The notes under the pieces are model-generated. The model worked only from the letters and a program-made list of their open reading frames with translations. It was not told the origin of the DNA and did not search any database. From contig NZ_NPML01000004.1 of assembly GCF_002252565.1 (NCBI RefSeq), positions 1-64,000 of the forward strand: a stretch of DNA of 64,000 nt. The letters are read 5' to 3'. This document shows, one piece after another, positions 1 to 64,000 of the stretch (position 1 is the first letter of the stretch; every line of letters begins with the position of its first letter). The stretch is from Petroclostridium xylanilyticum (lineage in GTDB: Bacteria > Bacillota > Clostridia > SK-Y3). The translations under genes and the position numbers were made by a program.

Positions 1-160
1 TTTCAAATCTATACATTCTCAATTTCCAATTTTATAGGGGTAAGATAAATTTTAAATAAAAGTCAATAAAATCAAAGGGTACAGGTCAAAAGTTGATAAA
101 ATTTTTGACACTACCGGAGAGCCAATAAAGCCAAAAAAATGATAAAGGAGCTGTTGGAAG

Positions 161-1285
161 ATGATAATAGCCCTGAAAGTCAGGCTTGAACCCAACAACA
201 AGCAAAAAACAAAATTGTTTCAGAGTGCAGGAGTTGCAAGATGGGCATATAACTGGACGCTTGCCAAACAAGAAGAAAATTATAAAAGCGGTGGCAAATT
301 CATTAAAGACGGAGACTTGAGAAAAGAATTAACGTTTTTAAAGAAGACTGAAAAATACAAGTGGCTTAATGATTACAGCAACAACATAACCAAACAAGCC
401 ATAAAGGATGCCTGTGATGCTTACTATAAGTTTTTTAAAAAGCTTGCCGATAAACCAAAATTTAAAAGCAGGAAGAAAAGCCAGCCAAAATTTTATCAAG
501 ATACCGAAAAAATAAAATTCAAAAACGGCAAGGTTAGATTAGAAAAAATTGGTTGGGTAAGACTTTCAGAAAAAGACAGGATACCGGAAAATGCAAAATA
601 TACAAACCCAAGGGTAAAGTTTGACGGAATACACTGGTATGTGTCTGTAGGCATTGAGGCGGAGCAAGAGGCTGTTGAGCTTACAGGCGAAAGTATAGGT
701 ATTGATTTAGGGATAAAGAATTTGGCTGTATGCTCAAACGGAATGACATTTAAAAACATCAACAAAACCAAAAGAGTTAAAAAATTAGAAAAGAAATTGC
801 GCAGGTTGCAGCACAAGGTATCAAACAAATACCAAAAAAACAAGGAAGGAGGAAGTTGCGTCAAAACAGGCAACATTATAAAACTTGAAAAAAACATTAA
901 AAAGTTGTACAAACGTCTTGATAACATCAGAACTGACAACAGGCATAAAGCAACTGCCGAGATAGTGAAAACCAAGCCATCAAGGATAGTTATGGAAAAC
1001 CTGAATGTCAGTGGTATGATGAAAAACAAACACCTGTCAAAATCAATATCAGAGCAGGGCTTGTTTGAATTCAAAACAATGCTTCAGTATAAATGCAGGA
1101 AGTATGGAATTGAATTTATAGAAGCCGATAAATGGTATCCTTCATCAAAAACCTGTTCAGCATGTGGGCATGTGAAAACCAAACTGTCACTGTCTGAAAG
1201 GGAATTTATATGTGAATGTTGCGGTGCTGCAATAGACAGGGATAAGAATGCAAGTATCAATTTATCAAGATATAAAGCATCATAA
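161..1285 (+). CDS. tnpB: TnpB, RNA-guided RuvC-like nuclease of IS200/IS605 family
   Basis: The 374-residue protein has the full TnpB layout: a basic N-terminal wedge/REC-like part, then a split RuvC nuclease. Visible active-site positions are D182 (GIDLGIKNLA), E279 (MENLNVSG) and D359/D361 (DRDKNASINL). A zinc knuckle lies between the second and third motifs with cysteines at 332, 335, 351 and 354. All catalytic motifs are intact and there is no frameshift, so the protein may be active. Family members cut DNA guided by an omegaRNA made from the 3' end of the element, which helps the element persist. The start follows AAAGGAG with good spacing. The stop codon lies inside the first hairpin of the predicted omegaRNA. 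Confidence 0.92.
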   Translation: MIIALKVRLEPNNKQKTKLFQSAGVARWAYNWTLAKQEENYKSGGKFIKDGDLRKELTFLKKTEKYKWLNDYSNNITKQAIKDACDAYYKFFKKLADKPKFKSRKKSQPKFYQDTEKIKFKNGKVRLEKIGWVRLSEKDRIPENAKYTNPRVKFDGIHWYVSVGIEAEQEAVELTGESIGIDLGIKNLAVCSNGMTFKNINKTKRVKKLEKKLRRLQHKVSNKYQKNKEGGSCVKTGNIIKLEKNIKKLYKRLDNIRTDNRHKATAEIVKTKPSRIVMENLNVSGMMKNKHLSKSISEQGLFEFKTMLQYKCRKYGIEFIEADKWYPSSKTCSACGHVKTKLSLSEREFICECCGAAIDRDKNASINLSRYKAS

Positions 1286-1402
1286 ATCACCAAAACGAAT
1301 TATGATGCTGTGTACCGTGAGTTACACGGGAATTCAAGCCTCTGGAGTGTCACATCAAACGATAGTAGGTTAGCCGAGGTCGGACACTATGAACGAGGAA
1401 GC
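1277..1402 (+). ncRNA. Candidate omegaRNA (TnpB guide RNA scaffold)
   Basis: Directly at the tnpB 3' end is a chain of paired segments: GCATCATAA (1277-1285) with TTATGATGC (1300-1308), CCGTG (1315-1319) with CACGG (1325-1329), and AGTGTC (1346-1351) with GACACT (1383-1388). The last arm is followed by GAGGAAGC at 1394-1401. Overlap of the tnpB stop with a structured right end is the usual arrangement of omegaRNAs, whose guide is read from the DNA just past the element. The 3' boundary, and so the guide, is uncertain by some bases. Confidence 0.55.
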
Positions 1403-1452
1403 AAACATAAACTTTTATAATGTTTTTGTAAAGTTTTATAAGTTTTGCGTAA

Positions 1453-2010
<558 letters not shown>

Positions 2011-2164
2011 AAATATAAAAAAGAGATGGATGATTAATGTATAATAAATTTTTATTATTATTTGTGTTTTGCTAGAGATATAGATTCTTAATCCCATGTA
2101 TATTTTCTCTCAATTAGCAGAAAATATTTCTGACAAGTTTCTGAATTTGAGGGGGAATATAACC

Positions 2165-2839
2165 ATGAGAAAGTTTATTATATCTTTACTTGTCTTATCA
2201 TTAACAAGTGGTGCGTGCTTCTATTACTATAAAGCGTGGACAACCGAGTCGGTATTATCCCGGTACGGTTCCCGCGGTCAGGAAGTGAAAAATATACAGT
2301 ACCAATTGAGAAAATGGGGATATTATAAAGGAAAGATTGACGGTATTTATGGCTGGAGAACCGCTCTGGCAGTCAGAAGATTTCAGAGAAAAAATGGACT
2401 GAGAGTTGATGGCATTGCCGGTCCGCAAACTCTGGCAGCGCTTGGTCTTCCTACAGGTAGGAGCACTGCAAAAGCCAGTACCAGTGCATCAGGAAATGTT
2501 TACCTGCTGGCAAGGGTAATCAATGGGGAAGCAAGGGGAGAACCTTACATAGGGCAGGTAGCAGTAGGGGCAGTCATACTTAACAGGGTAGAACATCCTT
2601 CTTTTCCAAATACACTTGCAGGTGTCATATATCAGCCGGGGGCATTTACTGCAATAACCGATGGACAGGTTCATGCCCAATTGGAATCTTCATCGGTAAA
2701 AGCAGCAAGAGACGCTTTGAATGGTTGGGACCCTTCAGGTGGAGCCATCTATTATTACAACCCTGCAAAGACCACAAATAACTGGATATATAGCAGACCG
2801 GTAATAAAGAGAATAGGGAAACATATATTTGCAAAATAG
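2165..2839 (+). CDS. sleB: Spore cortex-lytic hydrolase SleB-type
   Basis: The 224-residue protein has an N-terminal signal/anchor (residues about 5-22), a PG_binding_1 domain (about 33-92; YGSRGQEVKNIQYQL start) and a C-terminal Hydrolase_2 domain with NGEARGEP, whose E122 is the likely catalytic glutamate. SleB is a lytic transglycosylase of muramic-lactam-containing spore cortex during germination. The ATG at 2165 is chosen over an upstream in-frame ATG at 2096 because GAGGGGG precedes it at proper distance and a signal peptide follows at once. A perfect terminator follows the stop, so it is probably monocistronic. A truncated copy lies at 16892-17218. Confidence 0.9.
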   Translation: MRKFIISLLVLSLTSGACFYYYKAWTTESVLSRYGSRGQEVKNIQYQLRKWGYYKGKIDGIYGWRTALAVRRFQRKNGLRVDGIAGPQTLAALGLPTGRSTAKASTSASGNVYLLARVINGEARGEPYIGQVAVGAVILNRVEHPSFPNTLAGVIYQPGAFTAITDGQVHAQLESSSVKAARDALNGWDPSGGAIYYYNPAKTTNNWIYSRPVIKRIGKHIFAK

Positions 2840-2840
2840 A

Positions 2841-2879
2841 TTTTAATGGGCAGGAAATTAAATTTCCTGCCCATTAAAA
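2841..2879 (+). terminator. sleB terminator
   Basis: A 19-bp arm (TTTTAATGGGCAGGAAATT) is followed almost immediately by its complement. The A/T-rich outer parts make it usable from both strands. The same hairpin recurs at 17220-17258 behind the sleB remnant. Confidence 0.8.
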
Positions 2880-3150
2880 ATTGCCAAATTGCCAAATTGC
2901 CAACGATTACTTGACAGTAACCAAATTTATGATAAAATTAACTTGAGTTGCGCACTAAATTGTAAACATTGGTTAATATTGTTAACTTTATATATGCTTG
3001 TGCAGATAATGGGGTTAGTCTCGAAAATACTTTTGCCAAACTTGGGATAGCTGCATAAAAATTTACAAATTACTGCACAAGTCTAGAAATTTAATTTAAA
3101 ACAATTTTGAAGATAAAATGCTATAACATTATGTAAGGTGATGATGTATA
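2880..3150 (+). promoter_or_regulatory. Promoter and structured leader before the island's first regulator
   Basis: This gap holds three signals. A short tandem run (TTGCCAAA units, 2880-2902) starts right after the sleB terminator. TTGACA at 2911-2916 with TAAAAT at 2933-2938 (16-bp spacer) is a plausible promoter. Farther down, CTTGTGCAG (2997-3005) and CTGCACAAG (3073-3081) form a perfect 9-bp helix closing a 67-nt loop in the probable 5' leader. GTTAA/TTAAC half-sites lie near 2972-2985. No known riboswitch consensus was recognised. Confidence 0.45.
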
Positions 3151-4770
3151 GTGTTCAAAGTTTTAATAGTAGATGATGAGCCATTAGTCCTTGAAGGTCT
3201 AAAAACAATGATTGATTGGGGGAAATATGGATTTTCCATATGTGCAGAGGCTTCAGATGGAGAAGATGCTTTAGAAATTATTAAGTTAATGAACCCACAT
3301 CTAGTAATAACCGATATTCATATGCCCGTTATTGATGGTCTGCGACTCATTAAAGAAGTAAAAGAGATTAGAAACTTAAGAGCCAAGTTTGTAATTTTAA
3401 GTGGATATGATGATTTTAAATATGCCAAAACAGCAATGCATTATAATGTTAATCACTATATTCTTAAACCAATTGATGTGGAAGAAATTGAGGAATTGCT
3501 GGAAAAACTCAATGGTGAACTTCAGGTAGAGATGAGATCACAAAAAGCAAATGAGCAGACCATTGCATTTATAACTGAAAATGTAATCCATAGAATTATT
3601 AATGGAGAGAAAAAAGAAAGTTTATTTAATAAAGCAGCCTTTCTATTAAATATAAAAGATACTACAAAGATTAGGTATATTTTAATGGAAATTGATCATT
3701 TTAGTATGTGGATGAATGATTTTGAAGAGTATGAAATAAAGAATAAAAAAGATCAGCTCAGTTATGTAGTTCAAGAAACCTTTCAGATAAATTCTTGTAT
3801 GGATGTATTATTATATATATATCAACATAATCTTTATCAACTTGGACTGATTATATCAGACAAAGAAAAATGCGATGCAGGCATAATGAATTTACTTATA
3901 AAAATCAGAAAAAATGTTTTGGATAAATGTGGTTTCAGTATTTCAATGTTTGTAAGTAATTCAGCAAAAGGAATAGATTCTCTATCAACTTTGTATGAGC
4001 AGATATTAGAGATAAAGGATTATCGTTTTTTTTATCGGGTAAAAAATATTTTCTTTTATGAAGATATCAAAAAAACATGTATGAGTTATCAATTTTATGA
4101 AGGTGATCTTGAGAATGTTCTTAAAGAGATTGAGAATAACGATACTGAAAAAATAAAAAATGGTATAACTAAGATTTTCAATAAATTTTACCAAAACAAA
4201 GTGGCAACTGTTATTATTGAAGCATATATCATAAATTTGAAAGCTGAGATTATTAAAAGGGTTTATGTATTAAACGGTAATGTAGATGAGTTTGCAAAGT
4301 GGATATTAGATTATAAAATTGATATTATAAAAGAAAATTTTATGCAGATGAAAGAACTGGTTACTGAATTATGCTTATGCACGGCCAATTATATTTCAGA
4401 TTTGCAAAAGAAAAATTCGTCAAATCTTATTTATGAGCTGCAAAAATATATTGATAATAATTATTCAAAGCCTTTAAAACTCCAAGATTTAGCAGATCAA
4501 TTTCATATGAATCCAATATATTTAGGGCAGTTATTTAAGAAAAAAACAAACATGTATTTCAATGAATATCTTCATCATATAAGAATTGAAAAAGCCAAAA
4601 AGCTTTTACAGAGAACGGATATGAAAATTTCAGACATTGCAAAGGTTGTTGGTTATAAGGACACAGAATATTTTACTAATAAGTTTAAAGAGGTTACAAA
4701 GACTTTACCTTCGGTTTATAAAAAAGCTGAGATGGGTGATCACGGTGAAATTTCAGAAAAAAATATTTGA
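3151..4770 (+). CDS. YesN-type response regulator (REC-AraC), first copy
   Basis: The 539-residue response regulator has a receiver domain (residues 1 to about 120; phospho-acceptor D55 in VITDIHMPV, acidic pair VDDE), a long linker and two C-terminal AraC-type helix-turn-helices (about 430-525; LADQFHMNPIYLGQLF and ISDIAKVVGYKDTEYF). It starts with GTG at 3151 behind AAGGTGATG. YesN-type regulators usually activate neighbouring oligosaccharide importers and glycosidases, here the lpl-like transporter and GH67/GH39/GH8. It is a paralogue of the regulator at 6552. The kinase gene starts inside its 3' end. The exact inducer is not visible. Confidence 0.88.
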   Translation: MFKVLIVDDEPLVLEGLKTMIDWGKYGFSICAEASDGEDALEIIKLMNPHLVITDIHMPVIDGLRLIKEVKEIRNLRAKFVILSGYDDFKYAKTAMHYNVNHYILKPIDVEEIEELLEKLNGELQVEMRSQKANEQTIAFITENVIHRIINGEKKESLFNKAAFLLNIKDTTKIRYILMEIDHFSMWMNDFEEYEIKNKKDQLSYVVQETFQINSCMDVLLYIYQHNLYQLGLIISDKEKCDAGIMNLLIKIRKNVLDKCGFSISMFVSNSAKGIDSLSTLYEQILEIKDYRFFYRVKNIFFYEDIKKTCMSYQFYEGDLENVLKEIENNDTEKIKNGITKIFNKFYQNKVATVIIEAYIINLKAEIIKRVYVLNGNVDEFAKWILDYKIDIIKENFMQMKELVTELCLCTANYISDLQKKNSSNLIYELQKYIDNNYSKPLKLQDLADQFHMNPIYLGQLFKKKTNMYFNEYLHHIRIEKAKKLLQRTDMKISDIAKVVGYKDTEYFTNKFKEVTKTLPSVYKKAEMGDHGEISEKNI

Positions 4771-6559
4771 TATTGTTGATGATATTTCGCTCAATAAAAA
4801 GTTTTTTTCCATATATATCTTATGTGTTTTAATTCCAATTGTTGTAACCAATATTTTTTTTCTCAATACTGTAGGAACTTATGTAAAAGAACGGGAAAAT
4901 AAAAATCGCAAAATATCTTTAAATAGGGCTGCAAACGAAATAGAAGATATTTTACAAGCAGGAATAGATATTAGTCAGGCTGTTTCTATGGATAGATCTT
5001 TGTATTCATTATTAGATAAGGACTATACAAATGATATTGACTATTATGGTTCTTTTTTTGATTTCTTGAGAGATCGTGTAAATATATATATGATCGTATA
5101 TAGATTTATACAAAATATTGAAATTTATACATCTAATACAAAAATTATAAGTGGTGGAAATTATTTTTATATTGATGAAGATACAGAAAAAGCAGAGTGG
5201 TATAATAAAATTGATAATAGTAATAAAGACATAATAATTTATTCTTATAAATATGTAGATCCTTATAATCCAAAGAGGAACGTGCCATCTATTAGTATTT
5301 TAAAAAAGTTAAACCGATATGTGGTTTATTTACAAAATAAAAATATAGTAAAGTTAGACATTAATATAAATAGTATTTATGAAATTATGAATAGAGAAAA
5401 AAACTATATGAATCTTATATTGGTTGATAACTTAGGAAGAATTATTTGCTCAACAGATAAAATGTATGAAGACAATATAACTGCATATAAAAAATTTGAA
5501 GATATTTTAATTGATGACTATCAGATACTTGTGACTAATTGGTTTGGAAATCAACTGTTGCAAGGTTGGAAGCTAGTGGGTATATTAGATAACAGTGCAG
5601 TGAATCAAGAGCTAAATGCTACCAGAAATTATGTACTTATTTTGATGAACATTACTACATTGGTGTCTACTTTTTTAGTTGTGATTTTGCTAAGATCCTA
5701 TAATAATAGAATTATGAGCCTTACAAAGCATATGAGAAAAGTGAAGGAACAACAATTTGATAATATTATGCCTATTCAAATAAGAGAAGGAAAAGATGAG
5801 ATTGGTGAATTAATTCGTAGTTTTAACCTTATGGCGGGAAAGATCAGTTCACTTATTTATGATGTGTATAAGCTTGAACTGCAAAAAAAAGATTTGTACC
5901 TTGAAAGGATACATGCAGAACTAATATTTTTACAGAGTCAAATGAATCCTCATTTTCTTTTTAATACACTAAATGCAATTCTGGTGGTATGTGTAAAAAA
6001 TAATTATACAAATGTTATTGAAATCATAAAATATTTATCCAAGATTTTGAGAAGACTTCTAAGTTGGAAAGATGATCTTATTACTATAGGCGAAGAAATA
6101 TCCTTTACAGAAATGTATCTTAAGATAGAAAAGTTTCGTTTTGGAGACCAATTTAATTATATATTTTCTATAGACCAAAGCGCAACAGGATATAAAATTC
6201 CTAAAATGAGTATACAAACGATAGTTGAAAATGCTTGTAAACACGGACTGCAAGCGATAAAAGGAAATAGATTGGTTACAGTAACGGTTAGATTGGAATA
6301 TGAAGAACTCATTATTGCGGTAAAAGATAATGGAAAGGGAATTGAAAATAATGAATTATATAATATTATGGAACACATAAAGAATGAAGATACTAAAAGT
6401 AATATAGGTCTTAGAAACGTTTATCGACGGTTAAAATTAAATTACGGTGAAGAGATTGAATTTAACATAAAGAGTAAATTGGATGAAGGTACAATAGTTT
6501 ATTTTAAAATTCCTATTAAAGTATTGGAGCAACCACAAAGAGGTGAAAAAGGTGTATAA
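4745..6559 (+). CDS. YesM-type sensor histidine kinase
   Basis: The 604-residue membrane kinase has TM1 (about 20-42), an extracellular Cache-like sensor region (about 45-290), TM2 (about 296-318), HAMP (about 320-372), a His_kinase domain with H403 in QMNPHFLFN, and an HATPase_c domain (about 480-590; NACKHGL, DNGKGI). It belongs to the LytS/YesM class. The GTG at 4745 is preferred because the membrane segment follows closely; an upstream in-frame ATG at 4637 would put over 100 bp inside the preceding gene. It overlaps both neighbours, by 26 bp and 8 bp, so the three regulators are translationally coupled. It probably senses xylo- or glucuronoxylo-oligosaccharides, by context only. Confidence 0.88.
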   Translation: MKFQKKIFDIVDDISLNKKFFSIYILCVLIPIVVTNIFFLNTVGTYVKERENKNRKISLNRAANEIEDILQAGIDISQAVSMDRSLYSLLDKDYTNDIDYYGSFFDFLRDRVNIYMIVYRFIQNIEIYTSNTKIISGGNYFYIDEDTEKAEWYNKIDNSNKDIIIYSYKYVDPYNPKRNVPSISILKKLNRYVVYLQNKNIVKLDININSIYEIMNREKNYMNLILVDNLGRIICSTDKMYEDNITAYKKFEDILIDDYQILVTNWFGNQLLQGWKLVGILDNSAVNQELNATRNYVLILMNITTLVSTFLVVILLRSYNNRIMSLTKHMRKVKEQQFDNIMPIQIREGKDEIGELIRSFNLMAGKISSLIYDVYKLELQKKDLYLERIHAELIFLQSQMNPHFLFNTLNAILVVCVKNNYTNVIEIIKYLSKILRRLLSWKDDLITIGEEISFTEMYLKIEKFRFGDQFNYIFSIDQSATGYKIPKMSIQTIVENACKHGLQAIKGNRLVTVTVRLEYEELIIAVKDNGKGIENNELYNIMEHIKNEDTKSNIGLRNVYRRLKLNYGEEIEFNIKSKLDEGTIVYFKIPIKVLEQPQRGEKGV

Positions 6560-8147
6560 AGTCTTAGTAGTGGATGATGAATATCAAGCCTTAAAAGGCC
6601 TTGAAATTATGATCGATTGGGAAAGTATGGGTTTTGAAATCTGTGGTCTATGCACGAATGGCCAAGAAGCCATCCAAGAAATCCAGCGTTCTTTACCGGA
6701 TGTTGTAATTACAGATATTAGAATGCCTGTTATAAATGGTTTAGAACTCATTGAGTATGTAAAAAAAAATGTGGATTATGATATAAAGTTCGTAATCATG
6801 AGTGCATATAGTGAGTTTGAATATGCAAAAAAGGCAATGGAGCAAGGAGTAAATCACTATATAGTGAAGCCAATTATTGAAGAAGAAGTGGACCAGGTTC
6901 TGAAAGAAATATATGAACAGTTTGAAAAACAATCAAAATTTAAATATATTCAAAAAGAATTTGAACGGGAAACCATTGTAAATATAATTTTAAAGTTGAT
7001 TCAAGGGAATTATATTGATGAAAGTATGAAACAAAAGTTTTGCAGAAATTTTCAAAATAAAGAATGGTATTATATTCTTATTGAAATAGAAAGTAAAGCT
7101 AATACTAACAGTATGACCGATGTGATAGAAAGCATAGAACAATATATCGGATCAAGAGAAGATGTATTTTTTTTTAGTATTAACGTAAGCTCTCATGGTG
7201 TTATTATAGGGATAGAAAAAAGTACTAATGCTAAGAGTGAAATCTATAGCTTTGCATATGGCATATATCACACCATTAAAAGCCTTTACAATACAGACAT
7301 CAATATGAGTATTAGTCATGGAGTATCTAGTATACTGCAAATTAAAGATGCTTATACAGCAGCTTTAGAAGCAATGAAATTCAAAGTATTTATGAATAGT
7401 TCCGGTCCCATTATTTATGAACACGTAAAAGATAGATCTATTAATTTTGAATTTGAAAAAGTTCAGCTTGTTGAAAAATTATTTGAAGCATTAGCCAATG
7501 CCGATGAAAAGAAAGCTAATGAAGTTATCAGAACTGTTAAAGAAGAATTTTACCATAAGCAAATTTCACCAGATATATTGAAAATGCTTATTATAAATGT
7601 AGTTTATAAAAGTATACATTTAATTGAGGAGACCGACAGAGATTATTCAAAGCTTTTAAGCATGTGTGATATAAAAAGATTATCACAAAAATATCTAACT
7701 ATAGAAGAAATGATGAAAATTCTAAAGAATTATTGTATGTATATCGTTCAATATGTATCTGAATTAAGGAATAACAAATCAAAAGGAATTTTATATGAAA
7801 TAGAACTTTATATAAAAAGTCATTTTTGTGAAAGCCTTACTATTAAGGAAATCGCAGAACACTTCTATATAAATTCTGTCTATCTTGGACAGATATTTGC
7901 AAAAACGTATGGGATGGGCATTAATGAGTATCTGCATAAACTGAGGATTGAAGAAGCAAAACATTTGCTGGAACAGACAGATATGAAGCTGAATGAGATA
8001 GCTAATAAAGTTGGATATTTGAATTATAGCCGGTTTGTTAAAAAGTTTGAACAATATACCAGAATGAAACCTTTTGAATACAAAATGAAATTTACTAAAG
8101 ATATAAAAAATATAATATTTACAGGGGATAATACTATAATTTTGTAA
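6552..8147 (+). CDS. YesN-type response regulator (REC-AraC), second copy
   Basis: The 531-residue protein has the same architecture as the one at 3151: a receiver with D55 (VITDIRMPV), a variable linker, and a C-terminal AraC pair (IAEHFYINSVYLGQIF and LNEIANKVGYLNYSRF). The GTG at 6552 has AGAGGTG 7 bp upstream; a GTG at 6543 lies inside that Shine-Dalgarno sequence. It overlaps the kinase stop by 8 bp. The N-terminal 30 residues are nearly parallel to the first regulator, pointing to gene duplication followed by linker divergence. Both keep the phospho-acceptor, so one kinase may feed two regulators. Confidence 0.88.
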   Translation: MYKVLVVDDEYQALKGLEIMIDWESMGFEICGLCTNGQEAIQEIQRSLPDVVITDIRMPVINGLELIEYVKKNVDYDIKFVIMSAYSEFEYAKKAMEQGVNHYIVKPIIEEEVDQVLKEIYEQFEKQSKFKYIQKEFERETIVNIILKLIQGNYIDESMKQKFCRNFQNKEWYYILIEIESKANTNSMTDVIESIEQYIGSREDVFFFSINVSSHGVIIGIEKSTNAKSEIYSFAYGIYHTIKSLYNTDINMSISHGVSSILQIKDAYTAALEAMKFKVFMNSSGPIIYEHVKDRSINFEFEKVQLVEKLFEALANADEKKANEVIRTVKEEFYHKQISPDILKMLIINVVYKSIHLIEETDRDYSKLLSMCDIKRLSQKYLTIEEMMKILKNYCMYIVQYVSELRNNKSKGILYEIELYIKSHFCESLTIKEIAEHFYINSVYLGQIFAKTYGMGINEYLHKLRIEEAKHLLEQTDMKLNEIANKVGYLNYSRFVKKFEQYTRMKPFEYKMKFTKDIKNIIFTGDNTIIL

Positions 8148-8222
8148 ATGATATATCGGCTATGGCATTATATAATAAGATTAGTTACGGTTGTAACCAA
8201 AATTTAACGAGGAGGAAGAACT
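8148..8222 (+). promoter_or_regulatory. Operator-like inverted repeat before the importer operon
   Basis: The 75-bp gap between the regulator and the binding-protein gene contains GTTAC (8184-8188) and GTAAC (8193-8197), a short dyad, followed by AACGAGGAGGAAGAACT as a strong ribosome binding site. A TATAAT-like element lies at 8170-8175. It is a plausible response-regulator target and promoter, by position only. Confidence 0.35.
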
Positions 8223-9929
8223 ATGAGGGTAACTGTAAAAAAACTATTAAGTGCCATAGTATTTCTTGTCATTAGCATCAGCTTAGTCTTATCAGGATGT
8301 GGAAGTAAAGGTAAAAACCAATCATCATCCAACGAAAGTACTAACACGAAAAGTGAAAATCAAGCAAAACTGGAGCCTATTACGTTAAGTGTATATGTGA
8401 ATGCTCCGGGACAACAGCCCACAAAAGATAATAAGATATATAAATTAATTGAAGAAGAACTTGGTGTTAAGTTCCAATTTGAATATCTTGTTGGTGATAG
8501 CAAACAAAGGTTTGGCGTTATGATTGCCAGTGGAGATTATCCGGATATTGTCAACGGAGGAACGGAATTAATTAATGCAGGTGCTTTTATTCCTCTAGAA
8601 GATCTTATTAAAGAACATGCACCCAATTTATACCAACATTATAAACCTTTCTGGAACAAGATAAAAGATCCGGATAGCGGAAAAATCTATGTTATGCCCG
8701 ACTATGGAAGATTTTATGGTGATTTTAACAGGACAGCTCATTATGGACCGGCATTCTGGATTCAAAAACAGGTATTGGAAGATGCCGGTTATCCATCGGT
8801 TGACAAAATTAATACATTAGATGAATATTTTGAACTTATTGAGAATTATGTAAAGAAAAATCCTACCATTGACGGAAAACCGACAATCGGATTTGAGATT
8901 TTATCTTATGACTGGAGAAACTTCTGTTTAACCAACCCTCCACAGCACTTAATCGGTAAACCTAATGAAGGTGGAGTTGTTGTAAATTACGAAACTAACA
9001 TTGCAGAAATTTTTGCTGATAAAGACTATGCCAAAGCATACTACAAAAAATTAAATGAAATAAATGCAAAAGGTTTGCTAGATCGTGAAACATTTACACA
9101 AAACTACGATCAATATTTAGCGAAAATTGCCAGCGGTCGTGTTGTTGGTATGTTTGACCAGGGATGGAATTTCGGTTCTGCAAGAGATTCTTTAATTGAG
9201 CAGGGATTAATAAACAGAACTTATGTACCGCTGCCGGTTATGCTGGATGAAAGTTATGCTGGACACGACTGGTATGCTGACCGTCCTGCCATCAATGTAA
9301 ACAGCGGATTTGGTATTACTGTCAATGCAAAAGATCCGATAAGGATTATTAAAATGTTTGATACATTGATTACAGAAAGATGGCAAAAGATCCTTCAGTG
9401 GGGTATTGAAGGCGAAGATTACTTGGTAGATAAAAACGGTAGGTTCTACAGGACGCCGGAACAAAGAACAAATGCAAATGATCAAGTTTGGCAGTTAGCA
9501 AATAAAGCGATGGGGATATTTGATAAAGGACCCAAAATGGAAGGTGTATACAGTGATGGAAATGCATGTGGCCCTGGAGATCAACCGGAGGAATATTTTG
9601 CAGGTTTAAGTGACTATGATAAGGGATTCCTTAATGCTTATGGTTTCAAAACGCTTACTGAATTTTTAAGAAAACCGCCAGAAAACCCAATAGCTTATCC
9701 GGCATGGCAAATCAATATTATTGATGGATCTGAAGCAAAGATAGCATCTACCAAGCTAAATGATTTGTCTATGAAATATCTGCCACGTGCAATTCTTGCG
9801 CCAATGGATCAATTTGATGCTATTTGGAATGAATATGTGTCTGAAATTCGCAAACTTAATATAAAAGCTTATGAAGACAGGATTAATGAACAAATCCAGT
9901 GGAGAATAAAAAATTGGAGCAATAATTAA
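8223..9929 (+). CDS. Oligosaccharide-binding lipoprotein of CUT1 ABC importer (LplA-like)
   Basis: The 568-residue extracellular solute-binding protein has a signal peptide and lipobox LVLSGC with lipidation at C26, followed by a Ser/Asn-rich linker (about 27-47). The length and a late tryptophan-rich region fit the large LplA/family-1 type used for oligosaccharides rather than monosaccharides. It heads the importer operon and is followed by a hairpin that may reduce permease expression relative to the binding protein. The three downstream hydrolases suggest aldotetraouronic acid or other xylo-oligosaccharides as ligand (inference). Confidence 0.88.
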   Translation: MRVTVKKLLSAIVFLVISISLVLSGCGSKGKNQSSSNESTNTKSENQAKLEPITLSVYVNAPGQQPTKDNKIYKLIEEELGVKFQFEYLVGDSKQRFGVMIASGDYPDIVNGGTELINAGAFIPLEDLIKEHAPNLYQHYKPFWNKIKDPDSGKIYVMPDYGRFYGDFNRTAHYGPAFWIQKQVLEDAGYPSVDKINTLDEYFELIENYVKKNPTIDGKPTIGFEILSYDWRNFCLTNPPQHLIGKPNEGGVVVNYETNIAEIFADKDYAKAYYKKLNEINAKGLLDRETFTQNYDQYLAKIASGRVVGMFDQGWNFGSARDSLIEQGLINRTYVPLPVMLDESYAGHDWYADRPAINVNSGFGITVNAKDPIRIIKMFDTLITERWQKILQWGIEGEDYLVDKNGRFYRTPEQRTNANDQVWQLANKAMGIFDKGPKMEGVYSDGNACGPGDQPEEYFAGLSDYDKGFLNAYGFKTLTEFLRKPPENPIAYPAWQINIIDGSEAKIASTKLNDLSMKYLPRAILAPMDQFDAIWNEYVSEIRKLNIKAYEDRINEQIQWRIKNWSNN

Positions 9930-9949
9930 TAATATTTTGATTAGCAGTT

Positions 9950-9980
9950 CGGGTGGTGGATAATAAATACCCATCGCCCG
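9950..9980 (+). promoter_or_regulatory. Intercistronic hairpin between binding protein and permease genes
   Basis: CGGGTGGTGG (9950-9959) pairs with CCATCGCCCG (9971-9980), including two G-U pairs, and is followed by GTTTACTTTT. It can act as a weak attenuator or 3'-end stabiliser that keeps binding-protein mRNA in excess, as is common in ABC importer operons. A similar hairpin sits at 28633-28666 in the second importer operon. Confidence 0.5.
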
Positions 9981-10040
9981 GTTTACTTTTATAGAAATGC
10001 AATTGTTATAATCAGTATTAATAATGTATGGAGGAATCTT

Positions 10041-11006
10041 ATGCCTGAAGTAGCAGTAGTAAAAAAAAGACAGGAAAGACCGCAAAAAGAAAAGAATATA
10101 ATTACCCTAAAAACACTGAAAGCCCAAAAACAATTGATGTTTATGTCTTTACCGTTTTTGGCGTATATAATTTTGTTTTCCTATGTGCCAGCCATTGGAT
10201 GGGTTATGGCTTTTCAAGACTTTAAACCGGCAAAAAGCTTCTTTAATCAACAGTGGGTAGGATTTAAGCACTTTCAATTTCTGTTTTCGGATTCAGGATT
10301 TTTAAGAGTTCTTAGAAATACACTAGCCATGAGTTTTATTAACTTAGTTCTTGGATTTGTCACTGCTATTTTGCTTGCTTTATTGCTGAATGAAATTAAA
10401 AATGCGTTATTTAAAAGAACAGTCCAGACAATTTCTTATTTACCTCATTTTCTATCATGGGTAATTGTTGCGGGACTTGTTTCCAACGCATTATCGACGG
10501 AAGACGGAATTATCAATATATTATTATTAAATTTGGGACTTATTAAGGAACCTATATTGTGGTTGGGTAAAGGTGAATATTTTTGGGGTATTGTAGGAGC
10601 AGCAAAGGTATGGAAGGAAGTTGGTTGGAATACAATTATTTACCTTTCTGCAATGTCTTCAATAGATCCAGCGTTGTATGAAGCTGCAGATATTGATGGG
10701 GCAAACCGTTATCATAAGATGTGGCACATTACTCTTCCTGGGATAAAACCTACATTTGTGGTACTTCTGATTATGAGTGTGGGTCATATTTTGAATGCAG
10801 GTTTTGAAGTTCAGTATTTACTTGGCAATGGTTTAGTTGTTGATTGGTCTGAAACTATAGATATCTTTGTGTTAAAATATGGTATTAGTCAGTTTAATTT
10901 TTCTCTTGCGACAGCAGCAGGTATATTTAAGACTGTTGTAAGTGTTATTTTAATTTATACGGCTAATACAATTTCGAAAAAAATAGGTGAAGAACAACTT
11001 ATATAG
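10041..11006 (+). CDS. CUT1 ABC importer permease (LplB-like)
   Basis: The 321-residue inner-membrane permease has six predicted hydrophobic segments between residues about 35 and 315 and the EAA loop at about 213-232 (YEAADIDGANRYHKMWHITL), which docks the ATPase. Start ATG follows TGGAGG. It is the first of two permeases that form the transport channel with the gene at 11022. No ATP-binding subunit is encoded nearby, so a shared MsmX-type ATPase from elsewhere is expected. Confidence 0.9.
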   Translation: MPEVAVVKKRQERPQKEKNIITLKTLKAQKQLMFMSLPFLAYIILFSYVPAIGWVMAFQDFKPAKSFFNQQWVGFKHFQFLFSDSGFLRVLRNTLAMSFINLVLGFVTAILLALLLNEIKNALFKRTVQTISYLPHFLSWVIVAGLVSNALSTEDGIINILLLNLGLIKEPILWLGKGEYFWGIVGAAKVWKEVGWNTIIYLSAMSSIDPALYEAADIDGANRYHKMWHITLPGIKPTFVVLLIMSVGHILNAGFEVQYLLGNGLVVDWSETIDIFVLKYGISQFNFSLATAAGIFKTVVSVILIYTANTISKKIGEEQLI

Positions 11007-11021
11007 AAGGGAGGAGATGTA

Positions 11022-11936
11022 ATGAAAACAACAAAATGGACTAAGATAGAAGATGTGCTTTTTAATACTTTTAACACAATTTTTATGATTATGCTTGTCA
11101 TTATTACGTTATATCCCTTTGCTAATACAATTGCAGTTTCTTTTAATGAAGGCTATGATACCATTAGAGGAGGAATTTACCTGTGGCCAAGAAAGTTTAC
11201 ACTGCAGAACTATAGGGCAGTCTTTGCAACAGGTACAATTTATCACGCGTTTTATATTTCATTAATGAAAACAGTTTTATGTACAGTTTTAGGTGTTTTT
11301 TTTAGTACTATGTTGGCATATACCTTAAGTAGAAAAGAATATGTATTTAGAAAGATGATTACTACGGTATTGGTTATTACTATGTATTTTAGTGCTGGGT
11401 TAATACCGGGGTATCTTTTGATTAAATACCTTGGACTGTTAAATAACTTTTGGGTATATGTTATACCTACTTTGATCAGTGCATTTAACGTCATTGTTAT
11501 TAGAACATATATAGGAACGCTTCCGGAAAGTCTTGTAGAATCTGCAAAAATAGATGGCGCAGGAGACTTTCGAATATTTTTGCAAATCATATTTCCATTG
11601 TGCAAGCCGGTGCTTGCAACTGTAGCACTATTTATTGCGGTAGGCGCATGGAATTCATGGTTCGATACGTTCTTATATGCGCCGGCAAAACAGAGTTTAA
11701 GCACCATTCAATATGAACTGATGAAACTTCTTGCCTCTACCACAGCTACCAATACAGATCCGGCACTTCGAGCAGGAGCCTTGCAGGGAAGCGAAGAAAT
11801 CTCAAAGGCAATGGTTACTCCGGCATCAATTAGAGCAGCAATAACAATTGTTGCTGCAACCCCAATTTTGATTGTGTATCCATTCTTACAAAAATATTTT
11901 GTTATTGGGCTAAATGTTGGTAGTGTAAAAGAATAG
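11022..11936 (+). CDS. CUT1 ABC importer permease (LplC-like)
   Basis: The 304-residue second permease carries the binding-protein-dependent transport inner membrane domain and an EAA loop near residues 170-190 (VESAKIDGAGDFRIFLQII). It begins 15 bp after its partner behind GGGAGGAG and is clearly co-transcribed. A C-terminal SVKE ending is usual for the LplC subgroup. Together with 8223 and 10041 it forms a complete importer apart from the ATPase. Confidence 0.9.
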   Translation: MKTTKWTKIEDVLFNTFNTIFMIMLVIITLYPFANTIAVSFNEGYDTIRGGIYLWPRKFTLQNYRAVFATGTIYHAFYISLMKTVLCTVLGVFFSTMLAYTLSRKEYVFRKMITTVLVITMYFSAGLIPGYLLIKYLGLLNNFWVYVIPTLISAFNVIVIRTYIGTLPESLVESAKIDGAGDFRIFLQIIFPLCKPVLATVALFIAVGAWNSWFDTFLYAPAKQSLSTIQYELMKLLASTTATNTDPALRAGALQGSEEISKAMVTPASIRAAITIVAATPILIVYPFLQKYFVIGLNVGSVKE

Positions 11937-11966
11937 TTTAAATTTTAATCAGAATGGAGGTTGTAT

Positions 11967-14030
11967 ATGGGAGATAATGGTTATAATTGCTGGTTGAGAT
12001 ATACAAAGATAGAAAAAACAGAACTCATTGATAACTATAAAAAATATGTTGCAACCATATGGGCAAAAATAGATTCCCAGCTATTATCATCTGCAGTTAA
12101 TGAGTTAAAGAAAGGCATTTGGGGACTGATGGAAACAGAGCCGGAAGTTGTTTCTGAAAAACCTGCATTTCAGGGAATTGTTTTGGGAACTTTTGATGTT
12201 ATTGAGGAAATGTATGCACTGGAATTTTTACAGGAAGAAAAAAACGCTGTTAAAGAGGAAGGTTTTTTGATTAAGCTCATTATGAGTGATACAAGACACA
12301 ATATTATTATTGCCGGAAAAACAGACAAAGGGGTACTATATGGCGTTTTCTATTTCTTAAGATCTTTAATGACACAAAAAGAGGTAGAACAGATTGAAAC
12401 AATAGAAAATCCCGGGAATGCTTTGCGATTTGTAAACCAATGGGATAATATGGATGGCAGTATTGAAAGAGGATATGCAGGACAATCTATCTTTTATAGA
12501 AATAATGAGATAGGATATGATTTGGAAAGGGTCAAAGATTATGCCAGGCTTTTAGCATCTGTAGGGATTAACAGTATTGTAATTAACAATGTAAATGTCA
12601 GAGAAGCAGCCCTTAGATTAATTATGAAGGAATTTTTACCTTCTGTAGAAAAAATCGCGGATGTATTTAGAGCATATGGAATCAAAATTTATCTAAGTAT
12701 TAACTTTACCAGCCCTATCCATCTAGGAAATCTTCCTACAGCAGATCCAGTTGATGCAGATGTAAAGCAGTGGTGGAAAGAAAAAGCAGCAGAAATATAT
12801 GAGTATATTCCGGACTTTGGAGGATTTTTGGTAAAAGCCGATTCCGAATTTAATCCAGGTCCTTATGTCTATGGGAGAACTCATGCCGATGGTGCTAATA
12901 TGTTAGCAGAGGCTCTAGCACCATTTAATGGGATTGTTATTTGGAGATGTTTTGTGTATAACTGTTTACAAGACTGGCGGGATCGAAAAACAGATCGGGC
13001 AAAAGCAGCTTATGATAACTTTGTTCCATTAGACGGGGCGTTTCATGACAATGTAATTCTTCAGATTAAAAACGGTCCTATGGATTTTCAAGTTAAGGAA
13101 CCGGTATCTCCACTTTTGGGAGGTATGAGCAAGACTAATCAAGTGCTGGAACTGCAGATTACCCAAGAATATACGGGTCAGCAAAAGCATTTGTGTTATC
13201 TTGTCCCCATGTGGAAGGAAATTATGGATTTTGATACCTATGCCAAAGGGCCGGGATCCACGGTGAAAAAAATAGTCAGTGGCTCTCTTTTTGAAAGGAA
13301 ATATGGAGGGGTTGCAGGAGTATCCAATATAGGAGATGATATAAACTGGACAGGTCATACCCTGGCGCAGTCTAATTTATATGGATATGGCAGACTCATA
13401 TGGAATCCTGACCTAACCGCAGAACAAATAGCAGAAGAGTGGGTGAGGCTTACATTTGGGAATGAGCAGATAGTGGTGGATACCATTTGTGAAATGTTAA
13501 TGAATTCTTTGCAGATTTACAGAAATTACAACGCACCTCTGGGAATTGGTTGGATGGTAAATCCCGGGCATCATTATGGTCCTAATGTAGATGGGTATGA
13601 GTATTCTAAATGGGGTACCTATCACAGAGCAGACTGTTTTGGTATTGGTGTAGATCGCACCCAAAAAAGCGGAACAGGTTATACAGGACAATATCATAAA
13701 GAGAATGCAGAAATGTATGAATCACTGGATACCTGCCCGGATGAACTTCTTTTATTTTTCCACCATGTTCCATATACCTATATACTTAAGTCGGGAGAAA
13801 CAGTTATACAGCATATATACAATACACATTTTGATGGTGCTGAACAGGCAGCTGAATTAAAAGATAAGTGGATGACTCTTAAACATTATATTGATGAGGA
13901 GAGGTTTCTTCAAGTATTAGAGAGGTTGAAGATACAGGTTGAACATGCAAAAGAGTGGAGAGATGTAATTAATACTTATTTCTATCGAAAATCTGGAATT
14001 AAAGATAAATTAGGTAGAATTATATATTAA
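11967..14030 (+). CDS. aguA: Alpha-glucuronidase, GH67
   Basis: The 687-residue protein aligns in layout with GH67 alpha-glucuronidases, which remove 4-O-methyl-glucuronic acid from the non-reducing terminal xylose of xylo-oligosaccharides. Visible catalytic positions are E294 ([10 protein letters not shown]) as general acid, and D356 (PLDGAF) and E401 (QITQEYTG) as the base pair. There is no signal peptide, so the enzyme is cytosolic and acts after import. The ATG at 11967 is preceded by GGAGG at 6 bp. It lies 30 bp after the permease, in the same operon. Full length for the family (about 680-710). Confidence 0.93.
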
Positions 14031-14112
14031 AATACAATTAAAAACCATAATACCAATTCAATAACTTGTCTATACAAATTTAGTAGTAATAATGGTAATA
14101 GGAGGAACTATA

Positions 14113-15621
14113 ATGCAAAAAATAGTAATTCCGCAGAAATCTGACGGAAAAATTTTCAAAAAAAATTGGAAATTCTGTGTTGGTACAGGGAGGTTAGGAC
14201 TGGCACTTCAAAAGGAATATCTGGATGCTTTATCTTTTGTACAAGATACAATTGGGTTTAAATATATTAGAGGCCATGGCTTATTGAGTGATGATGTAGG
14301 TATTTATAGAGAAGATGAAGTAGGGGATGAAGTTAGGCCATTTTATAATTTTACCTATGTCGATCGGATTTTTGATTCTTTTTTGGAAAGAGGTATTCGG
14401 CCTTTTGTAGAATTGGGATTTATGCCGGCAAAACTTGCATCGGGAAATGATACAGTTTTTTATTGGAAGGGAAACATTACACCACCTAAGGATTATAATA
14501 AATGGAAAAAGTTAATAAAAGCTGTTGTACGGCATTTTATCTCACGTTATGGAGAACAAGAAGTACTTCAATGGCCCTTTGAGGTATGGAACGAACCAAA
14601 TCTAACTCAATTTTGGAAAGATGCTAATAAAGAAGAGTATTTTAAACTTTATCAAGTTACGGCAACGGCTGTGAAAGAAGTGAATAAGAATATAAAAGTG
14701 GGGGGACCGGCAATCAGTGGAGGAGCAGATCACTGGATAGAAGATTTTTTGATTTTTTGTTACAAGGAGAAAGTACCTGTTGATTTTGTATCACGGCATG
14801 CGTATACATCTCAACAACCAAATACAAGGACATCTCATGTGGTTTATCAGGAATTATGGGATAATACATATATGCTAGATGAATTTAAAAAGGTTCGTCA
14901 AATGATTCGTCAGTCACCGTTTCCTGACTTGCCTTTACATATTACTGAGTATAATACTTCATATCATCCACTTAATCCGGTGCATGATACGCCTTTAAAT
15001 GCTGCTTATTTAGCCAGGATCGTCAGCGAGGGCGGAGACTATGTAGATTCGTTTTCTTATTGGACATTTAGCGATGTTTTTGAAGAACATGACGTACCCA
15101 AATCACAATTTCATGGAGGGTTTGGCCTTGTGGCACTTAATAACATTGCAAAACCCACATTTCATATGTTTTCTTTCTTTGCGTCAATGGGCGATGAGCA
15201 ATTATACCGGGACGAACATTTATTAGTGACCAGAAAAAAAGACGGATCCATTGCTTTAGTAGCTTGGAATGAAATAATGAAAAAAGAAAGTGATATTGTC
15301 AGAGAGTATGAAATAGAGATACCTGTATCATTTGAAGATATTTTTGTAAAAAAACAAACAATAAACGAAGAATATGGCAATCCGTGGAGAACTTGGATTC
15401 AAATGGGCAGACCAAGATTTCCTACAAAAGAACAAGTGAAAGTGCTGCGCCAGGTAGCAAAACCATTTATAACCACTAATCGAATGAAAAGTGAAAAAGG
15501 TGTTTTAAAATTAAACTTTAAATTATCAAAAAATGAAGTTACTTTATATGAAATTAATAGGATTAATGATGAATCTCATAGCTACATAGGATTAGATGAC
15601 CATAAAATAACCAGTTACTAG
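14113..15621 (+). CDS. xynB: Beta-xylosidase, GH39
   Basis: The 502-residue GH39 enzyme has acid/base E161 (EVWNEPNL) and nucleophile E279 (HITEYNTSY), both in the positions expected for clostridial beta-xylosidases. It hydrolyses xylobiose and short xylo-oligomers to xylose. No signal peptide is present. The start at 14113 follows GGAGG; an in-frame upstream codon at 14092 lacks such a site. The 82-bp gap from aguA has no strong terminator, so it is likely in the same transcript. It acts after GH67 has cleared the uronic acid cap. Confidence 0.92.
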
Positions 15622-15705
15622 ATTTCTCAACATAAGTAAAAGAGTAGCTAAAATTTATATTTTATAGGACATTAACCCAATATAGTGAAAAGGAAGTGTT
15701 TGTAT

Positions 15706-16848
15706 ATGAAAAAAGAAGGGGCTTTTTACACTGGAGAGTATCGAAATGTTTTTAAAGAATATGGTTACCAAGAGCATGAGATTTTCCGAAAAGTAGAGAA
15801 TACATGGAATGACTTGTTTTATGGAGATGAAAATACAAAAATTTATTACCCTGTAGGTTCAGAGGAAGCGTATATTTTGGATACTGGAAATCTGGATGTA
15901 AGAACGGAAGGTATGTCTTATGGCATGATGATGTGTGTACAAATGGATAAAAAAGAAGAATTTGATCGTATTTGGACATGGACTAAAAAATATATGTGGC
16001 ACAGTGACGGAAAGTATTCAGGTTACTTTGCATGGTCTGCAAATCCTGATGGTTCGAGGCGAGCTCAGGGGCCGGCTCCAGATGGGGAAGAGTATTTTGC
16101 AATGGCTTTGTTCTTTGCATCACATCGTTGGGGAGATGGACCGGAGCCATATAACTATAGCCGGCAGGCCAAAGAAATTCTTAAGGTTTGCATACATAAA
16201 GGTGAAGACGGTATCGGCGACCCTATGTGTAATCATGATAATAAGCTAATTAAATTCACACCCGAAAGTACATTTACTGATCCATCCTATCATCTTCCTC
16301 ATTTTTACGAATTATTTGCGTTATGGGGAGAGCCTGAAGACAAACAATTCTGGTTAGAAGCTGCAGCAGCCAGTAGAGAATATCTAAAAAAAGCTTGTCA
16401 TCCTATTACCGGATTGGCTCCTGAATATGCAAATTATGACGGCAGCCCTTATGTTTGCAATGGGCATGAACATTTTTATAGCGATTCATACAGGGTAGCA
16501 GGTAATATTGCTTTAGATTATGAATGGTTCAGAGGAGATGAATGGGAAAGGGAAGAAGCAAATAAGATTCAGAAATTCTTTGTAGACAAGAATCCTTCTG
16601 ACTATAGTATGTATACTATTGATGGTATTGAATTAGAACAAAAGGCTCTTCATCCTATAGGACTTTTGGCTATGAATGCAATGGCCTCTCTTGCAGCAAC
16701 AGATCCAAATGTAAAAACATATATTGATATGTTTTGGAATATGCCTCTTCGTACTGGAATTAGGCGTTATTATGATAACTGCTTATATTTCTTTAGTTTA
16801 CTGGCGTTAAGCGGGAAATATAGAATATGGTTTCCGATACATGGGTAA
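15706..16848 (+). CDS. Reducing-end xylose-releasing exo-oligoxylanase (Rex), GH8
   Basis: The 380-residue GH8 protein has general acid E68 (RTEGMSYG), D192 (TFTDPSYHL) and putative base D260 (DSYRVAGN), spaced as in characterised Rex enzymes. Members release xylose from the reducing end of xylooligosaccharides. The length and lack of a signal peptide fit a cytosolic exo-enzyme rather than a secreted GH8 endoglucanase. The ATG at 15706 follows AAAGGAAG; seven codons upstream there is an alternative GTG. With GH39 it degrades oligomers from both ends. It is the last gene of the xylan island. Confidence 0.9.
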   Translation: MKKEGAFYTGEYRNVFKEYGYQEHEIFRKVENTWNDLFYGDENTKIYYPVGSEEAYILDTGNLDVRTEGMSYGMMMCVQMDKKEEFDRIWTWTKKYMWHSDGKYSGYFAWSANPDGSRRAQGPAPDGEEYFAMALFFASHRWGDGPEPYNYSRQAKEILKVCIHKGEDGIGDPMCNHDNKLIKFTPESTFTDPSYHLPHFYELFALWGEPEDKQFWLEAAAASREYLKKACHPITGLAPEYANYDGSPYVCNGHEHFYSDSYRVAGNIALDYEWFRGDEWEREEANKIQKFFVDKNPSDYSMYTIDGIELEQKALHPIGLLAMNAMASLAATDPNVKTYIDMFWNMPLRTGIRRYYDNCLYFFSLLALSGKYRIWFPIHG

Positions 16849-16891
16849 AGATATCATGTAATTCCAAAAATAATTTTATGTAGATTTATAT

Positions 16892-17218
16892 ATGTATATC
16901 TCCTCTCAATTAGCAGAAAATATTTTTGAAAAGTTCTAATTGGTAGTGTAAAAAGTTCTATGAAAAACAGTTGAATTTTAAAAATCAGACTATAGTTAGT
17001 GGCATTTATATCAGCCAGGGGCGTTTACTGCAATAACCGATGGACAGGTTCATGCCCAATTGGAATCTTCATCGGTAAAAGCAGCAAGAGATGCTTTGAA
17101 TGGTTGGGACCCTTCAGGTGGAGCCATCTATTATTACAACCCTGCAAAGACCACAAATAACTGGATATATAGCAGGCCGATAATAAAGAGAATAGGGAAA
17201 CATATATTTGCAAAATAG
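16892..17218 (+). pseudogene. Gutted sleB copy
   Basis: The first about 45 bp match the sleB upstream region (2096 onward). From about 17008 to the stop at 17218 the sequence matches the last about 210 bp of sleB (for example CAATAACCGATGGACAGG in both). About 490 bp of the intact gene, including the start, the peptidoglycan-binding domain and the catalytic glutamate, are replaced by about 70 bp of unrelated sequence. It cannot encode a functional hydrolase. The copy keeps its terminator and sits next to tRNA-Lys. Confidence 0.85.
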
Positions 17219-17219
17219 A

Positions 17220-17258
17220 TTTTAATGGGCAGGAAATTTAATTTCCTGCCCATTAAAA
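17220..17258 (+). terminator. Duplicate of the sleB terminator
   Basis: The same long hairpin as 2841-2879, with one substitution at the loop edge, follows the sleB remnant and precedes the tRNA promoter by 4 bp. Confidence 0.75.
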
Positions 17259-17262
17259 ATAT

Positions 17263-17291
17263 TTGACATATTTGCAAAAATCATTTATAAT
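17263..17291 (+). promoter_or_regulatory. Consensus promoter of tRNA-Lys
   Basis: TTGACA (17263-17268), a 17-bp spacer and TATAAT (17286-17291) form a perfect sigma-A promoter 20 bp before the tRNA start. Confidence 0.9.
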
Positions 17292-17311
17292 ACCATTTGT
17301 AAATGAAATAT

Positions 17312-17387
17312 GCACCATTAGCTCAGTTGGTAGAGCACCTGACTCTTAATCAGGGTGTCCTGGGTTCGAGTCCCCGATGGTGCACCA
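17312..17387 (+). tRNA. tRNA-Lys (anticodon CUU)
   Basis: The 76-nt cloverleaf has acceptor arm GCACCAT paired with ATGGTGC, a D arm with AGCTCAGTTGGTAGAGC, an anticodon stem CCTGA/TCAGG enclosing CTCTTAA (anticodon CTT) and a T arm GGGTTCGAGTCCC. The CCA end is encoded. It has its own consensus promoter and terminator. Confidence 0.96.
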
Positions 17388-17388
17388 T

Positions 17389-17428
17389 AAAAAATGCCTT
17401 CAAAATAGATATTTTGAAGGCATTTTTT
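17389..17428 (+). terminator. tRNA-Lys terminator
   Basis: AAAAAATGCCTTCAAAAT and its perfect complement are separated by 4 nt and end in six T residues, directly after the tRNA. Confidence 0.92.
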
Positions 17429-17497
17429 ATGGTATTCCCAATTAAATTAAAAAAGGGAATAAAATCTAGAGACCACAGGTGTAAACTGAAGCTCTAG

Positions 17498-17800
17498 TCA
17501 CTGCAAGTTTAGAAGTTCCTTAATTCTTGCTCTGTTATTTCTCTTATGATAACAATTGGTGCAGATAATATCATTATACCAATCGTCAATTACAATTTCA
17601 GAGTGCTGGCATAACTTGCAGACTCTTATTTTGTTCTTGCTTTTATATAAGTTCAATGCATCTTGCAAAATGTCAAAATGTTTTTCGGCTAGTGTTCCAT
17701 GTAGTGCATCAAATGAAAATAGTGATTTACATACAAGTGTATCCATCTCATTAAGGATGGAGGTATTGTATTTGCTCTTCACATTGTCTATAATCTGCAT
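17498..17800 (-). CDS. Small double-CxxC protein of unknown function
   Basis: The 100-residue protein starts at the ATG ending at 17800, which has AAAGGAG 5 bp upstream; an earlier in-frame start would run into fmdB. The N-terminal 60 residues are predicted helical. The C-terminal 40 carry VCKLCQH and ICTNCYH, a likely zinc site. It lies 11 bp after the fmdB-like gene on the same strand, so both are probably co-transcribed and share metal-binding character. I do not recognise the family. It is cytosolic, with no membrane segment. Confidence 0.7.
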   Translation of the reverse strand: MQIIDNVKSKYNTSILNEMDTLVCKSLFSFDALHGTLAEKHFDILQDALNLYKSKNKIRVCKLCQHSEIVIDDWYNDIICTNCYHKRNNRARIKELLNLQ

Positions 17801-17811
17801 ATGGACTCCTT

Positions 17812-18024
17812 TTACCTTGCATTTGGACAACCACAGCATCCTCCTGAACAAGGTGGCATTTCTTTAGTACGATTCTTAACTATATTAATGTTGGTAAATA
17901 CGGAGCTTAAATCGTTGCTGCCACACGTAGGACATTTGATGAGCTTTTCTTCTTTTTCTCTCATTTTTGCCATTACGTTAAAAACAGCTCCACATTTTTC
18001 ACATTTTAAATCATAAAACGGCAC
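17812..18024 (-). CDS. FmdB-family zinc ribbon protein
   Basis: The 70-residue protein starts MPFYDLKCEKCG and has the FmdB/CxxC_CxxC_SSSS ribbon (two CxxC pairs in the first 35 residues: CEKC and CPTC), then a Cys/Gly-rich tail with CSGGCCGC. The GTG start at 18024 follows a GGGGGGAG ribosome binding site. The family is widespread and regulatory roles have been proposed, but no precise function is known. It probably heads a two-gene operon with the CxxC protein at 17498-17800. Confidence 0.85.
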   Translation of the reverse strand: MPFYDLKCEKCGAVFNVMAKMREKEEKLIKCPTCGSNDLSSVFTNINIVKNRTKEMPPCSGGCCGCPNAR

Positions 18025-18269
18025 TTTTCTCCCCCCTTACTATATAGCATTATATATTATAGCATAATTATATAAGATCTTTACTATATTATAAGGATTA
18101 ATTTTATTTTAGGTGCCTTTTTATGAAATATTATGTCTAAGTATATTTTTAGCTTAAATGAGAAAGTTATTCTTAATAATCATTGACAGAAGTTATGAAA
18201 TCATATACAATTTTTTGCATTAAATTTATTCATAACTAAAATGCTAACTTATTTAAAACAGGTGATAAA

Positions 18270-19640
18270 ATGGATTATTTGCCAAAAGAATTTTTGAACA
18301 AAATGAAAAAATTGCTGCGGGAAGAATTTGATGAATTTGTAAAGGCATACGATAAGGATAAATACTCAGCCTTGAGAGTCAATACACTAAAGATTAGTGT
18401 TGAAGATTTTAAAAAAATTTTTCCATTTACATTAGAAAAAATACCATGGATTGACGAAGGATATTATTATAGTCAGGAGGAATCGCCGGGAAAGCATCCA
18501 TATCACTCTGCAGGATTGTATTATATCCAGGAACCATCTGCCATGTCAGTAGCAAAAGTTGTTGATGCTCAACCTGGGGAAATAATTTTGGATTTATGCG
18601 CGGCACCCGGAGGAAAGTCAACGCAAATTGCCTGTGATCTAAAAGGAAAGGGATTGCTTGTTTCGAATGAAATAATTTCTTCAAGGGCTGCTATCCTTGC
18701 AGAAAATATGGAGAGATTCGGTGTTAGAAATGCGGTAATAACTAACGAATCACCGGATAGATTGTCCAAATACTTTTATGAGTTTTTTGATAAAATCCTG
18801 GTGGACGCTCCCTGTTCAGGAGAAGGGATGTTTAGAAAAGAGCCCAGGGCGTGCATTGAATGGAGTTCAAATTCGGTGATATCCTGTGCCAAAAGACAGT
18901 TGAGTATATTGATAGAAGCAGAAAAAATGTTAAAACCAGGCGGGAAACTCATTTATTCTACGTGTACGTTTTCACCGGAAGAGAACGAAGGGGTGATTGA
19001 GCAATTCTTACAACTCTATAATAACTTTGAAATATGTAGTATACCAAAGATGGATTACCTGGATGATGGACGTCCTGAATGGGTAAACGGAAGGGAAGAA
19101 TTAAAAAAATGCCGTAGAATATGGCCCCACAGGCAAAAAGGAGAAGGTCATTTTATAGCTTTATTGGAGAAGCAAGGAACTGCACTAAACAATAAATTAA
19201 TAAGTCAACGTAAGTGGGATGATAAAAAAATACAGCTATATTTTGAATTTGAAAAGGAAAATCTTAAATTTCACTTTGAAGGAAATTTCACTTTATTTGG
19301 AGATAATTTGTATGTAATTCCTGGAGGGATTTTTGATTTAAAAGGTGTAAAAATCGTACGGCCTGGTCTACACCTTGGTACCATCAAAAAGAATAGGTTT
19401 GAGCCATCCCATTCCCTTGCAATGACTCTTAATAAAGACGTTTTTATAAGAAAAATTAATTACAGCGCAGATAGCCAGGAAATTATTAATTATCTAAAAG
19501 GTGAAACTTTAAATGTATTATCACCAAATGGCTGGACAGCAGTTTTAGTAGACGGCTTTCCTCTAGGTTGGGGAAAAGTTGCAGATGAAGTATTAAAAAA
19601 TCATTATCCCAAGGGATTAAGAATAAATCTTGGTAGTTAG
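18270..19640 (+). CDS. rsmF: RsmF-type 16S rRNA (cytosine-C5) methyltransferase
   Basis: The 456-residue NOL1/NOP2/Sun-family methyltransferase has an SAM site LCAAPGGKS (about 108-116), a second motif VDAPCSGEG with one active cysteine and STCTFSPEEN with the other. The C-terminal about 150 residues correspond to the RsmF ferredoxin-like/PUA part (FxRIWPHRQKGEGHF followed by LNVLSPNGW). The ATG follows AGGTGAT. Members methylate C5 of specific cytosines in 16S rRNA. Stand-alone transcription unit. Confidence 0.9.
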   Translation: MDYLPKEFLNKMKKLLREEFDEFVKAYDKDKYSALRVNTLKISVEDFKKIFPFTLEKIPWIDEGYYYSQEESPGKHPYHSAGLYYIQEPSAMSVAKVVDAQPGEIILDLCAAPGGKSTQIACDLKGKGLLVSNEIISSRAAILAENMERFGVRNAVITNESPDRLSKYFYEFFDKILVDAPCSGEGMFRKEPRACIEWSSNSVISCAKRQLSILIEAEKMLKPGGKLIYSTCTFSPEENEGVIEQFLQLYNNFEICSIPKMDYLDDGRPEWVNGREELKKCRRIWPHRQKGEGHFIALLEKQGTALNNKLISQRKWDDKKIQLYFEFEKENLKFHFEGNFTLFGDNLYVIPGGIFDLKGVKIVRPGLHLGTIKKNRFEPSHSLAMTLNKDVFIRKINYSADSQEIINYLKGETLNVLSPNGWTAVLVDGFPLGWGKVADEVLKNHYPKGLRINLGS

Positions 19641-19854
19641 TTTTATTGTTTGAATTATATTTTTATATAGATTATTAACCATAAACCTCGGACTTTTTCA
19701 TGCTGATCTTAAATTATAACCTGTTATGTAGTGGCATTGTCAAAATTACCATAAGATGCATATTATATATCAGGTTATTTATTTTCCTTAAAAATATGAC
19801 CAAGCGTTCAATTATTAATACTGGTAAGGTTAGTGTGAAAATGGAGGGATCTTT

Positions 19855-20865
19855 GTGAGGTTTAAAATAAGTGATTTTAAAGTTTTAGACGTAAGGCGTT
19901 CTCAAAAACGGGAAGTAATTGACTATGGCGTAGAAATGGTAGGTGCTCCCTTGGAATGGAGTGAGACAACAGGAAAAGGTATCAAAGTAGGTGTTATAGA
20001 TACTGGAATTGATGTTAATCACGAAGACTTACGGGGAAGAATAAAAGAGTATGTTAACTTTACATCCTCGGATAGGCAAAATGTATTAGATGATAATGGA
20101 CATGGCACACATGTTGCAGGCATTATCGCTGCTGAACGAAACAATGTAGGGGTAATAGGAGTTGCACCCGAAGCAGATTTATATATTGCAAAAGCATTTG
20201 ATAAAGATGGTTCAGCAGATTTTGAGGCAATCCGTAACAGTCTTGTGTGGATGGCAGAACGTAACGTAGATGTAATCAACATGTCATTTTCATCCCAAAC
20301 CACTTCAAGGGAATATCAAAAAATTATTTCTGATTTGTATGCAAGTGGAATTACTTTAGTATGTGCAGCAGGAAATGAAGGTGCCAGTGAAGGAGATAAC
20401 GGGGATACTATTGGTTACCCGGCACGATTTGATGAAACCATTGCGGTTACAGCAGTGGATATAAACAAAAAAAGGGCAGATTTTAGTTCCGTAGGAGCAG
20501 AGGCCGAGATCGCCGCAGCGGGAAAGGACATTTATTCTTGCTATCTGGATAACGGTTATGCTACTCTAAGTGGTACTTCTATGGCTACACCTGTTATTAC
20601 CGGTGCAGTAGCATTGTTACAGGCAAAAGGACTTAGAAGGTATAAGAGAAGGCTTACCCCTGAAGAGATAAGATTAGTGCTTCACATTTATTCTGAAGAT
20701 TTGGGAGAAGCAGGAAGAGACACTGAGTATGGATTTGGTTTGTTTTCTTTTGGAAGGTTTAACAGGACTGATTATGTTTATGATAATGCCGCATTAAGAA
20801 CCAGAGGATCTTTAAGAACTGATATGATTTTAAACGCAATCATTGCTGGAATTCTACTGTTATGA
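19855..20865 (+). CDS. Intracellular subtilisin-like serine protease (S8)
   Basis: The 336-residue S8 peptidase has the full triad: D49 (GVIDTGID), H83 (NGHGTHVAG) and S242 (SGTSMATP). It lacks a signal peptide and has only a short N-terminal extension, as in intracellular alkaline proteases, so cytosolic protein turnover (for instance during sporulation) is likely. The GTG at 19855 follows GGAGGGAT. The last about 12 residues are hydrophobic (MILNAIIAGILLL), which is unusual for intracellular subtilisins and could be a weak membrane anchor. Confidence 0.87.
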   Translation: MRFKISDFKVLDVRRSQKREVIDYGVEMVGAPLEWSETTGKGIKVGVIDTGIDVNHEDLRGRIKEYVNFTSSDRQNVLDDNGHGTHVAGIIAAERNNVGVIGVAPEADLYIAKAFDKDGSADFEAIRNSLVWMAERNVDVINMSFSSQTTSREYQKIISDLYASGITLVCAAGNEGASEGDNGDTIGYPARFDETIAVTAVDINKKRADFSSVGAEAEIAAAGKDIYSCYLDNGYATLSGTSMATPVITGAVALLQAKGLRRYKRRLTPEEIRLVLHIYSEDLGEAGRDTEYGFGLFSFGRFNRTDYVYDNAALRTRGSLRTDMILNAIIAGILLL

Positions 20866-20881
20866 TTTTGATTTAAAAATT

Positions 20882-20922
20882 ACTAAAAAGGTACTGGATT
20901 TTGTCATTCAGCACTTTTTAGT
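20882..20922 (+). terminator. Probable terminator after the subtilase
   Basis: ACTAAAAAGGTACTG and CAGCACTTTTTAGT form an imperfect hairpin ending in T residues directly before the yebC promoter. Confidence 0.55.
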
Positions 20923-20951
20923 TGCAGATTCCTCCTTGTATATGTTAAAAT
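20922..20951 (+). promoter_or_regulatory. Promoter of yebC
   Basis: TTGCAG (20922-20927) and TAAAAT (20946-20951) with an 18-bp spacer lie about 30 bp before the gene. Confidence 0.5.
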
Positions 20952-20982
20952 AGATGCGGAGTTTAGAAGGAGGATGATCGAG

Positions 20983-21723
20983 ATGTCAGGGCATTCGAAA
21001 TGGGCCAATATAAGGCATAAAAAAGAAAAAACTGATGCTCAAAAAGGAAAGATATTTACAAAAATAGGTAGAGAAATTGCTGTAGCCGTAAGGGAAGGCG
21101 GCCCAGATCCTAATGTCAACTCAAAGCTTAAAGATGTAATAGCCAAGGCTAAGGCAAATAACATGCCTAATGATACAATTGCAAGAAGTATAAAAAAAGC
21201 CTCGGGTGAACTAGGTGGGGCAAACTATGAAGAAATCGTTTATGAAGGTTATGGCCCATCGGGGGTAGCTGTTATTGTTGAGGCCATGACAGATAATAAA
21301 AATAGGACTGCTGGAGATATGAGACACTATTTTGATAAATTTGGTGGAAACCTTGGAGCGAATGGGTGCGTATCATGGATGTTTGATAAAAAGGGTGTCA
21401 TTGCTATTGAAAAGTCTGGTGATATTGATGAGGATGAATTAATGATGGAGGCCTTAGAGGCCGGTGCAGAAGATTTTTCATCAGAAGATGAATATTTTGA
21501 AATATTAACTTCACCCGAAGCTTTTCCACAAGTGCGAGATACTCTTGAATCCAAAGGATTTACCTTTGCATCTGCAGAAGTAACAATGCTTCCTCAGAAT
21601 ACGGTGAAATTAGAAGGTGACGATGCAGTTAAAATGCAAAGACTTATCGATGCTTTGGAGGATAATGATGACGTGCAAAACGTGTACCACAACTGGGATA
21701 TGCCTGAGGAAACTGATGACTGA
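20983..21723 (+). CDS. yebC: YebC/PmpR-family DNA-binding or translation factor
   Basis: The 246-residue protein begins [14 protein letters not shown], the invariant start of the family. The ATG at 20983 is chosen for this signature and for AGAAGGAGG upstream; an ATG at 20974 touches that site. YebC proteins were first described as transcription regulators. Some members assist translation of proline-rich stretches, so the role here is open. Followed by a strong terminator; single-gene unit. Confidence 0.92.
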
Positions 21724-21730
21724 TGATATT

Positions 21731-21784
21731 ATAAAGACACTTTTTAAATGCAGAATGAATACCAGCTTTAAAAAGTGTCTTTAT
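21731..21784 (+). terminator. Terminator between yebC and convergent small genes
   Basis: ATAAAGACACTTTTTAAA pairs perfectly with TTTAAAAAGTGTCTTTAT around an 18-nt loop and can serve both directions. Confidence 0.75.
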
Positions 21785-21807
21785 ATTTATGCTGTTAGTA
21801 AAAAATT

Positions 21808-22056
21808 TTACCATCTTGTTCGATCTTGAATTTCCAGGACTTCAACCTGTTGGTTGTTATTTTTTAGCATATTGGCTACACTTTCAGCTTCATTTTTATT
21901 TTCAAAAGTTTCCGCTTCTGTTAGGGTTGATAAATAATATGTTCCGTCTCTTGCCTTTGCAATATACTTTTCAAGCCCGGTTTTTGACTTTAAAATATAT
22001 GATTTTTCAATATTACTCTGTGGCTGCTGTGGCTGGTTTAGGTGGTTTGAAAACAT
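21808..22056 (-). CDS. Small hypothetical protein
   Basis: The 82-residue protein starts at the ATG ending at 22056 with GGAGGAAGAG upstream. After a Gln/Asn-rich start (residues 5-15) it continues with about 65 residues of mixed helix/strand character ending NNQQVEVLEIQDRTRW. Alternating repeats of charge and the EAESVANMLK segment resemble SPOR-like folds, but the match is too weak to assign. Its start lies inside the upstream gene (19-bp overlap), so translation is probably coupled. Function unknown. Confidence 0.65.
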   Translation of the reverse strand: MFSNHLNQPQQPQSNIEKSYILKSKTGLEKYIAKARDGTYYLSTLTEAETFENKNEAESVANMLKNNNQQVEVLEIQDRTRW

Positions 22057-22268
22057 CTTGACTCTTCCTCCGGTTTATGTACTTCTTCCATGGATAGGGA
22101 CTTTTCTATTTTGTCATAGTCGATCTTAATTTGCTCATGTGAGTGTTCATGTAAAGCCGGATCATTATAATCACTAAAAGTAGAGAGTCCGGAGGCTATA
22201 GTTCCTTTATTGCCTCCCATGGTTTCGGCACTTCTTCGGTAAGAATTTTTGATATCTTTATCTGACAT
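22038..22268 (-). CDS. Small hypothetical protein, coupled to the gene at 21808
   Basis: The 76-residue acidic, hydrophilic protein starts MSDKDIKNSYRRS at the ATG ending at 22268, behind a consensus AAGGAGGT; an in-frame ATG 9 codons upstream lacks a site. It has no cysteines and no membrane segment. Length, charge and the adjacent yunB hint at a spore-coat or core small protein, but this is guesswork. It is followed with overlap by the gene at 21808-22056. Confidence 0.65.
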   Translation of the reverse strand: MSDKDIKNSYRRSAETMGGNKGTIASGLSTFSDYNDPALHEHSHEQIKIDYDKIEKSLSMEEVHKPEEESRCFQTT

Positions 22269-22603
22269 AAAATACCTCCTTATAGTAATATTCATTTTCT
22301 ATTCTTTACTTGAGCAATGCTAAATATGCACAAAAATTTGATAAGAGGGTACACAAAGATTTTGTTCTTTTGAAATAAATTCATTCTATAAACAATAATG
22401 TGTGAATAAGAATACTGTGGAGGGATTTACATGAAAAAATTGTTATTCATGATACGGTATAAAAGTATTGTTATGTTCTTCAACTTGCGAATCCCGATGA
22501 TTTTGAAATAGATTATATTATCTTAAAATAAACAGTATTAGTTTGCACAGCAAAACGTTAACAAATTTATTTCATGATCATATGATAATAAGGGGGGCTA
22601 AGT
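22269..22603. other. Gap with promoter area and one possible 26-codon ORF
   Basis: This 335-bp gap separates divergent genes. At 22431-22511 a 26-codon ORF (MKKLLFMIRYKSIV start, ending RIPMILK) has GGAGGG 6-8 bp upstream. A different frame downstream (about 22475-22529) reads VLQLANPDDFEIDYIILK before a stop. Either a tiny hydrophobic peptide or a decayed frameshifted gene is possible; neither is secure. The rest is AT-rich with no clear structure. Confidence 0.3.
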
Positions 22604-23320
22604 ATGAGATTTTGGACGCGCGGGGGTTTAAGATATAGGCCCAAATATAGAAAAATGAACAGGCGTAATTATAATATATATCTTGTTATTGCAGTAATAT
22701 TTCTGCTAGTATTTTATTCATTGTCGCTCTTTGATAAAAAGATAAGGCCTACAATTACTTCTATTGCAGAAGCGAGAGCTAAATACATAGCAACAAGGGC
22801 TATTAATGAAGCAGTAAATGAAAAAATAGCAGAAAGCAACTTAAAATATGAAGATTTGATTACTTTTCAAAAAAACAATGATGGACAGATTACTGCGCTT
22901 CAGGCAAATATTGTTAAGATGAACCAGTTGAAAGCGGCTCTTTCTATGAGTGTGCAGCAAAAAATCGTGAATATAGATTCAACACAAATCAATGTACCTA
23001 TTGGAAATGTAATCAATAGCCAGATTCTTTCCGGGTGGGGTCCACGAATACCTGTAAGGCTTATCCCCGTCGGAACTGCCCAAATCGATTTTAAAAGCAA
23101 CTTTAGTACGGCAGGTATCAATCAAACTAAACATGAAATATTTCTGGAAGTACATAGCACGGTAGCGGTTTTGCTGCCAATGGTCAAAACCAGCTCAGAA
23201 GTGGTTACAACAGTGCCGGTAGCAGAAACTATTATTGTTGGCACAGTACCACAGCAATACATCAATGTAGAGGGTGCCACTTCTAATGCACCCGACACAA
23301 TATTGAATATGCTAAATTAG
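22604..23320 (+). CDS. yunB: Sporulation protein YunB
   Basis: The 238-residue protein has a basic N-terminus, one membrane segment (about 27-47), then the YunB domain with its conserved stretches near INVPIGN and GPRIPVRLIPVGTAQIDF. YunB is a mother-cell protein needed for efficient sporulation in Bacillus; molecular role unknown. ATG follows AAGGGGGGC. It stands alone before ligA. Confidence 0.9.
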   Translation: MRFWTRGGLRYRPKYRKMNRRNYNIYLVIAVIFLLVFYSLSLFDKKIRPTITSIAEARAKYIATRAINEAVNEKIAESNLKYEDLITFQKNNDGQITALQANIVKMNQLKAALSMSVQQKIVNIDSTQINVPIGNVINSQILSGWGPRIPVRLIPVGTAQIDFKSNFSTAGINQTKHEIFLEVHSTVAVLLPMVKTSSEVVTTVPVAETIIVGTVPQQYINVEGATSNAPDTILNMLN

Positions 23321-23366
23321 TTCCAAATTTCCCATAACGAAGCAGTAACCGTCACAATTTACTAAG

Positions 23367-25428
<2,062 letters not shown>

Positions 25429-25518
25429 TTTTTTGGGGGCGTATATTTTATATTTGCATTTTTTTATGTTTTGTTTTATAATTATCTAAAATAAAACTTT
25501 TTTTATGAGGTTGTTGTC

Positions 25519-26457
25519 ATGATATATATTGACGATTTACAGTCAGGATTAAATGTCTTTAAGGCATTGAGTTCCGAAATAAGAATTGAAATACTGAAAT
25601 TATTATCAAAACACAAACAATTAAATATGAACGAAATAGCTGAAAAATTAAACCTCACAAATGGAGCTATTACAATGCATATAAAAAAACTTGAGGAGTG
25701 CGGTATAATAGAAGTTAGTACTGCTACAGGAAAACACGGCACTCAGAAAATTTGTTATTTTCATGAGGATAAGTTGATTGTTGATTTAAAAAAGGAAGAG
25801 AACGAGGAAAATTCATACGAAGTTGAAATAAATGTCGGCCATTATTCCTCTTATCAAATTTTTCCAACTTGTGGGCTGGCTACAAAAGACAATATCATAG
25901 GCGAAGTAGATGAACCAAGATATTTTGCTGATCCAGAACGTATAAATGCCGGAATAATATGGTTTACAAAAGGGTTTATAGAGTATCGAATTCCAAACTA
26001 TTTAAAAGCTAATCAAAAATTATCGGAAATACAGATTTCTATAGAACTCGGTTCTGAAGCACCAGGCTTTTGTGATAACTGGCCCTCTGACATATACTTT
26101 TATTTAAACGAAGTTGAACTTGGCTATTGGACCAGCCCTGGAGACTTTGGTGATGCGAAAGGATTATTTACACCTGCCTGGTGGTTTCCAAACTGGAATC
26201 AATACGGGCTTTTGAAATTACTTTCTATTAACAAGTATGGTACATTTATTGACGGTTTAAAAATATCTGATATCACTCTTGATGATATCAACCTGAATTA
26301 TAAAAGTGATCTTGTGTTAAAGCTGGCTGTACCGGAAAAAGCAAAAAACATTGGTGGATTAACCATATACGGTAAAAACTTTGGTAATTATAATCAAGGT
26401 ATTAAGGTCAGGGTCCTTTATGAGGTTATGAATGTTACAGTAAATGACAATACCTGA
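25519..26457 (+). CDS. ArsR-type transcription regulator with carbohydrate-binding-like C-terminus
   Basis: The 312-residue protein has a winged helix in residues about 10-90 (FKALSSEIRIEILKLLS start, recognition area NLTNGAITMHIKKLEE) and about 210 further residues that are beta-rich and aromatic (FWFTKGFIEYRIPNY, TPAWWFPNWNQYG, GLTIYGKNFGNY). Such long ArsR proteins occur next to arabinose/arabinan genes in Clostridia, and the tail may sense a sugar. It lies directly upstream of the arabinan importer and GH43/GH51 genes and is the obvious candidate regulator. ATG follows TGAGG. Confidence 0.8.
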   Translation: MIYIDDLQSGLNVFKALSSEIRIEILKLLSKHKQLNMNEIAEKLNLTNGAITMHIKKLEECGIIEVSTATGKHGTQKICYFHEDKLIVDLKKEENEENSYEVEINVGHYSSYQIFPTCGLATKDNIIGEVDEPRYFADPERINAGIIWFTKGFIEYRIPNYLKANQKLSEIQISIELGSEAPGFCDNWPSDIYFYLNEVELGYWTSPGDFGDAKGLFTPAWWFPNWNQYGLLKLLSINKYGTFIDGLKISDITLDDINLNYKSDLVLKLAVPEKAKNIGGLTIYGKNFGNYNQGIKVRVLYEVMNVTVNDNT

Positions 26458-26515
26458 TAAAATCTAGTAAGGAGTTCTAAATATTTATTTTAAGTTTTTG
26501 TGCAACTCTCGGCAT

Positions 26516-26564
26516 AAAAAGACTGTAAGTAATTTTATGAATTCACACAAAACTACTTACAGTC
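26516..26564 (-). terminator. Terminator for the malic-enzyme remnant
   Basis: GACTGTAAGTAATTTT (26521-26536) pairs with AAAACTACTTACAGTC (26549-26564) with one mismatch. Read on the minus strand it ends in TTTTT, so it serves the remnant at 26671-26859. Confidence 0.65.
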
Positions 26565-26670
26565 TCTAATATCCAGGAAATTGTGGTTCTCACTGGATTT
26601 ATTAATTTCTGTTAACGGCATTTCTAAAAAATCTACCTTTGAATCTTTTTTTAAATTTTTCTTTAAAAAC

Positions 26671-26859
26671 TTAAAGTCTTGCTATTTCTGTATCCCTTGC
26701 TGCTTGTGCAACTGCTTTATCAATCCTTGGGTCAAACCAGGTATTACGCAGACAGTTTTCATTCCTCATGCTTAAGAAAGATACTATAGTTTTGGCTGCA
26801 GCAATCTTTATTTTGCCACTAATATTTCCTACTCTTATACCGCTATCATAGTATATCAT
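26671..26859 (-). pseudogene. 3' remnant of a malic enzyme gene
   Basis: The 62 residues read KIAAAKTIVSFLS, then FDPRIDKAVAQAARDTEIARL and a stop. This matches the extreme C-terminus of NAD(P)-dependent malic enzymes (KxAAAxAxxxL ... FDPRV...AVAxAAxxTGVAR) including the natural end point. The nucleotide-binding and catalytic parts are absent; upstream there is only AT-rich DNA. A terminator on the same strand remains. Identification is by motif memory, not by alignment. Confidence 0.55.
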
Positions 26860-27196
26860 GTAAATTAATTCATATAAAATAATATATATAAATATAAATA
26901 ATATATGATAAATTGTTATAAATTACTAAATTTATAACAAAAAAATATTGACATTTTAGAAACAAAGATGTATATTATAGATAGTTTTAAAATATTATAT
27001 ATTTTTTTAAAATAAATATATAATATTTTATTGTTACTTAAAGTGGGTGAATTTTGATAATTTTCAAAAAATCTCTGTCTATAACTTTTATGTATATAAA
27101 TTTCATTGCATTGTTTGAAAATCTTTGGGATAAATGAGAAAGGAGACTTTCTCAATATCTAATATATAAAAATATAAATTTATGAGGTGATGCGTG
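26860..27196 (+). promoter_or_regulatory. Promoter region of the arabinan operon
   Basis: Very AT-rich DNA. TTGACA (26948-26953) and TATATT (26971-26976) are separated by 17 bp. Just after the expected start lies a perfect 17-bp inverted repeat, 26988-27004 with 27014-27030, separated by 9 bp. Farther on, TGAGAAAG (27135-27142) and CTTTCTCA (27147-27154) form a tight leader hairpin. The long dyad is a good operator candidate for the ArsR protein or an AraC-type activator. Confidence 0.55.
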
Positions 27197-28609
27197 ATGA
27201 AAAGGGTAAAAGGTCTTATGGGTATCATGATTGCTTGCGTACTACTTGTCAGTATGTTTGCTGGCTGTGGTTCTTCAAGCAAAACTTCCAGTTCTTCTGC
27301 TGGTGAATCCAATACTCAGGCTGCGGCTGGTGAAACGACAAAGGGAGAAGTGAAGCTCGAAGTTTTAACATTCTCACAACCGCATGAAAAGGCTATTTAT
27401 GACAAATTGATTACTAAGTATCAAGCCAAGTACTCTAATGTAAAGGTGAATTTTACGGTTACTACTCAGGCTGATTATGGTATGAAAATTAAAGCGGCCT
27501 TTGCAGCAAAAAAAGCTCCTGATGTATTTTATGTAGCTCCTGGAGATCTTAGAGCATGGGTGGATGCAGGAAGGCTTTTAGGTCTTGATGAATACATAGC
27601 CAAATCCAAAGACATCGACATCAATAATATTTGGCCTCAGGCACTCAAACGGTATAAATATGATGGCAAGCAGACAGGACAGGGTACTCTATATGCTCTG
27701 CCAAAAGATATAAGTGCATTTGCGTATGCTTACAACAAGACAATGTTCCAAAAAGAAGGTATTCCGTTGCCCGATCCTAACAAGCCATATACATGGGATG
27801 AATTTCTTCAAGTTTGCCAGAAGTTGACTAAAGACACAAATGGAGACGGTAAATTTGATCAGTGGGGAGCAGGATTTGATCCTGCGTGGTCGTTACAGCC
27901 ATTCATTTGGAATGGAGGTGCCCAGTTTTTAAACGAAGACAAAACAAAGGTAATGGTGGATACTCCTGAATTTATAAATGCACTTCAGTTCTTTGCAGAC
28001 CTTACCGTAAAATATAAAGTAACGCCAAGCCAGTTGGAATCACAGGCTTTGGGTTACTATCAGAGATGGCTTGATGGTCAATTAGGTTTCTTTGCTTGTG
28101 GCAACTGGGACGTAGGCGCATTTAATGATCCAAAAACATTGAAGTTTGATTATGATTTGCTGCCATGGCCTGTAAAGGATGCAAGTATTCCTTCATCAAC
28201 ATGGACTGGCTCTTTAGGTTTTGCAGTTTCAAAGGTTTCAAAGCATCCCCAGGAAGCTTTAAACCTGGCATGCTTCCTGTCTGTTGACCCTGATGGACAA
28301 AAGGAACTCAGTGATGCGATGATTCAGCTTCCAAATCTTATGGACTATGCAAAGGGAGAATACAAGAGCAAGTTTACAAAACCGGCTAACATAGATGTAT
28401 TCTATAATTATATTGAAAAGACAGGACAGCCCCTTCCAACAGAATATACATATAATGCTGAATGGTGGGATGAATTCCAGTTAGGCATAGTTCCTGTGCT
28501 GCAGGGGAAGAAGACTGCTGAACAATACTGTAAGGAAGTTGCTCCCAAAATGCAGGCTAAGCTCGATAAGGCTATTGAACTGTCAAAGCAAAATGCTATC
28601 AAGGACTAA
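27197..28609 (+). CDS. Arabino-oligosaccharide-binding lipoprotein (CUT1, family 1)
   Basis: The 470-residue solute-binding protein has a signal peptide with lipobox FAGC (lipidation at C24) and a Ser/Thr-rich linker. The fold signature FTVTTQADYGMKIKAAFAAKKAPDVF is typical of family-1 sugar-binding proteins. Start is the ATG at 27197 behind GAGGTGATG. It opens the operon with two permeases, GH43 and two GH51 genes, so arabinan- or arabinoxylan-derived oligosaccharides are the expected ligands. Confidence 0.9.
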   Translation: MKRVKGLMGIMIACVLLVSMFAGCGSSSKTSSSSAGESNTQAAAGETTKGEVKLEVLTFSQPHEKAIYDKLITKYQAKYSNVKVNFTVTTQADYGMKIKAAFAAKKAPDVFYVAPGDLRAWVDAGRLLGLDEYIAKSKDIDINNIWPQALKRYKYDGKQTGQGTLYALPKDISAFAYAYNKTMFQKEGIPLPDPNKPYTWDEFLQVCQKLTKDTNGDGKFDQWGAGFDPAWSLQPFIWNGGAQFLNEDKTKVMVDTPEFINALQFFADLTVKYKVTPSQLESQALGYYQRWLDGQLGFFACGNWDVGAFNDPKTLKFDYDLLPWPVKDASIPSSTWTGSLGFAVSKVSKHPQEALNLACFLSVDPDGQKELSDAMIQLPNLMDYAKGEYKSKFTKPANIDVFYNYIEKTGQPLPTEYTYNAEWWDEFQLGIVPVLQGKKTAEQYCKEVAPKMQAKLDKAIELSKQNAIKD

Positions 28610-28632
28610 TACGTTAAGTGCACAGGTTCTTC

Positions 28633-28669
28633 ACAAAGGGATTGTGAATAATCACAACCCCTTTGTTTT
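28633..28669 (+). promoter_or_regulatory. Intercistronic attenuator-like hairpin
   Basis: ACAAAGGGATTGTGA (28633-28647) and TCACAACCCCTTTGT (28652-28666) pair with one A-C mismatch around a 4-nt loop, followed by TTT. It probably terminates part of the transcripts so that binding protein exceeds permeases. Confidence 0.65.
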
Positions 28670-28711
28670 AGCCAACAATCAATAAAGAGTATAGCGGAGA
28701 AGGTGAGTTGA

Positions 28712-29653
28712 ATGAATACTACGGCACAAGACGTAGTGGTTAAAAAAGTAAAGCTTTTGCCTAAAAAAAAGCTAAGCAAGTACACAGTTCATGAAGAAAG
28801 AGTCGCGTGGCTGTTTATCTTGGCACCGATACTACAGTTTTTGCTATTTGCTTCAATCCCTATGATATATTCTTTTGTGGCCAGCTTTACAGACTGGGAT
28901 GGAATGTCGAAAATGACATTTGTAGGTTTTTCAAATTATATTGAAATGTTTAAGGATATAAATTTTTACAAAGCATTATTCAATACCGTATTTTATCTGA
29001 TAGGTATCCCTATCGGCATGATATTGTCTTTGTTACTGGCTATGGCAATGAACAGAGATATCAAAGGAATTAGAATATTCAGGACAATTTATTATGTACC
29101 TGTTGTATCCTCTCTAGTGGCGATTTCCATAATATGGGGATGGATATATAATGGGGATTATGGTCTTATTAATTCTACTCTTGCAATGTTTGGAATACAA
29201 GGCCCGGCATGGTTGTTTGAGCCAGCCTTTGTAAAGCCTGCCATGATCGTCATGCTTGTATGGAAGGGTCTGGGTTCGTCTTTGCTCCTTTATCTTGCCG
29301 GACTTCAGAATATACCCGCGGACTATTATGAGGCATGTGAAATTGACGGAGCAAATGCTTTTCAAAAATTCAGGCATATTACCTTACCGCTCATTACTCC
29401 GGTAAGTTTTTACATTGTTGTAACATCGATAATCGGCGGACTTCAGATATTTACAGAAATTCAAGTGATGACGCCTAATGGGGGAACGGATTATAGCTCG
29501 GCTTCAATAGTATTTTATCTCTTCAACAAGGCTTTCCGTTCATACCAAATGGGATTTGCATCTGCTGTAGCATGGGTTTTAGGAGTAATTATTTTTATAG
29601 CTACCATAATCCAGTTTAAGAATTCCGATCGTTGGGTTAATAACATGAACTAG
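28712..29653 (+). CDS. CUT1 ABC importer permease (MalF-like)
   Basis: The 313-residue permease has six hydrophobic segments (first about 32-55) and the EAA loop YEACEIDGANAFQKFRHITL (about 208-227). It is paired with the next gene, 11 bp away. Ribosome binding site GGAGAAGGTGAG. No ATPase gene is in the operon. Confidence 0.9.
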   Translation: MNTTAQDVVVKKVKLLPKKKLSKYTVHEERVAWLFILAPILQFLLFASIPMIYSFVASFTDWDGMSKMTFVGFSNYIEMFKDINFYKALFNTVFYLIGIPIGMILSLLLAMAMNRDIKGIRIFRTIYYVPVVSSLVAISIIWGWIYNGDYGLINSTLAMFGIQGPAWLFEPAFVKPAMIVMLVWKGLGSSLLLYLAGLQNIPADYYEACEIDGANAFQKFRHITLPLITPVSFYIVVTSIIGGLQIFTEIQVMTPNGGTDYSSASIVFYLFNKAFRSYQMGFASAVAWVLGVIIFIATIIQFKNSDRWVNNMN

Positions 29654-29664
29654 GGGGGTAGAGC

Positions 29665-30531
29665 ATGGAACTTTTAAGTAAAATAACTGTTTCTAAACGT
29701 AAGACAGAACAAATTATAAATATAATGATTATTATTATCCTTTCAATTGGTGCCATCTTTATGCTCCTGCCGTTTGCATGGATGATATCAACATCGTTAA
29801 AAACAAAAGCGCAGATATTTGCAATGCCTCCGGTCTGGATACCGGATCCTATCGTCTGGACTAAATACGCAGAAGTATTCCAGAAAGGGGAGTTTGTAAA
29901 AGGCTTTTTTAACAGTGCTACCGTTGCATTTTTTGTATTGCTTTTTGGTTCATTTACCTCTTCTTTAGCGGCATTTGCATTTGCAAAACTCAGGTTCAGA
30001 CATAAGGAAAAGATATTCCTGTGCTTGCTTGGTACAATCATGCTGCCATATCCTATTGTGATGATACCGCAGTATATAATGTTTTCAAAGGTTGGATGGA
30101 TTGATACATTACTTCCAATCATAGTACCTGGTCTTTTTGGGAATGTCAGCATGATATTTTTCTTGAGGCAAAATCTTACATCAGTCTCAGATGCACTAAT
30201 TGAGGCTGCAAAGATTGACGGATGCGGTTTCTTTAGAATGTACTGGCAGATTATACTCCCGTTGATTAAAGCGGCTATCGCATCGCAGATAATTCTTTGG
30301 TTTATGTTTATATGGAATGACTATCTTGGACCCATGATATATCTATCTACGCCGGAGAAGATGACATTGCAGGTGGTTATTGCAACATTCAATGCATACT
30401 ATGCAATACAAAGCGACTATGCATTGATTATGGCAGGAGCAGTTGTGGCTATGCTCCCCACGTTGATAATCTTCTTTGCATTCCAGAAGTTCATCATAAA
30501 ATCTATTGCAATAAGCGGAATAAAAGGTTAA
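29665..30531 (+). CDS. CUT1 ABC importer permease (MalG-like)
   Basis: The 288-residue second permease has an EAA loop near residues 171-190 (LIEAAKIDGCGFFRMYWQII) and the usual C-terminal hydrophobic segment. It begins with the ATG after AGGGGGGTAGAGC and completes the importer with 27197 and 28712. The ATPase must be supplied from another locus. Confidence 0.9.
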   Translation: MELLSKITVSKRKTEQIINIMIIIILSIGAIFMLLPFAWMISTSLKTKAQIFAMPPVWIPDPIVWTKYAEVFQKGEFVKGFFNSATVAFFVLLFGSFTSSLAAFAFAKLRFRHKEKIFLCLLGTIMLPYPIVMIPQYIMFSKVGWIDTLLPIIVPGLFGNVSMIFFLRQNLTSVSDALIEAAKIDGCGFFRMYWQIILPLIKAAIASQIILWFMFIWNDYLGPMIYLSTPEKMTLQVVIATFNAYYAIQSDYALIMAGAVVAMLPTLIIFFAFQKFIIKSIAISGIKG

Positions 30532-30576
30532 TCCGGTTATGTATTGCTAAATAATTTATTTTTATGCCGGATTTTT
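30530..30576 (+). terminator. Weak terminator after the permeases
   Basis: AATCCGG (30530-30536) pairs with CCGGATT (30567-30573), followed by TTT. The 30-nt loop makes it weak, so read-through into the GH43 gene is likely. Confidence 0.4.
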
Positions 30577-30666
30577 AAGCAGAATATGATAAAGATTTAA
30601 GTGCACAAATTTAAAAATTGATGAAGGATTAAGAGCTAAGTTTACGGTTTGAGGAGATTTTAAAAT

Positions 30667-32157
30667 ATGAAAAAATCAATTCTTTTTTTAATGTTGCCAA
30701 TGTTGCTTTTGTCCGGTTGTTCCAATCAGTCTCATAATATGGGTAAAAGTACTTCAGATACTGCTGTGTTAAAGGATAAAAGCCAAAATAACGATAAAGC
30801 CGATGCAAAGGAAAAGGTATTACCGAAATACCCTTCCAAACCGCCCGAGTTAAATTTGTTTAATAGCGATGCCATCAATCATAAGGAGTTGTGGGGTACA
30901 ATGAATGGACATGATCCTGCTATATTCAAGGATGATGCCAGCGGGAAATATTATGTTTATTCTACTGATGTGGAAATTGGTTCCCACCCCAGGCCTGGGG
31001 CACAAATAAGGCGTTCAAACGATTTAATTACCTGGGAATTCGTTGGATGGGCGTTGGAAGATGGCATTCCTGAGGAAATACAAGCGTGGACAAATGCTAC
31101 AAATATTTGGGCTCCGGACATAATAAAAGCAGGCAATGAATATAGGCTTTACTGTTCTGCCTCTACTTTTGGGAGCCAGAAATCTGCGATATTCCTGGCA
31201 GTATCAAATAGCCCTGAAGGACCATTTAAATACAGGGGTATTGTTGTAAAAACCGATACTGGTGACCCTGTGAACGCAATAGATGCCAACTTGGTTGTTG
31301 AGGAGGGGACTGGTCAACAATACATGGTATACGGTTCTTTCTGGTCAGGTATTAATATATTGAAGATTGATAATGAAACAGGATTGGCAGCAGAAGAGGG
31401 TTTCGGCAAATCTATCGCACGACGTCCAAGGTCGGTTGATGGGGCTATTGAGGGTCCTTATATCAGATATAATAAGGATACAGGCTATTATTATCTGTTT
31501 GTTTCATATGGGTCTCTTTTTTCTGATTATCATATCAGGGTGGGAAGGAGTAAGAGTGTAACGGGTCCTTACGTGGATTTTAATGGGACAGAACTTACCA
31601 ACATTGAAAAAAATCCATATGAAGTAGGGGTAAAAATAGCTGGCGGCTATAAGTTTGAACAGGATTTAGGTTGGATGGCGCTAGGTCATAATTCTGTGTT
31701 AAATGACAATGGAGAATGGTTTTTGGTGCATCATGCAAGACCAGAGGGGGAACAGAATTGGCCGTACATGCAGGTTCGTAAGCTGGTATGGAGTGAGGAT
31801 GGATGGCCTCTTGTAAGCCCTGAATTGTATGCCGGAGAAAAGTTGCAGAAAATAGATCAAAGTATAATTGCCGGCACTTATGATAGAATAAAACACTTTG
31901 ACTTTATGTTGAGTGTTGTTGAACCATCTGAAAAAATGTACTTGAAACCGGATAAAACCTGTATGATAGATAGAGAAAAAGGTGAATGGTTTATCGAAGG
32001 GGATTACAGGTTGGTGATTCAAGTTGGTAACATTACCGAAAGGTATGTGATCATACCCAGTTGGGATTGGGAGAAGAAAACAACGACGCTTGTACTTACA
32101 GGAATTGATAGTGAGGGAAGGTGCATATGGGGGAAAAAGAATAACAGTGGAAACTGA
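30667..32157 (+). CDS. Surface lipoprotein GH43 arabinanase / arabinofuranosidase
   Basis: The 496-residue GH43 enzyme has a lipobox (LLLSGC, C18), a charged linker, then a five-bladed propeller with the catalytic set D83 (GHDPAIF), D151 (APDI) and E262 (EGPYIRY). A C-terminal beta domain (about 400-490) follows. The closest family pattern is endo-1,5-alpha-L-arabinanase. It is anchored outside the cell, so it supplies oligosaccharides to the importer encoded just upstream. Start ATG behind GAGGAG. Confidence 0.87.
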   Translation: MKKSILFLMLPMLLLSGCSNQSHNMGKSTSDTAVLKDKSQNNDKADAKEKVLPKYPSKPPELNLFNSDAINHKELWGTMNGHDPAIFKDDASGKYYVYSTDVEIGSHPRPGAQIRRSNDLITWEFVGWALEDGIPEEIQAWTNATNIWAPDIIKAGNEYRLYCSASTFGSQKSAIFLAVSNSPEGPFKYRGIVVKTDTGDPVNAIDANLVVEEGTGQQYMVYGSFWSGINILKIDNETGLAAEEGFGKSIARRPRSVDGAIEGPYIRYNKDTGYYYLFVSYGSLFSDYHIRVGRSKSVTGPYVDFNGTELTNIEKNPYEVGVKIAGGYKFEQDLGWMALGHNSVLNDNGEWFLVHHARPEGEQNWPYMQVRKLVWSEDGWPLVSPELYAGEKLQKIDQSIIAGTYDRIKHFDFMLSVVEPSEKMYLKPDKTCMIDREKGEWFIEGDYRLVIQVGNITERYVIIPSWDWEKKTTTLVLTGIDSEGRCIWGKKNNSGN

Positions 32158-32235
32158 TGCACTGCCTAATTTATGACAATAGCAGGAAATCATCATTAAC
32201 TTGGATCTAGATATAGAAAGGATGTTATTATTTAT

Positions 32236-33732
32236 ATGAAGCAAGCAAAATACATACTTGATAAGGACTATAAGATAGGAACGGTAGATCCTCACTTGTT
32301 CGGATCATTTATTGAGCATCTCGGGAGAGCTGTATATACGGGTATATATGAACCGGGTCATCCTATGGCTGATGAACAGGGTTTCAGAAAGGATGTTTTG
32401 GAGCTTGTCAAGGATTTGCAGGTTTCTATTGTGCGGTATCCCGGAGGGAATTTTGTTTCGGGATACAACTGGACTGACGGTATTGGTCCTGTGAAAGATA
32501 GGCCAAGACGTCTTGAACTTGCGTGGAGGTCTATTGAAACAAATGAGATCGGTATTGACGAATTTGCTGATTGGGCTAAAAAAGCCAATACCCAAGTTAT
32601 GGCTGCGGTAAATTTAGGTACAGGAACACCGGCCGAAGCAGGATACATGGTTGAATACTGTAATCATCCTTCAGGTACATACTGGAGTGACCTTAGAAGA
32701 AAAAATGGACATGAGCAGCCTCACAATATTAAAGTTTGGTGCTTGGGAAATGAAATGGATGGCCCATGGCAGATATGTCATTTATCTGCTGAAGATTATG
32801 GTAAGAAAGCCCTCGAAGCAGCTAAAATCATGAAATGGATAGATCCTAATATTGAATTGGTTGCTTGTGGAAGTTCAACTTCCTTTATGCCTACATTCCC
32901 TGAATGGGACAGAATTGTACTGGAGCATGTTTATGACCATGTGGACTATATTTCGCTCCACAGGTATTATGAGAATGATAACGATATTGGCGATTTTCTG
33001 GGCTCTTTTGCGGATATGGATAATTTCATACATACCATCATATCAACAGCCGATTATGTAAAAGCCAAAAAGCGCAGTAAGAAAAACTTGATGCTGTCTT
33101 TTGATGAGTGGAATGTATGGTATCAGAAAAAGGTAAAACTCATGCCATGGGAAATAGCTCCACCGCTTCTTGAGGATATATATACCTTGTTGGACGCTTT
33201 AGTGTTCGGAGGTTTGCTATGTACTCTTGTTAAAAATGCAGATAGGGTTAAGATGGCCTGCCTGGCGCAACTGGTCAATGTAATTGCTCCAATTTATACC
33301 CAGAAGGGCGGAGGGGTTATCAAACAGGCAATTTATTATCCTTTCCAGCAGGTATCAACTTTTGGACGGGGTGAAGTCCTTAGACCTCTGGTATCCTGTC
33401 CGACATATGAGACAAAATCCTACGGTGAGGTCCCGATTATGCAGTCTGTGGCAACATTCAACAGGGAAGATGGAAGCATAAGTGTATTTATCCTAAATTG
33501 CGACCAGAGTGACGATGTAGAAGTTACTATGGATTTCAGGTCTTTCGGAAGTGTACAGCCTATCGAACACATTGTATTGGATGGACCGGACTTATTTGCT
33601 TCAAATAGTTTCGATGAACCTGAAAAAGTTAAACCGAGAAATGCATGTTTGTCTGCAGGCCAGGGAGGAGTATTCAACATTACCTTGCCAAAATTATCAT
33701 GGAATATGTTAAGGTTTTCCTGTGAAAAATAA
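32236..33732 (+). CDS. abfA: Alpha-L-arabinofuranosidase, GH51 (first)
   Basis: The 498-residue intracellular GH51 enzyme has acid/base E173 (LGNEMDGPW) and nucleophile E291 (SFDEWNVWY). The N-terminal HLFGSFIEHLGR motif and a C-terminal beta domain complete the family layout. It removes terminal arabinofuranosyl groups from arabino- or arabinoxylo-oligosaccharides after import. It lies 78 bp after the GH43 gene. Confidence 0.93.
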   Translation: MKQAKYILDKDYKIGTVDPHLFGSFIEHLGRAVYTGIYEPGHPMADEQGFRKDVLELVKDLQVSIVRYPGGNFVSGYNWTDGIGPVKDRPRRLELAWRSIETNEIGIDEFADWAKKANTQVMAAVNLGTGTPAEAGYMVEYCNHPSGTYWSDLRRKNGHEQPHNIKVWCLGNEMDGPWQICHLSAEDYGKKALEAAKIMKWIDPNIELVACGSSTSFMPTFPEWDRIVLEHVYDHVDYISLHRYYENDNDIGDFLGSFADMDNFIHTIISTADYVKAKKRSKKNLMLSFDEWNVWYQKKVKLMPWEIAPPLLEDIYTLLDALVFGGLLCTLVKNADRVKMACLAQLVNVIAPIYTQKGGGVIKQAIYYPFQQVSTFGRGEVLRPLVSCPTYETKSYGEVPIMQSVATFNREDGSISVFILNCDQSDDVEVTMDFRSFGSVQPIEHIVLDGPDLFASNSFDEPEKVKPRNACLSAGQGGVFNITLPKLSWNMLRFSCEK

Positions 33733-33849
33733 ACACACCTCCGGCAAAACATGGAATATATGATGCGACTTGCCCCAATGTAACATATTAAGTGTATTTT
33801 ATATACTTAAAGAATGAACAGTGGGACTATGAAAGAGAGGAGAAAATAT

Positions 33850-35328
33850 ATGGCTAATATGATAATTAATGCAGACATTCAAAAAGGTATAATCAATAAA
33901 AATATTTACGGTCATTTTTCAGAACATCTCGGAAGGTGCATATATGAGGGGATTTGGGTTGGTGAGGACTCACCAATCCCCAATACCCGTGGGATAAGAA
34001 ACGATGTAGTTGAGGCACTGAAGAATATAAATATTCCTGTGCTGCGCTGGCCGGGAGGGTGCTTTGCTGATGAGTATCACTGGAAGGACGGAGTTGGGCC
34101 TAAGGAAAGCAGGAAAAGAATGATAAATACACACTGGGGTGGAGTAATTGAGAACAACCACTTTGGTACCCATGAATTTTTGGAATTATGCGATATGCTT
34201 GGCTGCGAGCCTTACATATGTGGTAATGTCGGAAGCGGTACAGTACAGGAAATGCAGGAGTGGGTGGAATATATCACATTTGATGGTGAATCCCCAATGG
34301 CAAACTGGCGCAGACAAAACGGCAGGGAAAACCCCTGGACTTTGAAATACTTTGGCGTAGGAAATGAAAACTGGGGTTGCGGTGGAAATATGCGCCCTGA
34401 ATATTATGCCGATGTATACCGCCGTTATCAGACCTATGTGCGCAATTACGGAAAAAATAAAGTATACAAAATTGCGTGCGGACCTAATACGGCAGATTAT
34501 CACTGGACTGAAGTATTGATGCGAGAGGCTTGTAGTTTTATGGATGGTCTTAGTCTACATTATTATACTGTTCCGGGAGATAGTTGGCATAATAAAGGTT
34601 CTGCTACTAATTTCACTGAACAGGATTGGTTTAAAACAATGAAGAAAACGTTATTTATGGAAGAACTGATAACCAAACATTCTACCATAATGGACCGTTA
34701 TGATCCCCAAAAGCGTGTTGGGCTCATAGTTGATGAATGGGGTACATGGTATGATGTGGAACCGGGGACCAATCCGGGATTCCTTTATCAGCAGAACACC
34801 CTCCGTGATGCACTGGTAGCAGGTATAAACCTAAATATCTTCAATAATCATTGTGACCGCGTACAGATGGCAAACATTGCACAGACGGTAAATGTACTGC
34901 AGGCTGTTATTTTGACTGAAGGGGAGAAGATGGTTTTAACACCAACCTATCATGTGTTTGAAATGTATAAGGTTCACCAGGGGGCAATATTACTGGCCTC
35001 GGTAATGGAATGCGAGGATTATGAATATGATGGTGAAAAAATATCACAATTAAGCGTATCGGCATCCAAAAACTCGGAGGGAAAAATTCATATAACGTTG
35101 TGCAATCTCAATCCAAAGGAGGTAGCTGAACTGAATTGTGAACTGCGTGGTGTCAATGCTTCCAGGATATCAGGCAGAGTACTTACAGCGCCGTCCATGA
35201 ATACCCATAACACTTTTGACAACCCTGACCAGGTTAAACCTGCAGATTTTAAAGCAATTTATATGAATGAAAAAGGTTTTTTTGCAACGCTGTTGCCAAT
35301 GTCAGTAACAGTGTTAACTATAGAATAA
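33850..35328 (+). CDS. Alpha-L-arabinofuranosidase, GH51 (second)
   Basis: The 492-residue GH51 paralogue has acid/base E173 ([11 protein letters not shown]) and nucleophile E296 (IVDEWGTWY). The sequence around both sites differs clearly from the first copy (GNENWG against GNEMDG), so this is an older subfamily split, not a recent duplication, and linkage preference probably differs. The ATG at 33850 follows GAGAGGAG; an in-frame ATG at 33814 has no site. Confidence 0.92.
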
Positions 35329-35353
35329 AAGGTATAGGCATAACAGGCTAACT

Positions 35354-35620
35354 ATGAGTGAACGGAATGAGTGTAAAGGTTGTTCAGTTTCGGTAAAGGT
35401 TTCTTTTGATGAGATAAAGGCTAGAATGAGTGAATACATGATAATGCTTGATGGTGATGACTGTGTGCCGGATAATATCTATCAGAGACGGCTAAGTGAA
35501 TGCAATAGCTGTCCTGGCCTTTATTACGGGACTACCTGCCGCTATTGCGGGTGTTTTGTACAAATGCGGGCAAAAAGAAAGGACAGGAACTGTCCCTATC
35601 CCGGGAAGAGTAAGTGGTAA
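35354..35620 (+). CDS. Small cysteine-rich protein (DUF6171-like)
   Basis: The 88-residue protein has CKGC near the start and CNSC, CRYCGC and a further Cys near the end, consistent with a metal-binding ribbon. This looks like the DUF6171 family, short clostridial proteins of unknown role. It starts 25 bp after the GH51 gene and ends before the operon terminator, so it is probably the last gene of the arabinan transcript, although the ribosome binding site is poor. Confidence 0.7.
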   Translation: MSERNECKGCSVSVKVSFDEIKARMSEYMIMLDGDDCVPDNIYQRRLSECNSCPGLYYGTTCRYCGCFVQMRAKRKDRNCPYPGKSKW

Positions 35621-35647
35621 ATTAGCTGTAATTGATTTTTAATCATT

Positions 35648-35686
35648 GCAGGTAAATGCACTTGAGCATTTACCTGCTTCTTTTTT
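35648..35686 (+). terminator. Terminator of the arabinan operon
   Basis: GCAGGTAAATGC (35648-35659) and GCATTTACCTGC (35666-35677) pair perfectly around 6 nt, followed by TTCTTTTTT. Confidence 0.92.
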
Positions 35687-35701
35687 GACAACAAAATCGT
35701 T

Positions 35702-35830
35702 TCACTCAAAAATACTCAAAAACGCACTGGTATCCGTAAAATCTTCAAACACATAATCAGCCCCACAGTCCAGCAGTTGTGAGGTTGTATATTCCCATAT
35801 ACAATGGATTATACAGGATGTGGTTTGATA
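35702..35830 (-). pseudogene. 3' remnant of a HAD-type hydrolase gene
   Basis: On the minus strand, ending at the TGA at 35702-35704, an open stretch reads WEYTTSQLLDCGADYVFEDF, then TDTSAFLSIFE. This is the C-terminal end of HAD subfamily-IA phosphatases (GYxxxxxLxxxGADYVxxDxxxL). No start codon, nucleophile Asp or cap domain is present. Open reading can be followed to about 35830. The rest of the 366-bp gap to gatC holds the operon terminator (before) and the gatC promoter (after). Confidence 0.55.
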
Positions 35831-35877
35831 AAAAATTGTAAACTTATGCTTGACACAAACTTTTTCTTGTATAAACG

Positions 35878-35906
35878 TTGAATAGTGGAAAATCGTAATG
35901 TATAAT
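35878..35906 (+). promoter_or_regulatory. Promoter of gatCAB
   Basis: TTGAAT (35878-35883), a 17-bp spacer and TATAAT (35901-35906) lie 80 bp before gatC. Confidence 0.65.
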
Positions 35907-35986
35907 TATTAATTATTAAAGATTAAAACATTGAAAATCATTGTATAACGCTGGATTCTAAAAATAATAGTAAAGGATGTGAGAAG

Positions 35987-36274
35987 ATGAAGATCACAAA
36001 AGAGCAGGTAGAGCATGTAGCCAATCTTGCACGGTTAAATTTAACTGAAGACGAGAAAGAAAGATTAACAGGTGAAATGGAAAATATTATTGCTTTTGCG
36101 GACAAGCTAAATGAACTTGATACTTCTGGAGTGGAACCTACAGCTCATGCAATACCCATTCAAAATGTTTTTAGAGAAGATATTGTTGGACCTTCTTATG
36201 ACAGGGAAAAGATTCTGGCAAATGCACCATCCCGGGAAGATGGATGTTTTAAAGTTCCTAAGATAGTAGAATAG
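35987..36274 (+). CDS. gatC: Asp/Glu-tRNA amidotransferase subunit C
   Basis: The 95-residue GatC (VEHVANLARLNLTEDE start, TAHAIPIQNVFREDI in the middle) wraps around GatA and stabilises the GatCAB complex, which converts Glu-tRNA-Gln and Asp-tRNA-Asn to the amidated forms. First gene of a three-gene operon. Confidence 0.96.
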   Translation: MKITKEQVEHVANLARLNLTEDEKERLTGEMENIIAFADKLNELDTSGVEPTAHAIPIQNVFREDIVGPSYDREKILANAPSREDGCFKVPKIVE

Positions 36275-36295
36275 ACAAAAGGAGTGTGAGATGAT

Positions 36296-37756
36296 TTGGA
36301 ACTATATAAATTAACTGCCCATGAGTTAAGGGATTTACTGAGAAAAAAAGAAGTCAGTTCTGTTGAGATTACAAAGTCTATCTTAGATAGAATTAGTGAG
36401 ATAGATTCCCAAGTACAAAGTTATATCACTGTTACCGGAGATGAGGCTGTCAAACGTGCACAGGAGATAGACGATAAAATTAGTGCAGGGGAACAGTTAA
36501 GTGATTTAGCCGGAATTCCTATGGCATTAAAGGACAATATATGTACTGAAAATGTCCTAACTACCTGTGCATCCAAGATGCTTTATAATTTTGTTCCGCC
36601 TTACAATGCAACTGTAACAAAGAAACTCAACGAGGCTGGAGCAGTGCTGGTTGGTAAGTTAAACATGGATGAATTTGCAATGGGTTCATCTACCGAAAAT
36701 TCACATTTTAAGAAAACAAAAAATCCTTATGATTTAGATAGAGTACCTGGAGGTTCCAGTGGTGGGTCGGCAGCAGCGGTTTCAGCTGATGAAGCAATAT
36801 TTGCTTTAGGTTCAGACACCGGAGGCTCTATCAGACAACCTGCGGCTTTCTGCGGTGTAGTTGGGATGAAACCTACCTATGGAACGGTTTCAAGATTCGG
36901 TTTGGTTGCCTTTGCTTCATCATTGGATCAAATAGGACCATTGACCAAGGACGTAACCGATTGCGCATTAGTACTTAATGCGATTACCGGCCATGATCCG
37001 ATGGATTCAACTTCTGTAAATATTGATTATCCTGATTATACAAAAGCCTTGGTTAATGATGTGAAAGGCTTAAAAATAGGTGTTCCTAAGGAATACATAG
37101 GAGAAGGCATCAACGCTGAAGTTAGAGATTCAGTTTTAAAATCAATTGAAGTCTTAAAGGACCTGGGAGCAGAATATGAAGAATTCTCACTTCCTATTAC
37201 TGAGTATGCTTTACCTGCCTACTATCTTATTTCTTCAGCAGAAGCCAGTTCCAACCTCGCCAGATATGATGGTATCAAATATGGCTATAGAGCAGAAAAA
37301 TTTAAGGATTTACTAGATTTGTATAAGCAAACCCGGAGTGAAGGTTTTGGAAAAGAAGTTAAAAGAAGAATCATGTTGGGAACCTATGCATTGAGTTCCG
37401 GCTATTATGATGCATATTACAAGAAGGCACAACAGGTAAGAACCCTCATTATGAAAAGCTTTGATGACGCTTTTAACAAATATGATGTTATCATTACACC
37501 AACAACTCCTACAACTGCATTTAAGTTTGGAGAAAAATCCGAAGATCCATTAGAAATGTATGCTGCCGATATATGCACTGTTTCTGTAAACATAGCCGGG
37601 CTTCCAGGATTGGTCATTCCCTGCGGTTTCGACAGCCAGGGACTGCCAGTTGGCATGCAGCTGATTGGAAAAGCTTTTGATGAGCCAACCTTGCTGCGTG
37701 CGGCTTATACTTTTGAACAAAATACAGAATATCATAAGGTTAGGCCAAAGCTATAA
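36296..37756 (+). CDS. gatA: Asp/Glu-tRNA amidotransferase subunit A
   Basis: The 486-residue amidase supplies ammonia from glutamine. The Ser-cisSer-Lys triad is visible in MALKDN (Lys), [11 protein letters not shown] and [13 protein letters not shown]. Starts with TTG at 36296 behind AAAGGAG, 21 bp after gatC. Confidence 0.96.
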
Positions 37757-37833
37757 GAATTGACAATTGAGAATTGTTTTTATAGATGGAAGTTGATAAA
37801 GGTAAGCTGACATTAATTAAAGAGGTGATAATA

Positions 37834-39267
37834 TTGAATTACGAAACAGTGATAGGGCTTGAGGTTCATGCTGAACTTTCAACCAAGACTAAAATATATT
37901 GTGATTGTACTACCGAATTTGGTGGAGAGGTGAATACGCATTGCTGTCCCATTTGTACAGGAATGCCGGGAGTATTGCCTGTTTTAAATAAGAAGGTAGT
38001 GGATTATGCTATCAAAGCCGGGCTGGCTACTAATTGTGAGATTACTGCTTTTGGTAAACAGGATAGAAAGAACTATTTTTATCCGGATCTCCCTAAAGCA
38101 TACCAGATCTCCCAGTATGATTTACCGATTTGTAAAAATGGATATGTAGATATTGAAGTGGATGGTCGGAAAAAGAGGATAGGGATTACAAGAATACACA
38201 TCGAAGAAGATGCCGGCAAATTAATGCATGATGAATGGGGAACGGGTTCATTGATAGATTACAACCGTTGCGGTGTACCCCTTATTGAGATTGTTACGGA
38301 GCCGGACATGAGGACGGCGGAAGAAGCAAGAGTTTTCCTTGAAACACTGAAGTCCATCTTGCAATATATTGATGTATCCGATTGCAAAATGCAGGAAGGT
38401 TCGCTGCGATGTGACATCAACCTTTCTGTGAGGCCGGTTGGACAGAAGGAATTTGGTACCAGAACAGAAATGAAAAACGTTAACTCTTTCAGGGCTGCTG
38501 TCCGTGCGATGGAATATGAGGCTAAAAGGCAGATTGAAGTGATAGAGTCCGGCGGACAGGTGGAGCAGGAAACACGCCGCTGGGATGATGTAAAAGGCGT
38601 AAGTTATGCAATGCGAAGTAAGGAAGAAGCTCATGATTATAGGTATTTTCCAGAACCGGACCTGGTACCTATCGTTATTGATGAGGAATGGATAGAAGAA
38701 ATCAGAAAAACTATTCCTGAACTGCCTAATGCAAAGAGGGGACGTTATGTACAGGAATATTGCTTGCCTGAATATGATGCAGCAATCATTACGTCTTCCA
38801 AGACCTTAGCTCAGTTTTTTGAACAATGTGTTGGTCAAGGGGCTAATCCCAAAACCGTTAGCAACTGGTTTATGGGAGACCTAATGAGAATTTTAAAAGA
38901 CAGGGATATGGAGCCTGAGGAAATTCCTTTTCCGGCCGAACATATTGCAAAATTAATTGCTTTAATTGAAAAAGGAACTATCAGTGGTACCATTGCAAAG
39001 AAAGTTTTAGAATCTATGTTTGAAGAAGTAAAAGACCCTGAGGTTATTGTAAAAGAAAAAGGACTGGTCCAAATCAGTGATGAATCCCAGTTGGCTGAGA
39101 TTGTGAAGAAAGTATTGGAGGATAATCCTCAATCTGTAGCAGATTATAAAGCCGGAAAAGAAAAAGCGCTGGGCTTCCTGGTAGGACAGGCGATGAAAGC
39201 GAGCCGTGGAAAAGCAAATCCTCAAATGCTGAATAAGATGTTAAAAGAAATGCTGGATGTAGAATAG
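37834..39267 (+). CDS. gatB: Asp/Glu-tRNA amidotransferase subunit B
   Basis: The 477-residue protein starts with TTG at 37834 ([14 protein letters not shown]), behind AGAGGTGAT. A longer frame from 37786 would add 16 residues not seen in the family. It has the tRNA-dependent kinase/transamidase core, with the zinc-site cysteines CDCTTEF and HCCPICTG, plus the C-terminal helical and YqeY-like tail. Last gene of gatCAB. Confidence 0.96.
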
Positions 39268-39347
39268 TGGGGAGTAAAATCCACGCAATCGCAGTTCAAG
39301 AGATTTTCATCATTATTTGTGATCTGTTGAGGAAAGTCATAGCGGAT

Positions 39348-39412
39348 AATAGAAATGAGACATGGAGAATTTGTAATTAAGCTGAATTATATCCCCATGT
39401 CTCATTTCTATT
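39348..39412. terminator. Hairpin between convergent gatB and M20 genes
   Basis: AATAGAAATGAGACATGG (39348-39365) and CCATGTCTCATTTCTATT (39395-39412) pair perfectly over 18 bp with a 29-nt loop. Location between convergent genes suggests a two-way transcription stop, but no T-run follows on either strand. Confidence 0.5.
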
Positions 39413-39413
39413 A

Positions 39414-40598
39414 CTATCTATTTAAATAATCCACTGCAAATTGTGCCAGTATTGAAGCACCTACCGCAATACAGTCTTCATCTACATCGAATTTTGTACT
39501 ATGAATTGGATGTGTAATACCTTTTTCAGGATTTCCGCATCCCAGTCTGAAGAAAGTGGAAGGAACTTTCTCAGCAAAATAGGCGAAGTCTTCGCCGCCC
39601 ATTGAAGGTTCCCTACCCCATAATATGTTGCTTTTTCCAATTATTTTAGAAGCCGAGTTTGCTAGAACATCTGTTATTATATCATCATTGATGGTTGGAG
39701 GGTAGAGATATTTAAAATCAAACTCGTATTCGCCGCCCATTGCTTTTACAACACCGGCAACTGTTTCCTCAATTAGGCTGGCAATTTTTCTTCTTAACTC
39801 AGGATCAATTGTCCTTGCAGTTCCTTTAATAGTCGCTGTGTCTGGTATTACGTTAGTGCATGTACCGGAGTGGAAGTAACATATGGATATAACTGCCGGA
39901 TTTAACGGGTCAATTTTCCTGCTTACGATGGTTTGAAGAGTATTTACTACATGACATCCAATTACAATAGGATCTACGGCAGCATGGGGCATTGCACCAT
40001 GCCCGCTTTTACCTTTGATAATAATTTCGAAATCATCAGGAGATGCCATAATAGGACCGTTTTTGACAACAATTTTACCAGCAGGAATATCCGGCCATAC
40101 ATGAGCCGCGATGCAGGCATCAACTTTTGGATTTTCTAATACCCCCTCTTCAATCATTGGCAATGCTCCACCTACTCCTTCTTCAGCGGGTTGGAATAAG
40201 AGCTTGATATTTCCATTGAGTTTGCCTTTAAGTCGACTTAAAATTTCTGCAGCACCTAAAAGACAGGTAACATGGACATCATGGCCACATGCGTGCATTT
40301 TCCCCGGTACAGTAGATTTATATTCACACTCATTCTCTTCAGTCATGGGCAGCGCATCCATATCCGCCCGTATTGCAACTGTCTTTCCCGGCTGGTTACC
40401 GCGAATCAGACCAACTACCCCCGTTTTTGCAATACCAGGCGTCACTTCGATATCGAGATCTTTAAGATAGTTGTATATTAATTGTGCTGTCGCATGCTCT
40501 TCAAAAGCCAGTTCGGGATGCATATGAATGGTACGCCGTATATTAATTAATTTTTCTTGTATTTCTTTTGATATCTTTTTAATTTCTTCTGTGAACAT
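39414..40598 (-). CDS. M20-family amidohydrolase (N-acyl-amino-acid deacylase type)
   Basis: The 394-residue metallopeptidase-family enzyme has the N-terminal metal site ACGHDVH and PAEEG, a lid domain starting near residue 185 (GKSGHGAMPHAAVDP), and the late metal motif GGEDFA. This is the IAA-amino-acid/hippurate hydrolase subgroup, which deacylates N-acyl amino acids. Monocistronic, ATG behind GGAGATGG. Confidence 0.9.
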   Translation of the reverse strand: MFTEEIKKISKEIQEKLINIRRTIHMHPELAFEEHATAQLIYNYLKDLDIEVTPGIAKTGVVGLIRGNQPGKTVAIRADMDALPMTEENECEYKSTVPGKMHACGHDVHVTCLLGAAEILSRLKGKLNGNIKLLFQPAEEGVGGALPMIEEGVLENPKVDACIAAHVWPDIPAGKIVVKNGPIMASPDDFEIIIKGKSGHGAMPHAAVDPIVIGCHVVNTLQTIVSRKIDPLNPAVISICYFHSGTCTNVIPDTATIKGTARTIDPELRRKIASLIEETVAGVVKAMGGEYEFDFKYLYPPTINDDIITDVLANSASKIIGKSNILWGREPSMGGEDFAYFAEKVPSTFFRLGCGNPEKGITHPIHSTKFDVDEDCIAVGASILAQFAVDYLNR

Positions 40599-40694
40599 TT
40601 AACCATCTCCAGCAATATTGTAATGTATTAAAAATATACTATATTATATTATCATAATCTAATTGCAGCGTCCACACATTCTGACTCAAAATAA

Positions 40695-40725
40695 AATAAC
40701 AGCAGAGAAGGTTCCTGCTGTTATT
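40695..40725 (-). terminator. Terminator of the DUF1540 gene
   Basis: AATAACAGCAG (40695-40705) and CTGCTGTTATT (40715-40725) pair perfectly; on the minus strand a T-rich tail (TTATTTT) follows. Confidence 0.8.
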
Positions 40726-40731
40726 AACTTA

Positions 40732-40875
40732 CTATTCTTTTGTCGTTTTTTCGCTCTTATCAGTAAAGTAAACACAGGAGTTGTTTAATGTACTGGATAC
40801 TGTGGTGACATTATCTAATTGGCATTTACCATCTTTTTGATATATACAATTGGATGTGCAATTAATATTAGTCAT
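40732..40875 (-). CDS. DUF1540-type small cysteine protein
   Basis: The 47-residue protein begins MTNINCTSNCIYQKDGKCQL and has a later C in NNSCVYF, matching the DUF1540 cysteine spacing. The ATG at 40875 follows GGAGGTGATATT; the longer upstream extension lacks a site. Function unknown; such proteins are common in spore formers. Single gene with its own terminator. Confidence 0.8.
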   Translation of the reverse strand: MTNINCTSNCIYQKDGKCQLDNVTTVSSTLNNSCVYFTDKSEKTTKE

Positions 40876-41210
40876 AATATCACCTCCAAAATATATTTTT
40901 TCCCTATTGGAATAATTCATGCAGATCATATTAATCTTTATTTTTAGTAAATGATATCATGATATCATGGGAATAAAACTGCCGTGAAAGTTTCCAGCTT
41001 TCACGGCTTATCTCAACAACAGACAGCCAAAATTGTTTTGTTGTCTGTTGGTCGCGAGAAGATAACAATACGAATGATGTTGTTTTCAATAATATAATAT
41101 GTAATTATAAAAAAAACGTGAATGAAAAATAAAACTCTAAAAGTATGTTTACTTTTTAGAGTTTATTTTTTTTGGTTTTACAGATAATAAACGTTGAAGG
41201 AGTGGTTGTG
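40876..41210. other. Gap with a nested stem-loop array
   Basis: This 335-bp gap lies between divergent genes. It contains GCCGTGAAAG/CTTTCACGGC (40981-41007), then CAACAGACA (41017-41025) with TGTCTGTTG (41042-41050), enclosed by TTATCTC (41008-41014) and GAGAAGATAA (41056-41065). The double TGATATCA repeat precedes it at 40958-40974. The array could be a structured leader or small RNA on either strand. No riboswitch class was recognised. It ends about 145 bp before the MacA-like gene. Confidence 0.4.
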
Positions 41211-42344
41211 TTGAAGAAGATTTTCATTACCCTAATATCTACCATAGTAATTATACTTACCATGTTATTCATCCACTACATAGATATGAGATCGGTGGTA
41301 AACGTAAAAGTTTATACAGTCAAAGAAACAGGGATTGTGTCCAGTATTTCAAGTAGCGGAAAGGTAGAGGAAGTCAATAAGGCTGAGCTATTTGCAGAAT
41401 ATCCTGTAAGAGTAAAAGATATTAAGGTAAGGGAAGGGGATAAAGTTGGAAAAGATCAGCCGTTAGTTGAATTAGAACTTCAAGAACTGGAATTACAGCT
41501 TGAACAGGCTAAAGCTAATTTAGAAATAGAAAAATTGAATTTTGAAAAGATAATCAAAGAAAATTACTTTAGTAATGTATTTGAAAATAAGCAGCAGGAA
41601 CCTAAAGGGAATATTCAGGAAACATGGAACGAAAGGACAGCCTATACATATCCAGGTAAGGATATTATAAATGTATACCAAAAGAAAATAGAAATCGCAC
41701 AACTGGAAGTGCAGGAATTAGAAAAAAAATTACAGCAGCAGCCAAAGGTGCTTAAAAGTCCAATAACAGGCATCATTACCGCGGTAAATGTGAAAAAAGG
41801 GTCTGTTACTAATTCTCTACAGCCTATTATCACCATATCAGACATAGATAATTTACAGGTAAAGGTAAACATAGGAGAATATTATATTTCAAAAATAAAA
41901 GAAGGCCAAAAAGTAGAAATAACCGGGGATGCTTTTGAAGGTATTTGTTATTCGGGTAGAGTGCAAAAAATTTCCCCGATCGCAAAACAAGTTCCCTCTG
42001 GGCAAAGCAGCGAAACAGTAATAGAACTGACAGTAGATGTTATTGATGAAAATACCGTATTAAAACCCGGATATTCTACAGAAGTAAAAATTATAACAGA
42101 TACTAAAGATAATACATTGATATTACCCTATGAAGCTATTGTACAGGACAGTGATAATAATGACATTGTATATGTTGTAAAGGATAATAGAGCTTATAAA
42201 AGAAAAGTTGTTACAGGAGCAGAACTGGAATTGGAAATTGAAATACTTGAAGGGTTGAAAAAAGGAGAGAAAGTAATATTAAACCCCCCGAAGAAGATAA
42301 AAGATGGTACAAAAGTTAGAATAGCAGCAACCAGGAAAAGGTGA
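41211..42344 (+). CDS. MacA-like membrane-fusion protein (HlyD/RND adaptor family)
   Basis: The 377-residue protein has an N-terminal membrane anchor (about 2-25), a biotinyl-lipoyl-like half (EYPVRVKDIKVREGDKVGKDQ), a short coiled coil (about 95-180, with ELELQELELQLEQAK) and a beta-barrel part ending LKKGEKVIL. The TTG start at 41211 follows AAGGAG. Such adaptors work with MacB-type ABC transporters in export of peptides or lipids. The next gene is the permease. Confidence 0.87.
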   Translation: MKKIFITLISTIVIILTMLFIHYIDMRSVVNVKVYTVKETGIVSSISSSGKVEEVNKAELFAEYPVRVKDIKVREGDKVGKDQPLVELELQELELQLEQAKANLEIEKLNFEKIIKENYFSNVFENKQQEPKGNIQETWNERTAYTYPGKDIINVYQKKIEIAQLEVQELEKKLQQQPKVLKSPITGIITAVNVKKGSVTNSLQPIITISDIDNLQVKVNIGEYYISKIKEGQKVEITGDAFEGICYSGRVQKISPIAKQVPSGQSSETVIELTVDVIDENTVLKPGYSTEVKIITDTKDNTLILPYEAIVQDSDNNDIVYVVKDNRAYKRKVVTGAELELEIEILEGLKKGEKVILNPPKKIKDGTKVRIAATRKR

Positions 42345-42348
42345 TACA

Positions 42349-43551
42349 ATGAATCTAGTTGAATATATTAAAATATCGTTGTCCAGTACATTTTCAAATA
42401 AGCTACGGGCATTACTTACAGTACTTGGAATCGTTATAGGAATTTCATCAGTAATTACTATAGTATCTATTGGAAAAGGTGGACAGAGTGCCATTCTAGG
42501 CGAACTTGAAAAATTGGGGATTAATGGGATAAATATAAAAATTAAGTCTGGTGATATTTTATCAAAGGACACACTGAAAATTGAGGATGCCAATAATATA
42601 AAAAAATATATTCCTCAGATAGAAACTGCCGCCCCCGTATTTAACGGTTTCGGAGTTGTAAAACATAATAATAGGAATAGAGAAGCTTTTATCTGGGGAG
42701 TAGATAGAGAATTTAGAAATATTTTTTCACTACAGGTTCTTCATGGCAGGTTGATAAATGAAACCGATACGCGGTCAAGTAGGAATGTTGTGGTCATAGA
42801 TAATATATTAGCAAAAAAGTTATTTCACCGGGAAAATGCTGTAGGAAGGACGTTAAAACTTACCTCTAAAAAAACTTCGTTAATGTTAACTGTTATAGGG
42901 ATTGTAAAAAGTTCTAACGAGGTTTTCGAAGATATATTTGGTGAACAGATTCCTACTTTTATTTACATGCCCATTACTACTATACAGAAAATATATAATA
43001 CAGATAGTGTAGACCAAATTTCAATAAAAGTTGATCATCAAGAAAATCTTGATGATGTAGGTATAAAAGTAGTAAAGTTTTTAGAGAGACGACACCACAA
43101 TAAAGATAAGTACTATGTTGAGAATATGATGAGGCAAAAAGAACAGATTAATAAAGTTACAAACATACTTACTTTTATTGTCGGAGCAGTAGGTGCTATT
43201 TCACTAATGGTAGGCGGAATAGGTATTATGAATATCATGCTTGTAACAGTTAAAGAGAGGACAAGGGAAATTGGAATTAGAAAGGCATTAGGTGCCAGGA
43301 AAAAGGATATATTAATGCAATTTTTAGTTGAAGCTGTTATCTTGACTATTACCGGAGGCATTATAGGTGTATTAACCGGAGTATTATCCTCATGGTTAAT
43401 ATCCTGTTTTTCTGGATTGCCTTTAAGTATTTCGGTCTTTACTATACTTACAGCATTAGTTTTTTCAGTGTTTATAGGTTTGGTTTTTGGAGTTTATCCA
43501 GCTAAAAAAGCTGCAAATCTTGATCCTATAGAAGCACTGAGACATGAGTAA
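42349..43551 (+). CDS. MacB-type FtsX-domain ABC permease without ATPase domain
   Basis: The 400-residue protein has a first membrane segment (about 20-42), a MacB_PCD extracytoplasmic domain, and three C-terminal membrane segments with the FtsX motif VKERTREIGIRKALGA. It starts 4 bp after the adaptor. The usual neighbouring ATPase (LolD-like) is absent on both sides, so either a distant ATPase is shared or the gene was lost. Confidence 0.88.
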   Translation: MNLVEYIKISLSSTFSNKLRALLTVLGIVIGISSVITIVSIGKGGQSAILGELEKLGINGINIKIKSGDILSKDTLKIEDANNIKKYIPQIETAAPVFNGFGVVKHNNRNREAFIWGVDREFRNIFSLQVLHGRLINETDTRSSRNVVVIDNILAKKLFHRENAVGRTLKLTSKKTSLMLTVIGIVKSSNEVFEDIFGEQIPTFIYMPITTIQKIYNTDSVDQISIKVDHQENLDDVGIKVVKFLERRHHNKDKYYVENMMRQKEQINKVTNILTFIVGAVGAISLMVGGIGIMNIMLVTVKERTREIGIRKALGARKKDILMQFLVEAVILTITGGIIGVLTGVLSSWLISCFSGLPLSISVFTILTALVFSVFIGLVFGVYPAKKAANLDPIEALRHE

Positions 43552-43625
43552 TGATTTGATAAATTGATAATTATGGACAGATTAAATAACTTTTGCATTT
43601 TTAATTGATTCATGGGGGTATTATA

Positions 43626-44378
43626 ATGACAGAGTTTATTAAGACACCATTTATTCCTGAAAGAAAAGTAAGCCATGTTCTTATAGACGGAAGGGCATCA
43701 GCTGATATACTGTCAGGCTTGGAGGATTTAGGGATAAAGCCAATCCTTACGCCTTTATCTGCCGGACTGTATGAGGCAGTAACCAATCATCCTGATATGC
43801 TTGTACATCCTGTAGGAGACAATATTTTGGTAGTAGCACCTGATGTATATGAATTTTTTAACTCAGTACTGGAGCCATTAAAATTTAGATTAATTAGGGG
43901 TAAAAGTGTATTAAAAAGTAACTACCCTGAAAATATTGCATATAATGTAGCAAGAATAAATAATTTAGCTTTTCACAATATAAGATATACAGATCCGGTT
44001 ATTAGACAATATTTTGAACAACATGGCGTTAAAATGATTAATGTAAAACAAGGCTATGCAAAATGTTCAACATGTATCGTCAGTGATCATGCGATTATCA
44101 CTTCGGACAGAGGAATAGCACGAACTGCCGATAATTACAATATTGACGTATTATTGATTACCCCCGGACACATACTATTACCTGGATTAAATTATGGTTT
44201 TATAGGTGGAGCAACCGGGTTAGTTTCAAAAAATTTATTGGTTGTTGCAGGAATGCTAAACAATCACCCAAATTATATTGATATTGTTGAATTTTGTAGT
44301 AAATATAATGTAAGTGTCAGAAGTTTGGGTAAAGGACAAGTAATAGATATAGGGTCCATCATACCTATATTGCATTAA
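43626..44378 (+). CDS. Conserved hypothetical protein (DUF6873-like, GME-fold candidate)
   Basis: The 250-residue cytosolic protein contains HPDMLVHPVGDN, a CSTCIVSDHAIITSDRG stretch and a NYGFIGGATGLV stretch. These resemble the DUF6873 group, which has been linked to the guanidino-modifying enzyme fold. The single cysteine pair CSTC and the histidine near it could be an active site, but no reaction is known. ATG at 43626 behind GGGGGTAT. It lies in a run of sporulation-related genes. Confidence 0.6.
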   Translation: MTEFIKTPFIPERKVSHVLIDGRASADILSGLEDLGIKPILTPLSAGLYEAVTNHPDMLVHPVGDNILVVAPDVYEFFNSVLEPLKFRLIRGKSVLKSNYPENIAYNVARINNLAFHNIRYTDPVIRQYFEQHGVKMINVKQGYAKCSTCIVSDHAIITSDRGIARTADNYNIDVLLITPGHILLPGLNYGFIGGATGLVSKNLLVVAGMLNNHPNYIDIVEFCSKYNVSVRSLGKGQVIDIGSIIPILH

Positions 44379-44488
44379 GTACTAAAAAGACGGTATTATA
44401 CTTATTTATTTGGTTTTATAGGTAAAACATAACACTGCATACAACAAAGTACTTAATCATATAATACACTTGAAGGGATGTGAATTTA

Positions 44489-45403
44489 ATGGAGTATTTA
44501 TATATAGGAATGTCTGATGAAATAGAAGAAGTAAAAAATATGATAGAAGACACACTAACAGATTTAAAATCAAAAGACATATTTGTAGAACTAAGGCAAA
44601 AAAAGTCCAATGATGTAAATTTTTTGGAGGTTGAAATTAGTTCGGAAAATAAGTTAAATAGTTTAAAAATTCATATAGCTAATGTCCTTTCTGAATATAT
44701 TATTGAAAAATACGAACAAAAATTTATCAGCCGTATTATTAATTCAAATTATTGCTATTTTAACTCAGGAGAGCGAAGAGAAATCTTAAGGACAGCATTA
44801 AATAATGTCCTGGGGGTTGAAGAAAAAAATATTTTCAATAATTTATTTATGTTAAGACGAAAGAACATTGTAGCTAAAAAATTACTTGAATATTTTGAAA
44901 CATCTAATGAAATTATTTTAGACGGTTTTGTAACATTCCGGTTAAAGGATTATATAAAAGAACTGGAAGACGTAGTAGATAAGGCAGTAGATGACTACTT
45001 AATGGAAAAGGAATATAGAGAATTTATCCGGTTGCTAAAATATTTTGTAGAGATTCAGGAACCCAAATTTGATACAGTGCATGTGCTTGTAGGCTATGAT
45101 AATAGGTATATATTGCTGGACCATAACAGAAAAGAAATTACTAATGAATGTATCCAGGATTTTATAAATGAAGTTTCTGAAGGGGAAATTAACTATGATG
45201 ATTTATTGGTAAGTTCTTTAATAACCCTGGCGCCTAATAAAATCTATATTCATATGATCAAGCAAATAAAAAACAGGGAACTTATAGAAACTATAAAGAA
45301 TGTTTTTTATGGAAAAGTAATTTTCTGTTCAGGCTGCGACCTATGTCTGGTTAACAAAGTTAGTACAAACGAAGTAAAAATAACCGATTATATGCACAAA
45401 TAA
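44489..45403 (+). CDS. ytxC: Sporulation protein YtxC-like
   Basis: The 304-residue protein matches the YtxC family in size and pattern: an N-terminal about 90 residues with a small alpha/beta part, then a helical middle (LRRKNIVAKKLLEYFE) and a C-terminal FCSGCDLC motif. The family is found in spore formers; function not defined. The ATG at 44489 is better spaced from GAAGGG than the GTG at 44480. Confidence 0.8.
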   Translation: MEYLYIGMSDEIEEVKNMIEDTLTDLKSKDIFVELRQKKSNDVNFLEVEISSENKLNSLKIHIANVLSEYIIEKYEQKFISRIINSNYCYFNSGERREILRTALNNVLGVEEKNIFNNLFMLRRKNIVAKKLLEYFETSNEIILDGFVTFRLKDYIKELEDVVDKAVDDYLMEKEYREFIRLLKYFVEIQEPKFDTVHVLVGYDNRYILLDHNRKEITNECIQDFINEVSEGEINYDDLLVSSLITLAPNKIYIHMIKQIKNRELIETIKNVFYGKVIFCSGCDLCLVNKVSTNEVKITDYMHK

Positions 45404-45418
45404 ATAATGATAATAACT

Positions 45419-45451
45419 AAAAACATTATGCTAATAGCATGATGTTTTTTT
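45419..45451 (+). terminator. Terminator after ytxC
   Basis: AAAACATTATGCTA and TAGCATGATGTTTT form an almost perfect hairpin followed by further T residues. Confidence 0.8.
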
Positions 45452-45542
45452 ATTGAAGAATATTATGGAAAGAACGTTGCGGAAAAGCTTAGAGCCTGTT
45501 AATAATATTCTTCAAATACAAAATATACGACCATTGAATGAC

Positions 45543-45581
45543 AAAACATATGTTTGCTTTTTTTGGTACATATGGTATAAT
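45543..45581 (+). promoter_or_regulatory. uvrB promoter with LexA-like box
   Basis: AAAACATATGTTTG (45543-45556) matches the Gram-positive LexA consensus CGAACRNRYGTTYG at 12 of 14 positions. It overlaps a TTGCTT -35 (45554-45559), with TATAAT at 45576-45581 and a TATGG-extended -10. LexA binding here would block polymerase, as expected for an SOS-controlled uvrBA operon. Confidence 0.75.
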
Positions 45582-45607
45582 TACAAGGGAATATGTGAGG
45601 TGGCAAT

Positions 45608-47590
45608 ATGAAGAATGGATTTGAAGTAATATCTGAATATAAACCGCAAGGTGACCAACCTAAAGCAATTGAGCAGCTTAGCAGTGGGATAATAAAAGGT
45701 TATAGAGGACAAACCCTGCTGGGAGTAACGGGCTCAGGAAAAACTTTTACCATTGCAAATGTTATTCAACAGGTACAAAGACCTACATTGGTCTTAGCAC
45801 ATAACAAGACGCTTGCGGCTCAATTATGTAGTGAATTTAAAGAATTTTTTCCTAATAATGCTGTCGAATATTTTGTAAGCTATTATGATTATTATCAGCC
45901 TGAAGCATATATTCCTCAAACTGATACTTATATTGAAAAAGATGCATCAATAAACGATGAGATAGACAAACTCAGACACTCTGCCACTGCGGCATTGTTT
46001 GAAAGAAGAGATGTCATTATTGTTGCCAGTGTTTCGTGCATCTATGGATTAGGGGACCCTATAGATTATAAAAATCTTGTGATTTCTTTACGTCCGGGAA
46101 TGATAAAAGACAGGGACCAGGTTATCAAGAAGCTGGTAGAAATACAATACGAGAGAAATGATATAAACTTTGTTCGAGGTAAGTTCAGAGTCAGGGGAGA
46201 TGTGCTTGAAATCTTTCCTGCCAGCTCTAGTGAGAAAGCGTTGAGGATTGAATTTTTTGGTGATGAAATTGAACGGATTACTGAAATAGATGTACTTACA
46301 GGTGAAATCACCGGTATTAGAAATCATTGTGCCATTTTTCCTGCATCCCACTATGTTACTACACAAGACAAAATGGAGAGGGCAATAAAAGCTATTGAAA
46401 AGGAATTGGAAGAAAGGGCTGCTGAGCTTAAAGCACAGGGCAAGCTGGTAGAAATGCAGAGGCTGATACAAAGGACGAACTATGACATAGAAATGATGAG
46501 GGAAGTCGGGTTTTGCCAGGGGATTGAGAATTACTCCAGGCATATCAGCGGAAGAGAAGCTGGAAGTGCTCCTTTTACATTAATTGACTATTTTCCAAAG
46601 GATTTTCTGTTGATAGTGGATGAATCCCATGTTACATTACCTCAGGTAAGAGGTATGTATGCAGGAGACAGGTCAAGAAAAGATTCGCTGGTTGAACATG
46701 GTTTCAGGCTGCCTTCTGCCTATGATAACAGGCCGCTGAACTTTGAAGAGTTTGAAGAAAGAATTAACCAGGTTATATTCGTAAGTGCAACTCCCGGAGA
46801 TTACGAACGGCAGCATTCTTCTAAAATTGTGGAACAAATTATCCGTCCAACAGGATTGGTGGATCCGGAAGTAATTGTAAAGCCTGTAAAAGGCCAGATT
46901 GATGATTTGTTAAGTGAAATTAACAAACGGATAGAAAGAAAAGAAAGAGTGCTGGTAACTACTCTAACAAAGAAAATGGCAGAAGATTTGACTGATTATT
47001 TAAAAGATATGGATATAAAGGTGAAGTACCTTCATTCTGATGTTCATACAATTGAAAGAATGGAAATTATCCGGGATTTACGTCTTGGGGTTTTTGATGT
47101 GCTGGTAGGAATAAACCTTTTGAGAGAGGGGTTGGACCTTCCGGAAGTATCCTTGGTTGCTATACTTGATGCAGATAAGGAAGGGTTCTTACGTTCAGAA
47201 ACATCGCTTATTCAGACGATCGGTAGAGCAGCAAGAAATGTTAACGGTAAAGTTATTATGTATGCTGATTCCCTCACTGATTCCATGACAAGAGCAATTA
47301 ATGAGACAAACCGTAGAAGAAAACTCCAGATGGATTATAACAAACAGCATGGTATTATTCCTAAAACCATTGTAAAAGGAATCAGGGATGTTATAGAAGC
47401 AACGAAAGTTGCTGAAGAGGGTGAAAGATATATCGTAGGTAGAAGTATAGAAAATATAGATGGTACTGCCGATATCGAAAAAATTATTGCACAGCTTACT
47501 GAAGAAATGAAACAGGCAGCAGCAGACCTTCAGTTTGAGAAGGCTGCAATGCTGAGAGATAAAATTAATGAATTGAAAATGAGGAATTGA
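45608..47590 (+). CDS. uvrB: Excinuclease ABC subunit B
   Basis: The 660-residue helicase-like damage verifier has Walker A GVTGSGKT (about 40), the beta-hairpin [10 protein letters not shown] used to probe lesions, DESH Walker B, helicase motif QTIGRAARN and a C-terminal UVR domain (about 622-658). It forms the nucleotide excision repair complex with UvrA and UvrC. First gene of uvrBA. Confidence 0.98.
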
Positions 47591-47610
47591 GAAAAAGGTG
47601 AAGGTAAATT

Positions 47611-50436
47611 ATGTCAAGAAACAGTATTTTTATAAAAGGTGCAAGAGAACATAATTTAAAAAATATTGATGTTGAAATTCCGAGAGATAAATTTGTTGTT
47701 TTGACAGGTTTAAGTGGTTCGGGAAAATCTTCTCTGGCATTTGACACTATTTATGCCGAAGGACAAAGACGATATGTAGAATCTCTTTCTGCCTATGCAA
47801 GACAATTCCTGGGGCAGATGGAGAAGCCTGATGTCGATTATATTGAAGGGTTATCTCCAGCCATATCCATAGACCAAAAAACGACTAGCAAGAACCCCCG
47901 TTCCACTGTGGGGACTGTTACTGAAATTTATGACTATCTAAGATTGCTTTTTGCACGTATAGGGATACCTCATTGTCCTAAATGTGGAAAGGAAATTAAT
48001 CAGCAGACAATAGATCAGATTGTAGATAATATACTGGCATTAGAAGAAAGAACAAAAATACAAATACTTGCTCCTATTGTCCGGGCCAGGAAAGGGGAAC
48101 ATCAGAAGGTTTTTGAGGATGCAAAAAGGAATGGTTATGTAAGGGTAAGGGTAGATGGAGAAGTCCGGGAACTTTCTGAACAAATAAAACTGGATAAAAA
48201 TAAGAAACATAACATTGAAATTGTGATTGACAGGTTAATCGTGCGTGAGGACATTAGAAAAAGACTGGCAGATTCCTTAGAGACAGCATTACAGCTATCA
48301 GGAGGAATTGTAATAGTTGACGTAATTGACGGAAAAGAGATTATCTTTAGTCAGAATTATGCATGCAGTGACTGTGGAATTAGTATGGAAGAACTTTCAC
48401 CGCGAATGTTTTCATTTAATAGTCCATTTGGAGCTTGTTCTCAATGCAGCGGTTTAGGCACGCTAATGAAAATTGATCCCGATATGGTGATTCCCGATAG
48501 GACTAAAAGTATTTCTGAAGGCGCAATAAATGCAGGCGGATGGAATACTGCCAATGAAGAAAGTATGTCACGGATGTTTTTTGAAGCGTTATCACAGCAC
48601 TATGGTTTTAGTTTGGATACACCCGTAAAAGATCTTCCTGAAAAGATAATAGATATTATACTTTATGGCACTAAAGGTGAAAAAGTCAAGGTCTCCTATG
48701 AGAGGGAGTATGGAAACGGTTCATTTTATGCACCCTTTGAAGGTGTAATTAATAACCTTGAAAGGCGGTACAGGGAGACTCAGTCCGATTGGATGAGAAG
48801 CGAACTGGAAAGCTTGATGAGCACAAATCCCTGTCCCGAGTGTAATGGTGCGAGACTTAAAAAAGAGAGCCTGGGTGTTACAATTAATAATAAAAATATT
48901 TTTGAAGTGACGCAGATGTCGATTATCGAAGCCAGGGAATTTTTTAATAATTTAAAATTAACTGAAAAAGAACGGATGATTGCCCATCAAATTTTAAAAG
49001 AAATTAATGCACGTTTAGGTTTCCTGGTAGATGTAGGTCTGGACTATCTAACTCTTTCCAGATCTGCGGGGACTTTGTCCGGGGGAGAGGCGCAGAGAAT
49101 ACGCCTGGCTACCCAGATAGGCTCAAGTTTAATGGGAGTTTTATATATTCTGGACGAACCCAGCATAGGTTTACATCAAAGAGATAATGATAAATTGCTA
49201 AAAACCTTAAAAAATTTAAGAGATTTAGGTAACACACTTATTGTCGTTGAACATGATGAAGATACTATGTATGCTGCTGACCATATTATTGATATAGGCC
49301 CTGGAGCCGGGATACATGGTGGTTATGTTGTAGCAGCGGGCACGGTAGAGGAGATTAAAAAATCTGAAAAATCTGAAACAGGACTATATCTCAGCGGGAA
49401 GAAAAAAATAGAGGTTCCCAATAATAGAAGGAAGCCTAATGGAAAATGGTTGAACATTGTCGGAGCTGGAGAAAATAATCTAAAAAACGTTAACGTAAAG
49501 GTACCTCTTGGTGTATTTACATGTGTTACCGGGGTATCAGGCTCTGGAAAAAGTTCTCTTGTCAATGAGATTTTATATAAAAGGCTTGCATGCGAGTTGA
49601 ACAAAGCTAAAATGAAGCCTGGTATCCATAAAGAAATAAAAGGTCTGGAACATCTTGATAAAGTTATTGATATAGACCAGTCACCTATAGGAAGAACTCC
49701 AAGATCTAACCCTGCTACCTATACAGGAGTTTTTACAGATATCAGGGATATTTTTGCTGCTACCAATGAGGCAAAGATGAGAGGGTATAAGCCAGGAAGG
49801 TTTAGTTTTAATGTAAAAGGCGGACGTTGTGAGGCTTGCAGCGGAGATGGGATCATAAAAATAGAAATGCATTTTTTACCTGATGTTTATGTACCCTGTG
49901 AAGTATGTAAGGGAAAAAGATACAATAGGGAAACTCTCGAGGTAAAGTACAAAGGTAAAAATATTGCTGAGGTATTGGATATGACAGTAGAAGAAGGATT
50001 GGAATTTTTCCAACATATTCCCCGTATACAGAAAAAGCTTCAAACACTGTATGATGTTGGTCTGGGGTATATAAAAATCGGACAATCTTCTACCACTCTT
50101 TCGGGGGGAGAAGCACAGCGGGTAAAGCTGGCTACCGAACTAAGCAAACGAAGCACAGGGAAAACCATATATATTCTGGATGAACCAACGACAGGCCTTC
50201 ATATAGCTGATGTTCACAAGCTGATCGGTGTCCTTCAGAGGTTGGTTGATTCAGGCAATACTGTCGTAGTGATTGAGCATAACCTCGATGTAATTAAAAC
50301 TGCAGACTATATCATAGATCTTGGGCCGGAAGGTGGAGACCGGGGTGGTACAATTGTGTGCCAAGGGACTCCTGAAGAAGTTGCACGATGTGAGCAGTCC
50401 TATACCGGACAGTACTTGAAAAAGATATTAAAATAA
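47611..50436 (+). CDS. uvrA: Excinuclease ABC subunit A
   Basis: The 941-residue damage sensor has two ABC ATPase halves (Walker [10 protein letters not shown] near 36 and GVSGSGKSS near 641; signatures LSGGEAQR in both) and zinc modules including CPKCGK, CPEC and CEACSGDG...CEVC. It starts 20 bp after uvrB and is followed by a strong terminator. Confidence 0.98.
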
Positions 50437-50468
50437 AAAGCTGTGGGATCAATCCTCACAGCTTTTTA
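50435..50468 (+). terminator. uvrA terminator
   Basis: AAAAAGCTGTG and CACAGCTTTTT pair around an about 12-nt loop between the convergent uvrA and PBP genes; usable on both strands. Confidence 0.85.
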
Positions 50469-50486
50469 TTTCTTTATGTGACAAAT

Positions 50487-53000
50487 TTAATTATCTTCTA
50501 GAAGATTAGAAGGTTTCAGTTTTGCATTTTTCTTACTTGGTTTATTATTCTTTTTATTTTGAATTAAGTCATCTAAAAAGTTATCATTCTGGCCTGTGTC
50601 ATTAAGTTCCGATTGCTGCAAAGAAGAATTATTATTCTCAAAAGGTTGTTGCTGTTGTAGCGGTTGCTGCTGCCCGGTCTGTGGACCATGTTCATTACAA
50701 TATTCTCCTGACGGTAATTCGTATTTTGCATCCAAAGGTAGTATTGGATTTCCTTTACTATCCAGAATAGGAACATAAGGCTCGGGCCTTACGATGAATA
50801 CTCGTTCTTCTACAACTTCAGGAGGACAGTATTCGTTTGCTAATAGGTTATTATTCTTATCAACTTTTTCTAATACGTGAACGGTACATTCCTCTTTAGG
50901 TTCAGTCCCTTTCTTGAAATATTCGGTGCGTACCCTTGGACCTCTTGGGTCTTTATAACACAATTCTGTTGGTTTCTTGCCATCATCAATACATACCTGT
51001 GCCTGAACAATTCCAAGAGGCTGGGGAAAATCCTTGACTTCAAGCCCTTTATGAATTTCATCCATGACTGCACGCCATAGTACGATGGCCGGATTGGTTC
51101 CTGAAACCTTTATCTCTTTTGGTTCATCGTAGCCAAACCAGGTGGCAGCTACATAATAGGGAGTGAATCCAACAAACCATCTGTCTTTATCGTCTGATGT
51201 GGTACCCGTTTTCCCGGCAGCCGGCATATTGTTTGATAACCTTGCCGGCGTGCCGGTACCTTGCTGGACTACACTCTTTAGCATCTGGGTCATCAAAAAA
51301 GCCGTTTGCTCGCTCATGGCTATATGTGTTTTTTTCTTTTTCTCTAGCAAAACTTTTCCTTCATAATCCAATACTTTGGTATAGGTATAGGGAGAGGTAT
51401 ACTTCCCATTGTTTACAAAAGGGACGTAAGCGGCTGTCATTTCTAAAACGGAAATACCATCGGTCAGTCCTCCAAGGGCGAGGGAGTTAAGGTTTTTATC
51501 CGTATATATTTTACCATCCTGCCGTTTTTCCCGCTCAACCAGTGAAGTTATGGCGACATTGGTTTTTAAAAAATTAAACGAATTATCAATTCCCAGTTTG
51601 TCTAAAACTTTGACTGCCGGTATATTTCTGGACCATTCAATAGCGGTCCTGATAGGTGTAAGACCATGAAACTTATTGTCATAATTTTTAGGAGACCATC
51701 CGTTTATAGTAATAGGCACGTCATCAATCACTGTTGCAGGAGTAATTAAACCGTATTCCAATGCGGGAGCGTATACTCCAATGGGCTTTATGGCGGAACC
51801 GGGCTGGCGGACAGTCTGGGTAGCCCGGTTTAAGGTGCGCTTTGCAGTTTTTTCACCTCTTCCGCCAACCATACCTTTTACTTGTCCGGTGTACGGGTCC
51901 ATGATTAACATGGCAGCTTCCGGTTGTATATCTCCTTTAATTTGCGGAAAGTTTTTAGGATCTTTAAAAACTTTGTCCATAGCATTCTGTATTGTAGGGT
52001 CTATGGTTGCATAGATTTTTAATCCGCCTGTATATAACATTTTTGAAGCTATGGCTTTAGAATATCCTTTTTCTTTCTGCAAATCGTTCAACACATCATT
52101 AATAACCTGGTCTACAAAATATGACTGTTTACTGGTACGTTGTTGGTTTGAACCTTTTTTAAAGTTTAACTTTTCATTTAAAGCCTTTTCATATTCGTCT
52201 TTATTGATATAGCCAAGTTCAAACATTTTCTTTAAAACAATTTCCTGCTTTTTCTTATTGTTCTCAGGATTGATAAATGGGTCATAATAAGTAGGATATT
52301 GTGTAATACCGGCAATGGATGCTGCCTCTGCAAGCGTTAACTCGCTTACATCTTTATCAAAATAGGTGTTGGCAGCTGCCTGAACACCATTAGTTCCCTG
52401 GCTTAAGTAGATGGTATTCAGGTAAAGTTCTAAAATTTGATCTTTAGAGTATTTTTTTTCAAGATTAATAGCTCTCCACATTTCCTGTATTTTTCTCTTT
52501 TCTGATACCTCTTTATCGCCGGTAAGGTTCTTAACAAGCTGCTGGGTGATCGTGCTGCCGCCGTAAGATGCATCACGTTTGAAGACATAATTGATGGTTG
52601 CACCCAATGTCCTTTTGATATCGACCCCAAAGTGTTTCCTAAATCTTTCGTCTTCTATCGCAATAAAAGCGTTTTTCAGATGCTCGGGAATGGAATTGAT
52701 ATCTACCCAGACCCTGTTTTCCTCTCCATATAACCGTTCCAACTCTTTAGCTTCACCGGTTTTAGGATCAATATAATACACGAAAGAGGTAAAGTTAAGC
52801 TTGAGATCATCAATGTTTAATTCCTTAGTAGTATCTATGTAGCCATATAAAGTACCACCTAAAATTCCTGCAGTTGCAACTCCTGCAAATAGTCCGATTA
52901 TTAAAAGTATTTTAAAGAATACAGAAAAAAATCTAAAGGTTCCTTTTTTATCTTTATTTGATTTCTGCCCCTTTTTTGGAGACATATTATTTTCTGGCAT
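50487..53000 (-). CDS. ponA: Class A penicillin-binding protein (PBP1A-type)
   Basis: The 837-residue bifunctional enzyme has a basic cytoplasmic start, a single membrane anchor (about 25-52), a GT51 transglycosylase domain with AIEDERFRKHFGVD, and a transpeptidase domain with SxxK (GSAIKP), the SRN motif and KTGTTSD. The C-terminal about 130 residues hold CYKDP/ECTVH/YCPPE cysteine segments followed by a Gln/Asn-rich tail (about 775-810), low-complexity and lineage-specific. The ATG at 53000 follows AGGAGG; an upstream ATG is not supported. It polymerises and cross-links peptidoglycan. Confidence 0.93.
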   Translation of the reverse strand: MPENNMSPKKGQKSNKDKKGTFRFFSVFFKILLIIGLFAGVATAGILGGTLYGYIDTTKELNIDDLKLNFTSFVYYIDPKTGEAKELERLYGEENRVWVDINSIPEHLKNAFIAIEDERFRKHFGVDIKRTLGATINYVFKRDASYGGSTITQQLVKNLTGDKEVSEKRKIQEMWRAINLEKKYSKDQILELYLNTIYLSQGTNGVQAAANTYFDKDVSELTLAEAASIAGITQYPTYYDPFINPENNKKKQEIVLKKMFELGYINKDEYEKALNEKLNFKKGSNQQRTSKQSYFVDQVINDVLNDLQKEKGYSKAIASKMLYTGGLKIYATIDPTIQNAMDKVFKDPKNFPQIKGDIQPEAAMLIMDPYTGQVKGMVGGRGEKTAKRTLNRATQTVRQPGSAIKPIGVYAPALEYGLITPATVIDDVPITINGWSPKNYDNKFHGLTPIRTAIEWSRNIPAVKVLDKLGIDNSFNFLKTNVAITSLVEREKRQDGKIYTDKNLNSLALGGLTDGISVLEMTAAYVPFVNNGKYTSPYTYTKVLDYEGKVLLEKKKKTHIAMSEQTAFLMTQMLKSVVQQGTGTPARLSNNMPAAGKTGTTSDDKDRWFVGFTPYYVAATWFGYDEPKEIKVSGTNPAIVLWRAVMDEIHKGLEVKDFPQPLGIVQAQVCIDDGKKPTELCYKDPRGPRVRTEYFKKGTEPKEECTVHVLEKVDKNNNLLANEYCPPEVVEERVFIVRPEPYVPILDSKGNPILPLDAKYELPSGEYCNEHGPQTGQQQPLQQQQPFENNNSSLQQSELNDTGQNDNFLDDLIQNKKNNKPSKKNAKLKPSNLLEDN

Positions 53001-53459
53001 ATATATCCTCCTACCTGTTACTATATAAAAACCTATATCCATCATATTATAACATAAAAATGTACTAAATGAATTAAAAAAATATTAAAAAAAGCTTTAG
53101 TTCTAAATAAAGCGAATGTTAAAGTATCGATAACTATATATTTACTGATAATGATTTTACATGGCAGATAAAGTAAATAAGTTCACAGTTCACGGTTCAC
53201 AGTAAAAGCTATTAAATCGTTTACTACTGTGAACTGAGAACTGTTAACTGTGAACTATATAATATCAAAATCATAAATAGATTAATGCAGTTATCGATGA
53301 AATTCGCGAAGTTTGTATTAAGGAAATATTGAATTTTAAACTTCGCTCATTATAAGCATATATAATTATAACCTAATAGCTGAATTTTATATAAAATGAG
53401 TATATTTTTTCTTATCCTTGTAAATAATACTTACAAAATACATACATGGAGGTATTATT
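53001..53459. repeat. Nested foldback repeat in intergenic gap
   Basis: This gap holds an inner inverted repeat with arms 53181-53204 and 53225-53255, built of TTCACAGT units, enclosed by a second pair, ATCGATAACT (53126-53135) and AGTTATCGAT (53289-53298). A further 9-bp pair GCGAAGTTT/AAACTTCGC lies at 53306-53346. Size and nesting suggest a MITE-like insertion, or two. No coding potential. A promoter for the downstream BofC-domain gene must lie near its end (RBS GGAGGT). Confidence 0.5.
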
Positions 53460-54146
53460 ATGGCAAGAAGAAGGTCCTACAGGTTAGTGACATTCTGTTG
53501 CTTTATCATTTTACTGATAAGTTTTGGTTTTGGATATTATATCAATACGCCAGATAGGTCAAATAATAAGGACAATAAGCAAGTTGCCCAAAATGACAAA
53601 TCAAATGCAGGAGAGACTGAAAAAATAGAAAAAAGTAATCTTGAAGAAAAAGTAAATATTGATAACCCAAACCATGAAGGTGGTGAGGGTGAAGCTAATA
53701 ATGAAGGTATAATTGAACCGGTAAATATAGATATTCAAAAACAAAGAATTACTATTAACACAAGGGTAACTTTTAAACGCAATTATTTAAAATGTAACCA
53801 TCAACTAACAGAAGAAGTCAATGCACCTCAAGATTTGATAAATCTTACTGAGGAAGAATTAAAAAAGCTTTATCCTAACTGGAAGTTAGAAAGTTTCGGT
53901 AGTGAACGGGTAGTACTTTCTACCGATGTTGATGAGCAATGTCCAAACCACTATATCGTAAAAGAATATGATGGGAAAGTAGGATTGTTCTATCAAATTC
54001 CTGTAAATGGGAAAGATTTTATACGTGATATCGGAAATATAAATATTGAACAGCTTAGACAGGATGACAGGGAAAAATTGAAAAAAGGTATAGCAGTTGA
54101 TTCTGATGAAGAATTGGCACAGCTTCTTGAAGATTTTACAAGTTAA
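53460..54146 (+). CDS. BofC-domain protein (regulator of sigma-K checkpoint type)
   Basis: The 228-residue protein has an N-terminal membrane anchor (about 10-27), a disordered charged linker (about 30-90) and two BofC-like parts: TRVTFKRNYLKCNHQLTEE, and EYDGKVGLFYQI near the end. BofC inhibits the SpoIVB signal that triggers pro-sigma-K processing in Bacillus. Its position directly upstream of the sigK locus fits that pathway. The long linker is unlike the Bacillus protein. Confidence 0.8.
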   Translation: MARRRSYRLVTFCCFIILLISFGFGYYINTPDRSNNKDNKQVAQNDKSNAGETEKIEKSNLEEKVNIDNPNHEGGEGEANNEGIIEPVNIDIQKQRITINTRVTFKRNYLKCNHQLTEEVNAPQDLINLTEEELKKLYPNWKLESFGSERVVLSTDVDEQCPNHYIVKEYDGKVGLFYQIPVNGKDFIRDIGNINIEQLRQDDREKLKKGIAVDSDEELAQLLEDFTS

Positions 54147-54162
54147 AAAATATCAACTTTTA

Positions 54163-54426
54163 AAGATATGAAATTTTAGTTGAGCGTATACAGAAAAAAT
54201 GAGACATAGGGACATATAATAAAAAACATTGCTAGACATGCACACATTGAAATGAATTTTCATATATTTATATGGAATCATTATTTCCGGAGGTGTCTTA
54301 GCAATGTTTTCAGTTTTCTTAACGGTTTTTTCAGTTACTCTAAAGTATATTTTCCTGCTAGTTTCCTATGTATCAAATACAAATTCATTTCCTCAGCCTT
54401 TGTCAACTGAAGAAGAGCAGATGTAT
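54163..54426 (+). repeat. Left copy of the sigK promoter and 5' end
   Basis: About 264 bp are repeated in the same orientation at 56292-56554, differing by one A in a run. The repeat includes about 140 bp of upstream DNA and the first 41 codons of sigK. Identity ends abruptly at 54426, right after the Tyr-41 codon. Confidence 0.93.
54304..54426 (+). pseudogene. Truncated sigK (codons 1-41)
   Basis: The reading frame is identical to the pro-sequence and the first mature residues of sigma-K (ending STEEEQMY), then runs into foreign DNA and stops at 54537 after 36 unrelated codons. It has the sigK ribosome binding site GGAGGTG. No sigma domain remains, so it is non-functional unless restored by rearrangement. 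The break is at a defined codon, as expected for an element insertion site. Confidence 0.88.
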
Positions 54427-54578
54427 GATGTTATATCCATTAGCTTTTCTTCAACAAGTGCTTCTAAAACATCCGTACGTACATTGCTATTATCACAGCG
54501 AACACCACCGGAAATACTTTTATTATTACATACGTAGTAACTAACTAATTCTTGAATCGGTACTTTTTTTACATGTAA
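54427..54578 (-). pseudogene. Remnant of a large serine recombinase (SpoIVCA-like)
   Basis: On the minus strand, starting next to the sigK break, the frame reads VPIQELVSYYVC, then SGGVRCDNSNVRTDVLEALV. This is the zinc-ribbon segment of large serine recombinases (YYxC...CxN...). The catalytic domain and the terminal coiled coil are missing. Opposite orientation to sigK and direct contact with its 5' part is the arrangement of spoIVCA beside spoIVCB in the B. subtilis skin element. No alignment was run. Confidence 0.6.
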
Positions 54579-54717
54579 TTAAATATATAAGTTATTCTAT
54601 TACAGATTATGTTAAAACTCAATATTTGTTATTACAATAAGAAAATTACATAAAATATGGATATACTTGGTTTATTATGATATAATAAATCTACAATAAT
54701 TTTGGAGGTATATGGTT

Positions 54718-55044
54718 ATGGGACAAACTGTTGATGTTAATAGTGTAAAAAATGATATTGATAGAATTAAGGATCAAATTATTTCTCACTATGCTCCTTC
54801 AAAGATTATACTTTTTGGTTCACAAGCTAAAGGAACTGCTACAAGCAAAAGTGATATTGACTTATGTATAATTAAAGATACTGACAACAAGAAAGAATTG
54901 TTAACGGATATGTATCTAAATGTTGAAAGTAATAAGCCGTTTGATTTACTTCTTTATACAACCGATGAATGGTACGACTGTGTAAATGATACTACTAGTT
55001 TTGCATATCTAATTAATAAGAAAGGAATTACCATATATGGTTGA
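54718..55044 (+). CDS. MNT-type minimal nucleotidyltransferase (antitoxin-like)
   Basis: The 108-residue protein contains the pol-beta nucleotidyltransferase signature: GSQAKGTATSKSDIDL, with the two acidic metal ligands in SDIDL, and a third acidic residue in FDLLLY. The ATG at 54718 is 9 bp from GGAGG; an ATG at 54712 would be too near. It overlaps the HEPN gene by 8 bp. In MNT-HEPN pairs the nucleotidyltransferase modifies and silences the HEPN partner. It lies in the former skin-like segment, as a cargo gene. A TATAAT box lies at 54681-54686. Confidence 0.85.
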   Translation: MGQTVDVNSVKNDIDRIKDQIISHYAPSKIILFGSQAKGTATSKSDIDLCIIKDTDNKKELLTDMYLNVESNKPFDLLLYTTDEWYDCVNDTTSFAYLINKKGITIYG

Positions 55045-55420
55045 CAGCTCGAGATATGTTGATTGGCTTGAAAAAGCGCAAAGAGATATAAAATCAGCGA
55101 AAGTACTAAAGCAAAATGATTGTGGCAATGATGTAGTTGCATTTCATTGTCAGCAAGCTGTAGAGAAAGCCCTCAAAGGCTACTTGCTCAAAAAAACTGG
55201 ACAGATTGTCGAAGGACATAGTCTTATTTATTTGTGTAAGGAAGCATCAGGATATAACAGTGGTTTCAAAACAAAATTAAAAGATTGCGCCTTTGTTAAT
55301 CAATACTATATTGAGACACGTTATCCAGCGGATATACCTCTTATTGTATCAGATGAAGAAGCTGAAGAATGTATTGCTATTTCTGAAGACATCTATAAAA
55401 TTGTGAATGATAATATTTGA
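55037..55420 (+). CDS. HEPN-domain protein (toxin-like partner of MNT)
   Basis: The 127-residue all-helical protein has the HEPN_C (PF05168-like) pattern: WLEKAQRDIKSAKVL, then FHCQQAVEKALKGYL and ETRYPAD. The strict RxxxxH RNase motif typical of HepT is not evident, so catalytic activity is doubtful. It is translationally coupled to the MNT gene. The pair is a likely toxin-antitoxin or nucleotide-binding module. Confidence 0.83.
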   Translation: MVDSSRYVDWLEKAQRDIKSAKVLKQNDCGNDVVAFHCQQAVEKALKGYLLKKTGQIVEGHSLIYLCKEASGYNSGFKTKLKDCAFVNQYYIETRYPADIPLIVSDEEAEECIAISEDIYKIVNDNI

Positions 55421-55805
55421 AGATGTCAAGGATGTCAAGGGGACGGGGCACGGTAAATTCATGAACCCACATCCTGCCAAAACTCTTTTTACAAGGTTTT
55501 TTAAAAAATGCCATTTCAACATTCATTTTTATAAGATGAGCCGTATTTTTAATGTGTTCCCCAGTTTACACTGAACAGGAAAAAGAAGCGTCCGGGGATT
55601 CGAACAATGCTATCTAAAAAAGGGTATACTCTATTAACCAGATGTTCCTTTCCGGAGATATCCAGTGTATACTGAGTATGCTTTTAAAGCGCATTAATCT
55701 TACTTGCATGTGATAGGGGAAAGCCTCACATCTACCCATTTATCATACTTTGGGTAGACCTCAGGCCTACCCCTATCACAAGTCAAATTATTGATGGTTC
55801 ATGGT
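55421..55805. other. Gene-free stretch with a strong stem-loop
   Basis: The only clear structure is GTGATAGGGG (55710-55719) paired with CCCCTATCAC (55770-55779), with an inner pair TCTACCCA/TGGGTAGA (55731-55738 and 55751-55758). It lies downstream of the transposase fragment on its strand. A direct doublet GATGTCAAG is at 55422-55439. Six-frame reading gives no convincing protein. Confidence 0.5.
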
Positions 55806-56286
55806 TCAGCCAAAGTTTATTCTTAATATATAATCTAGATACTCTTCATCTAATAACGAATGTACTTTTCTTATTTTTAAACTTTTTTTCGGATATCTTG
55901 CTTCATCTTTCCTTACCATATTTAATGAAAGTCTTTTGAGCATCGCAAGGTTTTCAGGCGCTTTTCCTTTTCTGGTTTTGCAAGCGTCTTTACTAAAGGT
56001 TGCATCAAGAGACCAATGCATACTCTCAATTCCCCAGTGCTGCCTTACTGCTTTTGCATATTCTATTACAGAGTTTACGCTCCCAAAATGAAAAGCTTTT
56101 TCCTCTGTTTTATTTCCCTTCTCTTCAGTTCTCCTGACAACCATTCCAATACCATTCATCTTTTCCCATTCTTCTTTTGCATCCATCCATTTTATATCGG
56201 TAGAGTAGTAATATATTCTTTCCTCAATTCTGCCATGCCCCTTCTCAAAAGTCCTATAGGTTGTCAATAACCCCGTCCCCTTGGCA
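55433..56286. mobile_element. Segment bounded by 16-bp inverted repeats, with ISAs1 fragment
   Basis: TGTCAAGGGGACGGGG (55433-55448) is inverted at 56271-56286 (CCCCGTCCCCTTGGCA) with one mismatch. Between them lie about 260 bp without recognisable genes, a large stem-loop (55706-55783) and a 3' fragment of an ISAs1-type transposase. The right end touches the sigK repeat within about 6 bp. It is a degraded composite rather than a live element. Confidence 0.6.
55806..56270 (-). pseudogene. ISAs1-family transposase, 3' fragment
   Basis: About 155 residues correspond to the C-terminal part of ISAs1/H-repeat transposases: YYYSTDIKWMDAKEEW, QHWGIESMHWSLDATFSKD with the last acidic catalytic residue (E in GIES), and KAPENLAMLKRLSLNM. 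The N-terminal about 200 residues with the first DDE aspartates are missing; the open frame continues artificially into sigK upstream DNA. Non-functional. Confidence 0.87.
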
Positions 56287-56291
56287 CCCTT

Positions 56292-56554
56292 AAGATATGA
56301 AATTTTAGTTGAGCGTATACAGAAAAAATGAGACATAGGGACATATAATAAAAACATTGCTAGACATGCACACATTGAAATGAATTTTCATATATTTATA
56401 TGGAATCATTATTTCCGGAGGTGTCTTAGCAATGTTTTCAGTTTTCTTAACGGTTTTTTCAGTTACTCTAAAGTATATTTTCCTGCTAGTTTCCTATGTA
56501 TCAAATACAAATTCATTTCCTCAGCCTTTGTCAACTGAAGAAGAGCAGATGTAT
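56292..56554 (+). repeat. Right copy of the sigK promoter and 5' end
   Basis: Second member of the direct repeat described at 54163-54426. Here it continues without interruption into the full sigK gene. Confidence 0.93.
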
Positions 56555-57142
56555 CTTGAAAGGTATAGGGCCGGTGATGAAGAGGCAAAGAACGTACTAA
56601 TAGAAAGAAACCTCAGGCTTGTGGCACATATCATAAAAAAATACAGCACTACGGGAAAAGATAGCGATGACCTTATATCTATCGGTACTATCGGTTTAAT
56701 AAAAGCAATTACTACCTTTGATGCTGATAAAGGTACCAGATTGGCCACCTATGCAGCTCGATGCATAGAAAATGAAATTTTAATGACAATAAGAGCGGGA
56801 AAGAAAATGCAAAATGAGGTTTCCCTGCATGATCCTATCGGGGTTGACAAGGAGGGAAATGAGATCGCACTTATAGATATCATCAGCAATGATGGTGAGT
56901 CAGTACTGGAAGAGGTAGAACTAAAAATGCAGGTAAAAAAATTGTATAATAAAATGAAGAATATCTTAAAGAATAGGGAGAAATTAGTTCTACAATTGAG
57001 GTATGGATTATTAAATGGAAACGTTAAGACACAGCGCGAAATAGCACAGATGCTCGGAATTTCTCGTTCCTATGTTTCAAGAATAGAAAAGAAGGCAATT
57101 AAAAAGCTGGGTAAAGAATTAAAAACCGAGAATAGTCTATAG
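56432..57142 (+). CDS. sigK: RNA polymerase sigma-K factor precursor (intact)
   Basis: The 236-residue protein has the hydrophobic pro-sequence (residues 1 to about 25) removed by SpoIVFB, region 2 ([39 protein letters not shown]) and region 4 ([22 protein letters not shown]). It directs late mother-cell transcription in sporulation. Full length with no element inside, so no excision is needed. A CATATATT sequence near 56389 resembles a sigma-E/K -10. The ribosome binding site GGAGGTG lies 7 bp before the ATG. Confidence 0.96.
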
Positions 57143-57174
57143 GTTGCTATTAGAAGAATATATAAAAAATGAAT

Positions 57175-57266
57175 CATAGTGCAGGTACAGAAGTTAAGAA
57201 GTTGTTGTGCAAGTATTAGAGGGGCAACATTTTGATAGCTACTTAACTTCTGTGTCTGGCACTATG
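57175..57266. repeat. Foldback repeat between convergent sigK and HAD genes
   Basis: Arms 57175-57198 and 57242-57266 are near-perfect inverses (CATAGTGC and GCACTATG at the outside, AGAAGTTAAG and CTTAACTTCT inside). The 43-bp loop is not conserved within. It is a MITE-like unit or a long two-way terminator. Confidence 0.6.
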
Positions 57267-57274
57267 TATGTGCG

Positions 57275-57988
57275 CTAGGCTGCAGGTTCCAGGTTTTGTA
57301 CAAACTTATAAAAATCCTCGTAGGTTCCTTTATATGTGCACTCAATAGTACCCTCATCTCTATTAATCATATAGTCTGTAATGAGAAAGGTTTGAATTCC
57401 CAGGGATGAAGCAATAAGGTCTTCTTGTACATCATTACCAACCATCATGCATTGATGAGGCAGCTTATTAATCTCTTTCAGGATTTCTTCGTAATATTTA
57501 ATTTGAGGCTTACAATAGTGGCTATCTTCGTAGGACGTAATAAATGAAAATTGTTCGGGTTTAAAACCAGCCCATTTTATTCTATGTTCTATAGCTTTTC
57601 TAGGAAATAAAGGGTTTGTCGCTAATACTAACTGGTACCCTTTATCTATAAGTATATCTATACTTTCTTTCATGATAGGCACGCTGTTTACTGATTTCCT
57701 GGTTTTTAAAAATCCACTATCATAGAAGGCGTCAAAGCGTTTTTTATATACATCAATATCACCGTCTATAAGCTTAGAAAACTTATCCATAAAAACTTCT
57801 TCATTCGTTTTGTGTTCAACATTTTGCACCATAGCTTCTGTAGCAGTCCAGATATATTTGAATAGTTTTTCAGGTGCTATAATATCGGAAAAAGCAATTC
57901 CCATTTCATGAAAATAAATTTTCATAAAATGGTCTATATCCAGCGGCAAAAGAGTACCATCCAAATCAAATAAAAAAGTATCAATCAT
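57275..57988 (-). CDS. HAD-superfamily phosphatase
   Basis: The 237-residue HAD-IA hydrolase has nucleophile motif FDLDGTLLP (D8/D10), a helical cap (about 20-95), motif II ATNPLF, a lysine in SHYCKPQIKYYEEIL and motif IV MVGNDVQEDL. ATG behind GGAGGTC. Substrate not predictable. Its 5' region faces the RluA gene. Confidence 0.88.
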   Translation of the reverse strand: MIDTFLFDLDGTLLPLDIDHFMKIYFHEMGIAFSDIIAPEKLFKYIWTATEAMVQNVEHKTNEEVFMDKFSKLIDGDIDVYKKRFDAFYDSGFLKTRKSVNSVPIMKESIDILIDKGYQLVLATNPLFPRKAIEHRIKWAGFKPEQFSFITSYEDSHYCKPQIKYYEEILKEINKLPHQCMMVGNDVQEDLIASSLGIQTFLITDYMINRDEGTIECTYKGTYEDFYKFVQNLEPAA

Positions 57989-58315
57989 ATCATAAGACCT
58001 CCAATTTTAAATGTTATATAAGCTGCAAAAAATATTCCTATTATTATCTCTGCAAAAGTTTTGTACTATTTGCTTATACGTAGTTCATTATAACATGTTC
58101 ATACTTATCTTTCAAAGAAATTTAATTTTTGCTTTGTTTATATATCAACAAAATTTATTAAAAGATTTTGATATAAATTGACAATACAAGACTAATCATA
58201 TAATATAAAATTCAATTTTAATAAACTATGTATAATACGCTCATTAATGAAAAAACAAATTACCAGCAGTGGTAGTTAGAATTTTATAAGCGCAATAGGA
58301 AAGTGAGAGATACAG
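57989..58315. promoter_or_regulatory. Divergent promoter region
   Basis: AT-rich gap of 327 bp. TTGACA (58178-58183) with TAATAT at 58201-58206 (17 bp) or TATAAT at 58199-58204 (15 bp) is the best promoter for the rightward gene. TATAAT also occurs at 58231-58236. No stable hairpin or hidden gene was found. Confidence 0.4.
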
Positions 58316-59206
58316 TTGAATAGATTTTTTGAATTAACCATCACTGAAGATATGGCTGGAAAAACTATTAAGGAAATATTATATGATTATTATGATATGT
58401 CTGCAAGACTCATTAACAGGTTGAAATTAAGCAACGGTATTTTGTTAAATGGTAAAAGCCAGTTTGTAACTGCCATTGTTCATCAGGGAGATATTTTAAA
58501 GATATCCTTACCTTTGGAAACTTCTTTAAATATTGTAGCTACTGCAATGCCTTTAGAGATAGTATACGAGGATCATGATATAATGGTAATTGATAAACCG
58601 CCGAATTTGCCTGTACATCCCAGTCAGGGGAATTACAGCAATACACTGGCAAATGGTGTAATGTACTACTGGCAGCAAAAAGGATTTAACCATATATACC
58701 GGCCGGTGAACCGGTTAGACAAAGATACGTCAGGGTTGATTATTATCGCCAAGAATCAATATGCTCACCAGCAATTTGCTAACCAGATTACTAACAAACA
58801 GTTGAAAAGAAAATATATTGCAATTGTACACGGAAACGTTGCACAAGAAAAAGGTACTATTGATTTACCTATTGCAAGAAAAGAGGGAAGCACTATAGAA
58901 CGTATGGTTAGTGAAGACGGTCAACAGGCTGTTACGCATTATAAAGTACTAAAAAGAGTGGATAATTTTACAGTAATTGAACTGGTGCTTCAAACAGGCC
59001 GGACGCACCAGATAAGAGTACATATGAGCTATATAGGGCATCCTCTTGTGGGAGACTGGCTCTATGGAAAAGAAGAGCAAGAACTAATCTCACGTCAAGC
59101 TCTTCATTCATACAGCCTGGAATTTATACATCCGGTAAGCAGGCAGGTTATGAATTTTAAAAGCGATATTCCTGGAGACATGAGAAAATTAATAGAAAAT
59201 GTATAG
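58316..59206 (+). CDS. RluA-family RNA pseudouridine synthase
   Basis: The 296-residue synthase has an S4-like N-terminal domain (about 13-75), then the catalytic domain with RPVNRLDKDTSGLII (active Asp) and the LQTGRTHQIRVH motif. It starts with TTG at 58316. Modifies uridine in rRNA or tRNA; RluD-like by pattern but target position unknown. Single gene. Confidence 0.9.
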   Translation: MNRFFELTITEDMAGKTIKEILYDYYDMSARLINRLKLSNGILLNGKSQFVTAIVHQGDILKISLPLETSLNIVATAMPLEIVYEDHDIMVIDKPPNLPVHPSQGNYSNTLANGVMYYWQQKGFNHIYRPVNRLDKDTSGLIIIAKNQYAHQQFANQITNKQLKRKYIAIVHGNVAQEKGTIDLPIARKEGSTIERMVSEDGQQAVTHYKVLKRVDNFTVIELVLQTGRTHQIRVHMSYIGHPLVGDWLYGKEEQELISRQALHSYSLEFIHPVSRQVMNFKSDIPGDMRKLIENV

Positions 59207-59371
59207 CACATAATTGATATTAAAAAAATGCTGTTCTACCTATGAGGTATTTTAATTTAACTATATAATGTTATTTTATATTTAGAAAATAGCAATTTTT
59301 TATAGAGGAAATTTATGCTAAATGTTGAATATATGCATAGGGGATGGTTATAAATTTCTAGAGGTGTTTTT

Positions 59372-60406
59372 ATGAAGAATATCTATACAGTCCTAATTAT
59401 AGTTCTATTCATAATTTTTACATCTGCTTTCGCCTTTTCAATTTTTTATTTTCAAAAAAGTGATTTAACTCTTTCTGCTGACAGTATGCCAAAAGATAAT
59501 ACAAAAAGGCCGGAGTACCACTTTGCTATTATTGCCCAAAATACGGATGATCCCTTTTGGCAGTCTGTTAAGAAAGGAACCCTGGAAGCTGCTAGGGCAT
59601 TTAATGTGGCTGTTGAGTTTAATGGGCCACGTTTTACAAATATTGTTGAAGAACTTCAGTACTTGGATATTGCTATTGCGTCCAGGGTAGACGGGATAGC
59701 AACCCATGTCCTTGATGATAAACAATTTACTCCCCTTATAGACAAAGCAGTAAATATGAACATTCCCGTTGTCACCATTGAAACTGACGCAAAAACCAGT
59801 AAGCGGTCATCCTTTATTGGCACCAATAGCTTTAAATTGGGCGATGAAGGCGGCAAGCTAATAGCGGAAGCTGCCGGAGGAAAAGCCAAGGTTGCGGTGA
59901 TACTTAACAGCTATAGTGATGATGGAGAAAATATAGCACAGAATCTAAGGGTTGCCGGGTTTCGGGATGCCATTAAAAATTATCCCGAGATTGAGATCAA
60001 GACGGTGCAGTCATCCAGGATGGGGATTTTTAGTGCCGAAGAGGTTACCCAGGAAATTCTGAATAAATTTCCCGATGTTAATGCTATCTTTTGCACAAGT
60101 TCCAAGGATACTATCGGTGCTGCGCAGGTTATAGTAGATTTTAACAGGGTTGGAGATGTTACACTCATTGGATACAGCGATTTGAAGGAAGTGCTGCGCT
60201 ATGTTGAAAAAGGTGTTATCTATGGCACGGTAATAAGCAATCCCGTTAATATGGGGTATGAAAGCATTAAGGCTCTTGTAGAATTAAAAAAGAAAAAACG
60301 CACATCGTCTTATGTTGACACAGGGGTTAGTGTGGTGACTGGTAAAAATCTTGCGGAATACAACAAGATGATGGAAACAGAGAAAGGACAGGATCTTTTA
60401 AAATGA
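59372..60406 (+). CDS. Membrane-anchored periplasmic sugar-binding protein (sensor type)
   Basis: The 344-residue Peripla_BP_4 protein has an N-terminal uncleaved-looking anchor (about 5-28) and no lipobox Cys, then a ribose/xylose-type binding domain (HFAIIAQNTDDPFWQSVKKG start; later GVIYGTVISNPVNMGYESI). It overlaps the next gene by ATGA, so it is translated with the TM-AraC regulator and not with permeases. This suggests a sensing role, as for XylFII of Clostridium beijerinckii (analogy). Confidence 0.85.
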   Translation: MKNIYTVLIIVLFIIFTSAFAFSIFYFQKSDLTLSADSMPKDNTKRPEYHFAIIAQNTDDPFWQSVKKGTLEAARAFNVAVEFNGPRFTNIVEELQYLDIAIASRVDGIATHVLDDKQFTPLIDKAVNMNIPVVTIETDAKTSKRSSFIGTNSFKLGDEGGKLIAEAAGGKAKVAVILNSYSDDGENIAQNLRVAGFRDAIKNYPEIEIKTVQSSRMGIFSAEEVTQEILNKFPDVNAIFCTSSKDTIGAAQVIVDFNRVGDVTLIGYSDLKEVLRYVEKGVIYGTVISNPVNMGYESIKALVELKKKKRTSSYVDTGVSVVTGKNLAEYNKMMETEKGQDLLK

Positions 60407-62364
60407 GAAGGTTTTTACATAGACTATTTAGCACTAATAAAATAAGAAAAAAGATGATATTATATTTTTTTCTAACAACTTTCCTGATGAGTATCACCAG
60501 TCTATATACGTATTATAATGCCCGTATGTTTATGTTGAAGATGAATACCATGTTTATGAGTAATGTTTATCTCAATGAATTATATAGCGATGTCAGCAAA
60601 GCGGAAGGATATCTTGAAAATTTTCTCTCAACAAAGCACTCCGATAGTTTAAGAGAATACATACGATACAGTAACAATTTAAGGCAGAAGACAGAAAAAA
60701 TCCGCAAAGAAATTTCTAACATAGAGAGCCAATTATTATTAAAAGATATCGCTAATATGATTGATACATACTTAATTGAAGCAGATGCGGCTGTCAATGC
60801 GAAGAGAGGGCGGGATATTAACGAGTATATAACCCGTTATACTGAAGCTAATAAGATAGCCGGTTATATTAATTTATATATAAACCGTTTGAATACAAAA
60901 CAATTTGAGGAAAATACCGCCAGGTATCTGGTAATACTGGATAGACTCAATCTTATACAGCTTTTAAATATAATCATCATTGCGGATGTTGTTGTATTTA
61001 ATATTATTCTTATCCTATGGTTTACATTCAAAATAACAAAGCCCATTATAAGCTTATCACAAGCTGCTGATGAAATTTCAAAGGGAAATTTCGATGTCGA
61101 ACAGGTAGTTGTAAATGCCGAAGATGAAATCAGTGTTATGGCCGATGCGTTCAACCGTATGGCCTCAAGTATTAAGAATTATATTGATGAAATCAAAGGA
61201 AAAGATGACCACAGCAAAGAATTGGAAGTTTACAAAGGGATTTTTGAAATCAATGAAATGGGTGGATATATCATGACTGTAGAATTTGGAGAAGAAGATG
61301 ATTCGGGCAATATCGGCAACAAGATAGGATTAAGCGTAAAGAGTCAATCTTTTTATCCATATTTTAGGGATATTATTAAATGCCGGTGCAGGTGCCTGGT
61401 TGGTCCTATCATGTTAAACCGCATTGTTATATTTATACCTTCTGATTTTACGGGTGATGAATATTTTCAAAGACTGGAGGCTTTAAGCATAGGTGATTAT
61501 ATTTTGGATAAAATATCTGAAAAATTAGATGCAGATATATGCATTGGAATAGGTAGAAGCTATAAAGGTTTGGAAAATTTATCGTGCTCTTATAAAGAGT
61601 CTTTAAAAGCAATCAGGCATGCTAAAAGCAAAGAAACTGTACATATCATGGATGTACCGGTTGAAGGGAAAATAAATCCCGCATATCCGTTGTTAAAAGA
61701 AAAAGTACTGCTGGAAAAAGCTTATATTGGTGATGCTAGTGAATGTATTCAGGCTTTTGAATTTATCTTTGACTGGTTGGTTACAGAATATGGTAATTCG
61801 ATACAAAATATAAAAAATAAACTTATTGAACTGATGGTTTTACTTTACCGGCTGGCATGGGACTATGGTGCCGAAGAGAATGAATTTATAAACCGCCGCC
61901 ATTATCTTGATGAAATGCTGGAATTTGAAGAGCTTTCCAAGCTGAAAATATGGTGCAGGGAAAGAATTGAATATATAGTACGCAGTATCAGCAGCATAAG
62001 GGAAAAGAAAATAAATAGCTTGATACTGAAGGCCAGGGATTACATTGATAAGAATTTTAAAAGTGAGATTACCCTGGAGGACGTATCAAGGGAAGTAAAT
62101 GTTAGCCCCCATTATTTTAGCAGGCTTTTTAAAGAGGAAACCGGTGAAAACTTTATAGAATATCTAACATCGGTCAGGATTCAAAAAGCAAAAGAATTAC
62201 TTGAAAATGAATGCATAAGTGTTAAAGAAATATGCTATCAGGTAGGTTATGGTGACCCAAATTATTTTAGCAGAATATTTAAAAAGGTAGTTGGAATAAC
62301 GCCAACCGATTATAAAAGAATCATCGATTCTAATCCCTATAAAGAAGCTGTGCAAAATAAATGA
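60403..62364 (+). CDS. Membrane-bound TM-HAMP-AraC transcription regulator
   Basis: The 653-residue protein has TM1 (about 18-40), a helical extracellular segment (about 45-185), TM2 (about 187-210), a HAMP domain (about 210-262; KITKPIISLSQAADEISKGNF), a YesN-like middle part, and a C-terminal AraC pair (about 548-645; LEDVSREVNVSPHYFSRLF and VKEICYQVGYGDPNYFSRIF). No kinase or receiver domain is present, so signal passes from membrane to DNA-binding part in one chain. ATGA overlaps on both sides tie it to the two binding proteins. Confidence 0.88.
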   Translation: MRRFLHRLFSTNKIRKKMILYFFLTTFLMSITSLYTYYNARMFMLKMNTMFMSNVYLNELYSDVSKAEGYLENFLSTKHSDSLREYIRYSNNLRQKTEKIRKEISNIESQLLLKDIANMIDTYLIEADAAVNAKRGRDINEYITRYTEANKIAGYINLYINRLNTKQFEENTARYLVILDRLNLIQLLNIIIIADVVVFNIILILWFTFKITKPIISLSQAADEISKGNFDVEQVVVNAEDEISVMADAFNRMASSIKNYIDEIKGKDDHSKELEVYKGIFEINEMGGYIMTVEFGEEDDSGNIGNKIGLSVKSQSFYPYFRDIIKCRCRCLVGPIMLNRIVIFIPSDFTGDEYFQRLEALSIGDYILDKISEKLDADICIGIGRSYKGLENLSCSYKESLKAIRHAKSKETVHIMDVPVEGKINPAYPLLKEKVLLEKAYIGDASECIQAFEFIFDWLVTEYGNSIQNIKNKLIELMVLLYRLAWDYGAEENEFINRRHYLDEMLEFEELSKLKIWCRERIEYIVRSISSIREKKINSLILKARDYIDKNFKSEITLEDVSREVNVSPHYFSRLFKEETGENFIEYLTSVRIQKAKELLENECISVKEICYQVGYGDPNYFSRIFKKVVGITPTDYKRIIDSNPYKEAVQNK

Positions 62365-63467
62365 TAAAGGTGGGCAGGTTGATGGATTACAAAAAAAATA
62401 AACGAATCATTATGTTTCTCCTCATGCTTTTAAACCTTATTTTAATTAGTGGATGCCGTATTTCTCAAGATAAAGAAATAAATTATAACAAGGAAGATGC
62501 TACAGAGCGGAAAATCAAGATAGGATTTTCAATGGGGACTTTAAAGGAAGAACGCTGGCAAAGGGACAGGGATATTTTTGTAGCCAAGGCGAAAGAACTT
62601 GGAGCGGAGGTAATCGTCCAGAATGCGAACAATGATAGTAATGAGCAGATGAGCCAGGTGAAATATTTACTGGAGCAGGGTATTGATATTCTTGTCATTG
62701 TACCGCATGATGCGGATAAGGCTGCATCTATCGTGCAAATGGCAAAAAAGGAAGGTATAAAGGTAATTTCATACGACCGTCTTGTAAGAAACGCAAATGT
62801 AGATATGTACATATCCTTCGATAATGTTAAAGTTGGAGAATTGATGGCTGAACATCTTGTAAAAAGTGTACCTGCCGGTAATTATGTGATTATTAATGGT
62901 GCAAAAAATGATTACAATACGCATATGTTTAATGAGGGATATAAAAATGTGTTAAAACCTTATATTGATATGGGAAATATAGATATAATAGAAGAAATTT
63001 GGGCTGAGGACTGGAAAAGGGAAGATGCTTTTAAATGCGTAGAGAGGACATTGCAGAATGGTTATAAAATAGATGGAATAATAGCCGCAAATGACAGCCT
63101 CGCGGAAGCAGTAATTGAGGCACTTGCCGAGCGGAGGCTGGCAGGCAGGATTCCTGTGGTTGGCCATGACGCTGACTTGGCCGGGTGTCAAAGAGTGGCT
63201 GAAGGCACTCAGCTAATGACTATATATAAACCAATTAACAGGATCGCTCAAATATCCGCAGAAATGGCTATAAAGATGGCAAAGGGTGAAGAAATAAAAG
63301 CTAACAGTAGTATTAATGATGGAAAGTACAGCGTTCCTTATTATAAGATACAGTCTGTACCCGTTATCCGGGAAAATTTAATAAATACGGTTATATATGA
63401 TGGTTTTCACCGGCTGGATGACGTTTTTAGGAATGTTCCAAAATCCCAATGGCCTGTAATAAAATAA
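62361..63467 (+). CDS. Xylose-binding-type lipoprotein (XylF-like)
   Basis: The 368-residue Peripla_BP_4 protein resembles XylF: KIGFSMGTLKEERWQRD, SYDRLVRNANVDMYISFDN and VVGHDADLAGCQ. It has a lipobox (ILISGC). The ATG at 62361 overlaps the regulator stop; an ATG at 62382 with GGTGGGCAGG upstream gives a cleaner signal peptide and is equally likely. It belongs to the sensing operon; the next gene encodes another XylF-type protein. Confidence 0.87.
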   Translation: MIKVGRLMDYKKNKRIIMFLLMLLNLILISGCRISQDKEINYNKEDATERKIKIGFSMGTLKEERWQRDRDIFVAKAKELGAEVIVQNANNDSNEQMSQVKYLLEQGIDILVIVPHDADKAASIVQMAKKEGIKVISYDRLVRNANVDMYISFDNVKVGELMAEHLVKSVPAGNYVIINGAKNDYNTHMFNEGYKNVLKPYIDMGNIDIIEEIWAEDWKREDAFKCVERTLQNGYKIDGIIAANDSLAEAVIEALAERRLAGRIPVVGHDADLAGCQRVAEGTQLMTIYKPINRIAQISAEMAIKMAKGEEIKANSSINDGKYSVPYYKIQSVPVIRENLINTVIYDGFHRLDDVFRNVPKSQWPVIK

Positions 63468-63573
63468 AGTCTTACTATTTTGTACATTAATATTATGCTA
63501 TGACTTTCTATAATCGAAGTAAATCTAATAATTTAAGATAGACAATCATAAATACCTCTAGAGACAGAGTAAA

Positions 63574-63631
63574 CCTCCTTATAGTAATATTAATATAACA
63601 GTAAACAACTGTAAAAATTTTTATAAGGAGG
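63574..63631 (+). promoter_or_regulatory. RBS-sequestering helix before the XylF gene
   Basis: CCTCCTTATA (63574-63583) is the perfect complement of TATAAGGAGG (63622-63631), the ribosome binding site of the gene at 63641. An inner pair ACAGT/ACTGT (63598-63602 and 63608-63612) lies between. If transcribed, the leader could mask the site. The 19-bp sequence at 63573-63591 also occurs at 22274-22292. Confidence 0.45.
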
Positions 63632-63640
63632 AATTTTTTT

Positions 63641-64000
63641 ATGAGAAAAACAGTAAAAATTATTGCTTTAATACTGGCGTTAATGATGGCAGTATCGGTA
63701 TTTGCAGGATGTAATTCGGCGAAAAAGCAAGAAGCTGCTCCAGCTCCAGCACCTGCTCCAGAAAAGAAAGAAGAAGCAAAACAACCGGAAGCTAAGACTG
63801 ACCAAAAGATTGTCGTTGGATTATCTCTTCCAACGCAGAGGGAAGAAAGATGGGTAAGAGACAAAGAGACAATGGAAGCCGAAGCTAAAAAGCTTGGTAT
63901 TGATTTAAAAGTGCAGATTTCTGATAATGATGCCGGAAAGCAGATGGCTCAGGCGGAAAATCTACTTGCCCAAGGAATTAATGTTTTGATTCTTGCCCCT
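63641..64000 (+). CDS. xylF: Xylose ABC transporter binding protein, 5' part (runs off window)
   Basis: The first 120 codons are present. A signal peptide with lipobox FAGC (C24) is followed by an Ala/Pro/Lys/Glu-rich linker, then VVGLSLPTQREERWVRDKETM, the XylF start pattern, as in the preceding gene. ATG at 63641 behind AAGGAGGA. It probably begins a xylFGH operon that continues beyond the window, controlled by the upstream TM-AraC unit (inference). Confidence 0.85.
   Translation, partial: MRKTVKIIALILALMMAVSVFAGCNSAKKQEAAPAPAPAPEKKEEAKQPEAKTDQKIVVGLSLPTQREERWVRDKETMEAEAKKLGIDLKVQISDNDAGKQMAQAENLLAQGINVLILAP

What the first reader, a model, noticed from the sequence alone, without database searches (positions are those of the whole stretch)
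161..1402. Intact TnpB with structured 3' end just upstream of a sugar isomerase gene
All RuvC motifs and the zinc knuckle are intact and the stop codon lies in the first hairpin of the likely omegaRNA. No TnpA is nearby. The guide would come from DNA next to about 1402, within the D-lyxose isomerase promoter region, so the nuclease might also affect that locus's expression.
Basis: partly seen in the sequence, partly recalled or inferred. Interest (0 to 1): 0.5.

Follow-up and report, generated by a model that had tools for sequence, protein, structure and literature searches.

The report
Jumping gene that splits ribosome-binding sites
This is a known type of bacterial jumping gene with an RNA-guided DNA cutter, but it and most of the relatives examined sit exactly between a gene's ribosome-binding site and its start codon, even at essential genes, which the papers we could search do not describe.

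Summary
The TnpB at 161-1285 is real and looks functional (RuvC D182/E279/D361, four Zn cysteines, dN/dS about 0.1). It is of a described kind: IS607-family TnpB with a RAGATH-18-derived guide RNA (Rfam RF03064 at 1339-1400, 64 bits; closest solved structure 8IAZ, ISFba1 TnpB). A tnpA tail (118-189) is fused to the end of another IS at the contig edge; two sister copies carry intact tnpA.

New, and family-wide: a start codon opening a reading frame follows the right end after 5-11 nt in 67 of 86 loci (11% at control positions), and in 61 of 75 further named loci (10%; 59 of 73 after collapsing similar flanks). Where left ends could be found, host flanks end in GAGG or GGGG in 51 of 60. The elements thus sit inside Shine-Dalgarno sequences, including those of murD and cysS, single-copy in this genome. 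A subgroup that looks intron-bearing lies inside genes instead (0 of 7 at starts). Ten literature searches found no description of this placement. Whether it is active targeting or survival is open.

The parts
1..115 (-). End of another multi-copy IS (about 2 kb, DDE transposase read on the minus strand), abutting the tnpA remnant
   Evidence: Found at further places in the genome (11 matches, several partial); in five copies the sequence ends at the same base, after which the flanks differ except between the window and C5; transposase resembles IS6/IS240 DDE proteins, below the NCBIfam cut-off
116..189 (+). Remnant of the IS607 tnpA 3' end (in frame 118-189, stop 187-189), overlapping the tnpB start
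   Evidence: Identical to the end of the intact tnpA of the C3 and C4-end copies; that tnpA is IS607 transposase, 234 bits
161..1285 (+). tnpB, RNA-guided endonuclease, 374 aa
   Evidence: dN/dS 0.07-0.10 against three relatives
1276..1309 (+). First hairpin of the 3' RNA; spans the last tnpB codons and the stop codon
1339..1400 (+). RAGATH-18 core of the guide RNA (reRNA)
   Evidence: Rfam RF03064, 64.3 bits, cut-off 44.9
1401..1455 (+). 3' flank of the reRNA and right end of the element, ending in GTAACGG (GG = 1454-1455)
   Evidence: Shared with copies at another locus; same ending in relatives
1456..1475 (+). Predicted 20-nt guide (start uncertain by one or two bases), containing the isomerase start codon
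   Evidence: Inference from the border and from Ren 2024 and the ISXfa1 work (passages)
1465..2010 (+). D-lyxose-isomerase-like gene that lies directly behind the element and lacks a Shine-Dalgarno sequence
   Evidence: orthologs start at the same codon with a Shine-Dalgarno-like motif in 23 of 24 fetched loci

Best explanation
An IS607-family element with TnpB and a RAGATH-18 reRNA that was inserted at the GG of a Shine-Dalgarno sequence (GGAGG type) in front of the isomerase gene. In such an insertion the purine-rich half stays at the left end, and the spacer plus start codon follow the right end. This is shown for sister copies and relatives; for this copy the left flank is lost, so it is inferred. 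The tnpB-reRNA transcript should read into the gene, and its last 20 nt (spacer, ATG, first codons) become the guide. TnpB should then cut a chromosome that has lost the element, because excision restores the Shine-Dalgarno (as TAM) next to the guide sequence (inferred from published work on this family). Later another IS became joined to tnpA in this copy, so it could move only with TnpA from the two intact sister copies (inferred). The gene behind the element has exchanged a strong Shine-Dalgarno for the element's AACGG leader and is expected to be translated less, but not silenced, since such insertions are found at single-copy essential genes (inferred).
For: Family: TnpB and RAGATH-18 matches, best solved homologue 8IAZ, reRNA covariation 23 of 27 pairs with 0 of 500 shuffles reaching it. 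Border: copy comparison. Placement: 67 of 86 loci have a start codon with an open frame 5-11 nt after the right end, control positions 11.4% and 6.4%; 61 of 75 further named loci, control 9.7%, 59 of 73 after collapsing similar flanks. Left flanks: GGAGG in 30 of 60, GAGG or GGGG in 51 of 60. Joined flanks pair with the anti-Shine-Dalgarno at a median of -10.3 kcal/mol against -3.3 for the occupied leaders, weaker in 44 of 45. Ten of ten chosen downstream genes belong to known families whose match starts near the N-terminus. Orthologs without the element keep a Shine-Dalgarno-like motif: isomerase 23 of 24, murD 4 of 4, against 19% of random 17-nt windows. No second murD or cysS was found in this genome.
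Against: The left flank of this copy cannot be seen (contig edge and another IS). 19 of 86 and 14 of 75 loci fail the start-codon test, L138 of this genome among them. Left ends were recognised in only 65 of 112 elements. In the one annotated plasmid record inspected (L327) the annotated start lies 15 nt beyond the ATG that stands 7 nt after the right end. GGAGG sites are themselves enriched before genes (19 of 73 in the window). Cleavage, guide and effect on translation were not tested. C3 and C5 give conflicting left parts for the murD copy.
Confidence: 0.82

Rival explanations
1. The placement is passive: transposase and nuclease see only a short GGAGG-like motif wherever it lies, and insertions inside genes are removed by selection, so that those at ribosome-binding sites remain. 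(Compatible with the family assignment; it competes with active targeting only.)
For: GGAGG is already followed by a start codon in 19 of 73 cases in the window and 26 of 99 in flanks of other genomes, AGGAGG in 7 of 16 and 12 of 35. Intron-like relatives with similar left flanks persist inside genes. H. pylori IS607 needs only (G)GG in E. coli (passages).
Against: The elements (128 of 161) exceed both GGAGG and AGGAGG sites (P 2e-17 and 5e-8); many bacterial genes can be lost, so purging would have to be strong. Neither point is decisive.
Confidence: 0.55
2. The TnpB of this copy has been taken over as a regulator of the isomerase gene, in the manner of TldR proteins.
For: Stand-alone tnpB next to a metabolic gene, with a guide that covers its start codon.
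Against: The nuclease residues are intact; near-identical copies lie at murD and elsewhere, so the link to the isomerase is not conserved; orthologous isomerase loci printed have no such leader.
Confidence: 0.04
3. A dying relic: tnpA is broken and the copy has no function left.
For: tnpA is reduced to its last 24 codons.
Against: tnpB and reRNA match the intact C3 copy but for three base changes up to the right end; dN/dS 0.07-0.10 against relatives; two copies with intact tnpA are present.
Confidence: 0.12
4. As first read: the element ends near 1402 and the guide comes from there.
For: The Rfam core ends at 1400.
Against: 1401-1455 is shared by copies at another locus, and Ren 2024 reports a 3' flank of about 64 nt between RAGATH-18 and the guide.
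Confidence: 0.01

Closest known systems
IS607 TnpB with RAGATH-18-derived reRNA (ISFba1; Ren et al. 2024, PMC11061315, PDB 8IAZ)
   Same: TnpB family (271 bits to 8IAZ), catalytic residues, RAGATH-18 core, order tnpB - 5' flank - RAGATH-18 - 3' flank - guide
   Different: First hairpin overlaps the end of tnpB, whereas Ren et al. call the reRNA independent of the coding sequence; tnpA broken in this copy; placement in Shine-Dalgarno sequences is not mentioned in their main text
Group B IStrons (IS607 plus group I intron; Tourasse et al. 2014, PMC4227781, passages)
   Same: IS607-type transposase genes, TnpB-like ORF B, GG target
   Different: They carry an intron and lie mostly inside genes; the A copies with visible left half carry tnpA there instead
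IS607 of H. pylori (eLife 2018, PMC6188088, passages)
   Same: Serine transposase, crossover at GG, no target duplication
   Different: Target preference given as (G)GG without further sequence; here a longer purine motif before start codons
ISDra2 TnpB (IS200/IS605)
   Same: RNA-guided TnpB; 155 bits to 8bf8
   Different: Other transposase type (recalled); TAM and RNA differ according to Ren et al.

Membership tests
IS607 TnpB with RAGATH-18 reRNA | TnpB with RuvC D-E-D triad and Zn knuckle | tested here: met
   D182, E279, D361; C332, C335, C351, C354
IS607 TnpB with RAGATH-18 reRNA | RAGATH-18 RNA directly 3' of tnpB | tested here: met
   RF03064, 64.3 bits, 53 nt after the stop codon; covariation
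IS607 TnpB with RAGATH-18 reRNA | Conserved 3' flank of about 60 nt, then a variable guide | tested here: met
   55 nt shared between copies, then different flanks
IS607 TnpB with RAGATH-18 reRNA | IS607 serine transposase in the element (80% of loci in Ren 2024 have both ORFs, 30% of these TnpA broken) | tested here: inconclusive
   Only the tail is left here; intact in the C3 and C4-end copies
IS607 TnpB with RAGATH-18 reRNA | AGGAG or GAGGG TAM at the left end | tested here: inconclusive
   Left end of this copy not visible; sister copies have AAAAGGAGG and TTTAGGGGG
IS607 TnpB with RAGATH-18 reRNA | RNA-guided cleavage of DNA | not testable with these tools
   Needs an assay
IS200/IS605 TnpB element | Matches the IS200/IS605-specific TnpB model; accompanied by a tyrosine-type TnpA | tested here: not met
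   IS200_TnpB model 261 bits, below its cut-off of 425 (the IS607_TnpB model, 197 bits, is also below its cut-off of 350); partner tnpA is IS607-type
TldR (nuclease-dead TnpB regulators) | Loss of RuvC catalytic residues (recalled) | tested here: not met
   Triad intact
IStron | Group I intron in the element | tested here: inconclusive
   Rfam finds only a tRNA and RAGATH-18 in the window, but it also misses the intron-like stretch of L120 and L135; the left half of this copy is lost, and sister copies have tnpA there

The most novel reading that the evidence does not exclude
RAGATH-18 IS607 elements use the Shine-Dalgarno sequence itself as landing site and TAM: transposase and nuclease are co-adapted to a motif that stands before many Firmicutes genes, the right end leaves enough of a leader to keep even essential genes translated, and the guides are start-codon sequences. 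An insertion would then act as a reversible down-tuner of its gene, with reRNA maturation cutting the gene's own mRNA at its start codon.
Probability: 0.33. Interest if true: 0.8.

Novelty: new member of a known kind. Interest (0 to 1): 0.57.

Why it matters
It offers a simple reading of the AGGAG TAM of this nuclease family: it is the ribosome-binding site. If true, these elements use a target that stands before many genes without breaking coding sequence, they persist at essential genes, and each insertion is a natural test of how a gene is translated after its Shine-Dalgarno is moved away. Relatives that look intron-bearing lie inside genes at a similar motif, which would give a comparison of two ways of sparing the host.

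Tried and rejected
Right end at 1402: rejected by copy comparison. A guide fixed inside the element: rejected, because 1401-1455 is right end. An inverted match of 1410-1448 to 870-906 inside tnpB (87% of 39 nt) is AT-rich; not pursued. The first motif search for right ends took a too early AACAG in some loci (59 of 92 without the intron-like end passed); corrected, so the rule was refined after seeing the first set, and the named set is the cleaner test. 'Intron-like' rests on the right-end motif TATGCAACGG, on the absence of a tnpA frame and on group I intron core motifs that I recall; Rfam gave no support. A hidden replacement Shine-Dalgarno in the right end: none seen by eye, not tested. 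Pairing the window copy with the left flank at the C4 end: not decidable. No structure prediction was run, since a solved homologue exists. Other IS607 or IS605 TnpB elements were not tested as outgroups.

Full report
What is there. The ORF 161-1285 encodes a 374-aa TnpB: NCBIfam guided_TnpB 326 bits, the narrower IS200 and IS607 TnpB models below their cut-offs; Pfam HTH_OrfB_IS605, OrfB_IS605 and Cas12f1-like_TNB. The best of 20 matched solved sequences is 8IAZ, 271 bits, deposited by Ren et al. as ISFba1 TnpB with reRNA and target. By that alignment the catalytic residues are D182, E279 and D361 (the chain appears to carry an alanine at the third). The Zn cysteines 332, 335, 351, 354 are invariant in five aligned sequences. 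dN/dS is 0.07-0.10 against three relatives; a fourth pair was saturated.

The RNA. Rfam places RAGATH-18 at 1339-1400 (64.3 bits). Sixteen chosen stretches from before the tnpB stop to the right-end GG give 27 predicted pairs, 23 with changes on both sides and 97.4% of cells paired; 0 of 500 shuffles and none of six slid structures reach this (the structure was derived from the same alignment, which favours it). The first helix, 1276-1283 with 1302-1309, overlaps the last codons of tnpB. A single-sequence fold has z = -2.2. Ren et al. describe 5' flank, RAGATH-18, 3' flank of about 64 nt, then guide. I read their sections 5, 6, 10, 12 and 38, the abstract and passages.

The borders. The genome has four tnpB places of this subfamily (A; one cut by a contig end) and a second subfamily (B, about 50% identical) with seven RAGATH-18 matches and further pieces of tnpB on C6. 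The C3 and C5 copies match the window through 1456 and then differ. The C3 and C4-end copies have an open IS607 tnpA upstream (C3 tnpA 234 bits). The window and C5 copies keep only its tail, joined at 115/116 to the end of another IS. The window starts at the edge of contig C4. C3 and C5 share the murD flank but differ at three positions in tnpB and in their left parts; I cannot say whether this is a variant or an assembly matter.

The pattern. Five distinct right junctions first looked at stood just before a start codon (six + strand loci). I then took every RAGATH-18 match of two surveys: 391 genomes of the class (22 with a match) and 398 of the phylum (17 with a match; this genome counts in both). 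That gave 101 loci. The right end was defined by TAACGG, CAACGG, AGTAGCAG or AGTGGCAG 28-80 nt after the RNA. Eight loci were dropped: L092, L096, L102, L106, L124, L133, L134 (no motif in range) and L025 (same flank as L024). Seven have the intron-like right end. Of the other 86, 67 have ATG, GTG or TTG 5-11 nt later opening at least 50 codons (55 ATG, 9 TTG, 3 GTG; 25 at distance 7, 14 at 9). Other positions of the same loci pass in 11.4% (downstream) and 6.4% (upstream); for ATG alone it is 55 of 86 against 5.2% and 2.8%. The 19 failures are listed there: by eye L127, L199, L201 and L213 lie just outside the distance limits and L173 has a short frame, while others are not at a recognisable gene start. 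In this genome 8 of 9 distinct junctions pass; L138 fails.

Replication. A scan of named genomes (268 relatives found, best 80 kept) left 75 loci after dropping L217, L233, L250 (flank in the first set), L270 (same flank as L257) and L232 (no motif). Here the right end was sought 125-260 nt after the tnpB match. With the same start-codon rule 61 of 75 pass, against 9.7% of control positions (ATG alone 47 of 75 against 4.8%). Collapsing flanks at least 60% alike (L275/L276, and L234 like L136) leaves 59 of 73. Binomial P is below 1e-40 for both sets. Species may be shared between the sets. In one annotated plasmid record (L327) an ATG stands 7 nt after the right end, but the annotation starts at the next ATG, 15 nt on.

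Left side. A left end was recognised by an element-side motif in 65 of 112 elements with upstream sequence (a few, such as L100 and L278, may be false). Among the 60 without the intron-like right end, the host flank ends in GGAGG in 30 and in GAGG or GGGG in 51; in the window 73 of 5070 GG are the end of GGAGG. In the 45 that also pass the start-codon test, joined flanks pair with the anti-Shine-Dalgarno at a median of -10.3 kcal/mol, the occupied leaders at -3.3, weaker in 44 of 45 (a first version with padded leaders gave -10.5 and -3.5, 48 of 49).

Are these real genes? Ten downstream proteins, picked by eye from the passing loci, all match NCBIfam families with the best match beginning at residue 1-10 (murD 16) and near the profile start: murD, cysS, recX, rlmH, dapA, efp, argS, mutS, GAPDH, peptide deformylase (several are cut by the fetched stretch and recX is below its curated cut-off). 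No second murD was found at E 1e-60 (C3 ends in a piece of the same flank) and no second cysS, apart from a 25-bit match elsewhere. Of 24 isomerase orthologs fetched (51 other genomes had one) 23 have a Shine-Dalgarno-like motif before the aligned start, as do 4 of 4 murD orthologs, but not the two occupied genes; that loose motif occurs in 19% of 17-nt windows of the same loci.

Beyond the motif? GGAGG sites are followed by a start codon in 19 of 73 cases in the window and 26 of 99 in flanks of other genomes, AGGAGG in 7 of 16 and 12 of 35. The elements, 128 of 161, exceed this (P 2e-17 and 5e-8). Either more than the motif is recognised, or insertions inside genes are purged. The subgroup with right end TATGCAACGG lies inside genes, 0 of 7 at starts, with GAGG, GGAGG or GGGG left flanks; joined flanks keep a sense reading frame in 5 of 5 with a left end (L118 only if an in-frame TGA is read, which I take for a HesB-like selenoprotein from recall). 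In the stretches translated their left parts show no tnpA frame, and two that I printed show what I recall as group I intron core motifs, though Rfam finds none. Tourasse et al. 2014 describe IS607-type IStrons in GG targets; over all IStrons 118 of 202 sites were intragenic (passages).

Mechanism. Shown: borders, family, RNA structure, placement. Inferred: the guide (1456-1475, off by one or two depending on how much of the GG the scaffold takes; in ISXfa1 the flanking nucleotide belongs to the scaffold, passages); cutting of restored sites; lowered translation of the isomerase (its present leader -3.5 kcal/mol); mobilisation in trans. As elements persist at genes that are single-copy here and generally essential (recalled), some initiation must remain.

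Literature. The main text of Ren et al. has no 'ribosom', 'Shine' or 'start codon'; their discussion notes AG-rich TAMs next to the left end. None of the ten searches listed a paper that, from title, abstract or the passages I opened, describes this placement. Most listed papers I did not open, among them the one holding IS607, TnpB and Shine-Dalgarno together (PMC13418256, on TldR; abstract start only). The library lacks most subscription journals, so it may be in print elsewhere. The element is an ordinary member of a known kind; the family-wide placement is the point of interest.

Noticed in passing
L113, L114, L115, L118, L120, L121, L135 (genomes G282, G188, G248): RAGATH-18 elements with right end TATGCAACGG lie inside genes in the sense direction, with frames that rejoin in 5 of 5 checked; left parts look like an unrecognised group I intron (recalled motifs), which Rfam does not find.
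   Followed up: partly
window 1-115; L043-L051: End of a multi-copy IS of about 2 kb with a DDE transposase resembling IS6/IS240 proteins, joined to tnpA in two copies at the same base.
   Followed up: partly
G000 C4:182741, C7:510, C7:164880, C11, C13, C19, C29; tnpB pieces on C6: Second IS607/RAGATH-18 subfamily (B) in the same genome, about 50% identical TnpB; six of its seven right junctions stand before start codons (cysS and recX among them).
   Followed up: yes
G000 C3 end and C5 start (L002, L003): Same murD right flank assembled twice, with three differences in tnpB and different left parts (intact tnpA or other IS): variant in the culture or assembly error.
   Followed up: no
window 870-906 and 1410-1448: Inverted 39-nt similarity (87%, AT-rich) between tnpB and the right end; may be chance.
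   Followed up: no
window 1276-1309: The first reRNA hairpin overlaps the tnpB stop codon and covaries across relatives, although Ren et al. call the reRNA independent of the coding sequence.
   Followed up: yes
window 2096-2839: Spore cortex-lytic enzyme SleB (TIGR02869, 308 bits) lies next to the isomerase gene.
   Followed up: no

Follow-up and report, generated by a model that had tools for sequence, protein, structure and literature searches.

The question raised by this locus is whether a single membrane protein, encoded between two sugar-binding proteins, can do the work of a sensor kinase and its response regulator, and how such a protein arose. The window, i.e., the whole stretch of 64,000 nucleotides of Petroclostridium xylanilyticum that was analysed, holds the three genes concerned and the first part of a set of transporter genes. 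The first-pass annotation of this DNA described the middle gene as a one-chain regulator which, together with the flanking binding proteins, seemed to take the place of a XylFII-LytS-YesN system.

Gene order and the sugar-binding proteins

The three open reading frames were recovered at the positions where they had first been placed, all on the forward strand, with products of 344, 653 and 368 aa (Table 1). Both junctions had been described as ATGA overlaps. This was found for the first junction (60403-60406), while the second overlap requires SBP2 to start at 62361. Another ATG is present at 62382 with a good ribosome-binding site, AAAGGTGG, ahead of it. We favour this downstream start because of the ribosome-binding site and the better fit to the N-termini of the relatives. 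A TCTAGAGG stretch common upstream of SBP1 was dropped as a candidate element since it overlaps the ribosome-binding site.

Table 1. Features of the locus, with positions counted from the first nucleotide of the window.
Feature	Residues	Position	Strand	Basis or remark
SBP1, membrane-anchored sugar-binding protein, XylFII/AraP-like		59372..60406	+	Peripla_BP_4, PDB matches, first gene in homologous split operons
Fused regulator, 653 aa, LytS-type sensor half and YesN-type output half		60403..62364	+	
Sensor part: TM1, four-helix extracytoplasmic domain, TM2	~15-209	60445..61029	+	
HAMP, PF00672	210-258	61030..61176	+	Pfam 2.4e-10
Fusion junction K-G-K-D	~265-268	61195..61206	+	Alignment to 9 split HK/RR pairs
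GGDEF-like (GGDEF_2, PF17853) region	268-405	61204..61617	+	Pfam match 330-405, 1.1e-6
AraC double helix-turn-helix, HTH_18	562-639	62086..62319	+	Pfam 5e-24
SBP2, XylF-like lipoprotein		62361..63467	+	True start probably 62382
Putative operator CATAAATACCTCTAGAGA		63547-63564	+	76 bp upstream of SBP3 start codon
SBP3, ChvE/XylF-like transporter binding protein		63641..64000 in window, ends 64735	+	Likely regulated
ABC ATPase		64823-66340, beyond window		After SBP3, likely regulated
ABC permease		66321-67574, beyond window		After ATPase, likely regulated

The two flanking products are sugar-binding proteins, as had been proposed, with Pfam matches to Peripla_BP_4 in both SBP1 (3e-52) and SBP2 (2e-58). 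The best match of SBP1 in the PDB was a sugar-binding protein, 6gq0 (3e-60), which we take to be AraP of Geobacillus stearothermophilus. This match exceeded the one to XylFII of Clostridium beijerinckii (5xss, 3e-41); the XylFII entries 5xsj and 5xsd were also among the best matches. The N-terminus of SBP1 has a single hydrophobic segment that looks uncleaved, and a search of this N-terminus for a lipobox found none. The N-terminus of SBP2 carries a lipobox-like LISGC. SBP2 is XylF-like in NCBIfam (PRK10355, 4e-104, a value below the equivalog cut-off) and matched E. coli XylF (PDB 3m9w) at 5e-91. By homology, xylose is a plausible ligand.

Domains and junction of the fused regulator

Pfam and hydropathy bore out the description of the 60403 product as a membrane chain joining a HAMP domain to an AraC domain, and no match to His_kinase, HATPase_c or Response_reg was found in it by Pfam. 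TM2 is clear by hydropathy and TM1 falls below the threshold. The sensor part is 54% identical to the kinase sensor of genome G002. When the sensor-half profile was compared with the PDB, only the LytS ectodomain (5xsd_L/5xsj_L) gave a significant match, at 2e-7. The comparison with XylFII-LytS-YesN, made in the first-pass annotation, is thus borne out for both the binding protein and the sensor.

To the left of the junction the protein aligns with the kinases as far as the HAMP output helix extends (SIKNYIDEIK). On the right it aligns with the response regulators from about their residue 157 (DDHSKELEVYKGI...GGYIMTVEFGE), a point immediately past the receiver with its linker helix. The helix phase at the splice is either about 80 degrees off or in register, depending on a loop shift of one residue. 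An AlphaFold model of the fused protein, made from single-sequence input, was of low quality (pLDDT 50.6).

A GGDEF-like region, kept from the response regulator, lies between HAMP and AraC and was missing from the first-pass annotation. The GGDEF_2 match covers profile positions 51-115 only, compared to 36-115 in the G002 response regulator; the region is without the first helix that is present in response regulators.

Origin from a split kinase and regulator

In related genomes all good matches to the fused protein come in two pieces, with residues ~1-270 aligned to a frame of ~510 aa and residues ~260-640 to a neighbouring frame of ~540 aa. According to Pfam, the first frame in these split relatives is a LytS-type kinase (HAMP, His_kinase, HATPase_c) and the second is a YesN-type response regulator (Response_reg, GGDEF_2, AraC). 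The His_kinase, HATPase_c and Response_reg domains sit between the parts that the relatives have in common with the fused protein. We found 65 adjacent pairs of a kinase half and a regulator half, 982-1453 nt apart, in 65 genomes, a count that includes the window genome itself by way of a paralogue on contig C19.

The annotated split loci have the order SBP1-HK-RR-SBP2, in many cases followed by SBP3-ATPase-permease. The order in the window is the split order minus the kinase domain and the receiver. The closest syntenic relative, in G293 (L084), has identities of 52% for SBP1, 52% for the sensor, 55% for the output part and 58% for SBP2, as well as 64%, 71% and 62% for the transporter's SBP3, ATPase and permease, respectively. 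Given the assembly, the 653-aa protein is almost certainly a chimera of the operon's own LytS-type kinase and YesN-type regulator. Of the earlier proposal that a single regulator replaced LytS and YesN, the single chain stands and the replacement does not: the chain is LytS and YesN themselves with the middle deleted.

No second fused copy was seen among about 896 genomes searched, a set with no genome of the same genus. Two candidates were set aside. A frame of 835 aa in G406 proved to be a normal response regulator lengthened out of frame at its 5' end, and a copy in G738 is broken by a frameshift. Viral contigs and GTDB genome contigs, when searched for further fusions, yielded distant AraC domains only.

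A move of the kinase or receiver to another place was also considered. The first-pass annotation had named a kinase/receiver pair elsewhere that carries the signal as evidence against its proposal; in the window genome no displaced cognate pair came to light. When this genome was searched with the G002 kinase and receiver, the C19 paralogue matched best, at 50-51%, and a relocation was rejected on this result. The paralogue belongs to an intact SBP-HK-RR-SBP3-ABC system, which could conceivably cross-regulate the window operon.

Conservation of the fused protein

We define a conserved site as one kept in at least 85% of the kinase sensors or of the regulator outputs. None of the 28 conserved sites of the sensor half and none of the 45 of the output half was changed in the fused protein. 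The other rows of the alignments, left out in turn, had from 0 to 10 departures at sensor sites and from 0 to 13 at output sites. The terminal branch of the fused protein was short in both halves (0.17 compared to 0.54 and 0.57 for G002 and G293 in one, and 0.30 compared to 0.49 and 0.46 in the other), and its branch lengths agreed with those of the flanking SBP1 and SBP2. An old, decaying remnant is ruled out because the conserved sites are intact and the branch is short.

Candidate operator upstream of the transporter

We derived an 18-base motif from the transporter-gene promoters of 13 split operons, leaving the window out. The motif score was 130.6, compared to 102-108 in shuffled controls. 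The site CATAAATACCTCTAGAGA had a score that none of 500 shuffles matched, and it ranked second of the 127,966 18-mers in the window. In leave-one-out runs the training locus's own site came first at 7 of the 13 loci; at C19, G012, G031 and G063 the motif is weak and the own site ranked poorly. Only one place in the 3.86-Mb genome, the window site, fits the pattern WTAAWTNNNTCYAGAGA without mismatch, and this site was known when the pattern was written. Therefore, the blind test consists of the shuffle and window-rank results. The AraC domain of the fused regulator would bind this candidate site.

Proposed working of the system

In the ancestral xylFII-lytS-yesN-xylF-ABC operon, an in-frame deletion would have run from behind the HAMP domain in the kinase to a point past the receiver and linker helix in the regulator. 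In the split systems HAMP switches a kinase; in the fusion the HAMP output helix would have replaced the receiver-linker helix and would run straight into the GGDEF-like and AraC parts. SBP1 carrying a sugar, probably a pentose, would dock on the four-helix ectodomain at residues ~39-184. Such docking is probable since the sensor profile matches the LytS ectodomain and XylFII contacts helices H3 and H4 of the four-helix LytS module (PMC9769921). The signal may pass through TM2 and HAMP and alter the geometry in which the two AraC domains pair as a dimer; these domains would bind the putative operator from the membrane and turn on SBP3, the ATPase and the permease. The fused regulator would signal without phosphate transfer.

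We consider a deletion-born, membrane-bound AraC regulator, gated by the binding protein and free of phosphotransfer, the best explanation overall, with a probability of roughly 0.58. The deletion itself is very probably real in nature. The odds that the fused protein acts as a regulator gated by sugar are slightly better than even. The full claim of a natural, functional conversion by one deletion, with HAMP driving AraC directly and the operator and transporter kept, stands at an even chance.

Other explanations were weighed against the same observations. A recent inactivating deletion would make the fusion a remnant, inactive or locked, with the transporter constitutive or controlled in some other way. 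The gene has no frameshift and no stop, all conserved sites are kept and the branch is short; still, random deletions stay in frame one third of the time, the fusion occurs in one genome only of about 896 searched, and the GGDEF-like region has lost its first helix. In addition, the comparable Rsp of Neisseria gonorrhoeae is apparently without control of its ancestral target pilE (PMC6528607). The retained overlap with SBP1 and the retained operator speak against an old remnant, not against a recent one; a very recent loss-of-function deletion would likewise leave the residues and the operator intact. We regard an inactivating deletion as unlikely, though as the most probable of the alternatives. 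An artefact, i.e., a natural pair that is intact with a deletion of ~1.2 kb in the assembly or the sequenced clone only, is much less probable. Against it stand a clean, in-frame junction inside a contig of 247.8 kb and breakpoints between domains; in its favour, the evidence comes from a single assembly of 41 contigs and nothing alike was seen elsewhere.

An equally improbable alternative is that the fused gene is silent or plays a secondary part, the transporter being controlled by the C19 SBP-kinase-YesN paralogue, which has a similar AraC domain. The AraC domain of the fused regulator is fully conserved, and the C19 site came only 20th within the C19 locus in the leave-one-out run, both of which count against control by C19; the paralogue is intact, its gene order matches and its output part shares 39% identity with that of the fused protein. 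As for release of the regulator from the membrane by proteolysis upon sugar sensing, which the first-pass annotation had proposed, we give it very little weight. No protease gene was noticed among the genes read beside the operon, and one-component regulators that act from the membrane are well known, many of them working without release (PMC10269533).

Comparison with known systems

The gated, membrane-bound AraC regulator that we prefer shares with the XylFII-LytS/YesN-XylFGH system of Clostridium beijerinckii a binding-protein partner, a four-helix LytS ectodomain, a YesN-type AraC output and a xylose-type ABC transporter downstream (PMC7017829). In C. beijerinckii, however, phosphate is exchanged between LytS and YesN as separate proteins, whereas the window has one chain with neither kinase nor receiver. 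Among the features of a three-component system, the locus has an anchored XylFII-type binding protein with the sensor, the LytS-type ectodomain and the YesN-type GGDEF-like and AraC output; the catalytic domains of the histidine kinase and the receiver domain are absent. Since these two defining features are missing, the locus is not a member of the three-component class. The protein has transmembrane and DNA-binding domains in one chain without kinase or receiver. It is a derivative of a three-component system and, by architecture, a transmembrane one-component regulator.

Two-component systems are usually seen as descended from one-component regulators, and few reports of the reverse step are known to us. 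In our literature search, which was thin on subscription journals, no published case of such a conversion of an SBP-coupled LytS/YesN pair turned up. The nearest case is Rsp of N. gonorrhoeae (nps/npa, a PilS/PilR-type fusion), in which the membrane sensor half of a kinase is likewise fused with the partner's DNA-binding half (PMC10269533, PMC6528607). Rsp belongs to other families and is without a binding protein, and the title of its original description calls it a remnant (PMC6528607, PMC10269533). The window protein, unlike Rsp, keeps all conserved sites and a candidate operator.

The hybrid two-component systems of Bacteroides also combine a sensor and an AraC output in one membrane protein, but they retain the kinase and the receiver within the chain (PMC10269533). 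CuaDSR of Ruminiclostridium cellulolyticum resembles the locus in having a sugar-binding protein, a HAMP kinase and a YesN/AraC regulator that controls an ABC transporter (PMC10384115); these are three separate proteins, kinase and receiver included.

Since the locus retains its partner binding protein and operon as well as the conserved residues and the probable operator, the idea of a HAMP domain gating an AraC activator without a kinase is directly testable. If it is true, sugar sensors could be reduced to a single chain, which would help in designing biosensors and in understanding YesN-type regulators.

The one-chain membrane AraC architecture as such is a common one; at least five one-chain membrane AraC regulators with dCache ectodomains and no receiver are encoded in the same genome. 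Like the window protein, these dCache-type regulators (e.g., G000:C19:475794 and C22:2964) have an extracytoplasmic domain and GGDEF_2 and AraC parts in one chain. The window protein differs from them in its four-helix ectodomain of the SBP-docking type and in its kinase HAMP, while the dCache-type regulators have no Pfam HAMP match and mostly a full-length match to GGDEF_2 (of six cache-type one-chain regulators, four are matched over profile positions 4/5-115).

Genomic surroundings of the operon

Before the SBP1-regulator-SBP2 operon lies a typical toxin-antitoxin pair of the MNT-HEPN type: two small overlapping genes, one coding for a nucleotidyltransferase (Polbeta/NTP_transf_2) and the other for a HEPN protein. 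A stretch 3 kb upstream of the operon resembles a piece of a transposase C-terminus; a Pfam search with its product at 1e-3 gave no match. The hemerythrin gene comes next after the transporter operon, and behind it, past the window end, genes for a relaxase (PF03432) and DUF3991/Toprim proteins mark the start of a mobile or conjugative element.

Coordinates of the accessory features (G000, the genome of the window; G000:C4, its contig)
Feature	Location	Strand
MNT-HEPN pair	54712-55420	+
Transposase-like piece	55806-56375	-
Relaxase, DUF3991/Toprim	G000:C4 ~69.8-78 kb (L044:11801-19959)	
Intact paralogous system	G000:C19:492-499 kb (L048)	
dCache-AraC copies	G000:C22:2964-4382; G000:C19:637381-638799	
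Broken split system	L122 (G738:C1:1966000-1977000)	
YesN-type regulators	L085 (G159:C49); L099 (G213:C82); L100 (G286:C77)	

Related systems

The split-system copy in G738 is spread over several frames, with the kinase, regulator and neighbors all interrupted, which reflects either decay or sequencing errors. Three YesN-type regulators fall near the family of the fused regulator (output part about 49-50%); no matching kinase sensor of its type was found within the stretches read, and they are possibly orphans or served by different partners.

The intact paralogue in G000 has the order SBP1-kinase-regulator-SBP3-ATPase-permease, without SBP2. We also observed a dCache-AraC regulator in two apparently near-identical copies with equal match scores, the C19 copy being close to a contig end; the two represent either a recent duplication or an assembly overlap.
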